Part shown: in pieces, positions 1 through 41,436 of the stretch | How the letters are laid out: each line of letters begins with the position of its first letter | Position numbering within the stretch: the first letter of the stretch is position 1 | Assembly (NCBI GenBank): GCA_028820505.1 | Contig: JAPPIT010000196.1 | Coordinates: 1 to 41,436 of the forward strand | Origin: Defluviicoccus sp. | Lineage (GTDB): Bacteria > Pseudomonadota > Alphaproteobacteria > MPNO01 | Direction: 5' to 3' | DNA length: 41,436 bases | Made by a program: the position numbers and the translations under genes | Notes under the pieces: model-generated | What the model was told of the DNA's origin: nothing | The model's input: the letters and a program-made list of their open reading frames with translations, nothing else | The model's database searches: none

Positions 1-72
1 ATGACGGTGAAGGTGTCGTTGACCTCCCGCTCGTCAACTAGTCTTTGTAAGTGCCTATCGAAGGGCCGTCCC

Positions 73-1026
73 TCAATGCCCCGCCGGCCGGTCGCGGCGC
101 ACGGGCCAGGGCTTGTCGGAGACTATGGCGGGCCTCACCCGTACCTCGTCGGCGATGTCGATCACCATCAGGTCGTAGCCGATCTCGACCCGCCCGTCGT
201 ATCCCTCCCGCACCTGCGCGAGCGCCGGGCCGATCACGTCGTCGTTGTTGTACATGTGGTAGATCACGCCGAGCCGGGGCCGGGTTTCCGCCAGCACCTC
301 CCCGACCTCGCGCGGCGCGGTGTGGATCTGCTCGGCGATGATGCTGGCAAGCTCGATCGGCCGGCCGGCCTTGTCGGCATAGACCTCGACCGGCGGGAAC
401 GCCTCGTGGATCAGCAGGTCGACCCCCCGCGCCCGTTCGATCAGGGCGTCGCATTTCTTGGTATCGCCCGAGAACACGAAAGACCGTCCGGCATGGTCGA
501 TCCTGAGCCCGAAGGTGTTGTGCGGCGGCGTGTGCACCACCTCGAATGCGGTCACGCGAACGCCGTCTTCCTCCCAGACGACGCCTTCGCCGTAATCGAC
601 GGCCTCGATCTCGGAGCCCTGGAGCGTATCGAAGACGCGGCGGCGCGTTTCGATGTCCCACGCATAGATATCGCGCAGATGCCCGACGATGTCGGCAGTT
701 CCGGGCGGTCCCCAGACCCTGAGCGGCCGCCGCCTTCCGTATGTCCAGCCGCCGATCCAGAACTGGTCGAGCCCGCCGATGTGGTCCACGTGATGGTGGG
801 TGAAGAACACCTTGTCGACATCGTCGAACGGAATTTCGAGAGAGGTGAAATTGGCGGGCGTCCCCGGACCCGCGTCGAGCAGCATCTTGTGCGGGCCCGC
901 CTCGACGAACATGCCGGCCGCCGCCTGGCCGCGGCGGGGGAACGGCGTGCCGGTGCCGAGCAGGGTAACCCGGATCGCACCGGGCTCCAGCGGTTCGCCC
1001 GGGTAGAAGACGTGCCTGTTTTCCAT
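73..1026 (-). CDS. MBL-fold metallo-hydrolase (RNase Z/arylsulfatase-like)
   Basis: This 317-residue protein belongs to the metallo-beta-lactamase superfamily of hydrolases, which use two metal ions, usually zinc. The sequence shows the core motif HxHxDH at residues 77-82 (His77, His79, Asp81, His82), a second conserved His near 165 and the bridging Asp188 in an SGDT motif. The N-terminal LLGTGTPFP stretch resembles RNase Z and related phosphodiesterase or sulfatase-like members. No signal peptide is seen, so it should be cytoplasmic. The ATG has a GAGG-type ribosome site eight bases upstream. It is divergent from the TRAP binding protein that follows. The substrate cannot be deduced; tRNA processing is unlikely to be separable from a small-molecule role by sequence alone. 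Confidence 0.85.
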   Translation of the reverse strand: MENRHVFYPGEPLEPGAIRVTLLGTGTPFPRRGQAAAGMFVEAGPHKMLLDAGPGTPANFTSLEIPFDDVDKVFFTHHHVDHIGGLDQFWIGGWTYGRRRPLRVWGPPGTADIVGHLRDIYAWDIETRRRVFDTLQGSEIEAVDYGEGVVWEEDGVRVTAFEVVHTPPHNTFGLRIDHAGRSFVFSGDTKKCDALIERARGVDLLIHEAFPPVEVYADKAGRPIELASIIAEQIHTAPREVGEVLAETRPRLGVIYHMYNNDDVIGPALAQVREGYDGRVEIGYDLMVIDIADEVRVRPAIVSDKPWPVRRDRPAGH

Positions 1027-1107
1027 CGTGTTCCTCGCTGCGTTTCGGGGCCCGAAGCATCATAGACGGGCGGCGCTCCGCAGGAAAAAACCGCGTCGAG
1101 AGACGGG

Positions 1108-1135
1108 TTACAGCCCGGCGGCCGGCTGGTAGTAT
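1108..1135 (+). promoter_or_regulatory. Possible sigma-70 promoter for TRAP binding protein 1
   Basis: TTACAG (1108-1113) and TAGTAT (1130-1135) are separated by 16 bases, about 76 bases upstream of the ATG at 1212. The match is moderate and was found by eye. Transcription would start near 1142, leaving a leader of about 70 bases. Confidence 0.35.
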
Positions 1136-1211
1136 GCAAGGCGGAATCGGGCCCCCGGTCGTGCGGGCGGGCCGGAAACTCGAACGACAACCGACAGGGA
1201 GCAGGAATCCG

Positions 1212-2225
1212 ATGAAACTGACTTATGGATCCCTCGCCGCGGCCGGCGTCGCGGCGATTACGGCGGCGGCGATCGCACTGCCCGCGCAGGCGGCGACCGA
1301 GCTCAAGGTGACGACGGCGCTGGGGACGAAGCACGACCAGTCGCAGGCCTTCCTCGAGACCTTCGTCAAGAAGATGGCCGAGGACGAGAGCGAGGTTAAG
1401 CTGAAATATCTCGGCGGGCCCGAGGTGACGCCGCCCCGCAAGCAGGGCGCGGCGCTGAAGCGGGGCCTCATCGACATCATCATGTCGCCGTCGACCTACT
1501 ACTCGGCCGCGCAGCCCGAAGCGAAGCTGACCGGGATCGCCAACGTGCCGCCGCAGGAATGGCGCAAGAACGGCGGCTACGACATCTTCGCCAAGGCATG
1601 GGCCAAGCGGTCGAACGCGATCATCCTCGGCTGGGGCAATTTCTACACCACCCAGCAGTTCTCGATCTGGCTGATCGACAAGCCCAAGCTCAGCAAGGAA
1701 ACCGGGCTCGACATCAGGGGCCTGAAGATGCGCTCGACCGCGCTGTACACGGCCTTCTTCAAGGCGATGGGCGCGATCCCGAAGACCATCGATCCGGCCG
1801 AGGTCTACACCGCTCTCGAACGCGGCGCGGTCCAGGGCCTCGCCTGGCCCGAAGGCGGGGTCGCCTTCCGCGGCTGGCAGCGTTTCATCAAGTACCGGAT
1901 CTTCCCGGGCTTCTTCCGCTCGACCACCATGGCGACGATGAACAAGGACAAGTTCGACAGTCTGTCGAAGAAGGCCCAGGCGCAGATCATCGCCGCCGGT
2001 CTGCATTACGAGAATGCTTCCGGTCAGCTCCTCAAGAAGAAGGCGCAGATCGACAACGAGAAGCTCCGCAAGGCGGGCGTGCAGGACTACCACCTCCCGC
2101 CCGAGTACGCGAAGATCTACATCGACACGATCCTGGGCGCGAAATGGGCCGAAGCCGAGCAGCAGAAGTTCACGGTCCCCTTGAGCGAGCTGAGGTCCAA
2201 GCTGTACAAGGCGGCCGGAAGCTGA
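1212..2225 (+). CDS. TRAP transporter solute-binding protein DctP (system 1)
   Basis: This 337-residue periplasmic binding protein belongs to the DctP/SBP_bac_7 family, which captures organic acids for a TRAP secondary importer. A signal peptide is visible (hydrophobic residues 8-24, cleavage after AQA near 28). The conserved ligand-carboxylate arginine is in LKMRS (Arg174), followed by the family block ending ALERGAVQG. ATG 1212 is chosen over an in-frame upstream start because it gives the signal peptide and follows an AGGGAGCAGGA ribosome site. No DctQ/M lies on the same strand. Its closest relative in the window is the system 3 binding protein (shared GGPE, LKMRS and KYRI-P-F blocks). The system 1 and system 3 permeases also resemble each other, so its partner is probably the DctQM pair at 3771-5609. 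A strong terminator follows. Confidence 0.93.
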   Translation: MKLTYGSLAAAGVAAITAAAIALPAQAATELKVTTALGTKHDQSQAFLETFVKKMAEDESEVKLKYLGGPEVTPPRKQGAALKRGLIDIIMSPSTYYSAAQPEAKLTGIANVPPQEWRKNGGYDIFAKAWAKRSNAIILGWGNFYTTQQFSIWLIDKPKLSKETGLDIRGLKMRSTALYTAFFKAMGAIPKTIDPAEVYTALERGAVQGLAWPEGGVAFRGWQRFIKYRIFPGFFRSTTMATMNKDKFDSLSKKAQAQIIAAGLHYENASGQLLKKKAQIDNEKLRKAGVQDYHLPPEYAKIYIDTILGAKWAEAEQQKFTVPLSELRSKLYKAAGS

Positions 2226-2260
2226 TTCCGCCGTTTCGTCCGGCTTGACGCCGAACGTCA

Positions 2261-2292
2261 GACGCCGCCCCCCCGGGGCGGCGTCTTTTCTT
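2261..2292 (+). terminator. Rho-independent terminator after dctP (system 1)
   Basis: A perfect 11-bp G+C-rich stem (2261-2271 with 2275-2285) with a CCC loop is followed by TTTTCTT, 35 bases after the dctP stop. It marks the binding protein as a monocistronic unit. Of the 347-base gap 2226-2572, this hairpin, the inverted repeat at 2378-2488 and the minus-strand terminator at 2515-2550 are the only structures I see. Confidence 0.85.
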
Positions 2293-2377
2293 GTATGTCG
2301 GACCGGACGCGGGCGCACCCTTCGATATGGACTCATGTGGATGACTTGACGAGCGAGAGGCTCGCGACCCTTCTTCC

Positions 2378-2488
2378 GTCATGCCCGGACTTGTTCCGGG
2401 CATCCACGTCTTGCGGCATCGCGGTGCGAGCGGGGAGCGGACGAGGCGGTGGAGGGACGTGGATGCCCGGAACAAGTCCGGGCATGAC
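2378..2488. repeat. Perfect 33-bp inverted repeat pair (alphaproteobacterial palindromic repeat type)
   Basis: Bases 2378-2410 and 2456-2488 are exact reverse complements over 33 bases, separated by a 45-base spacer. Each arm is itself a hairpin (GCCCGGA and TCCGGGC around a short loop) and carries the GTCATGCCCGG motif. Repeats of this style are common between genes in alphaproteobacteria. It could fold into one long stem-loop or two small ones and may protect or terminate transcripts from either side; the role is not shown here. Confidence 0.8.
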
Positions 2489-2514
2489 GATGTGGGGGCG
2501 GGTGGGAATTGCCG

Positions 2515-2550
2515 AAAAAGAAACCCGTCATCCCGAGTAGGCCCGACGGG
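2515..2550 (-). terminator. Probable terminator for the dctQM-Rieske operon (system 1)
   Basis: Read on the minus strand, CCCGTC (2550-2545), a 15-base loop and GACGGG (2529-2524) form a stem followed directly by TTTCTTTTT (2523-2515). It begins 22 bases beyond the Rieske stop codon. The stem is short (6 bp), so strength is uncertain. Confidence 0.55.
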
Positions 2551-2572
2551 CCGTATCAAGGGACGCTCGGCC

Positions 2573-3748
2573 TTACTCCGCCGGTGCGAGGACTTCGTTC
2601 CGCGACGGGACTTGGACCACCCGGTCGGCCGGGCCGCGGGCGATGCCCGGCGGATCCTCGCCGCGCTCCACGGCCTCTATCGCCTCGCGCAGGCGGCGGC
2701 GGAACATGACGACGCCGCGGTCCGAGGTCGCCAGGTGTTCGAGCGAATGGCGGGCGATCGCGCGCTGGCTCACCTGCGCCTCCCAGTCGTCCGGCGCGCG
2801 CTGGGTCTCCTCGTAGTCGCGGATGACGGGCGCGTGCGGCGGCTGGAAGATCTTCTTGTCCGGGTCGATCCGTTCGACGTGGAAGCCGACCGTGTTCTCG
2901 TTGTCGACCGGAACCCACCAGCCGACCATGCGCGCCCGCTCGGTCTCCTCGGGATCGGTGCCGGTCACCTCCGGCGGCGGCACCGACCGCGCGGTCGGCA
3001 CGAAGATGGTCGAGATCCGGGTCAGCCGGTAGCCGCTGTCGAGATCGGTGGTGCGGATATAGGAAACGTGGCGGTCGGAATGGACGTATTCGAAGCGCGG
3101 CAGGACGGCCATCACCTGGGAGAACTCGAACAGGCCGGGGTTCCACCCGTGCAGGATGTAGGTATGGACCGGGTCGGCCGCGTTCTCCTGGAGCTGCAGC
3201 CAGTTGCACGCCGCCACCTCGCCGCGGCTGTAGTTGCGGTAGGCCAGATACTCGGCGTCCTCGTCCTCCAGGATGTCGTAGCGCGGCAATAGCGGCTTCT
3301 TGTCCAGCGGGCCCATATAGGCGAACACCAGCCCCCTGTATTCCTCGGCCGGGTACCAGGGCTGGCGGACCTCGTCCTTGTAGCGGCTGTGGGCGGGCTC
3401 GCCGGGCTGGTCGAGGCAGCGGCCCTCATGGTCGTAGAGCCAGCCGTGATAGCAGCAGCGGATGCCGTCTTCCTCGATGCGGCCGTATTCGAGCGAGGTG
3501 CCGCGATGCGCGCAGTGCGCGCCGAGCACGCCGACCCGCCCCGACCTGTCGCGGTAGGCGACCAGCTCCTCGCCGAGGATTCTCAGGAATTTGGGCAATT
3601 CGCCGAGCTCCGACGACAGGCAGACCGGCTGCCAGTAGCGCCGCATCAGCTCGCCCATCGGCGTGCCGAAGGTCACGTGGGTGAGCCTCGAATCCTCGTC
3701 GGGGACGATCGCGTTGCGGCCGTAGCCCGACCCGTCCGAATTGCTCAT
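2573..3748 (-). CDS. Rieske [2Fe-2S] aromatic ring-hydroxylating oxygenase, alpha subunit
   Basis: This 391-residue cytoplasmic oxygenase inserts oxygen into aromatic or related substrates using electrons from a separate reductase. The Rieske cluster ligands are Cys79, His81, Cys98 and His101 (CxH, 16 residues, CxxH). The mononuclear iron triad D-x2-H-x4-H is Asp192, His195 and His200. Length and motifs fit the phthalate 4,5-dioxygenase/vanillate demethylase (PobA/VanA-like) group rather than two-subunit dioxygenases. It is the last gene of a tight unit, 22 bases after dctM, suggesting it acts on the imported compound (inference). No ferredoxin or reductase gene is nearby. The substrate is unknown. 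Confidence 0.93.
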   Translation of the reverse strand: MSNSDGSGYGRNAIVPDEDSRLTHVTFGTPMGELMRRYWQPVCLSSELGELPKFLRILGEELVAYRDRSGRVGVLGAHCAHRGTSLEYGRIEEDGIRCCYHGWLYDHEGRCLDQPGEPAHSRYKDEVRQPWYPAEEYRGLVFAYMGPLDKKPLLPRYDILEDEDAEYLAYRNYSRGEVAACNWLQLQENAADPVHTYILHGWNPGLFEFSQVMAVLPRFEYVHSDRHVSYIRTTDLDSGYRLTRISTIFVPTARSVPPPEVTGTDPEETERARMVGWWVPVDNENTVGFHVERIDPDKKIFQPPHAPVIRDYEETQRAPDDWEAQVSQRAIARHSLEHLATSDRGVVMFRRRLREAIEAVERGEDPPGIARGPADRVVQVPSRNEVLAPAE

Positions 3749-3770
3749 ACGGCCCTCCTCCCGCTCCGCG

Positions 3771-5078
3771 TCACATCAGGCTGGGCAGCCAGAGCGCGAC
3801 GCCCGGGAAGGCGACCAGGATCAGGATCAGGATGGTGTCGCAGACCAGGAAGGGAAACGCGGCGCCGGCAACCTGCAGGATGGTCGTGCCTTTCGGCGCG
3901 ACCCCCAGCATGACGTAGAGCAATAATCCGAATGGCGGGGTGGTCCCCGCCATCTCGATGGTGATGAGCACGAACAGGCCGAACCAGATCAGGTCGAAGC
4001 CGAGCGCATGCGCCAGCGGGAAGAAGATCGGCACCGTGATCAGCATCATCGACGTCGCGTCCATGAACATGCCGAGCAGGATCAGCACGACGAACATCAT
4101 CAACAGGATGATCAGCCGGTGGAGCTCGTAGCTCGTCACCCACTCGATCAGCCCCTTGCTCGCCCCGGAGAAGGCCAGCATCTGGCTGAACACGGTGGAG
4201 TTCATCAGGATCAGGAACACCATCGCGGCGACCCGGACGGTCGCCTCGACGGCGGTCTTCATCGATCCGAAGGAGAGGGAGCGGAACAGGGCGGCCAGGA
4301 TTATCACCCCCAGCACGCCGCAGGCCGCCGCCTCGGTCGGCGTGGCGACGCCGAGGATGATGAAGCCGACCACCATGAAGACGACCAGCCCCATCGGCAG
4401 GATGTTGGTCGTCACCATCCTGACCCTGGTGCCGAGGCTCATATAGGGCACGTCGTAGGCGGGCGCCGAGCCGGGGTTGCGGACGAGCTGGAGCGTGATC
4501 ATCCCCGCGTAGAGCCCGGCGAGCAGGAAGCCGGGCAGGAACCCCGCGACGAGGAGCCTGCCGACGTCGATCTCGGCGATCGCCGCGAGCAGCACGCCGA
4601 GCGCCGAGGGCGGGATGATCATGGCGAGCCCGCCGGTGCCGAGGATCGGACCCATCGACATCTTCTTGCTGTAGCCGCGCCGGTTCATCTCCGGCACCAT
4701 CAGCGAGCCCAGCATCGCCGTGTTGGCCATCGACGAGCCGGTGAGCGTCGAGAAGATCGAACCGCCGGCGACGGTGAGGTAGCAGAGCCGCCCGGGCAGG
4801 CGCCCGAAGATCGCGTCCAGCCCGTCGAACACCCGGATCGCAAGCCCGGTGTGGAAGAACAGCGAGCCCATCATGATGAACATCGGCACCGGGCCGAGGA
4901 TGAACCGGGTGATCAGCTGGGTCGAGTTGTCGGCCACCTGGATCAGCCCCGCGGTGCCCGCGAAGATCGTGACGGCGATGAAGTTGGTGGCGATGAACGA
5001 AAACGCGACCGGAACGCCCAGCGCCATGAACGAAATCACCATCCCGAGCAGGAGGGCGAAGGCCCAGTACCATTCCAT
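3771..5078 (-). CDS. TRAP transporter large permease DctM (system 1)
   Basis: This is a 435-residue polytopic inner-membrane protein with about 12 hydrophobic segments, the ion-coupled translocation subunit of a TRAP importer. Family signatures visible are the GRLPGRL block, the TGSSMANTAMLGSLMVPEM block, GGLAMIIPPSALGVLL and a C-terminal TTPPFGLLLYVM block. It starts 3 bases after dctQ and runs into the Rieske gene, a clear three-gene operon. It is strikingly similar to the system 3 DctM at 29357-30685 (nearly identical across the FHTGLAIRVFD and MSMGPILGTGGLAMIIPPSA segments), pointing to paralogous transporters. Confidence 0.95.
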   Translation of the reverse strand: MEWYWAFALLLGMVISFMALGVPVAFSFIATNFIAVTIFAGTAGLIQVADNSTQLITRFILGPVPMFIMMGSLFFHTGLAIRVFDGLDAIFGRLPGRLCYLTVAGGSIFSTLTGSSMANTAMLGSLMVPEMNRRGYSKKMSMGPILGTGGLAMIIPPSALGVLLAAIAEIDVGRLLVAGFLPGFLLAGLYAGMITLQLVRNPGSAPAYDVPYMSLGTRVRMVTTNILPMGLVVFMVVGFIILGVATPTEAAACGVLGVIILAALFRSLSFGSMKTAVEATVRVAAMVFLILMNSTVFSQMLAFSGASKGLIEWVTSYELHRLIILLMMFVVLILLGMFMDATSMMLITVPIFFPLAHALGFDLIWFGLFVLITIEMAGTTPPFGLLLYVMLGVAPKGTTILQVAGAAFPFLVCDTILILILVAFPGVALWLPSLM

Positions 5079-5081
5079 GGG

Positions 5082-5609
5082 CTACACCCCTTCCCGCACG
5101 TCCATCCGGCTGCCGTACATGTCGTCCACCCCGATCAGGAAGCGGCCGAACTCGACCGCCATCAAGCCGAACCCGAACGGCATCGGCAAATAGAGCGTCC
5201 AGAGCGGGAAGTAGGCGCCGCGATCGTCGAGTTCCTGGAAGATGAACGCTTCGTACCAGAGCTGCACCGAGAAATAGACGAAGCCGAGACATCCCGCGAT
5301 CGCCACGAGATAGGCGAACTTGGCCGTCACCAGCTTGACCCGCGGAGGCAGGAGCTGGGTGACGGCGTCGACGAAGACATGACCCTTGATGCGGACGAGC
5401 CAGGGCGCGGCCAGCATGGTGAACCACAGCAGCCCGTATTCGACCAAGCCGTGGGTGCGGTCCCAGGGAAGCACGGGAACGCCCCACCCGGCGAGGATGG
5501 TCAGCCCGACATCGACGACGATGACGACGAACACCGCGAATATGATCAGCCCGGAACCGGCCTTGAACAGGTTCAGCAGCCACAGATGAGTCTTGCCGAA
5601 CGTCTCCAC
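5082..5609 (-). CDS. TRAP transporter small permease DctQ (system 1)
   Basis: This 175-residue protein has four predicted membrane segments, the small membrane subunit that joins DctM to form the TRAP translocator. The family hallmark is EYGLLWFTMLAAPWLVRIKGHV in pattern (residues about 59-80), with an AVEFGRFL block near the C-terminus. It starts at GTG 5609 behind a GGAGAGGGGGG ribosome site and is the first gene of the dctQ-dctM-Rieske unit. A good promoter lies at 5669-5697. No binding protein is in this operon; the likely partner is the opposite-strand DctP at 1212-2225. Confidence 0.92.
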   Translation of the reverse strand: METFGKTHLWLLNLFKAGSGLIIFAVFVVIVVDVGLTILAGWGVPVLPWDRTHGLVEYGLLWFTMLAAPWLVRIKGHVFVDAVTQLLPPRVKLVTAKFAYLVAIAGCLGFVYFSVQLWYEAFIFQELDDRGAYFPLWTLYLPMPFGFGLMAVEFGRFLIGVDDMYGSRMDVREGV

Positions 5610-5668
5610 GAACCCCCCTCTCCGCCGCGGCCCGGGGAGACCGGCCGCGGCGGCTGCGCGCGGGGAAC

Positions 5669-5697
5669 ACTTTACCCGCCGGGGCCGGGCGGTCCAA
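5669..5697 (-). promoter_or_regulatory. Sigma-70-type promoter for the dctQM-Rieske operon
   Basis: On the minus strand TTGGAC (5697-5692), a 17-base spacer and TAAAGT (5674-5669) match the housekeeping consensus well. The start would be near 5662, about 52 bases before the GTG of dctQ. It was found by eye and is unproven. Confidence 0.5.
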
Positions 5698-5750
5698 CCG
5701 AGCCGCGGCGCGCCCTTGCCAGCGTTCCGGCGCCGTGGCAGCTTCGCCGC

Positions 5751-5827
5751 GGGCCCGTAGTTCAGCTGGTTAGAACGCGCCGCTCATAACGGCGTTGTCG
5801 CAGGTTCAAGTCCTGCCGGGCCCACCA
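5751..5827 (+). tRNA. tRNA with CAT anticodon (tRNA-Ile2 or elongator tRNA-Met)
   Basis: This 77-nt cloverleaf has a 7-bp acceptor stem (GGGCCCG/CGGGCCC), D arm GTTC/GAAC, anticodon stem CGCCG/CGGCG with loop CTCATAA, and T arm GCAGG/CCTGC with loop TTCAAGT. The CCA end is encoded. The anticodon is CAT. It is not the initiator: base 1 pairs with base 72, and the three G-C pairs of initiator anticodon stems are absent. C4-G69 and C5-G68 in the acceptor stem are the pairs reported to favour the lysidine synthetase TilS, so it may read AUA as tRNA-Ile2. The gene ends 3 bases before the convergent hydrolase stop. Confidence 0.95.
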
Positions 5828-5830
5828 CCG

Positions 5831-7258
5831 CTATCTCGACGCACGAAGGCTCTCCAGCCGCTCGCTCAGGCGGTGGAGCGGCCGGTGGTCGCGAATCATC
5901 TGAAGCGGCACCGAGAAGTGGCCGCGCTGCCAGATGAAACGGTTGCGGGCGGGGACACGCCATTCGTCGATCAGCGCCTTGCCGGTCGCAAACGGCGTGA
6001 CGGTGTCGCGGCTGCCGAGCACGGTAACGATGTTCTCGGGGTCCATCGCGGGGTCCGCGCCCCGGGGATCGAGCAGCGGCAGCCAGCGCAGCGCCCCCTC
6101 CTCGGTCCAGCCGTGTCGGGCGATGGCCTCGGGCACGCCCCAGAGCTTCGCCATGCTGCCGCGCAGCGCCGCGTCCTCGGGATGCCCGCAATGGGTGATG
6201 AGGAACAGCGCGTCGGGCTGCAGCCGAGACGGCCAGGCGGTCGCCTTGACCGCGAGGAGCTGGGCGAGCAGCGCGCCCAGGCTGCTCCCCCCCGCCGCGA
6301 CCGGGCCGCGGCTGGTGCGCCGGCTCCAGTCGATCAGCACCGGCCATTCGAGCAGCTGGGCGGAGAACGTATCCAACGCGCCGCGGGGAGCGCGGGCGAT
6401 GAACGTCTCCCCGCCATAGCGGCCGTCCGGCACCCGGCGGCCGTGCCACGGCGCTTCCGGCCGGATCACCCGGATCCCCATCCGGCACAGGGCGAACACT
6501 TCGTCGGCCAGCCCGTGCCAGTGATCGAACTCGACGCAGATGCCGTGGCCGAACACGAGGGAGGGAGGATCGGCGACGCCGACCGGCTCGTAGACCCGGG
6601 CGAACACGTCGTCGTTCATGACCGGGCTGGGCGAGCGGAAGCGCAGCCAGTATTCCTCGCCCACGGGCCCGGGCACACGCTGCGATTCGAAGACTTCGGG
6701 GAATGGGGGTTGCGGCACGAAGGCGGCCGCGGGATCGGCCAGCCATGCGCCGTAATCCGTTTCGATCTCCTCCGGGTCCGGCACGTCCCATCGAACCGGA
6801 AGAATCCGCCGCCGGCGCCTGAGGTAGGAAAAATGGCGCCTGGTCGCGTTATAGGCGTTGCGCCGGTCGCGCCGCGCCGCCTCGATCGCCACCAGGCGGT
6901 AGAGCTCGGTGTCCCGTTCCTCGAAGAACACCTGGCGCCAGCGCCCTTCCGTCGCGTTCACCGCCTCGCGCGCGGTCTCGAACCGGTCGAGAGTCTTGCG
7001 CAGCCGCGCCCCGATCCCCGGGACCGGATCCATCGGCACTTCCTCGTAGAACCGCAGGATCGACCCGTTGGCGGCCCGCGCCGCCGCCCACAGGCGCGAG
7101 AGGGGGAAGAACCAGCGCCCGAGCAGCCAGAGCGCGGCGTGATCGAACCATGGCCTCGCCAGCACCGCGCCGACGGGCGAGCGCAACCATCTCTCGCTGA
7201 AATCCTCGGCGGTGAGACGCGGCTCCCAACCCTCGGGAAAAACCGGGCCGGCCGTCAA
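5831..7258 (-). CDS. Alpha/beta-hydrolase family protein with N-terminal helical extension
   Basis: This is a 475-residue alpha/beta-hydrolase-fold protein, likely a serine esterase, lipase or related enzyme. The nucleophile elbow is GGSSLG with Ser326. The acid is in GSRDTVTP and the catalytic His in RGHFS close to the C-terminus. The oxyanion-hole region may be FGHGIC near 237-241. The first 200 residues are rich in Arg and Trp and do not belong to the standard fold; I do not recognise a domain there. The chosen start is TTG 7258, which overlaps the acyltransferase stop as TTGA and has AGGAAG eight bases upstream, implying translational coupling. The pairing with a glycerolipid acyltransferase suggests a membrane-lipid role (inference). 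Confidence 0.8.
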   Translation of the reverse strand: MTAGPVFPEGWEPRLTAEDFSERWLRSPVGAVLARPWFDHAALWLLGRWFFPLSRLWAAARAANGSILRFYEEVPMDPVPGIGARLRKTLDRFETAREAVNATEGRWRQVFFEERDTELYRLVAIEAARRDRRNAYNATRRHFSYLRRRRRILPVRWDVPDPEEIETDYGAWLADPAAAFVPQPPFPEVFESQRVPGPVGEEYWLRFRSPSPVMNDDVFARVYEPVGVADPPSLVFGHGICVEFDHWHGLADEVFALCRMGIRVIRPEAPWHGRRVPDGRYGGETFIARAPRGALDTFSAQLLEWPVLIDWSRRTSRGPVAAGGSSLGALLAQLLAVKATAWPSRLQPDALFLITHCGHPEDAALRGSMAKLWGVPEAIARHGWTEEGALRWLPLLDPRGADPAMDPENIVTVLGSRDTVTPFATGKALIDEWRVPARNRFIWQRGHFSVPLQMIRDHRPLHRLSERLESLRASR

Positions 7259-8715
7259 GACGCGGCTTCCTGCCCTGGCAGCAAGTGGTTCACGGGCCTG
7301 GCGTAGAAATCGAGCAATTTGCGTTCTTCGGGGTTTACCTTGTACCTGCCCGGCGGGTCTTCAAGCAGGATCCTGCGCTTGAGCAGGAGTTGCAACCCGT
7401 CGCTGACCGCGCGGCTTTCCTCGCCGAAGGGAACATAAACGTGGGCGCCGGTGCTTACGAATGCGCCGATAAGCCGATGCACCCGCGCCTTGAGGTCCAG
7501 CTCGCTCAGCGACCGGTCGGCGCTCTCCGCCACCGCCGTGGCGATCAGCGAGACCGGCAGAACCGGAATCAGCCTCCCCACATCGCCCATCAGCTCGGTG
7601 ACCAGCTTCATCGACACCGCATAGCGGGTCTCGCGGTCGATTCCCTTCAACTCGACGCCGTTGGCCGAGAGCCACGCCTTGAGCGAGACAGGGGAACCGA
7701 AATTGGCGCAGGCGCGGCCGAACCGCTGGCGCCGCCCATGCAGCAGTTCGAGCGAGGTGCGGACGAAAAAGGCGATCGTCGACCTCAGGATGAACGCCGT
7801 GCCGCGCTGGCTGATCAGCGCCTCGTCGCCGTGGAGCAGCAATGTCCGGTCCTCGACGACCCGGTCGTAGTTGAGGCCGATCGGGATGAAGACGATGTCC
7901 GGCGATTTTTCCACGTCGAATCCGCGCATCATGTAGTCGATCAGCCCAGCCCTCGGCGTGCGCAGCCCGCCGTCCTGCGACAGCCCCGCCTCGGGGAAGA
8001 TCGCCTGGGGCACGCGGCCCTCCACCGCCAGCTGGACGTAGCGCTCCACCACGCGGCGGTAGAGCGGGTTGCGGGAATTCCGGCGCACGAAATAGGCGCC
8101 CATCGCGCGCAGCAGGTTCGCCACCGGCCAGAACAACGTCCATTCCCCTGCCGCGTAGGACAGGGCGGCGCGGCGCGACGCGAGATAGGTCACGAGGAGA
8201 TAGTCGAAATTGCTCCGGTGGTTCATCACCAGGACCATGCTGACGTCGCTTCGCACGCCGTCGAGCGCCTTGTAGTCGGCATAGCCGAGCCGAACGCGGT
8301 AGAAGAACCGGATGAACCGGCGGGCGACCCGGTAGCCCAGCCGGAAATAGAAATAGGCGTTGAAGCCGGGCACGATTTCTTCGGCGTATCCGCGCACCTC
8401 CTCGACCACGACCTGTTGCGGAACGTCGCGCTCGGCGGCGGTGTCGGCGGCCGCCTCGAGCACACTGTCGTCGTAGATCAGCCGGTCGATAAGCCTGTCG
8501 CGCTTGGTCAGCAGGAAGGGCGGCAGCTCGATATTGAGCCTGGAATTGACGTCCTCGATGACCCGGTACACCCGGCGCCTGAGAACCCAGCGCGTACCCG
8601 GCATCAGGAAATGGGCGAACAAAGAGAGGGTCGCCAGCAAGCCGACCAGCACGACCAGCCACAAAGGCAGAGCCACGAGTTCGCCCAAACGGGGTCTCCC
8701 CGACCCGATCAGCAT
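7255..8715 (-). CDS. PlsB-like glycerol-3-phosphate/lysophospholipid acyltransferase
   Basis: This 486-residue acyltransferase belongs to the PlsB/PlsC superfamily, which transfers acyl groups to glycerol phosphate or related acceptors at the inner membrane. One or two membrane segments lie at residues 14-38. Block I is HRSNFD (His166, Asp171), block II GAYFVRR (206-212), block III FPEAGLSQDG (240-249) and block IV VFIPIGLNYD. It is much shorter than E. coli PlsB (about 800 residues), lacking most of the N-terminal region. ATG 8715 is chosen because it precedes the membrane segment; the open frame extends farther upstream only as the reverse strand of the LysM gene. The downstream hydrolase overlaps by 4 bases. 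Confidence 0.85.
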   Translation of the reverse strand: MLIGSGRPRLGELVALPLWLVVLVGLLATLSLFAHFLMPGTRWVLRRRVYRVIEDVNSRLNIELPPFLLTKRDRLIDRLIYDDSVLEAAADTAAERDVPQQVVVEEVRGYAEEIVPGFNAYFYFRLGYRVARRFIRFFYRVRLGYADYKALDGVRSDVSMVLVMNHRSNFDYLLVTYLASRRAALSYAAGEWTLFWPVANLLRAMGAYFVRRNSRNPLYRRVVERYVQLAVEGRVPQAIFPEAGLSQDGGLRTPRAGLIDYMMRGFDVEKSPDIVFIPIGLNYDRVVEDRTLLLHGDEALISQRGTAFILRSTIAFFVRTSLELLHGRRQRFGRACANFGSPVSLKAWLSANGVELKGIDRETRYAVSMKLVTELMGDVGRLIPVLPVSLIATAVAESADRSLSELDLKARVHRLIGAFVSTGAHVYVPFGEESRAVSDGLQLLLKRRILLEDPPGRYKVNPEERKLLDFYARPVNHLLPGQEAAS

Positions 8716-8836
8716 GTGCGCTCTGACGGTCCGGTGTCTCTCCCGGACATACCGGCGGCGCGGCGGCGGGTGTTCGTTTGCCCCGCCGGAGCTTATATTA
8801 GCATAGCGTTCGGTGTTCGATCGGGGTGGCAATCCG

Positions 8837-10627
8837 TTGAAGAAGCACGCTGTTCCCCTTGGCATTGCAGCCGCGGTCGTCGCGATAGCGGCCGTTCTCC
8901 TGCTGTTCGACGACGGCAGTGTCCCGGAAACCGGCAAGGACCGTCCCGGCGACAGCGCCGTCGTTCCGACACCCGCGCCGGCGCCGAAGACCGAGAGCGC
9001 GGCCCCGACCGCTCCCCCCGCCCCGCCGAAGGGAACGCAGGCCGCAGCCCCGCCGAAAGCCGTCGAGACCGGAACGCCCAAGGAGCCCGGGAGGGAAAGC
9101 AAGAAGGCCCCCAGCATCGAGGTCGTTCGCGTCAGCCCCACGGGAGACTCTGTGGTTGCCGGGCGCGCGGAGCCCGGTTCGGAGGTCGTCGTCTCCGACA
9201 AGGGCGAGGCGGTGGGCCGCACCAAGGCCGACAAGCGGGGCGACTGGGTCGTGATCCCGGACCGGCCGCTGCCGCCGGGCGACCACGAAATCACGGCGAA
9301 AAGCCGCACCGACCCCGACAGGCCCGAAACCGAGACCCGGTCGGAGAACAAGGTCATCGTGGTCATTCCGGAAGCGGGCAAGGACGTCGCCGGACGCGAG
9401 ACCCCGGGCAAGACGGGCGCCCTCGCATTGTCGGTGCCGCGCGAGGGGCCGGGCAGCTCGGTGGTCCTGCAGAAGCCCGGACCCCCCGATACGCCCCCTC
9501 GTTCCGGAACGGCCGCTCCCGAGGCGGGTTCGGAGTCCGGGAGCGAGAGCGGCCCGGCTCCGGCCCGGAAGGAGCAGGGTGCATCGCCGGGCGCGGCGAA
9601 ACGGGAAACCGCTGCCTCCGCCGCGCCGCCGCCTCCGGGGAAGACCGCAACCGGCTCGGCGGGGGACCCCGATAAAGCACAGGTCGGCCGAACACCCGGC
9701 GAGAAAGCGCGAGTCGGCCAAACGCCCAACGATAAAGCGCGGGTCGGTCGAACGCCCGACCGCGATTCGTCCGGCCCCGAAGCGACCGATAGGGCCCCGC
9801 AGACCGAGGCAAAGGCGCCCGAGGGCGCGGCCTCCCACCGAAGCCCCCGGCCCGCCGGAAAGAGCGTGTCCCGACCGGGCGAAGGTTCGACCGATGCGCC
9901 GCCTTCAGGAACGCCAGGCCGATCGGCGGAAACTTCCGGCGGGTCCGAAGACACGGAACGGGAGACCGGGCCGGCGCCGCAGGCAGGTGCCTCCCAGAGG
10001 AGTCCGACGCCCGAGCCGCAAGCTGCCTCGTCCCGGCCTGTCGAGACGACGGACGAGGCAGCACGGGCGGCGCCAGAAAAACCTTCCGATGCATTGCCGG
10101 CCGGGCGGAAATCCTCGCCGCCGGTCGCCAAAACTTCCCGCTCCGCGGAAAAAGGCAAAGACCCGTCGTCCGAACTGTCGCTGGACACGGTGGACTACGA
10201 CGACAAGGGCAAGGTCGCGGTTGGCGGCAAGGCACCGGAGGGGTCGCGCGTCCAGCTCTATCTGGACAACAAGCCGGTCGGCGGGGCGGATCCGGACGAG
10301 ACGGGAATCTGGCGGGTCGAGCTCGGCGAAAACGTCAAGCCCAAGCGCTACCGGATGCGGATCGACCAGATCGGACCGGAGGGTCGGGTCGTCGCCCGCA
10401 TCGAATCGCCCTTCTTCCCCGCGGGGCCGATCAGCGGGCTGCCGCGCGATGCCGTGGTCTTCGTCCAGCCCGGCAACAGCCTGTGGCGTATCGCACGGCG
10501 GACCTATGGCGGCGGGGTGCAGTACACGCTGATCTACGAGGCCAACCAGGACCAGATCCGCGATCCCGATCTGATCTATCCGGGTCAGGTGTTCGTGCTT
10601 CCAAAAGGCCGGCGCGAGGTCAACTGA
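8837..10627 (+). CDS. LysM-domain envelope protein with Ig-like/Big-type modules and a disordered linker
   Basis: This is a roughly 596-residue membrane-anchored protein. Residues 5-23 form an N-terminal membrane segment. An Ig-like module spans about 93-165, then a long Pro/Ala/Ser/Gly-rich disordered linker (170-440), a second Ig-like module (443-524) and a C-terminal LysM domain (538-594, with [15 protein letters not shown] and [11 protein letters not shown]). LysM binds peptidoglycan, so the protein probably spans periplasm to cell wall. TTG 8837 is preferred because GGGGTGG lies 7 bases upstream and the anchor follows at once; GTG 8813 in the same frame is possible. The linker carries three 30-bp tandem repeats. 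Its end overlaps the convergent oxidoreductase by 8 bases. The specific role is unknown. Confidence 0.85.
9671..9760 (+). repeat. Three tandem 30-bp repeats inside the LysM gene
   Basis: Units at 9671-9700, 9701-9730 and 9731-9760 each encode a 10-residue pattern close to (D/E)KARVGRTP plus two variable residues. They diverge by several bases each, so the duplication is not very recent. They lie in the disordered linker and keep the frame. Confidence 0.85.
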
Positions 10628-12131
10628 GCCGCCTGCGGGCCTTTCCGTCGCCGGACGCCAGCGCCGCTTCGATATCCAGACCGGGCTCCCACAACGGCGC
10701 GGTGAGCCTGCGTTTCCCGTCCGCGGTCATCCGGACACCGGGCTCGTCGCGCCGCTTGCGGTCCCAGAGCTTGCAGGTGACGGGGACGTGTTTCTGGTCC
10801 AGCGCCTCGCAGTAGTTGGTGTATTCGCACACCACGACCTCGTCGCCGCGCCCGAGGCGCACCTTCACGAACCAGTCGGGATCGGCGAGGCTCTGCCGCG
10901 CGAAGCCGACGATGTCGGCCTTGCCGTCGCGCAGCAGGGCTTCGGCCTGCCCGAAGCCGTGGATGCCTCCGGTGACGACGACGGGAGTCGTGTGCCCGTC
11001 GGCCCGCAAGGCGGCGCGGATCGCCGCGGCGGGCTCCACGTTGCGGCCGAACGGGCCGCGGGCGTCCGATACGTATTGCGGCATGCATTCGTACCCGCTC
11101 GGCCCGGTATAGGGGTAGGCGGCGGCGCCGACCGATGGCTGCTTGGCGTCCTCGAACCGCCCGCCGCGCGACAACGACAGGAAGTCGAACCCGGCGCGGG
11201 CGAAGGCGGCGCCGAACCAGGCCGAATCGTCGACGGTGTTGCCGCCGTCGACGCAATCCTCGCTCAGGTAACGGCAACCGACCGCGAAGTCGTCGCCGAC
11301 CGTCCGTCGAACCCGCCGGAACACTTCGAGCGGCAGGCGAACCCGGTTTTCCAGCGACCCGCCATAGCCGTCGCCGCGGTCGTTCAATCGCGACAGGAAC
11401 TGGGACATCGTATAGGCATGGGCGTAGTGCAGCTCGACCCCGTCGAAGCCCGCTTCCCGGGCGCGCCGGGCGGCATCGGCGAACAGGTCCGGCAGGACCT
11501 CGGGCAGCGCGCGTATGTGAGGAAGATGGAGATCGGTGACCCGTTCGCGGTAACCCATCTGCAACGCCTCGTACTCGCGCGGCGACAGGATGGCCGACAG
11601 TTCCGTGTCGTCGAGCTCGGCAAGCCGGGCGCGAATCCGTCCCTCGGACCAGTCCGCCGCGTCGAGGCGCTCGCGATGGTCTTCGGTGATTCGCAGGAAC
11701 TCGCCGAGATAGCGATCCCGGCGCGGGCGCCTCCGGATGGCCAGGAAATCGATGATCTGGATGAGCAGCCGGGTATGCCCGCCGCTGGCCCGGTGGACGG
11801 TTTCGACGAGCGTCTTCAGACCCGGGATAAACCGGTCGTCTCCGATGCGCAGCAACGGACCGCTGGGAATGTCGCGGATGCCCGTGGCCTCGACCACGAT
11901 GGCGCCGGGCCGCCCGCGGGCGAAGCGCTCGTACCAGCCCAGCACCTCGGGCGTGACGATCCCGTCCCCGGTCGCGCGCCAAGGCACCATCGCCGGAACC
12001 CAGGTCCGGCTCTCGAGGGTCAGGGGGCCGATATCGACCGGCTGGAACAGGCTTGCTTCGGCCGCCTCCCGGCGGCTGGGCCAGCGTCCGGGCTCCGGTG
12101 ACCATTTGATGCGTTCCGGCGGACGCCACAT
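10620..12131 (-). CDS. Old Yellow Enzyme-type NADH:flavin oxidoreductase, FMN barrel
   Basis: This is a 503-residue FMN-dependent oxidoreductase of the OYE/2,4-dienoyl-CoA reductase family, which reduces activated C=C bonds. Visible are [17 protein letters not shown] (231-247), [14 protein letters not shown] (250-263), the FMN-phosphate segment VVVTGGI (384-390) and [13 protein letters not shown] (408-420). The C-terminal Rossmann domains of dienoyl-CoA reductase are absent. In the usual iron-sulfur region only Cys435, Cys441 and Cys453 remain, so the C-x2-C-x3-C part is lost and a [4Fe-4S] cluster is doubtful. About 70 residues between 130 and 200 look expanded. ATG 12131 follows GGGAG. It lies 70 bases after dctM of system 2 and is probably co-transcribed with it. 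Confidence 0.9.
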
Positions 12132-12201
12132 GCGAGCGATCTCCCGGCTCTGCGCCGACCCGGCCGATCATAGCGCAGACCCGCGTCGCGCGGCAGAAAG
12201 A

Positions 12202-13509
12202 CTATTGAACCAGGGTCGGAAGCGTCGTGACGATTCCCGGGAAGACCGACATCAGGACCATGCCGATCAACGTCAGGATGACGAACAGCCAGGACGCGTT
12301 GAAGATCTCGCCCATCGGCACGTCCTGGGCCGCGCCCTTCACCGCGAACATGATGTAGCCGAAGGGCGGGGTGATCGCGCCGAGGGTGATATTGAGCAGG
12401 AACAGGAGCCAGAACCAGACCGGGTCGAATTCGAGAGCCTTGATGATCGGCAGGTAGATCGGGATGACGACCAGCATGAGGCCGAGCTGGTCGATGAACA
12501 TGCAGAGAATGAACGGCAGCAGCATCATGAGGAAGAACATGAACCACGCCGGCACGTTCATTCCGGTAACGACTTCGGTCAACGCCCGGGTCGCGCCCGT
12601 GAAGGCGAGAAGCTGGGTGAACATCACCGCGCTGGCGAGGATCAGCAGGATGACCGCGGCCAGAAGCGCCGCCTCCCCGGTCGCCTCGTAAAGCATCCGC
12701 CAGCTGAGCTTGCGGTAATAGGCGGCGGTCAGGATCGCGCCGAGCACGCCCGTCGCCGCCGATTCGGACGGGGTGGCGATGCCCAGCATGATCAGCCCCA
12801 TCACCATGAAGATGATGATGGAGAACGGCAGCAGTCCCGCGACCGCCTTGAGCTTGCCGACGAAGTCGACCTTCTCGACCTCTTCGTCCTCCGGGGCCAG
12901 CTTGGGATCGATGCGGACCCTCACAAGACAGGCGGTGACATAGAGCGCAGCGAGCAGCAGTCCCGGCACGACGCCCGCGATCAGGAGCGCCGCGATCGAA
13001 ACGTCGGCCAGCGTGCCGACGATGATGGCGAGGATGCTGGGCGGGATGATCGGCGCAAGGCACGCGCCGGCGAGGATCGTCCCGATGGAGAGCTTGGTGT
13101 CGTAGCCCCGCCCGCGCATCATCGGCAGCAGGGAGCGTCCGAGCATCGCGGCGACCGCGATTCCGGACCCCGACAAGGCGCCGAGGACCGTGGACAGCGA
13201 GATCGACAGCACGTAGGCGCGGCCGCGGATCTTCCCGACCAGCTTGTCGATGGAGTCCAGCAGCACCTCCATGCTGCCGGATCGGAACAGGATTTCTCCC
13301 AAGAGGACGAAGAGCGGCACGGTCCCCAGCGACGCCGTGGTGCCGGTGTCGAACATCGAGTTCACGACCATGCCGAACGCGGCGTCGCCGAAGGTGAGCA
13401 CCACGCCGGAGATGATGATGATGAGGAAGGCGAGGAAGATCGGCGCGCCGGTCAGGAAGAGTGCGACCAGGATCGCGATCCCGATCAAAAGAATCGCCCA
13501 CCATTCCAT
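12202..13509 (-). CDS. TRAP transporter large permease DctM (system 2)
   Basis: This is a 435-residue polytopic membrane protein, the large TRAP subunit. Visible blocks are VPLFVLLGEILFRSG, LSTVLGALSGSGIAVAAMLG, LAPIIPPSILAIIVG and ITPPFGYIMF. It starts 9 bases after dctQ and precedes the OYE gene. It is clearly more distant from DctM 1 and 3 than those are from each other, so the ligand class probably differs. No system 2 binding protein is found in the window. Confidence 0.94.
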   Translation of the reverse strand: MEWWAILLIGIAILVALFLTGAPIFLAFLIIIISGVVLTFGDAAFGMVVNSMFDTGTTASLGTVPLFVLLGEILFRSGSMEVLLDSIDKLVGKIRGRAYVLSISLSTVLGALSGSGIAVAAMLGRSLLPMMRGRGYDTKLSIGTILAGACLAPIIPPSILAIIVGTLADVSIAALLIAGVVPGLLLAALYVTACLVRVRIDPKLAPEDEEVEKVDFVGKLKAVAGLLPFSIIIFMVMGLIMLGIATPSESAATGVLGAILTAAYYRKLSWRMLYEATGEAALLAAVILLILASAVMFTQLLAFTGATRALTEVVTGMNVPAWFMFFLMMLLPFILCMFIDQLGLMLVVIPIYLPIIKALEFDPVWFWLLFLLNITLGAITPPFGYIMFAVKGAAQDVPMGEIFNASWLFVILTLIGMVLMSVFPGIVTTLPTLVQ

Positions 13510-13518
13510 GGCGCGTGC

Positions 13519-14064
13519 TCAGCCCTCCGCCGGCCGAGGCGTGATCCAGGTCCTGGTTTTCACCGCCTCCGACCTGAACAGCCCGCGGAAGAAATAGAGC
13601 CCGGCGCCCACGAAACCGTATGTGATGAACACCGACATCCACCACTGGGGTATGGGATAGTTCTGGGTGGTCACGATCTGGTCGACCACCTGCCGGATGT
13701 TCTCTTCGAGGCTCATCCAGCCGGCGAACAGGCACATCACGGTTCCGAAAACGCCGGTAAAGACGGCGAGCGGCGGGCCCAGCTTCGGCACCAACTCGCT
13801 CAGCAGGGTGATCGCGATATGCTGCCCGCGCCGGGTCGCGTGCGGCACCATCGAGAAGATCGTGACGCACAGCACGTTGGAAAAGGTGTCGTTCGCCCAG
13901 TCGGTCGCAACGCCGAGAAAATACCGGGTCAGAACCTCCCAGCAATAGATCGCCGCCATCGAGCCGAGACCCAGCGTGCCGATGACGTAGCCGACATCGG
14001 AAAGCACGTCGTGCACGCGACAAAGTGTCTGGATCGGACGCATCGGACGGTACTGACGAGCCAC
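13519..14064 (-). CDS. TRAP transporter small permease DctQ (system 2)
   Basis: This 181-residue protein has four hydrophobic segments, the DctQ family small subunit. Typical features are the [19 protein letters not shown] segment after the first membrane helix and [14 protein letters not shown] in the second half of the conserved core. The start used is GTG 14064; an in-frame ATG seven codons later (14043) is possible, and neither has a strong ribosome site. It heads the dctQ-dctM-OYE unit. The 153 bases upstream, to rpoD, contain only the hairpin noted separately. Confidence 0.88.
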
Positions 14065-14180
14065 TTCGCTACGGCGGGAACCGGCCGACTTCGGGCGCGC
14101 CCGCCCCGCGAAAACCGGGCACCCGCGCCATCCGTCTGCCGCTTCGGATGGTATGGGGCGGGTCGGGGACGGTCAACCGT

Positions 14181-14216
14181 CCGCGCCCCGCGGCAGTGGA
14201 TTCGCGTGGGGCGCGG
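14181..14216 (-). terminator. Possible stem-loop downstream of rpoD
   Basis: A 9-bp stem CCGCGCCCC/GGGGCGCGG with an 18-base loop lies immediately after the rpoD stop on its strand. No T tract follows, so a factor-independent terminator is uncertain. A smaller GACGG/CCGTC hairpin lies just beyond it. Confidence 0.3.
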
Positions 14217-14217
14217 C

Positions 14218-16170
<1,953 letters not shown>

Positions 16171-16223
16171 CGCCGCCCCTGTCGATTGTACCCCGCGCAG
16201 CCGCAAGCCCGGCCGCGCCCCGC

Positions 16224-18065
16224 TCAGGACTGCCGCCTGAGTTGTCCGAACGCCGGGCCCGGGCCCGGCTCGTCGGCAAGCAACCCGTCCTCGCCCTCGA
16301 GACGCTCGAGTTGTGCCGTCTTCAATCTGGTAAAGCGTTCCACGTTCGCCGGGCTGGGATCGTTTGCCAGTGCCATTTCCGCCGCTGCCAAATCCGCTTT
16401 TACACCGGCCGATCCGAGGCCGTCGAGCGCATGGGAAACGCCCTTCCGCGCCGACCCGATTGTAGCGTCCGGGCCGGCAAAACGCCATTGCGCGTAGGTA
16501 TCGGCGCCGAGCAGCGATTCGGCCAGTTCCGCATCCGCCCCGCTCAAGTGGCTCTTGAGACCTTCTTCGTCAAGTCCCGGCGCCTCGTGGACGTGGGCGA
16601 GCATGTTCTCCAAAAGCCCCCGAACCGGCCCGTCCTCGACGTCCAGGTCCGCGAGGCGCTCGCAGAACTCCTCGATCAACGGGGGATGGCGCAACAGGGT
16701 CGCCAGGACGTAGCGGACGGTACTGCGGGGCAGCGCCTCGGGCGGCGTACCCGATGGAATCCGGATCCCGTCGGTATCGTTCCGTGCGCGCCCGCCCCAC
16801 CGGGGACCCAACCGGCGGAGGATTCGCTGCCGGAAGTGGGTCAGGTACTGATACTGCACCTCGCGGTTGTCGATCCGGTATACGAGACGTTCCATCGTCT
16901 GTTTGAGGCCGGCGACGCGTTCCGGCGTATCGAACCGCCGGCCCTCGGTGTACATCTCCCAGATCAGGTCGAAGAGGTCCCGCCTGCTTTCCAGGCAGGA
17001 CTCGACGGCCGCGACGCCGCCCTCGGCGAGCAGGCTGTCGGGGTCCTGCCCGGCGGGGAGCGTGACGAACCGGAGGGAGCGACCCGGTTCCAGCAGCGGC
17101 ACCGCCCGCTCGGCCGCCCGGTATGCCGCGCGCTTTCCGGCCGCATCCCCGTCGAAGCAGAGAATCGGCTCCGGCGCCATGCGCCAGAGCGCATGCAGAT
17201 GGCTCTCGGTCAGGGCGGTGCCGAGGGGCGCGACCGCTTCGGCATAGCCCGCGCGGTTGAGGGCGATCACGTCGGTATAGCCCTCGGTGACGATGACCCG
17301 GGCGTTCCGGTGCGCCGCCTCGCGCGCCGTCGCCATGCCGTAGAGCACGCGGCTCTTGTTGAACAGCGGCGTTTCGGGCGAATTGAGGTATTTCGGGGTT
17401 CCGTCGCCGAGGGTCCGGCCGCCGAACGCGATGACCCGGCCGCGGCGGTCGGCGATGGGAAAGATCACCCGGCCGCGAAACCGATCGTAGGGCGTGCCGC
17501 TCTCCGGACGGACAAGCAGCCCCGCCTCGACCAGAAGCGCCTCGGGGTGCGCGCCGTCCATCACCGCGTTTCTGAGCGCCGTTCTCGTATCCGGAGCGTA
17601 GCCCAGCCGGAACCGGGCGCGCGTCTCCTCGTCGATCCCGCGCCCGGCGAGATAGGAACGCGCGTCCGCCCCCCGCGGACCCTTCAGCTCGTCCTCGAAG
17701 AAGCGGCAGGCCCGTTCCATGACTTCGTGGAGGGTCGCGGCCCGCTTGGCCGCCTCGCGCTCTTCCGGCGTGGATCGGGGCACTTCGAGCCCGGCCTCGC
17801 CCGCCAGCCGCTCCACCGCTTCGGGAAACGAAAGCCCCTCCTGGCGCATCACGAAGCCGATCACGTCGCCGTGGGCGCCGCAGCCGAAGCAGTGGAAGAA
17901 GCCCTTTTCCTCGCTGACGGTGAAAGAGGGCGTCTTTTCGTTGTGAAACGGACACAGGCCGGTGAGCTCGCGCCCGGCGCGCTTGAGGGACACGTGCCGC
18001 GCGATGACATCGCCGAGCCCCACGCGCGTGCGGATCTCGTCCAGGAAATCGGGCGCTATCGCCAT
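16224..18065 (-). CDS. dnaG: DNA primase DnaG
   Basis: This 613-residue primase synthesises RNA primers at the replication fork. The N-terminal CHC2 zinc-binding domain shows Cys38, His41, Cys59 and Cys62. The central Toprim domain shows [13 protein letters not shown] and [16 protein letters not shown] acidic motifs. The C-terminal DnaB-interaction domain covers the last 150-200 residues. Length is normal for an alphaproteobacterial DnaG. It starts 48 bases after the YqeY-type gene and is followed by rpoD, the conserved macromolecular-synthesis arrangement. Confidence 0.98.
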
Positions 18066-18113
18066 TCCGGCTCCCGTTCTCCTCCTGGGGGCGGCAAAGC
18101 GGGCGCCGCGGGC

Positions 18114-18575
18114 CTAGCGACTCGTCAACTCGGACTTCACCACCGCGCTCGCGCGGCCGAAATTCATCCGCCCGGCGTAACGCTCCTTCAGCAACGCCAT
18201 CGTGCGGCCCATGTCCTTGATGCCCGCGGCGCCGATCTCCGCGATCGTCGCGTGAACGGCGCTCGCGGTCTCGTCGTCCGACATCTGTTCGGGCAGAAAG
18301 CTCTTGATGACCCGGATCTCCTCGGCTTCCTGCCGCGCGAGCTCGTCCCGCCCGCCCTTCTCGTAGAGGACGATCGCTTCCTCGCGCTGCCGCACCATCG
18401 TCTGCAGGACGCCCAGGATGTCCTGGTCGCTGACCTCTCCCCCGCCGCCCCCGGTACGCGACGCGATATCGCGGTCCTTCACCGCCGCGAGAATCAACCG
18501 GACCGTGGACACCACGCGGGCGTCCTTGTCCTTCATCCCCTTTTTCAGCCGGTCGGCCAAACGCCTTCGAAGCAT
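18114..18575 (-). CDS. GatB/YqeY domain protein
   Basis: This 153-residue cytoplasmic protein is of the YqeY family, homologous to the C-terminal tRNA-binding domain of GatB in the aspartyl/glutamyl-tRNA amidotransferase. Key signs are the LKKGMKDKD start helix, ILGVLQTMVRQREEAI, IKSFLPEQMSDDE and the terminal GRASAVVKSEL motif. The exact cellular role of free-standing YqeY is not settled. ATG 18575 is preceded by GGGAG. It is frequently found ahead of dnaG in alphaproteobacteria, as here, and is divergent from greA. Confidence 0.93.
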   Translation of the reverse strand: MLRRRLADRLKKGMKDKDARVVSTVRLILAAVKDRDIASRTGGGGGEVSDQDILGVLQTMVRQREEAIVLYEKGGRDELARQEAEEIRVIKSFLPEQMSDDETASAVHATIAEIGAAGIKDMGRTMALLKERYAGRMNFGRASAVVKSELTSR

Positions 18576-18699
18576 CTCGGCTCCCTGCCAGATCGTTTTG
18601 CGGTCGGGCCGTGGTCGGCAAAGGCTACCCGAATTCGGCCGCCGGAGACCATAGCGGCGATGCCCGGGATGCGGTCCGCGCCCGGGGAAGGGGCGATGC

Positions 18700-18728
18700 T
18701 TGAACTTGGTATTCGACGATCCTACATT
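18700..18728 (+). promoter_or_regulatory. Sigma-70-type promoter for greA
   Basis: TTGAAC (18700-18705), a 17-base spacer and TACATT (18723-18728) make a good housekeeping promoter about 87 bases before the greA ATG. The opposite strand has a weaker TTGAAT element overlapping it, which could serve the yqeY-dnaG-rpoD unit. The 239-base intergenic region 18576-18814 holds nothing else I recognise. Confidence 0.5.
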
Positions 18729-18814
18729 CAAGGGTCTGACATGTCCCTTGGCATCGGTGTCGAGTTGACGCGGCCCGCCTTGCGCCGGGACGGTTTCGTT
18801 ATGGTGATCGGATC

Positions 18815-19288
18815 ATGGACAGGGTTCCCATGACCGCCGAAGGGTATACCCACCTGGAAGCGGAACTGAAGCGGCTCAAGTCGGTCGAGCGGCCGGAGAT
18901 AATTCGCGCCATCGCCGCCGCGCGCGAGCACGGCGACCTGTCCGAAAACGCGGAGTACCACGCGGCGCGCGAGCGCCAGGCCTTCGTCGAAGGACGCGTG
19001 GCGGATATCGAGGACGTGATGCGGCGCGCCGAGGTGATCGACGTGGGCAAGCTGTCGGGCAAGGAGATCAAGTTCGGCGCGACGGTCACGCTCACAGACG
19101 AGGACACCGAGCAGGAGCGCACCTTCCAGATCGTGGGCGAGCACGAGTCCGACGTGGATGCCGGCCGGCTGTCGGTCACTTCCCCACTCGCCCGCGCCGT
19201 GATCGGACGCACCGTCGGGGACTCGGTCGAGGTGACGACCCCCAAGGGCACCAAGTCCTACGAGGTCATGAACGTCGCGTTCCGCTGA
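18815..19288 (+). CDS. greA: Transcription elongation factor GreA
   Basis: This 157-residue protein rescues backtracked RNA polymerase by stimulating transcript cleavage. The N-terminal coiled coil includes the loop acidic tip in [19 protein letters not shown] (Asp and Glu of GDLSENAEY). The C-terminal FKBP-like domain includes [21 protein letters not shown] 18815 gives the [11 protein letters not shown] start typical of alphaproteobacterial GreA; ATG 18830 in the same frame is the alternative. It is divergent from yqeY and convergent with the SDR gene. Confidence 0.97.
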
Positions 19289-19313
19289 GCGCGGCGGGGC
19301 TCGCCCGCAACGG

Positions 19314-20087
19314 TTAAAGGGCCGATTTTCCGCCGTCCACCATGAGCGCCGCGGCGGTTATGAACGACGCTTCCGGCGAGGCGAGCCACAGAATCGGCCA
19401 GGCGATCTCGTTCGCATCGGCCCAGCGGCCCATCAACGGGACCGACTTCTGCTCCTCTTCGAGCCGTTCGCGGGAAACGCCCTCGGCCGCGTAGCGCTTC
19501 AGATGGTACGGCGTCAGCACCCCGCCCGGGCAGACGGCGTTGGCGCGGACCCCGTGCCCGGCCTCTTCGCACGCCACCGTCTTCGTCATCGATACGATCG
19601 CCGCCTTGGTGGCGTCGTACTGGCCCATCCCGGTGCGCGCGATCACGCCGAAGGTCGACGAAACGTTGACGATGTTGCCGTCGGGCGCGCGGCGCAGATG
19701 GGGGAGCGCGGCCCGGGTGCAGTTCGCCGTGCCCATCATGTTCACCGCGATGATCCGCTCCCACGATTGGGCGGGCCGGTCGGCGAGCGGTCCGTATTCG
19801 CGGACGCCCGCGTTGTTGACCAGGATGTCCAGGCCGCCGAACGATCGCACCGCCTCGTCCACGGCGCGGAACGCCTCCTCTTCCCGCGCGATGTCGGCGG
19901 CTACGGCAACGACCTCGCCGGCGCCGGCTGCCGCGATTTCACCGGATGCGGTCCGGAGCGCGTCGTCATGGAGATCAACGATTGCGACTTCGGCGCCTTC
20001 CGCCAGGAACAGCGCCGCCGTCGCCGAGCCGATGCCCCCGGCGCCTCCGGTGATCAACGCGGCCTTGCCGTCCAGCCGTCCCGGCAC
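19314..20087 (-). CDS. Short-chain dehydrogenase/reductase (SDR)
   Basis: This is a 257-residue classical SDR, an NAD(P)-dependent oxidoreductase of alcohols or ketones. It has the cofactor motif TGGAGGIG (13-20), Asp38 after beta-2 suggesting NAD preference, NNAG (91-94), active-site Ser143/144 and YDATK (Tyr157, Lys161), and a C-terminal VDGG. GTG 20087 is chosen over a longer frame because GGGGAGGG lies 5 bases upstream and the Rossmann start follows. It is the last gene of the amidase/cysteine-hydrolase/SDR unit (31-base gap). The substrate is unknown. Confidence 0.9.
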   Translation of the reverse strand: MPGRLDGKAALITGGAGGIGSATAALFLAEGAEVAIVDLHDDALRTASGEIAAAGAGEVVAVAADIAREEEAFRAVDEAVRSFGGLDILVNNAGVREYGPLADRPAQSWERIIAVNMMGTANCTRAALPHLRRAPDGNIVNVSSTFGVIARTGMGQYDATKAAIVSMTKTVACEEAGHGVRANAVCPGGVLTPYHLKRYAAEGVSRERLEEEQKSVPLMGRWADANEIAWPILWLASPEASFITAAALMVDGGKSAL

Positions 20088-20118
20088 GCCGGCCCTCCCC
20101 CGCGCGCGGCAGACCCGG

Positions 20119-20820
20119 CTATTCCGCCGCCTCGGCCCCTTCGGCGGGCGCCAGCAATTCATCGATGCATTCGTCTACGCTGCGCACGTCGCCGAAGCTC
20201 TGCCAGACGGACGTCAGCCCGACCAGATGATCCTCGTCATAGCGCGCGGCGTTGGCGTCGGACACCATCGCCACCCGGTAGCCGATCATCATCGCGTCCC
20301 GCGCGCTGGTCTCGCAGCAGAAATTGGTTGCCGTGCCCGCGATCAGCAGATTCTCGATCCCGCGCGCGCGCAACCGCTCGTCGAGATCGGACGACCCCTG
20401 GATGAAGGTCGAGAACCGCGACTTGCGGGCGATCAGGTCCTCGTCCCTGACCTCAAGGGTCTCGTAGAGCCGGTGCCCCTCGCTCCCCTCCGTCAGCCCG
20501 TCCTTGTGCGCCTTCATCTTGTCGGGGGTGAAGAAATGGTCGTGATAGATCGGCCACAGGCTGGGCCCGTCCATCTCCTCGGCGACGGTGAGCAGCACCC
20601 AGGCGACCGTGCCGCCGCGCGCCCTCACGGCGGCGGCAAGGCGGTTGATGTTGGGGCAGATGCTCTTCGCCGTATCGACCTCGGCCACGAAGAAGTTCTG
20701 CATATCGATCACGACGAGAGCGGTCCGGGACGGGTCGAACCGGTCGAAGACATGGAGCCGCCCCCGCTTCGCCATGATACGTTCGATCACGTAGTCGGGG
20801 ACCTTGAGGTCGTGCGGCAT
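20119..20820 (-). CDS. Isochorismatase-family cysteine hydrolase
   Basis: This 233-residue cytoplasmic hydrolase of the isochorismatase-like superfamily includes nicotinamidase, N-carbamoylsarcosine amidase, RutB and biuret/triuret hydrolases. The catalytic triad is visible as Asp39 (VVIDMQN), Lys133 (ARKSRFSTF) and Cys168 (TATNFCCETSARDA). The presence of the cysteine argues for amide hydrolysis rather than true isochorismatase. It begins 17 bases after the amidase stop, so the two hydrolases are probably made together and may act in sequence on an amide or ureide (inference). Confidence 0.9.
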   Translation of the reverse strand: MPHDLKVPDYVIERIMAKRGRLHVFDRFDPSRTALVVIDMQNFFVAEVDTAKSICPNINRLAAAVRARGGTVAWVLLTVAEEMDGPSLWPIYHDHFFTPDKMKAHKDGLTEGSEGHRLYETLEVRDEDLIARKSRFSTFIQGSSDLDERLRARGIENLLIAGTATNFCCETSARDAMMIGYRVAMVSDANAARYDEDHLVGLTSVWQSFGDVRSVDECIDELLAPAEGAEAAE

Positions 20821-20837
20821 CGGGGCTCTCCCTTGGA

Positions 20838-22022
20838 TCAGGCGGTCAGTTTACGGGCGAGCGCCAGCAATTGCATGTCCGCCCCGCGCGGCCCGATCAG
20901 CGAGAGCCCGAGCGGAAGGCCGTCGATCTCCGCCATCGGAAGGCTCACCTGGGGCAGACCGCCGAGCCCGGCGATACACAGGAGATGCATCGCCTGATTG
21001 CGGAACCGGATCTCGATGTCGTCGACGGGGGTGTTCTTGAGCGGCGCCCCGCGCGGCGAGGTCGGGATCGCGAGCATGTCGCCCTCCCGCAGCACCGCTT
21101 CGATGCGCCGCCGGATCGCCGCGTGGTCGGCTTTCGCGGCGGCGACTGTGCGCCCGTCCAGCCCGGCGGCCCAGTCGAGGCGCATCTTCGCGCCCGGCCC
21201 GAGGCGGGGACGCACCGCCGTGATCCATTCGCCGAGATTGGACCAGATCGACGCGCCCTGAACGATCCGGAAAGTCTCGAACCAGTGGTCCAGCCGGCCT
21301 TCGGCCATGGAGACATCGACGGCCGGCCCGACCGCATCCTCGACCCGAGCGACGGCACGTTCGAGCGCCCCGGCGATTCGGGGCTCCACCGCATCGAACG
21401 CGTCCACGCCCCGCAGCAGGCGCCGCGGCGCCGGCGGAGGGCCGGTCTCGTCGAGCAGCACTTGGCCGACGGCCTCCAGGAGTCCCGCGTCGCGCGCGAA
21501 CCAGCCCGCGACGTCGAAAGGCGGGCCGAACGGGATCACGCCGTCGAGCGGAACCCGGTCGACGGTGGGCCGGATGCCGAAAATCCCGCAATAGCTCGCC
21601 GGGAGCCGCACCGAGCCGCCGCAATCGGTGCCGAGGGCGAAATCGGCGGCGCCGCCCGCGACCGCCGAGGCCGAGCCGTTCGACGACCCGCCCGGCACCC
21701 GGTCCGGCGCCGCGGGGTTGACCGGGGTTCCATAGTGCACGTTTTCCCCGGTGAGGCTGTAGGCGAGCTCGTCGGTCAGCGTCTTGCCCACCATGTCCGC
21801 GCCGGCATCGAGCAGGCGCCGGACCGCCGATGCGGTCTCGGTGACGGGTCCGTGGGTCTCGAGCCATTCCGGGCTGCCGAATCCCGTCCTGTAACCGGCG
21901 ATATGGAAAACGTCCTTGACCGCGAAGGTGCGGCCTTGAAGCGATCCCGCGCCGCTGCCGGGCAACTCGGGACGGCTGTGGGTGCAGAACGCTCCGAGCG
22001 GATCCTCGATCCGGCTGGCCAT
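20838..22022 (-). CDS. Amidase-signature hydrolase, AMI1-like
   Basis: This is a 394-residue serine amidase of the amidase-signature family, releasing ammonia from an amide. The Ser-cisSer-Lys triad is at Lys36, Ser113 and Ser137, within AVKD, PGGSSNGSASAVAGG and GTDCGGSVRLPASYCG. These positions and the flanking segments (TGFGSPEW, ENVHYGTPVNPAAP) resemble the plant AMI1 indole-3-acetamide hydrolase group, with the same residue numbers as I recall them. ATG 22022 has GGGGAG upstream. It heads a three-gene unit and is divergent from the UbiD-like gene (83-base shared control region). Substrate assignment by similarity is only suggestive. Confidence 0.9.
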   Translation of the reverse strand: MASRIEDPLGAFCTHSRPELPGSGAGSLQGRTFAVKDVFHIAGYRTGFGSPEWLETHGPVTETASAVRRLLDAGADMVGKTLTDELAYSLTGENVHYGTPVNPAAPDRVPGGSSNGSASAVAGGAADFALGTDCGGSVRLPASYCGIFGIRPTVDRVPLDGVIPFGPPFDVAGWFARDAGLLEAVGQVLLDETGPPPAPRRLLRGVDAFDAVEPRIAGALERAVARVEDAVGPAVDVSMAEGRLDHWFETFRIVQGASIWSNLGEWITAVRPRLGPGAKMRLDWAAGLDGRTVAAAKADHAAIRRRIEAVLREGDMLAIPTSPRGAPLKNTPVDDIEIRFRNQAMHLLCIAGLGGLPQVSLPMAEIDGLPLGLSLIGPRGADMQLLALARKLTA

Positions 22023-22105
22023 GCCGCGTGCTCCCCGGAGTGGTAGATTGGCGGGACCGTTCCTTACCGGGCCGGCCGGTCCGGATCAATCCGCCGGAGG
22101 CATGC

Positions 22106-23509
22106 GTGGCCGATCAGTCCGTTCGCGGCTATCTCGATGCGCTGGAATCTCGGGGAGAGCTCGTCCGCTTCGACAGACCCGTCGATCCGCTCGAGAACCT
22201 GACCGCCATCGGCTGGAAGACTTACGACCGTCTCGGCAAGGCAAGCCTGTTCACGGACCCCGTGGGCTTCCCGGGTTGGCGGGTCGCGAACCAGATCATC
22301 GCCGACCGGCGCAAATGGGGAATCGCGCTCGGCGTGGAGGAGCGGGACGTCGTCGCGAGCTTCAACGAGCGTGTCCGTACCCCGCTGCCGACGGTCGATG
22401 TCCCGAGCTCGGACGCTCCGGTCAAGCAGGCGATCGCGCTCGGCGCCGAGGTGGACCTGACCCGCATCCCCGCCGTCTGGACCTCGGAGGCGGACCCCGG
22501 CCCCTACATCGCCGCCGGCATGGCGATCATCAAGGATCCGGATACCGGGATCCGCAACATGTCGATCCACCGCATGCAGGTGCTGGGCCCGGACCGGACG
22601 GGGTACCTGATCTGCCCGCGCCAGGCGCTCAGGATCTACCAGAAATACCAGGCGCGGAACGAACCGATGCCGGTCGCGGTCGCGGTGGGGGCGCATCCGG
22701 CGATCTATTTCGCCTCGTCCTACACCGCGCCTTACGGGACCGACGAGCTCACCGTCGCCGGCGCGCTGCTGTGCGAGCCGGTGCGCATGGTCCGCTGCGA
22801 GACCGTCGATCTGGAAGTGCCGGCCGAGGCGGAGCTGGTGCTGGAGGGCGAAATCCCGCCCGACGAGACGACGCCCGAGGGTCCTTTCGGCGAGGGCTCG
22901 GGGGGCTATGCCATGGAGGGCCGTACCCAGATCTTCAAGGTCAGGGCGCTGACGAGGCGCGCGGACCCGATCTTCTACGCCATGCAGTGCGGCGCGCCGA
23001 TGACCGATACCCAGGCGCTCGTCGCGAGCGCGATCGACATGCTGCTCTGGCAGCATCTGGAGCGCGTCGAGGGCGGGCTCGACCTGATCGACCTCCGCTG
23101 CCTCGGGATCGCGGGGCTGATGGCGGTCGTGATCAAGCTGAGACCGCGCGTCGAAGGCCAGGCCAGGACGGCGCTTCTGGCGTCGCTGTCCGGCCCGCAG
23201 ATGCACCCGAAGCTCGCCATCGCGGTCGACGAGGACATCGACTGCACCGACCTTCGCCAGATCTTCTGGTCGCTGACCACGCGGGTCGACGCCGGGCGGG
23301 ACATCGTCAAGATCCCGAACGCGCGAACCTGGTCGCTCGACAACATTTCCGACATCGTGCCGGGCCAGAGCCCGATGTACCGGATCGGCACCAAGTGGCT
23401 GATCGACGCGACCCGGCCGGTCGGCGCGGACCCGGCGGTCCGCGAGCGGTTCGAGCCCGCGATGCCGCTCAACCTTGCGGACATCGACCTGGCCGAATTC
23501 CTGCCCTGA
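22106..23509 (+). CDS. UbiD-family (de)carboxylase
   Basis: This 467-residue protein of the UbiD family consists of reversible decarboxylases of aromatic or unsaturated acids that use prenylated FMN. The catalytic acidic pair lies in PEGPFGE (Glu258, Glu263), and a metal/cofactor-binding stretch is RNMSIHRMQ (150-158). GTG 22106 is chosen because GGAGG lies 5 bases before it; an in-frame upstream start at 22028 would add 26 unconvincing residues. The cofactor-making partner UbiX is not in the window. The MDR oxidoreductase follows after 16 bases. Whether it serves ubiquinone synthesis or catabolism is open; the context favours catabolism. Confidence 0.9.
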   Translation: MADQSVRGYLDALESRGELVRFDRPVDPLENLTAIGWKTYDRLGKASLFTDPVGFPGWRVANQIIADRRKWGIALGVEERDVVASFNERVRTPLPTVDVPSSDAPVKQAIALGAEVDLTRIPAVWTSEADPGPYIAAGMAIIKDPDTGIRNMSIHRMQVLGPDRTGYLICPRQALRIYQKYQARNEPMPVAVAVGAHPAIYFASSYTAPYGTDELTVAGALLCEPVRMVRCETVDLEVPAEAELVLEGEIPPDETTPEGPFGEGSGGYAMEGRTQIFKVRALTRRADPIFYAMQCGAPMTDTQALVASAIDMLLWQHLERVEGGLDLIDLRCLGIAGLMAVVIKLRPRVEGQARTALLASLSGPQMHPKLAIAVDEDIDCTDLRQIFWSLTTRVDAGRDIVKIPNARTWSLDNISDIVPGQSPMYRIGTKWLIDATRPVGADPAVRERFEPAMPLNLADIDLAEFLP

Positions 23510-23525
23510 CCGAGGAGAACGACGC

Positions 23526-24509
23526 ATGCGCGCGGCAGTCATCGCGGAACGCAACGGCAGACGGGAGCTCGAGGTCGTCGACGATCTGCCCGAGCCCGAG
23601 CCCGGCGAAGGCGAATTGCTGGTGCGAGTGGGTGCGGCGGGGCTCAACCGCGCCGACCTGGTTATGCCGCTCAGGCACCGGCACGGCGCGGATGCGTCGG
23701 GCCCGGCGATCGCCGGCAACGAGTTCGCGGGCACCGTCGAAGCATGCGGCCCGGGCGCGGACCGGTTTTCGGCCGGCGACCGGGTGATGGGGTTCGGCGC
23801 ATCGGCGTTCGCGGAACTGACCGCTGTCGACCACCGTCACGTCTTCCCGGTTCCCGGGGACATGGGTTGGCAAACGGCCGCCGCCTATCCCGTCGCGGTC
23901 GAGACCATGCACGACGCCATCGTGACCAACGGCCGGCTCGCCGCGGGCGAAAGCATCCTGTTCCTCGGCGCCGGGTCTGGCGTCGGCATCGTCGGCATCC
24001 AGATCGCGAAAGCGACGGGAGCGTCGCTCGTGCTCGGCGCCTCGCGCTCGCGGGACCGTCTCTCGCGGCTGGCCGCCTTCGGCATGGACGAAGGCATCGA
24101 CGTCACCGATCCCGGCTGGCCGGAGACGGTGCGGGCGCTGACCGGCGGAAAGGGCGTGGACCTCATCGTCGACATGGTGTCGGGGCCGACCGTGAACGCC
24201 AGCATGAAGGCGGCTGCGATCCGCGGGCGCATCGTCAATGTCGGCCGGCTCGGCGGCATGACCGGCGAGTTCGATTTCAACCTGCACGCGCTCAAGCGGC
24301 TCGACTATATCGGGGTGACCTTCCGTACGCGCTCGGACGACGAGATCGCCGACATCGTGGACCGCGCATGGGCGGACCTCGGAGGGTCGATCGAAACGCG
24401 CGCGCTCTTGCTCCCGGTCCATGCCGCCTTCCCTCTCGATGCGGTCACCGACGCCTATGCCGAGATGAGGCGCGACACCCATCTCGGGAAGATCGTGATC
24501 GTTCCCTGA
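23526..24509 (+). CDS. Medium-chain (MDR) quinone oxidoreductase-like protein
   Basis: This is a 327-residue zinc-free MDR oxidoreductase, NADPH:quinone reductase/enoyl reductase-like. It has an N-terminal GroES-like domain (GAAGLNRADL, AGNEFAGTVEACG) and a Rossmann domain with GAGSGVGIVG (148-157). The zinc-ligand cysteines of alcohol dehydrogenases are missing. ATG 23526 has a GAGGAG ribosome site. It lies between the UbiD-like gene and bioD in one unit and may reduce the decarboxylation product or a precursor (inference). Confidence 0.9.
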   Translation: MRAAVIAERNGRRELEVVDDLPEPEPGEGELLVRVGAAGLNRADLVMPLRHRHGADASGPAIAGNEFAGTVEACGPGADRFSAGDRVMGFGASAFAELTAVDHRHVFPVPGDMGWQTAAAYPVAVETMHDAIVTNGRLAAGESILFLGAGSGVGIVGIQIAKATGASLVLGASRSRDRLSRLAAFGMDEGIDVTDPGWPETVRALTGGKGVDLIVDMVSGPTVNASMKAAAIRGRIVNVGRLGGMTGEFDFNLHALKRLDYIGVTFRTRSDDEIADIVDRAWADLGGSIETRALLLPVHAAFPLDAVTDAYAEMRRDTHLGKIVIVP

Positions 24510-25220
24510 ATGCGGTCCGACGCACGCGCCTTCTTCATCACCGCCGCCGGCACGGAGATCGGCAAGACCCTGGTGACCGCCGCGCTGGTCCACCAGCTGC
24601 GCGAGGTGGGCCGCCCGGTGCGCGCGCTGAAACCGGTCATCAGCGGCCTCGACGAGGCACCGCCCGCGGACTCGGACAGCGGCCGGCTTCTGGAGGCTAT
24701 GGGTCGGCCCATCGACGAAGCGGCGGTTGCCGGAATATCGCCGTGGCGGTTCGGGGCCCCGCTCTCGCCCCACATGGCGGCTGCGGCGGAAGGCCGGAAG
24801 ATCGACTTTGCCGCGCTGCTGGGTTTCTGCCGTTCCGAGATGGAAGCGAGCGCCGCCGCCGGCGAGCACCTCCTGATCGAAGGCGTCGGCGGCGTCATGG
24901 TCCCGGTTACCCCGCGTGAGACCGTGCTCGACTGGATCGCCGCGCTCGGGCTTCCGGCCGTGCTGGTGGGCGGCAGCTATCTCGGCGCGCTGAGCCATAT
25001 GCTGACGGCCGCCCGCGCTCTCGAGTCGGAAGGCGCGGAGATCGCCGCCGCCGTGATCAGCGAATCGGCGGATGGCAGTGTCGGTCTGGCGGCGACCGTG
25101 GACACGATCCGGGCATTCCTGCCGGGAATCCGGGTCGTACCGCTGCCACGCATCGCCGCCGCCGTGGCACCGTGGCGCGCGGCGCCCCCGCTGGCGGAGT
25201 CCGTCCTGCAAACGAAATAG
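24510..25220 (+). CDS. bioD: ATP-dependent dethiobiotin synthetase BioD
   Basis: This 236-residue enzyme closes the ureido ring of dethiobiotin from diaminopelargonate, CO2 and ATP, the penultimate step of biotin synthesis. The P-loop is GTEIGKT (14-20), KPVISG (41-46) follows, and EGVGGVMVP is the second nucleotide/substrate loop. The start codon directly abuts the preceding stop, so it is translationally coupled to the MDR gene. No bioA, B, F or C gene is nearby, which is unusual because biotin genes commonly cluster. Confidence 0.9.
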   Translation: MRSDARAFFITAAGTEIGKTLVTAALVHQLREVGRPVRALKPVISGLDEAPPADSDSGRLLEAMGRPIDEAAVAGISPWRFGAPLSPHMAAAAEGRKIDFAALLGFCRSEMEASAAAGEHLLIEGVGGVMVPVTPRETVLDWIAALGLPAVLVGGSYLGALSHMLTAARALESEGAEIAAAVISESADGSVGLAATVDTIRAFLPGIRVVPLPRIAAAVAPWRAAPPLAESVLQTK

Positions 25221-25288
25221 AGAAGGTGGTACATTGGGTCGGCTTATTTTCACCCTCATTCGATGAAAGCGGAACGCGGGAGACGATC

Positions 25289-26293
25289 ATGAAAAGGATT
25301 TTTTTGACGATCGCGGCGGGCACTTTGTGGCTGGTCCCGTTGCAGGGCGCGCTGGCCGCCTGCGGGTCGGTGGTGATCGCGAACATGAACTGGGCCTCGG
25401 CCGAGCTGATGGCCAATGTGGACAAGATCGTCCTGGAGAAAGGCTATGGCTGCGAAGCCTCGCTGGTCCCGGGCGACACCATGCCGACCTTCACCTCCAT
25501 GAACGAAAAGGGCGCGCCCGACGTCGCGCCCGAACTCTGGGTGAACGCGGTTCGGAACCCGCTCGGCAAGGCGATGAAGGAAGGGCGGCTGCACTCGCTG
25601 AACGACGGCCCGATAACCGGGCTTGGCGAAGGCTGGTGGATTCCGCCGCACACGGCGAAGAAGCACCCCGGGTTGAAGACGGTTCTGGACATCCTGAAAC
25701 GTCCCGACCTGTTCCCCTACCAGGAGGACAAGTCGAAGGGCGCGTTCGTCGGTTGCCCGGCCGGCTGGGGGTGCCAGTTGACGAACGCCAACCTCTTCCG
25801 GGCCTTCGAGATGGAGAAGAAGGGCTGGGTTCTGGTCGATCCCGGTTCCGCCGCCGGTCTGGACGGCTCGCTCGCGAAGGCGGTGGAGCGGGGCCAGAAC
25901 TGGTTCGGATATTACTGGTCGCCGACCGCGCTGGTCGGCAAGTTCGGCCTGGTGAAGGTCCCGTTCGGAGTGCCGTTCGTCGGCAGCGAGCACTGGGACG
26001 GCTGCATCGTCAAGGCGGAACAGGACTGCGCCGACCCCAAGCCCTCGGCATGGACCGAGTCCGAGGTGCATACCGTGGTCAGCGACAAGTTCCTGAAGGA
26101 AGGCGGCGTGGCGGCCGACTATCTGAGAAAGCGCGTTTTTCCCGGCGCCATCATGAACGGAATGCTGGCCTACATGCAGGCGAACCAGGCAAGCGGCGAA
26201 GACGCGGCGGTGGAGTTCCTGCGCAAGCACGAAAGCATATGGTCCAAGTGGGTCTCGGCCGATGCCGCGGCGAAGGTGAAGGCTTCGCTGTAG
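25289..26293 (+). CDS. Glycine betaine/proline-type ABC transporter substrate-binding protein (OpuAC/ProX family)
   Basis: This is a 334-residue exported binding protein of the OpuAC family, which binds quaternary ammonium compounds or related solutes. A signal peptide ends near ALA-AC; L-A-A-C also fits a lipobox, so it may be a lipoprotein, although Cys25 could instead form a disulfide. The domain starts VVIANMNWASAELMANVD. The cysteine-flanked motif GCPAGWGC and several tryptophans may line an aromatic cage. ATG 25289 is chosen for the signal peptide. Permease and ATPase genes follow, an order opposite to E. coli proVWX. Betaine, choline or proline uptake is inferred. Confidence 0.9.
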   Translation: MKRIFLTIAAGTLWLVPLQGALAACGSVVIANMNWASAELMANVDKIVLEKGYGCEASLVPGDTMPTFTSMNEKGAPDVAPELWVNAVRNPLGKAMKEGRLHSLNDGPITGLGEGWWIPPHTAKKHPGLKTVLDILKRPDLFPYQEDKSKGAFVGCPAGWGCQLTNANLFRAFEMEKKGWVLVDPGSAAGLDGSLAKAVERGQNWFGYYWSPTALVGKFGLVKVPFGVPFVGSEHWDGCIVKAEQDCADPKPSAWTESEVHTVVSDKFLKEGGVAADYLRKRVFPGAIMNGMLAYMQANQASGEDAAVEFLRKHESIWSKWVSADAAAKVKASL

Positions 26294-26367
26294 GTCCCGG
26301 TCCGTTGCGGGTCCGCTGACCGCCGGTCGTCGGCGGACCCGGCCGCGCCGCGCCAGAGTTTCCGGTC

Positions 26368-27258
26368 GTGGAACTGTTCGACAAATTCCCCACCCTGGGA
26401 GATCAGGAACTCCGCGACCTCAAGAAGGCCATAGACCGCGGTTTTCGCGACTTCTCCCGCAGTCACGGGGAAGCGATAGAGAATTTCTTCGATCCGCTGC
26501 TGCAGTTCCTGGTCTGGTTCGAGAGGCTGCTGCAGACCAGCCCATGGCCGCTGATCGTCCTGGCCGTCGCGGTCTTCGCCTGGCTCGGCGCACGAAACTG
26601 GCTGGTGGTCGTCGGCACGGTCGCCGCGTTTCTCGCTATCGGCTATCTCGGCATGTGGCGGGACACGATGGCGACGCTTGCCATCGTGTCCGTCGCCACG
26701 CTGATCTGCATTGCGGTGGGCATTCCGATCGGCATCGCGATGGCGCGCTCGGACCGGGTCCAGGCGGCGATCACCCCGCTGCTCGACGTGATGCAGACCA
26801 TCCCGAGCTTCGTCTACCTGATTCCGGTCGTCATGCTGCTCGGCATCGGGAAGGTTCCCGGGCTGATCGCGGTCTGCATTTACGCCCTGCCGCCGATCGT
26901 GCGGCTGACCAATCTCGGGATCCGCCTGGTCGACAGGGAAGTGCTCGAAGCCGCCGACGCGTTCGGGGCGAGCTACACCCAGAAGCTCTTCGGGGTCCAG
27001 ATCCCGCTCGCCCTGCCCAACATCTTCGCCGGCGTGAACCAGACGATCATGATGTCGCTCGCCATGGTCGTGATCGCCTCGATGATCGGGGTCAAGGGGC
27101 TGGGCGTTCCCGTGCTAAGGGCGATCTCCAACCAGTATCTCGCGCTCGGGCTGATGAACGGCCTCGCGATCGTCGTGCTCGCGATCATCTTCGACCGGAT
27201 CTCGCAGGGGTTCGGAAAGAACCTGCAAAAGCACCGGAGGGATGAGCACCGACACTGA
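26368..27258 (+). CDS. ProW-type ABC transporter permease
   Basis: This 296-residue inner-membrane permease has about seven hydrophobic segments. The N-terminal 50 residues are a charged amphipathic region (as in ProW), and the ABC-permease EAA motif is in LEAADAFGASYTQKLFGVQIP. It starts at GTG 26368, 74 bases after the binding-protein gene, and overlaps the ATPase gene by 17 bases. Together the three genes form a complete ABC importer. Confidence 0.92.
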   Translation: MELFDKFPTLGDQELRDLKKAIDRGFRDFSRSHGEAIENFFDPLLQFLVWFERLLQTSPWPLIVLAVAVFAWLGARNWLVVVGTVAAFLAIGYLGMWRDTMATLAIVSVATLICIAVGIPIGIAMARSDRVQAAITPLLDVMQTIPSFVYLIPVVMLLGIGKVPGLIAVCIYALPPIVRLTNLGIRLVDREVLEAADAFGASYTQKLFGVQIPLALPNIFAGVNQTIMMSLAMVVIASMIGVKGLGVPVLRAISNQYLALGLMNGLAIVVLAIIFDRISQGFGKNLQKHRRDEHRH

Positions 27259-28267
27259 CACAAAGGTCGCGATCAGGGACCTCTACAAGATCTTCGGGCC
27301 CAGGGCGGCCGTCATGACGGAGCATGTCAGGGCGGGGATGTCGAAGGACGACCTGCTCGACCGCCACGGGCACGTGGTCGGCCTGAGGGCCATCGACCTC
27401 GACGTCACGGCGCACCACATTCAGGTCGTCATGGGCCTGTCGGGGTCGGGAAAGTCGACGCTGATCCGCCACATCAACCGGCTCATCGAACCGACTGCCG
27501 GCGAGGTGCTGGTCGACGGGGTGGACGTCCTCGGCATGACCCAGCAGGAGTTGCGGGAGTTCCGGCGCTCGAAGGCGTCCATGGTGTTCCAGCGTTTCGC
27601 CCTCATGCCCCACCGCACCGTGGCCGACAACGTCGCCTACGGGCTGCGCGTCCAAGGGATCGACAGGGCGGAATCCGCGGAACGCAGCCGGCACTGGATC
27701 GACCGGGTCGGGCTCACCGGCTACGAGGACTACTACACGACACAGCTGTCCGGCGGGATGCAGCAGCGGGTCGGCCTCGCCCGGGCGCTGGCGACGGACG
27801 CCGAGATCCTGCTCATGGACGAGCCGTTCTCGGCGCTCGACCCGCTGATCCGGACCGACATGCAGGACATCCTCCTGGATTTGCAATCGGAGCTGCACAA
27901 GACCATCGTCTTCATCACCCACGACCTGGAAGAGGCGCTCCGGCTCGGCAACAATATCGCCATCCTGCGCGACGGCGAGGCGGTGCAGATCGGCACGCCG
28001 CAGGAAATCGTCATGCGTCCGGCGGACGATTACGTGGCGGAGTTCATCAAGGACATCAACCGCGGCCGCGCCATCGAGGTCGCCTCGATCATGGAAAGCG
28101 GGCATGTGAACGGCGCGCCGGAGGTGGATGCCGGCGCGGTGCTCGACGACGCGCTCCAATCGCTGATCGGCGCGGGCGCCGAGGTCGCCACGGTTACGCG
28201 CGACGGAAAGCCGGTAGGCTCCGTCCGCCTCGAACGGATCGCTGCTGCCCTCGCCCGGCCGGACTGA
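27242..28267 (+). CDS. ProV-type ABC transporter ATPase
   Basis: This 341-residue ATPase powers the ProU-type importer. It has Walker A GLSGSGKST (65-73), Q-loop Gln117, signature LSGGMQQR (169-176), Walker B ILLMDEP (189-195) and a switch His in FITHD. The N-terminal extension (residues 20-50) is typical of ProV/OpuAA. The C-terminal tail is shorter than in E. coli ProV and holds at most a partial CBS region, so osmotic gating may be reduced (inference). Confidence 0.93.
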   Translation: MSTDTDTKVAIRDLYKIFGPRAAVMTEHVRAGMSKDDLLDRHGHVVGLRAIDLDVTAHHIQVVMGLSGSGKSTLIRHINRLIEPTAGEVLVDGVDVLGMTQQELREFRRSKASMVFQRFALMPHRTVADNVAYGLRVQGIDRAESAERSRHWIDRVGLTGYEDYYTTQLSGGMQQRVGLARALATDAEILLMDEPFSALDPLIRTDMQDILLDLQSELHKTIVFITHDLEEALRLGNNIAILRDGEAVQIGTPQEIVMRPADDYVAEFIKDINRGRAIEVASIMESGHVNGAPEVDAGAVLDDALQSLIGAGAEVATVTRDGKPVGSVRLERIAAALARPD

Positions 28268-28354
28268 CCGGGCCCGTCCGACCGCCCGGTTGCCCGCAGA
28301 TCGTCGGCGCAGCATGATCCGGCCATTGACCGTTCGTCGAAACGAGAGGATCGA

Positions 28355-28861
28355 ATGACTTTCTTCAAAGGGATTGCCTTGGCGCTGGCCGCCTCGGCGG
28401 GGATTTCATTGACGGCCCATGACGTATTGGCCCAGCAGAGCGGCACCTTCAAGGCGATAGCGAATTACGTCCGGCATTTCTCCACGCTGGAACATGCCGG
28501 GGAAACCGTGTTCAGCGGCATGCTGGACGGCAGCGTCACCATTCTGGAAAGCAGCGGCGGTCCTTTCGTCGCGGGCCGGCACAGCATGTCCAAATGCCTG
28601 GCGTACGGAAAGCGATCGGCGGCGGGCATGGATCTTGAAACACCCTGTACGATCGCCGACCCATCGGGCGACCGGCTGTATCTCCTCGCCAGCAGGAGCG
28701 CCGGTGACGTGAAGGCCGGGGGCGGGGGCGAGGGACATTTCGAACTCATGGGCGGGACCGGCGTCTACGCCGGGCTCGCGGGACGTTGCGCCTACAAGAC
28801 CGACTACCTGGCGAACGACCGGGTGATCACAACGACCGACTGCACCTGGCGGAAACGCTAG
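28355..28861 (+). CDS. Exported small protein of unknown function, four cysteines
   Basis: This is a 168-residue protein with a clear signal peptide (cleavage near VLA-QQ, residue 26). The mature part is about 140 residues and contains Cys81, Cys98, Cys145 and Cys163, which could make two disulfides in the periplasm. The segment GGTGVYAGLAG (133-143) recalls the glycine-rich turn of allene-oxide-cyclase/dirigent-like beta-barrels; this is a weak resemblance. GAGAGG precedes the ATG. It is 12 bases ahead of a second exported protein, probably co-transcribed. I do not recognise a family. Confidence 0.8.
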   Translation: MTFFKGIALALAASAGISLTAHDVLAQQSGTFKAIANYVRHFSTLEHAGETVFSGMLDGSVTILESSGGPFVAGRHSMSKCLAYGKRSAAGMDLETPCTIADPSGDRLYLLASRSAGDVKAGGGGEGHFELMGGTGVYAGLAGRCAYKTDYLANDRVITTTDCTWRKR

Positions 28862-28873
28862 CCGGAGCGAATC

Positions 28874-29356
28874 ATGAAGAAGATTATCGGAATCGCGGGC
28901 GTATTCGCGCTGCTGACCGGCGCGGCGAATGCCGCGGATAAATCGTCGTCCCTCGAAGCCATTCATTCGAAGCACATGGTGGCGGAAGCGATGCTGACCG
29001 CCCACTTCGTCGCCGCCGCCCTGAAGGCGGGAATGGAGCGGGACGAGATCAACGCCGTGCTAACGCGCATCGCGGAACGCTCCGCGGTGACCGAATTCTG
29101 GGTGAGCGACGAGAAGGGCCGGGTCGTTTTCACCAACGTCAAGAGGGTCGATTTCATCTTCCCCACCGATCCCGAGGCGGGCACCCAGGCCGCCCCGTTC
29201 GCAGCGCTGCTCGACGGTTCCAAGGCGGTGGTGACACAGGAATCGCGCCCGCGCGAAGCCGACCGAAAGGTCTTCAAGTATGTCGGCGCGGCGGGGGTCG
29301 ACCGGCCCCGGATCGTTCAGGTCGGCATATCCGCCGAGGAGTTCGGCAAACGCTGA
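28874..29356 (+). CDS. Exported single-Cache (PDC-like) sensor-type domain protein
   Basis: This 160-residue exported protein has a signal peptide (cleavage near ANA-AD, residue 20). Residues 35-152 look like a single Cache/PDC fold. A long N-terminal helix leads to a WVSDEKGRVVFTN strand-turn-strand, then PFAALLDGSKAVV and a closing RPRIVQVGI strand. Cache domains normally sit in receptors and bind small ligands; here it is alone with no membrane helix or output domain. The start has a GGAGCG ribosome site. Its stop directly abuts the convergent dctM stop. A periplasmic ligand-binding role is inferred. Confidence 0.82.
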   Translation: MKKIIGIAGVFALLTGAANAADKSSSLEAIHSKHMVAEAMLTAHFVAAALKAGMERDEINAVLTRIAERSAVTEFWVSDEKGRVVFTNVKRVDFIFPTDPEAGTQAAPFAALLDGSKAVVTQESRPREADRKVFKYVGAAGVDRPRIVQVGISAEEFGKR

Positions 29357-30685
29357 TCAGCTCACCATCAGGCCCGGCAGGTAGAGGGCGAGCCCAGGGA
29401 AGAGGATCAGCAGCACCAGCACGATCAGCGCGCATCCGATATAGGGTGCCGCCGCCATCGCCACCTGCCAGAGCGTCGTGCCCTGCGGCGCGACGCCGAT
29501 CATCACGAACAGCAGCAGGCCGAAGGGCGGCGTGGTCAGGCTGATCTCGAGCGCGAGCAGCATCACCAGCCCGAACCAGATCAGGTCGAACTGCAGCGTC
29601 TGCGCGAGCGGGAAGAAGATCGGCACGGTCAGCAGCATCATCGAGACCTGGTCCATGAACATGCCGAGGATCAGCAGGACGCCGAACATGATCAGCAGCA
29701 TGACGATGGGCGCCAGATCGACCTTGGTCGCCCACTCGATCAGCCCTGCGCTGGCGCCGGTGAAGGCGAGAAGCTGGCTGAAGGTCGACGAGGCGAGGAT
29801 GATCAGCAGCACCATCGCCGTGACCCTGACCGAGCCCGCGACCGACTTGACCACGACGTTCCAGGAAAGCACCCGGTAGAGCGCGGCGAGGATGAGCACG
29901 CCGAGCGCGCCGAACCCGGCCGACTCGGTCGGCGTCGCGACGCCGAGGATGATCAGCCCGATCACGCAGAACACCACGAAACCCATCGGCAGGACGTTGA
30001 CCACCAGGGCGAGCAGGATTCGGCCGAAAGACGTCGACTCCACGACGTATTCCGGCGCCGCGTCCTTGTCGATCTTCACCTGGGCGTAGATCAGGATCGA
30101 GTAGAGCACCGCCAGCACCAGCCCGGGCAGCACGCCGGCGATCAGCAACTTGCCGATATCGATCTCGGCGAGGCTCGCGAGCAACACCGCGAGCGCGGAC
30201 GGGGGGATGATCATCGCGAGCCCGCCGGTGCCGAGGATCGGCCCCATCGACATGTGCTTCTTGTAGCCCCGGCTGGTCATCTCGGGAACCATCATCGAGC
30301 CCATCATCGCGGTATTGGCCATGGTGGAGCCCGACAGGGTCGCGAAGATCGTGCCGCCGACGACGGTGATATAGGAAAGCCGTCCCGGCAGCCGGCCGAA
30401 ACAGAGGTCGAGCGCGTCGAACACCCGGATGGCGAGCCCGGTGTGGAAGAACAGCTCGCCCATGATGATGAAGAGCGGCACCGGGATCAGCGCGAAGATG
30501 GTCACCGATTCGACGGCGTTGACGACGATCTGCGGCATCGCGTCGAGTCCGCCCATGTAGATCATCGCGCCGATGATGTTGGCGGTCAGAAAGGCGAAGG
30601 CGACCGGGATGCCGAGCAGCATGAAGACGATGACCATGCCGACCAGGAAACCGGCGATGCCGTACCACTCGCTCAGCAATGCCAT
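29357..30685 (-). CDS. TRAP transporter large permease DctM (system 3)
   Basis: This 442-residue polytopic protein is the large TRAP subunit. Conserved blocks are VPLFIIMGELFFHTGLAIRVFD, GSTMANTAMMGSMMVPEM and GGLAMIIPPSALAVLLASL in pattern, and TTPPFGLLLFVM near the C-terminus. It is the paralogue of DctM 1. The start codon abuts the dctQ stop with no gap. It is the last gene of the long minus-strand cluster beginning with the Rieske gene at 35067, and its stop is adjacent to that of the Cache gene. Confidence 0.95.
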   Translation of the reverse strand: MALLSEWYGIAGFLVGMVIVFMLLGIPVAFAFLTANIIGAMIYMGGLDAMPQIVVNAVESVTIFALIPVPLFIIMGELFFHTGLAIRVFDALDLCFGRLPGRLSYITVVGGTIFATLSGSTMANTAMMGSMMVPEMTSRGYKKHMSMGPILGTGGLAMIIPPSALAVLLASLAEIDIGKLLIAGVLPGLVLAVLYSILIYAQVKIDKDAAPEYVVESTSFGRILLALVVNVLPMGFVVFCVIGLIILGVATPTESAGFGALGVLILAALYRVLSWNVVVKSVAGSVRVTAMVLLIILASSTFSQLLAFTGASAGLIEWATKVDLAPIVMLLIMFGVLLILGMFMDQVSMMLLTVPIFFPLAQTLQFDLIWFGLVMLLALEISLTTPPFGLLLFVMIGVAPQGTTLWQVAMAAAPYIGCALIVLVLLILFPGLALYLPGLMVS

Positions 30686-31198
30686 CTAGAGCGACTCCGA
30701 GGAGCCGACGGTGCCGGTGTAGTAGGACCCGAAGCCCAGCAGATAGCGGCCGAACTCGACCGCGACGAGGGTGAAGCCGAGCGGAAACGGCAGAAACAGG
30801 ATCCACTTCGGCATGTCGATCGAACGCAGATCGAGTTCGCCGGTGTCCAGCGCCAGCTGCATCTCCACGAAGCCGTAATAGACGAAGAGCCCGCAGAGAA
30901 CGATGCACAACACGTAGACCGCCTTCGCCATCGCCCATCGCACGGGCGGCGGCATCGCCATGGTGAGCGACTCCACGACTACGTGCCCCCTGAGCCGGAC
31001 CAGCCACGGCGCCGCCAACATGGTGGAGAACAGGAGGCAGTATTCCGCGATCGCGCTGTACCACTGGAGCGCGTTGTAGCCCATGGTACGGATCGCGACG
31101 TCCGCGATGATGCCTACGAAGATCGTTACCAGCATCAGCCCGGCGAGGATGGCGAGCCCGACGATCAGCCCGTCATAGGCTCGGGAAATCAGTTTCAT
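30686..31198 (-). CDS. TRAP transporter small permease DctQ (system 3)
   Basis: This is a 170-residue, four-helix small TRAP subunit. The block EYCLLFSTMLAAPWLVRLRGHV in pattern and the closing PFPLGFTLVAVEFGRYLLG match the system 1 DctQ closely. It lies between dctP (69-base gap) and dctM (no gap), the complete dctP-Q-M order. Confidence 0.92.
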   Translation of the reverse strand: MKLISRAYDGLIVGLAILAGLMLVTIFVGIIADVAIRTMGYNALQWYSAIAEYCLLFSTMLAAPWLVRLRGHVVVESLTMAMPPPVRWAMAKAVYVLCIVLCGLFVYYGFVEMQLALDTGELDLRSIDMPKWILFLPFPLGFTLVAVEFGRYLLGFGSYYTGTVGSSESL

Positions 31199-31267
31199 CG
31201 AGACGAAGCCCGGAGAAGGCCGCCGCGCGCCCCGGATCGTTCCGGAGCGCGCGGACGGTCATGCGGC

Positions 31268-32263
31268 CTACTGGCCGTGATAGAGCTTGGAAAGCGTCTT
31301 GGCTTCCGGAGAATCGACCTTCTTCAGGCGCTCGACCGGCACCTTGTTGGCCAGGCCGAGATAGCGCTTCGCGGCCTCGCCCGTCATGGTGATCGTCTTG
31401 TGTCCGAATTCCTTGGCGAGGATTTCGGATTCCTTCTCCACCAGCGGCTTCCAGTAGGCGTGCGACGTGTGCTCCCACTCGCGCCCGAGCTTGAGCATCA
31501 GCTCGCGGCCTTCCTTGCTCAGCTTCTTCAACGCCTTGTTGGAGATGAAGATGCAGGGCTCGAGCTGGTAGAACCTGGGATAGATGCGGTACTTGACGAA
31601 TTTCGGCCAGCCCATCGGCCGGGTGAACAGCTCGGGGAAGGCGAACCCGTCGACCAGCCCGCGCTCCAGAGCGTTGTAGATCTCCGGCACCTGCACGGTG
31701 ACGGTGGTCGCGCCCAGCGCCCTCAAGAATCCGTCGTAGATCGGCACCGAGCGCATCTTGAACCCTTCGAGCGAAATCATCCCGTCGGGACCCTTCTTGG
31801 GCTCCCGGCTGAGATAGAGCACGAAGGACACGCTGGTCGCGGTCTGCGAGAGAATGATCCCGTCGAGGCGCTTGGTCACCGCCATGTTGAGCGCGTCCAT
31901 CGCACCCGACTTGCGCGCATCCCACGGCCGGATCATGGTCGCCGACAGCGCGTCGACCTCGGGGACCACGCCGCGGTGATAGCTGGCCGCGGTGAACATC
32001 AGGTCGTAGAGCCCCGACTTGAACCCCTTGGCCTGGGCCGGCGCCTTGGAAATCTCCGGACCGCCGATATGGGTGATCTTGAATTTCCCCGCCCCTGCCT
32101 TGTTGGCGTGCTCGATGAAGCGCAGGAAATCGGGGGTGAGCGGAAAGTTCTTGGGCCAGGCCGAGATGCCCTTGAGGGCAACCTCCTTCGCCTGCGCTAC
32201 CGGCGCGGCGAGAAGCGCTCCCGCCACCGCCGCGGCGGCAATCGATAGCAATGACTTCCTCAT
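31268..32263 (-). CDS. TRAP transporter solute-binding protein DctP (system 3)
   Basis: This is a 331-residue periplasmic binding protein. The signal peptide has a hydrophobic core at 5-22 and cleavage after AQA near 25. The ligand-carboxylate Arg171 is in GFKMRS, followed by the EIYNALERGLVDGFAFPE block. ATG 32263 is chosen over an upstream frame because GGGAG lies 7 bases before it and the signal peptide begins there. It shares several blocks with DctP 1, so the two transporters likely handle related ligands. It is 82 bases downstream of the gamma-subunit-like gene. Confidence 0.93.
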   Translation of the reverse strand: MRKSLLSIAAAAVAGALLAAPVAQAKEVALKGISAWPKNFPLTPDFLRFIEHANKAGAGKFKITHIGGPEISKAPAQAKGFKSGLYDLMFTAASYHRGVVPEVDALSATMIRPWDARKSGAMDALNMAVTKRLDGIILSQTATSVSFVLYLSREPKKGPDGMISLEGFKMRSVPIYDGFLRALGATTVTVQVPEIYNALERGLVDGFAFPELFTRPMGWPKFVKYRIYPRFYQLEPCIFISNKALKKLSKEGRELMLKLGREWEHTSHAYWKPLVEKESEILAKEFGHKTITMTGEAAKRYLGLANKVPVERLKKVDSPEAKTLSKLYHGQ

Positions 32264-32345
32264 GGTCGGGCTCCCTGTGGTTTCTGTTTCCGGTTGGACG
32301 TATCGGAAGGGCAGGTTTCCGTATTTGCCGGCTTCGCGCAAGCCG

Positions 32346-32762
32346 TTACCGCGCCGATGTTCCGGGTTTCGTCCGGGAACGGGCGGGGGCGCGCTTCCTT
32401 CCGGACGCGGACTTGCGCGCGCGGCGCCTCGACTTGACGCCGTGCTTCCTCTTGAGCTTGTCGATGTCGAGCTGGATGTCCCAGGTCAGCGGGTGGCCGG
32501 GGGGCAGGTATTCGTTCTCCACCATCACCGCGCAGCCCGGACAGTAGAACTCGACGATCCGCATCCAGTCGGGGTCGAAGGAAAAGTTGAACTCCTTGCT
32601 GGGGCCGATCGGAAAATGGATCTCTCGGGGATCGCGCTCGCGGACCAGGCAGCCCCGCTTGTAGGACTCGCGGGCATCGCCGAGATCGTGGCCGCAGCGG
32701 TTGCAGCACCACCGCTCCGCCTCCAGGTCGATGTCGAGATATTCGGTGATTTTGACCTTCAT
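32346..32762 (-). CDS. Acetone/acetophenone carboxylase gamma-subunit-like zinc-ribbon protein
   Basis: This 138-residue protein resembles the small zinc-binding gamma subunit of acetone/acetophenone carboxylases. It has the family-like start MKVKITEYLDIDLE, the ribbon cysteines Cys20, Cys23, Cys74 and Cys77 (CNRCGH and CPGC), CLVRERDPREIH and EYLPPGHPLTWDI. The large alpha and beta subunits are not in the window. Residues 104-138 form an extremely basic tail (about half Lys/Arg) beyond the conserved domain. ATG 32762 is chosen by family start; GTG 32783 in frame is possible. It lies between the CoA-transferase and dctP. The function without partner subunits is unknown. Confidence 0.82.
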   Translation of the reverse strand: MKVKITEYLDIDLEAERWCCNRCGHDLGDARESYKRGCLVRERDPREIHFPIGPSKEFNFSFDPDWMRIVEFYCPGCAVMVENEYLPPGHPLTWDIQLDIDKLKRKHGVKSRRRARKSASGRKRAPARSRTKPGTSAR

Positions 32763-32818
32763 CGCGCCCGTTCCGAAATTCACGCGTGACCTTCTTGCGG
32801 CGGGACCGCCGCGCCGTC

Positions 32819-33994
32819 CTAGACCACCGCCTCGCCGCGCAACCTGCCGATCCCGTCGGCGTCGTAGCCGAGCTCGCCCAACACCTCCTCGGTGTGCTCG
32901 CCGAGCTGCGGCGGCGCCGCGGTCGGCTGATCGTCGCGCGAACCGTCGTAGCGGACCGGGCGGCGCAGCAATGTCATGCCCCCCTCGGTCGGATGGTCGG
33001 TCTCGAAGAAGGTCCCGAGATGGCGGACCTGCGGGTCCTCGCGCACCTCCGGAAGGGTAAGGATGGGGGCGAAGGGCACATCCTCCGCTTCCAGCCGCGC
33101 CATCCAGTGGGCCCGCGGCATGGTGCCAACGGTCTTCTGGAACTCCGCCTTGAGCGCGAAATAGTTCTCGATCCGCGATTCGCGCACCGCGAAACGCGCG
33201 TCGGCGCCGAGATCGGGCCGCTCCAACGCGTTCTGGACGCCCTGCCAGAATTTCTGCGGCGACGACAGATGAAGCGCGAGCAGCTTGCCGTCCGAACAGC
33301 GGAGCGAATAGGACTGGGACGCCCGGACCCGGGCGTGCGGCCCCTGCGGGAACCCGCCTTGGATCAGGTTGGACCAGGGGTCGGGCATGAAGGTGATGGT
33401 CGATTCGAGCATGTTGACGTCGACCCGGCGCGCGGTGCCGGTCCGCTCGCGCTCGAACAGCGCGCCCAGGATCCCGTAGCAGGCGTTGATGCCGGTCATG
33501 TTGTCGGCGATCGTGGGGCCGGTGATCTGCGGATCCTGGGGCTCGATGAACATCGAGGAAACGCCCGAGAAGGACTGGGCGACCGCGTCGTAGGCCGGGC
33601 GGTCGCGATAGGGCCCGTCCTCGCCGAACCCGGTGATCGAGCAGTAGATCAGCCTCGGGTTGCGCGCTCTCAGCGCGTCCAGACCGAGCCCCAGACGGTC
33701 CATCACGCCGGGGCGGAAATTCTCCAGCAGGACATCGGCGGTCTCGACCAGGCGCAGCAATATCTCCTTCCCCTTCTCCGACCTGAGGTTGAGGGTCACC
33801 GACCGCTTGTTGCGGTTATAGGCAAGGAAATGGGCGCTGTAGGTGCCGCCCCGCCAGTTGCGGAACATGTCACCGCCGTCGGGGTTCTCGATCTTGATCA
33901 CCTCCGCGCCGAGATCGGCCAGCATCTGCCCGCCGAGCGGGCCGGTGATCATGGTCGTGAGTTCGAGAACGCGAATCCCGTCGAGCGCCGCCAT
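32819..33994 (-). CDS. CaiB/BaiF family (class III) CoA-transferase
   Basis: This 391-residue enzyme transfers CoA between carboxylic acids, activating a substrate without ATP. It shows the family start GIRVLELTTMITGPLGGQMLADLGAEVIKIE, in pattern, at 6-36, NRNKRSVTLNL, ENFRPGVMDRLG, and the likely catalytic Asp164 in IADNMTG. It starts 14 bases after the Rieske stop. Placed between an oxygenase and a TRAP importer, it probably activates the imported acid or a product (inference). Donor and acceptor are unknown. Confidence 0.93.
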   Translation of the reverse strand: MAALDGIRVLELTTMITGPLGGQMLADLGAEVIKIENPDGGDMFRNWRGGTYSAHFLAYNRNKRSVTLNLRSEKGKEILLRLVETADVLLENFRPGVMDRLGLGLDALRARNPRLIYCSITGFGEDGPYRDRPAYDAVAQSFSGVSSMFIEPQDPQITGPTIADNMTGINACYGILGALFERERTGTARRVDVNMLESTITFMPDPWSNLIQGGFPQGPHARVRASQSYSLRCSDGKLLALHLSSPQKFWQGVQNALERPDLGADARFAVRESRIENYFALKAEFQKTVGTMPRAHWMARLEAEDVPFAPILTLPEVREDPQVRHLGTFFETDHPTEGGMTLLRRPVRYDGSRDDQPTAAPPQLGEHTEEVLGELGYDADGIGRLRGEAVV

Positions 33995-34008
33995 CGCCGA
34001 TACCCCGG

Positions 34009-35067
34009 CTATTCCGCGGCGATCGACGCCGGATCGCGCCGTTCGGCGGCGATCAGCTCGCGCAGCAGCTTGCGCACCTGGATGCAGGGCGCGTCCGCGT
34101 TGACGTCGATCTGCGGCGCGTCCGGCCGGTCGGACAGCATCGCCTGTTGCGCTTCCAGGATCGCCTTGTCCTCGAGGAAAACTTGCGTGAAGTTGGTGCG
34201 GAATTTCTCGGTGACCTCTTCCTCTCCGAGGCGGAAATTGCGCGCATGACCGTAGAAATAGTGCGTCGAGGTTTCGGTTTCGGGGGTAAGCGCGTTCAAC
34301 ACCTTCAGCTCCACCCCGCCGTCCCGGCGGCCTTCGATCATGTCGATCCCGGTCCCGGTGTCGACGCAGCCCGCGTGGTTGACGATGAACGACGGCATGT
34401 CGATGGTCGTGATCAGCCAGCGATCGACATTGGCCGCGAATTGCCCGCACCACTGATAGAACGGCGCGGCGGGACGATCCACCACCAGGCGCGACATGCG
34501 GACGGAGCGTTCCAGACGTTCCGTCTTGCACGGGAAATCGACGATCGAATCGGTCCCGATGGTGGTCGCGTGCACGTAGGACAGATGGGTGAGATCGAAG
34601 AGATTGTCGGAGATGAGCTCGTAGTTGCAGGCCATCGGGAGCGGCTTCCCGCCATTGCCCTCGACCATCTTCCAGTCGGGCGATTCGAGCCAGTGCCAGT
34701 CGGGCATGAGCGCGGGGTCGGCGAGCGCCGGGTCGCCCATCCACACCCAGATCCAGCCGAAACGCTCGGCGACGGGGTAGGCGCGGACGGAGGCCCCGGG
34801 CGGGACCGCCGACTGGCCGGGCACCGAGACGCACGCGCCGTCCGCGTCGAAGACGAGGCCGTGATAGCCGCAGCGAAGGTCGTCGCCGATGACGGTTCCC
34901 ATCGACAGCGGCAGCGCGCGGTGGCAGCACGAATCGGCGAGCGCCGCGACCCCGTTGTCGCCCTTGCGGTAGAGCACGATCGGTTCGCCAAGGATCGTCC
35001 GGGCGAACGGCGCCTGCCCGACCTCGTGGTCGAACGCGGCGACATACCAGCAGTTGCGCAGGAACAT
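34009..35067 (-). CDS. Rieske [2Fe-2S] oxygenase, vanillate O-demethylase (VanA)-like
   Basis: This is a 352-residue terminal oxygenase. Rieske ligands are Cys47, His49, Cys66 and His69; the iron triad is Asp158, His161 and His166 (D-x2-H-x4-H). The start MFLRNCWYVAAF and short length fit the VanA/toluene-sulfonate monooxygenase/dicamba demethylase group, which often demethylates or hydroxylates aromatic acids. ATG 35067 follows GGGGAG and replaces a longer frame upstream. It heads the cluster Rieske, CoA-transferase, gamma-like, dctP-Q-M. It is not a close copy of the first Rieske gene. The reductase partner is absent. Confidence 0.93.
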   Translation of the reverse strand: MFLRNCWYVAAFDHEVGQAPFARTILGEPIVLYRKGDNGVAALADSCCHRALPLSMGTVIGDDLRCGYHGLVFDADGACVSVPGQSAVPPGASVRAYPVAERFGWIWVWMGDPALADPALMPDWHWLESPDWKMVEGNGGKPLPMACNYELISDNLFDLTHLSYVHATTIGTDSIVDFPCKTERLERSVRMSRLVVDRPAAPFYQWCGQFAANVDRWLITTIDMPSFIVNHAGCVDTGTGIDMIEGRRDGGVELKVLNALTPETETSTHYFYGHARNFRLGEEEVTEKFRTNFTQVFLEDKAILEAQQAMLSDRPDAPQIDVNADAPCIQVRKLLRELIAAERRDPASIAAE

Positions 35068-35193
35068 GGCGGTCTCCCCGGGCGCGGCGGCGGGGCCGGA
35101 TTTGACCACAGCGCCCGGGGCCGGACAAGGCGGGGACCGCGCCCGATTGCCAAACGGCGCCGCTTGTGATGGTTTGGCGCGGGGAACCCGAAG

Positions 35194-35601
35194 ATGTCCG
35201 AGATCGACGCACTCCTCTTCGCCAACGAGGCCTTCTACCGCGCCTTCGCCGACCGCGACGCCGAGGCGATGGACGCGATCTGGGGACAGCGCGAGCCGAT
35301 CGTCTGCGCCCACCCGGGATGGGACGTGCTGACCGGCCGGGAGGCGGTCATGCGGAGCTGGGCCGCGATCGTCGCCAACCCCAACTCGCCCGACATTTCC
35401 TGCCACACCGCCGTGGCCTACGCGAACGGAGAGACGGGGGTCGTGGTGTGCTACGAGTCGCTCGAAGGGCAGTTCCTGCTCGCGACCAACCTGTTCGTGC
35501 GCGAGGGCAGCATCTGGAAGATCGTCCACCACCATTCCGGCCCCACCCAGGGCCGCCCGCCCACGGAAGAGCCGCGGGGCGAACCCGGGTCGATGAACTG
35601 A
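35194..35601 (+). CDS. NTF2-like/SnoaL-type small protein
   Basis: This is a 135-residue cytoplasmic protein of the NTF2-like superfamily (cone-shaped barrel). It has helix FANEAFYRAFADRDAEAMDAIW, in pattern, then PGWDVLTGREAVMRSW and the terminal IWKIVHHHSGP motif. Such proteins act as small-molecule isomerases, hydratases or binding proteins; some are beta subunits of ring-hydroxylating oxygenases, although VanA-type enzymes lack them. It is divergent from the Rieske gene (126-base gap), which leaves a functional link possible. Confidence 0.87.
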   Translation: MSEIDALLFANEAFYRAFADRDAEAMDAIWGQREPIVCAHPGWDVLTGREAVMRSWAAIVANPNSPDISCHTAVAYANGETGVVVCYESLEGQFLLATNLFVREGSIWKIVHHHSGPTQGRPPTEEPRGEPGSMN

Positions 35602-35631
35602 ATGGGGCTCGCGGCGGGCCCATGCCCCACC

Positions 35632-35659
35632 GTCATGGTCGGCCTACGCCGACCATGAC
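35632..35659. repeat. Palindromic intergenic repeat, copy A
   Basis: GTCATGGTCGGC and GCCGACCATGAC form a perfect 12-bp stem with the loop CTAC, between the convergent NTF2-like and CoA-ligase genes. About 40 bases around it match copy B at 41328. No T tract follows on either side, so it is not a classical terminator, although it could stop or stabilise both converging transcripts. Confidence 0.85.
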
Positions 35660-35703
35660 AGTAAGAGGCGACAACGGCATCCGTCCTGGCCCAAACGGAC
35701 TTC

Positions 35704-37281
35704 CTATCCGCCCTCCCCGCCCTTGCCTTCGATCCACATCTCGCGCAGCGCGTCCCGCTTGATCTTGCCGCGGTCGGATTTCGGCAGGGTGTCGGCGAAC
35801 AGCACCGCCTTGGGGCGTTTGAACGCCGGCAGGCAGGCCGCGCAATGCGCGCCGACCGCGTCTTCGTCGATCGCCCGGCCGGGCTTGGCGACCACGTAGC
35901 AGACGACCTCCTCGCCGTAGATCGGGTCCGGCACGCCGACGGCGGCGGCTTCGAGGATGTCGTCGTGGCGCATCAGCACATGGTCGATCTCCAGCGGGGC
36001 GATGTTCACCCCGCCCCGGATGATCAGGTCCTTGGTCCGCCCGGTGACCCGGACGAAACCGTCCTCGTCCATGACGGCGAGATCGCCGGTCTTGAGGCGC
36101 GCGCGGGCGCGGTCCTCCCACTCTCCGTCGGGCGAGATGGTGGCGATGCTGGTCTGCGGCCCGCCGACGCTGACCTCGCCCTCGACACCGGGCGGGCACG
36201 GCTTGCCGTCCGCATCGACGATCGCGAACTCCTGGTGCCTGGCGGGCGGACCGACGGTGCCCATCCGCCTCAGATCGTGCCGGTTGCCGCAGATCCATCC
36301 GGCCTCGGACATGCCGTAGAGCTGGAGCAGGGTGACGCCGTACATCTCCTCGAACCTGCGCCACTGGTCGGGGCTGAGCGGCGCAGTCGAGCACGTCATC
36401 AGCCGCAGCGTCGGCACGTCCTCCGCGGTAATCCCGGCGGGCTCGTTGAGCAGCATGTTGACCACCGTCGGAACGCCCGCGGCGAAGGTGATGCCGCGCT
36501 CGCGGATCCAGTCGAAGAAACGCCCGTGCGAGAAGCGGCGGGCGATATGCATGGTGAGCCCGGTCTGCAGGAACGGCATGAGGCTCAGGATCTGCGCCGA
36601 GTTCCACCCGAAGGACCGGTATTCGAGGGTGCGGTCGTCCGCCGTGAGCCCCAGCATGTCGAGCGTCGACAGCCCGCTCAGCCAGTAGGCGGTGTGGTCG
36701 AAGACGACGCATTTGGGCTTCGACGTGGTGCCGGAGGTGCAGAAGATCGCGGCGATGTCGGAGATCCCGTTCGCGGTCCCGACCTCGGGCGAAGCCGGCA
36801 CGTCGCGCAGACGCGCGAAGAATCCCTCCTCCCCGTCGTCGTTCCAGTCCCCGAAGATTTCACGGCGCGGTCCCGGGCCGACGCCCATCGCGTCGGCGTC
36901 GAGCGCTTCGTGGACGAAGGTCAGGCGGGGCCCGATGTTGGCGAGGAGTTCGCCGACATGGGCTTCGTTCATCTCCACGTTGAGCGGGCAGACGATCGCG
37001 CCGAGGCGCCAGATGCCGAGCCAGAGGATGAGCTTCTCCAGGCTCTCCTCCGAAAGCAGCCCCACCCTGTCGCCCGGCCCGATACCCCTCGCGGCGAGGA
37101 ACCCGGCGACCCGGTTGGCGGTCTCGTGGAGCCCAGCGAAGTCGATGCTCCGGCCGGTGTCGAGGTCCACGATGGCGGTCTTGCCCGGATGGCGGTCCCG
37201 GTAGCGTTCGAGCAACGTCGCGATCGGTTCGATCGGAAGCGCGAGATCGTGCGCGCGCGTGCTTCGGTCGCTCAACGCCAT
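35704..37281 (-). CDS. AMP-dependent acyl-CoA ligase (class I adenylate-forming enzyme)
   Basis: This 525-residue enzyme activates a carboxylic acid with ATP and CoA through an acyl-adenylate. Visible are the A3 P-loop TSGTTSKPK (182-190), A5 YGMSEAG, A7 KTGDLAVMDEDGFVRVTGR, A8 KDLIIRGGVNIAPLEID and the A10 lysine in SDRGKIKRD (about Lys506). Length is that of medium-chain or aryl-CoA ligases. ATG 37281 has a GAGAGG site and lies 10 bases after the psuG stop. It may supply CoA thioesters alongside the CaiB-type enzyme. The substrate is unknown. Confidence 0.93.
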   Translation of the reverse strand: MALSDRSTRAHDLALPIEPIATLLERYRDRHPGKTAIVDLDTGRSIDFAGLHETANRVAGFLAARGIGPGDRVGLLSEESLEKLILWLGIWRLGAIVCPLNVEMNEAHVGELLANIGPRLTFVHEALDADAMGVGPGPRREIFGDWNDDGEEGFFARLRDVPASPEVGTANGISDIAAIFCTSGTTSKPKCVVFDHTAYWLSGLSTLDMLGLTADDRTLEYRSFGWNSAQILSLMPFLQTGLTMHIARRFSHGRFFDWIRERGITFAAGVPTVVNMLLNEPAGITAEDVPTLRLMTCSTAPLSPDQWRRFEEMYGVTLLQLYGMSEAGWICGNRHDLRRMGTVGPPARHQEFAIVDADGKPCPPGVEGEVSVGGPQTSIATISPDGEWEDRARARLKTGDLAVMDEDGFVRVTGRTKDLIIRGGVNIAPLEIDHVLMRHDDILEAAAVGVPDPIYGEEVVCYVVAKPGRAIDEDAVGAHCAACLPAFKRPKAVLFADTLPKSDRGKIKRDALREMWIEGKGGEGG

Positions 37282-37291
37282 TCTTTTCCTC

Positions 37292-38239
37292 TCAACGGTC
37301 CGGTTGCTGGTGCGGCGCATTTTCCTCGCCGAGCCCGGCGAGCGCCACCGCGATCCCGGCGGCAACGCCCGCGTTGTTGACGAGCAGCGCGGCGTTCGCG
37401 TCGAGGCTTGCGCCGCCGGTCGCCTCGGCCACCCGGTCGAGCAGATACGGGGTCAGGTCCTTGCCGCCGATCCCCGCCGCCCGCGCGTCGCGGATCGCGC
37501 CCTCGATCGCCCGCTCGATCCGCTCCGGCTCGAGCGCCTCCCCTTCCGCCAGCGGATTGGCGAAGACGATCCCGGCGGTGAGGCCGAGCGTGCGCTGGGC
37601 CGCGATCAGCCGCGCCGCCGCCCCGGCGTCGTCGACCCGGTGGGGAACTTCAATACCGCTTTCCCGCATGTAGAAGGCGGGCAGCGTATCGGTGCCGTAA
37701 CCGACCACCGGCACGCCCCGGGTTTCGAGATATTCCATCGTCCGCGGCAGGTCGAGGATCGATTTCGCGCCCGCGCACACCACGGCGACCGGCGTGCGGC
37801 CGAGCTCTTCCAGGTCGGCGGAAACGTCGAGCGTATCCTCGACGCCCCGGTGGACGCCGCCGATCCCGCCGGTGGCGAAGACGGGGATGCCGGCCCGCGC
37901 GGCCGCGATCATGGTCGCCGCCACCGTGGTGGCCCCGTCGCGCCCGGCGGCGGCGGCCGCGGCGAGATCGCGCCGGCTCACCTTCATCACCCCCGCTCCG
38001 GTCGCCAGGCGTTCCACCTCCGCCCGTGCGAGCCCGACCGTCACGATCCCGGAGAGAACGCCGACGAAGGCCGGAAGCGCGCCGCGTTCCCGGACCGCGC
38101 GATCGAGACCTGCCGCCACGTCGAGCGATCGCGGCAGCGGAAAGCCGTGCGCCACCGCCGTGGTCTCCAGCGCGACCACGGGTGCCCCCGCGGCGACGGC
38201 TTCGCGGACCTCTTCGGCGATCGCAAACACCGGTTCCAT
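37292..38239 (-). CDS. psuG: Pseudouridine-5'-phosphate glycosidase
   Basis: This 315-residue enzyme cleaves the C-glycosidic bond of pseudouridine 5'-phosphate to uracil and ribose 5-phosphate. The family blocks are VALETTAVAHGFP with Glu25, GVMKVSRRDL with Lys86, FATGGIGGVHRG, SADLEELGRTPVAVVCAGAKSI with Lys159, and PVVGYGTDTLPAFY. The usual partner kinase PsuK is not in the window. Instead a CoA ligase follows after 10 bases. It is divergent from TRAP system 4 across 164 bases. Confidence 0.93.
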   Translation of the reverse strand: MEPVFAIAEEVREAVAAGAPVVALETTAVAHGFPLPRSLDVAAGLDRAVRERGALPAFVGVLSGIVTVGLARAEVERLATGAGVMKVSRRDLAAAAAAGRDGATTVAATMIAAARAGIPVFATGGIGGVHRGVEDTLDVSADLEELGRTPVAVVCAGAKSILDLPRTMEYLETRGVPVVGYGTDTLPAFYMRESGIEVPHRVDDAGAAARLIAAQRTLGLTAGIVFANPLAEGEALEPERIERAIEGAIRDARAAGIGGKDLTPYLLDRVAEATGGASLDANAALLVNNAGVAAGIAVALAGLGEENAPHQQPDR

Positions 38240-38305
38240 GCCTGGAAGGTAGCAGCAGCAGCCACCGCCCCGCCATCGGGCGCGGCCGGGCGCGCGGCCT
38301 GCCGG

Positions 38306-38334
38306 TTGAACCGCCCGATTCGCGCCGATAGCAT
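38306..38334 (+). promoter_or_regulatory. Sigma-70-type promoter for TRAP operon 4
   Basis: TTGAAC (38306-38311), a 17-base spacer and TAGCAT (38329-38334) lie about 70 bases before the dctP ATG. The -35 hexamer and spacing equal those proposed for greA. Prediction by eye only. Confidence 0.5.
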
Positions 38335-38403
38335 GGCCAGGGATTTGAGAATCGATCGGCTGGACCGGAGTCCTCCGCCTAGCCGGCCGGACAGGGAGGA
38401 AAA

Positions 38404-39438
38404 ATGAGAACCGTTGCGAAGATTTCGCTACCGCTGGGCGCCGCTTGCTTGCTGCTCGCCGCCGTACCCGCGCAGGCGGAGACCAAGATCCTGTTCAACT
38501 ACTTCGTGCCGCCCAAGCACCCGCTCAAGGTCGGCATCATCGACAACTGGTCGAAGCGGGTCACCGAGACCAGCAAGGGCCGCATCACGGTGAGCTACCC
38601 GGCCAAGACGCTGGCCCCGGCGCCGCGCCAGTGGAAGATGGTGACGTCCGGGATCGCCGATGCGACGGTGATGTACAACAATTTCGAGCGCAAGCGGCTG
38701 TCGCTGGATCAAGTGGGCACGCTGCCCTTCAGCATAACCGACGCGTCCTCGACGGCGACGGCGCTGTGGCGCACCCACAAGAAATATTTCGAGGCCAAGA
38801 GCCAGTACAAGGGCGTCAAGTTCCTCGGCTACGTCATGCACGGGGGCGGTGTATTTTTCAGCCTCAAGGATCCCATTACCTCGGTTGCCGACCTGAAGAA
38901 GATGAAGATGAGGGTTCCCCCGGGCGACGTCGCCAAGGCGATCGCCAGGACCGGGGCGGCGGTGGTGCCGACACCGGGGGTCAAGGCGTTCGACGTGGTG
39001 TCGAAGGGAATCGTCGACGGGCTGATCTTCCCCATCGGCGACGTCGAGAAGCTCAAGATGACGCCCTACGTCAAGCATCTCACCAAGGTGCCGGGCAAGG
39101 TCTACGGGGCGGTGTTCTCTCTCTATATGAACCAGAAGGTCTGGGACAAGCTGTCGAAGGAAGACAAGGCGGTCGTCGACGCGGCGTCGGGCGAGAAGAT
39201 CTCGATGGACTCCAACAACTGGGGCAATTTCGACATCGAGGCCGAGAAGATCTACCGCAAGAAGGGGATCGGCATTCACGAAGCCAGCGCGGAGTTCACC
39301 GCGGACCTCAAGAAGCTCTGGGCCTATCAGGACGAGACGTGGATCGAGACGGCGAACAAGGCGGGCGTCGACGGACGGGCCGCGCTCGACTTCTACCGCG
39401 CCGAGTCGCAGAGAATTTACAAGGCCACCCAGAACTAG
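38404..39438 (+). CDS. TRAP transporter solute-binding protein DctP (system 4)
   Basis: This is a 344-residue periplasmic binding protein with signal peptide (cleavage after AQA near 25). The candidate ligand arginine is in MKMRVPPG (Arg170). The SKGIVDGLIFPIGD block is distinct from the ALERG block of DctP 1 and 3, so this transporter belongs to another subgroup. A strong AGGGAGGA ribosome site precedes the ATG. It is first of a complete dctP-Q-M operon with a promoter at 38306-38334. Confidence 0.95.
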   Translation: MRTVAKISLPLGAACLLLAAVPAQAETKILFNYFVPPKHPLKVGIIDNWSKRVTETSKGRITVSYPAKTLAPAPRQWKMVTSGIADATVMYNNFERKRLSLDQVGTLPFSITDASSTATALWRTHKKYFEAKSQYKGVKFLGYVMHGGGVFFSLKDPITSVADLKKMKMRVPPGDVAKAIARTGAAVVPTPGVKAFDVVSKGIVDGLIFPIGDVEKLKMTPYVKHLTKVPGKVYGAVFSLYMNQKVWDKLSKEDKAVVDAASGEKISMDSNNWGNFDIEAEKIYRKKGIGIHEASAEFTADLKKLWAYQDETWIETANKAGVDGRAALDFYRAESQRIYKATQN

Positions 39439-39453
39439 AGCGGCTTCCAGCCG

Positions 39454-39972
39454 ATGTCGGACGAAGGGATCGGGCCGGACGCTGACGACGTCTGGCCCGA
39501 CGGCCCGTTCGAGGCCGTCCTGATGGCGATCGTCGGGACGACGATCTTCCTGATGATGGCGATCACTTTCGTCGACGTCGCCGGCCGGTACCTCTTCAAC
39601 GCGCCGATCCCCGGCGGTTTCGAGTTGATCGAGTTCCTGATGCCGCTTTCGATCTTCGCCGGCCTGCCGATCATCACCCGGCACCGGACGCATATCGTGG
39701 TGAGCATCTTCGACCGCTGGTTCCGCGGCGGGATCGGCGAGATGCGCCGGCTGGTCGTGGACGGCGGCTCTCTGGCGGTGGTCGCGTTCATCGCCGAACG
39801 CATGTGGAGCCAGGGGGACGGGCTCGCGGAGGCGCAGATCGAGTCGGGCTACCTCGAATGGCCGGTGGCGCCCGCCGCCTATGCGATCAGCGTCCTCAGC
39901 GTCGTGACCTGCGTGGTCCTGGTCCTGATGCTGGTTCACGACGTGAAGACGATGCTGGCCCGGCGCGCGTGA
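39454..39972 (+). CDS. TRAP transporter small permease DctQ (system 4)
   Basis: This 172-residue small TRAP subunit has four hydrophobic segments. The family core is DVAGRYLFNAPIPGGFELIEFLM in pattern, then LPIITRHRTHIVVSIF. It begins 15 bases after dctP and ends 13 bases before dctM. The acidic N-terminal 20 residues are likely cytoplasmic. Confidence 0.92.
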   Translation: MSDEGIGPDADDVWPDGPFEAVLMAIVGTTIFLMMAITFVDVAGRYLFNAPIPGGFELIEFLMPLSIFAGLPIITRHRTHIVVSIFDRWFRGGIGEMRRLVVDGGSLAVVAFIAERMWSQGDGLAEAQIESGYLEWPVAPAAYAISVLSVVTCVVLVLMLVHDVKTMLARRA

Positions 39973-39985
39973 CGGGACCGGGCGG

Positions 39986-41281
39986 ATGACCGAATCCCTC
40001 ATCGGCTTCGCGATCCTGCTGCTCATGGTGTTCCTGGGCTTTCCGCTCGGCTTCGCCATGGTGGCGGTCGGCTTCGTCGGGTTCGGGCTGGTGCGCGGCT
40101 GGGAGCCGGCGCTGGAGACGGTGGGCCAGCTGATCCTCGATTTCTCGATGAGCTATTCCTTCTCGGTGCTGCCGCTGTTCGTATTGATGGGGGCGTTCGT
40201 CTACCGCGCGGCGTTGTCGGAGGACCTCTACGACGCCTCCAACGCCTGGCTCGGCCACTACAAGGGCGGGCTCGCGATGGCGACCGTCGCCGCCTGCGGC
40301 GGGTTCAGCGCGGTCTCGGGAAGCTCGGTGGCGACGGCGGCGACCATGGCCAAGGTCGCCATGCCGTCGATGCGGCGCTACCGCTACAACGAGAACCTCG
40401 CCGCCGGCACCATTGCCGCGGGCGGCACGATGGGCATCCTGATTCCGCCCTCGATCGCGCTGGTCATCTACGGAATCATCGTCGAGGAGGATGTCGGCAA
40501 GCTGTTCATCGCCGGCATCGTCCCGGGGATCATCACCATCGCCCTCTACATCTTCGTCATCAAGGTGCTGATCACCTTCCGCCCCTCGCTCGGGCCGCGC
40601 GGGCCGTGGACGCCGTGGAAGGAGCGTTTCCTCGCGCTGAAGGGCGTCTGGGGCATGATCGCCCTGTTCCTGCTGGTGCTGGGCGGCATCTATCTCGGCG
40701 TCTTTACGCCGACCGAGGCAGGCGGCATCGGCGCGGTCGGCGCGGTCGCCTTCGCGGTCTCGCGCAGGAAGATGGGCTGGCGCGGGTTCTGCAGCGCGCT
40801 GATCGAAGCCGGCCAGACCACTGCCATGGTGTTCAGCGTCGCCTTCGGCGCCATCATCCTGTCCAACTTCATGAACATCTCGGGCATGCCCAATCAGATC
40901 GTCGATTGGGTCAACTCGCTCGAGATCGCCCCGATCACCGTGGTCCTGGTGATCTGCCTGATCTACATCGCGCTGGGCTGCGTGTTCGAGGGCATCGGCA
41001 TGATCCTGCTGACCGTGCCGATCTTCTTCCCCGTCGTTCAGAGCCTCGGGTTCGACCTGATCTGGTTCGGCATCGTCGTCATCATGGTGACCGAGATCAG
41101 CCTGATCACGCCGCCCATCGGGATGAACGTGTTCGTGCTCAAGACCATCATGCCGGAGATGTCGCTCTGGGGCATTTTCGCCGGAATCAGCCCCTTCTTC
41201 GTCGCCGACGTGATCCGCCTGCTGCTGATCGTGTTCATACCGGGGCTGACGCTCTATTTGCCGAGCCTGATGGGTGGATAA
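39986..41281 (+). CDS. TRAP transporter large permease DctM (system 4)
   Basis: This is a 431-residue polytopic large TRAP subunit. Blocks are LPLFVLMGAFVYRAALSEDLY, GFSAVSGSSVATAATMAKVAMPSM and GTMGILIPPSIALVIYGI in pattern, PTEAGGIGAVGA, and TPPIGMNVFVLK at the C-terminus. It belongs to the more common DctM subgroup and differs from systems 1-3. It closes a complete transporter operon. The 155 bases after it hold only palindromic repeat sequence. Confidence 0.95.
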   Translation: MTESLIGFAILLLMVFLGFPLGFAMVAVGFVGFGLVRGWEPALETVGQLILDFSMSYSFSVLPLFVLMGAFVYRAALSEDLYDASNAWLGHYKGGLAMATVAACGGFSAVSGSSVATAATMAKVAMPSMRRYRYNENLAAGTIAAGGTMGILIPPSIALVIYGIIVEEDVGKLFIAGIVPGIITIALYIFVIKVLITFRPSLGPRGPWTPWKERFLALKGVWGMIALFLLVLGGIYLGVFTPTEAGGIGAVGAVAFAVSRRKMGWRGFCSALIEAGQTTAMVFSVAFGAIILSNFMNISGMPNQIVDWVNSLEIAPITVVLVICLIYIALGCVFEGIGMILLTVPIFFPVVQSLGFDLIWFGIVVIMVTEISLITPPIGMNVFVLKTIMPEMSLWGIFAGISPFFVADVIRLLLIVFIPGLTLYLPSLMGG

Positions 41282-41327
41282 AACCTGTGCGTTTGGATCG
41301 GACCGACGTTACCCCTGCCGCCTCACC

Positions 41328-41355
41328 GTCATGGTCGGCCTTCGCCGACCATGAC
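41328..41355. repeat. Palindromic intergenic repeat, copy B, with a further partial copy at the edge
   Basis: The 12-bp stem GTCATGGTCGGC/GCCGACCATGAC is identical to copy A; the loop is CTTC instead of CTAC, and the flanks CACC and AAGAG also match. At 41388-41398 the motif CCGTCATGGTC recurs but then diverges, perhaps a degenerate arm continuing past the window. Confidence 0.85.
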
Positions 41356-41436
41356 GGAAGAGAACGGATGAAGCGGTTCCGACTAAACCGTCATGGTCTC
41401 GGCGGTACTGAGCCACCCCGTGGCATGAAACTCGGG

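Follow-up and report, generated by a model that had tools for sequence, protein, structure and literature searches.

A free Cache-domain protein encoded by a Defluviicoccus contig belongs to a family probably characteristic of marine-sponge bacteria

We analyzed a stretch of 41,436 nucleotides from a Defluviicoccus sp. contig (JAPPIT010000196.1; hereafter the window), in which two short open reading frames, genes A and B, lie on the same strand with 12 bases between them (Table 1). The initial annotation had assigned signal peptides to both products and had pointed out four cysteines and a GGTG turn in the first; we recovered the same frames, recognized Sec signal peptides by eye in genes A and B (MTFFKGIALALAASAGISLTAHDVLA; MKKIIGIAGVFALLTGAANA), and saw the cysteines and the turn. 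Upstream of the two genes lies a ProX/ProW/ProV-type ABC operon, whose ATPase scores 349 bits against TIGR01186 (proV), above the cut-off. On the other side are genes for a TRAP transporter, names that represent our own reading of the translations, made without a family search. The stop codon of gene B abuts the stop codon of the opposite-strand TRAP large permease gene (window positions 29354-29359), which leaves no space for a terminator between them, and no promoter or terminator consensus was found at positions 28150-29450. Searches of Pfam and NCBIfam returned no match of any weight for either window protein. Both look like real genes because relatives exist within the genus (77% identical for gene B and 48-50% identical for gene A) and because dN/dS values within the gene B family were 0.02-0.27 in 17 of the 17 pairs tried, a pattern of purifying selection.

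Table 1. Genes A and B and the transporter genes that flank them in the window
Feature	Position	Strand	Description
Binding protein of ProV-type transporter	~25292-26293		OpuAC match
Permease of ProV-type transporter	26368-27258		BPD_transp_1 match
ProV-like ABC ATPase of betaine/choline-type transporter	27242..28267	+	Upstream neighbour; 87 bases before gene A
Gene A (ORF 1)	28355..28861	+	168 aa; exported; four cysteines; GGTGxYxG motif; without known family
Gene B (ORF 2)	28874..29356	+	160 aa; stand-alone single Cache domain; signal peptide ~1-20
TRAP transporter large permease	29357..30685	-	Convergent with gene B; read from translation
TRAP small permease	30686-31198		Read from translation
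TRAP binding protein	31268-32341		Read from translation

An AlphaFold2 model of gene B built on 60 sequences (pLDDT 87.4, pTM 0.80, with pLDDT >90 in blocks within residues 31-150) consists of a long N-terminal helix (residues 11-51) and a second helix (56-69), followed by a PAS-like antiparallel sheet (strands 74-78, 83-87, 119-121, 133-140, and 147-153), which is the topology of a Cache domain. The best Foldseek matches were the ectodomains of KinD, McpA, and YycG/WalK (E 4e-5 to 1e-3). VIA-align, which covers only what Foldseek ranked and for which absence from the list carries no meaning, gave Z scores of 13.4 for McpA, 13.2 for WalK, and 13.1 for CitA over 123-129 residues at ~3 Å, in a list dominated by Cache and extracytoplasmic PAS domains. 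The single-Cache domains of CitA, DcuS, WalK, and McpA (membrane proximal) thus resemble gene B over the full domain (Z 12-13), but they are parts of membrane receptors whereas gene B is a free protein, and identity to these known structures is only 8-16%, so no ligand can be transferred from them to gene B. A receptor would carry a membrane-anchored ectodomain fused to an output module; apart from its signal peptide, the 160-residue frame of gene B contains neither a membrane helix nor an output domain. The predicted structure marks gene B as a receptor-free Cache domain.

The structural comparisons therefore bear out the initial annotation, which had described gene B as an exported, stand-alone Cache domain lacking both a membrane helix and an output module and had suggested structure prediction as a check. 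The profile searches that it had also suggested gave a different outcome: none of the Cache models of Pfam or NCBIfam matches gene B, and no Cache model is among the Pfam matches listed for 60 of its relatives (25 of 31 families). Weak matches to CHASE8 (0.066) and PAS (0.12) came from one family member each. Weak Pfam matches to CMD, Helicase_C_3, and DUF6113 fell below the cut-off and were judged to be chance, and PDB profile searches gave chance or designed helical-repeat matches only.

Among 84,980 species, each represented by one genome, a scan detected 103 relatives of gene B, the best 80 of which were kept. As read from their frames, 65 of these 80 stand alone and the other 15 form part of larger receptor proteins, in which an N-terminal membrane segment comes before the domain and HAMP and output modules come after it. 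Pfam identified SpoIIE in all three fused relatives scanned, with HAMP near or above the cut-off; these three came from a separate genome search, outside the 80 loci, and the cyclase and kinase outputs of other fused relatives are our own reading of the translations. Plasmid matches amounted to 13 records (12 Azospirillum and 1 Paenibacillus), and of the 10 listed, 4 have a named gene at the matching position, in each case a SpoIIE/PP2C phosphatase. On a tree of 81 rows, which has few columns and long branches and leaves 37 of its 77 inner branches open, the stand-alone sequences and that of the window fall on one side of a branch with an SH-aLRT value of 99, and the change between stand-alone and fused states occurs once. 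The stand-alone proteins are one supported clade on this tree, and the family most likely arose from a membrane-distal ectodomain such as those of receptor enzymes with cyclase, SpoIIE phosphatase, or histidine kinase outputs.

Descent of this kind would suit a free domain that acts as a decoy or co-receptor, pairing or competing with a full-length receptor that has the same Cache domain, and Cache domains often dimerise. However, a fused receptor of this Cache family is missing in 46 of 48 carrier genomes (E 1e-3, in a search confined to this one Cache family), and the two exceptions, which belong to the window's genus, show no more than weak additional matches, in long (fused) frames (E 5e-8 to 1e-3). 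We consider such a role unlikely. Copy number is low across the same set (G000 and 47 carriers), with a single match in 44 of 48 genomes and two neighbouring copies in each of G713 and G716. At one further locus, L129 (G743:C92:6527-6802), a Cache-family stretch is interrupted by an internal TGA and TAA and is perhaps a decaying copy.

Twenty-six positions show the same residue, at 90% conservation or more, in both the 47 stand-alone and the 13 fused rows compared, including W76, D79, Q105, Q122, R127, Y136, D143, and R146. Positions 107 and 110 are 98% alanine in the stand-alone rows only; among the fused rows, position 107 varies and position 110 is mostly tryptophan (62%). Both alanines sit on a short helix (107-112) of the gene B model, and in Cache domains a short helix in this place lies near the ligand pocket, so that the alanines may open the lining of the predicted pocket. 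The ectodomains of Rhodopseudomonas and Methylocystis cyclases, Magnetospirillum and Azospirillum SpoIIE/PP2C proteins, and cyanobacterial kinases (with outputs assigned from the translations, apart from the annotated Azospirillum records) are ~34-50% identical to gene B and have the 26 conserved positions in common with it, but they are fused between membrane segments and HAMP or output modules, lack A107 and A110, and in no case come from a sponge-titled record.

The stand-alone proteins differ in their leaders. Simple rules assign a signal peptide to 28 of the 65, a lipobox to 8, and neither to 29; on inspection by eye, a lipobox also fits L055 and L063, and the signal peptide of L056 is a borderline case. 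Some leaderless members, such as L080 and L083, are preceded within a few codons by an in-frame stop, which makes a leader impossible. With ~28-29 of 65 members lacking a signal peptide, not every member of the family can act in the periplasm. The occurrence of exported, lipoprotein, and leaderless forms side by side, five invariant or nearly invariant charged and polar residues (D79, Q122, R127, D143, and R146), and the position of a leaderless gammaproteobacterial member (L075) 17 bases upstream of an amidase gene could also be explained if gene B were an enzyme or structural protein reusing the Cache fold, which would suit the leaderless forms. However, the receptor versions conserve these residues as well, which argues for a binding role common to both, and we regard an enzymatic or structural function as improbable.

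A gene-cluster comparison of the loci found no neighbour of gene B relatives that is conserved across phyla. Apart from gene B and overlapping frames, the widest neighbour cluster spans 11 loci and 4 title phyla, and its representative looked like a wrong-frame ORF. A substrate-binding gene comes next downstream, within ~300 bases, in 3 of the 36 loci inspected (L039, L041, and L070); these neighbours and the transporters of the window come without a base rate and are leads only. The amidase gene of L075 (PF01425; L075:7401-8921), lying 3' of the Cache gene, belongs to a sponge gammaproteobacterium, and a cluster with an amidase-like representative comprises 13 loci and 3 title phyla. In L085 and L088, which are gammaproteobacterial and leaderless, the Cache gene ends 22-34 bases before the gene for a long, apparently exported protein.

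The stand-alone and the fused members differ in the sources of their records. According to record titles, 64 of the 65 stand-alone loci among the best 80 of 103 relatives belong to series taken as sponge-symbiont MAGs, with the source of the remaining one (L082) unknown, and none of the 15 fused loci does. The Fisher p value of 2e-15 assumes independence among sequences that are in fact related and is not to be taken at face value, the comparison amounting in essence to one clade against its outgroup. Six of the 65 records (OY28, OX638, and CO36) are taken to belong to sponge series. For 33 others sponge origin was deduced from series names; these are 5 p16 records and 28 SB/RHO/COS/IRC records, assigned from their naming together with papers on those sponge species. 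The other 25 are documented in papers: 20 jk18 records have a series name that is used in a Caribbean Ircinia paper, 4 MPxx records stand in a table of an Aplysina aerophoba paper, and 1 SP3 record corresponds to Theonella swinhoei sample SP3.

Five stand-alone sequences supplied the scan patterns, and at least two of the five come from sponge records (G001 = L038 and G018 = L069). One pattern, Q[AS]APFA, is characteristic of the stand-alone clade, so the scan may under-represent stand-alone proteins from other habitats. The phylum of L055, which is also that of G690, has 16 genomes in the collection, 10 of which match (9 near full length). The sponge link might accordingly be read as an artefact of the genome collection and the scan patterns. 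However, the same scan returned the 15 fused relatives, none of them sponge titled, and searches that used no patterns gave a similarly restricted distribution. Of 385 alphaproteobacterial genomes, only that of the window and members of genus g86 gave stand-alone matches; evenly drawn genomes from the phylum of L043 (Acidobacteriota by title) held no intact copy in 168 other genomes and one stretch with two stops, and those from the phylum of L050 (Chloroflexota by title) held no copy in 90 others. The genomes searched without patterns (385, 168, 90, and 16) carry no habitat labels. An artefact of sampling seems to us a slim prospect, slightly slimmer than the two functional alternatives above, and we are fairly confident in describing a free Cache family characteristic of marine-sponge bacteria across several phyla.

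We found no account of a stand-alone Cache family of sponge symbionts in the literature, within open-licence PMC papers. Cache domains are reported to be enriched in some sponge-associated Thaumarchaeota, with a proposed role in host recognition (PMC7848895). These domains are, like gene B, tied to the sponge habitat, but they are archaeal and were found by Pfam models that miss the gene B family.

Members of the gene B family that are 50-68% identical to it occur in records titled Acidobacteria, Nitrospinota, Chloroflexi, Synechococcus, Binatia, and Gammaproteobacteria, and the phylum labels of the stand-alone tree rows need 18 changes (two unclear labels left out). High identity across phyla, rarity within two of the phyla, and these label changes together favour transfer, which we consider likely to have taken place among co-resident bacteria, a reading limited by unresolved deep branches and by some unreliable title labels. 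For example, L055 and L063 ("Gemmatimonadetes") share a clade with L059 ("Latescibacterota"), and L055 and L059 have common flanking genes and belong to one 16-genome phylum; transfer between phyla that is read from titles is therefore partly unsafe. A search of IMG/VR found no viral relative of either window protein, and phage-borne horizontal transfer was rejected on this basis.

Gene A has exactly four cysteines (C81, C98, C145, and C163), all of which recur in most relatives. C145 and C163 are present in all 11 rows of the family, and C81 and C98 are jointly absent in one (L031). Because one pair is lost together and the other is always kept, disulfides C81-C98 and C145-C163 are predicted. 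Relatives occur in 5 of 116 related genomes, in 7 of 385 genomes of the class, and, by profile, in 3 of 299 genomes of the phylum, the window's own genome being counted each time. Ten of them align at 39-50% identity to the window protein, and distant ones retain little except the motif GGTGKYxGxxG. A single-sequence AlphaFold2 model gave no confident fold (pLDDT 35), and profiles of Pfam, NCBIfam, and PDB gave no significant match. The initial annotation had called gene A barrel-like and had suggested AOC/dirigent-like families for profile searches; gene A resembles these proteins in being a small exported protein with a GGTG turn in its C-terminal third, and their eight-stranded barrel is a putative fold for it. 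Neither PF18678 nor PF03018 matches the protein at E up to 10, an hhalign comparison with one AOC_like protein covered 22 columns only (probability 3.8), and a sub-threshold Dirigent match (E 0.0044) came from 1 of 11 family members. One gene A relative (L021:7249-8267, G001:C182) adjoins a second small exported protein, and a SpoIIE-type receptor whose ectodomain is weakly related (L008) lies ~12 kb away. The genome G285 has four gene A relatives, two in tandem, at G285:C1:1852345-1853357 and two further places.

The initial annotation had proposed that genes A and B are a two-gene unit of secreted partners in ligand capture or signalling, a reading that is very improbable and that we rejected, since, despite the 12-base gap, the common strand, export of both products, and their lack of known families, the gene A profile (E up to 0.01) found a relative at 0 of 80 gene B-relative loci within up to 7 kb on each side, the genes lie on different contigs in G001 and gene A occurs without gene B in G003 and G004 (all three of the window's genus), and G285 and G150 have strong gene A relatives with no gene B match in the same-class search. 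A lack of co-conservation is what the initial annotation itself had named as grounds against its reading. It had also suggested checking whether the pair is conserved near ABC or TRAP genes; transport genes flank the pair in the window, but the neighbours of gene B relatives are diverse. Gene A seems to be an unrelated, chance neighbour.

For gene B, we favour a free Cache protein that came from a receptor ectodomain, is characteristic of sponge bacteria, and acts as a ligand binder, a combined reading that we hold to be evenly balanced between right and wrong. The ligand would be a small molecule from the sponge habitat, bound in the usual Cache pocket; the core residues of this pocket match those of the receptors, and A107 and A110 may have opened its lining. 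Gene B would then not act as a dedicated receptor but serve as a free binder for capture, buffering, or hand-over to an envelope protein such as a transporter, or might meet another receptor. The gene would be retained as one molecule is common in the sponge habitat, and the stand-alone family would have spread partly by horizontal transfer. Ligand capture as the mechanism is a tentative proposal, with somewhat less than an even chance of being correct.

More speculatively still, the unnamed free-Cache family may be a sponge-symbiont trait of many phyla, in which an ectodomain was freed once, spread among co-resident bacteria, stayed single copy, and was relocated several times (to the periplasm, to lipoproteins, and to the cytosol). 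It would be a symbiosis factor capturing one specific molecule of the sponge habitat. If this is true, a Cache family would work also as a free cytosolic protein. As a small, soluble, single-domain protein, gene B would be directly expressible and screenable, so that a common ligand could be found. Few single genes mark sponge life across bacterial phyla, and this family raises the question of what role a Cache domain has without a receptor.
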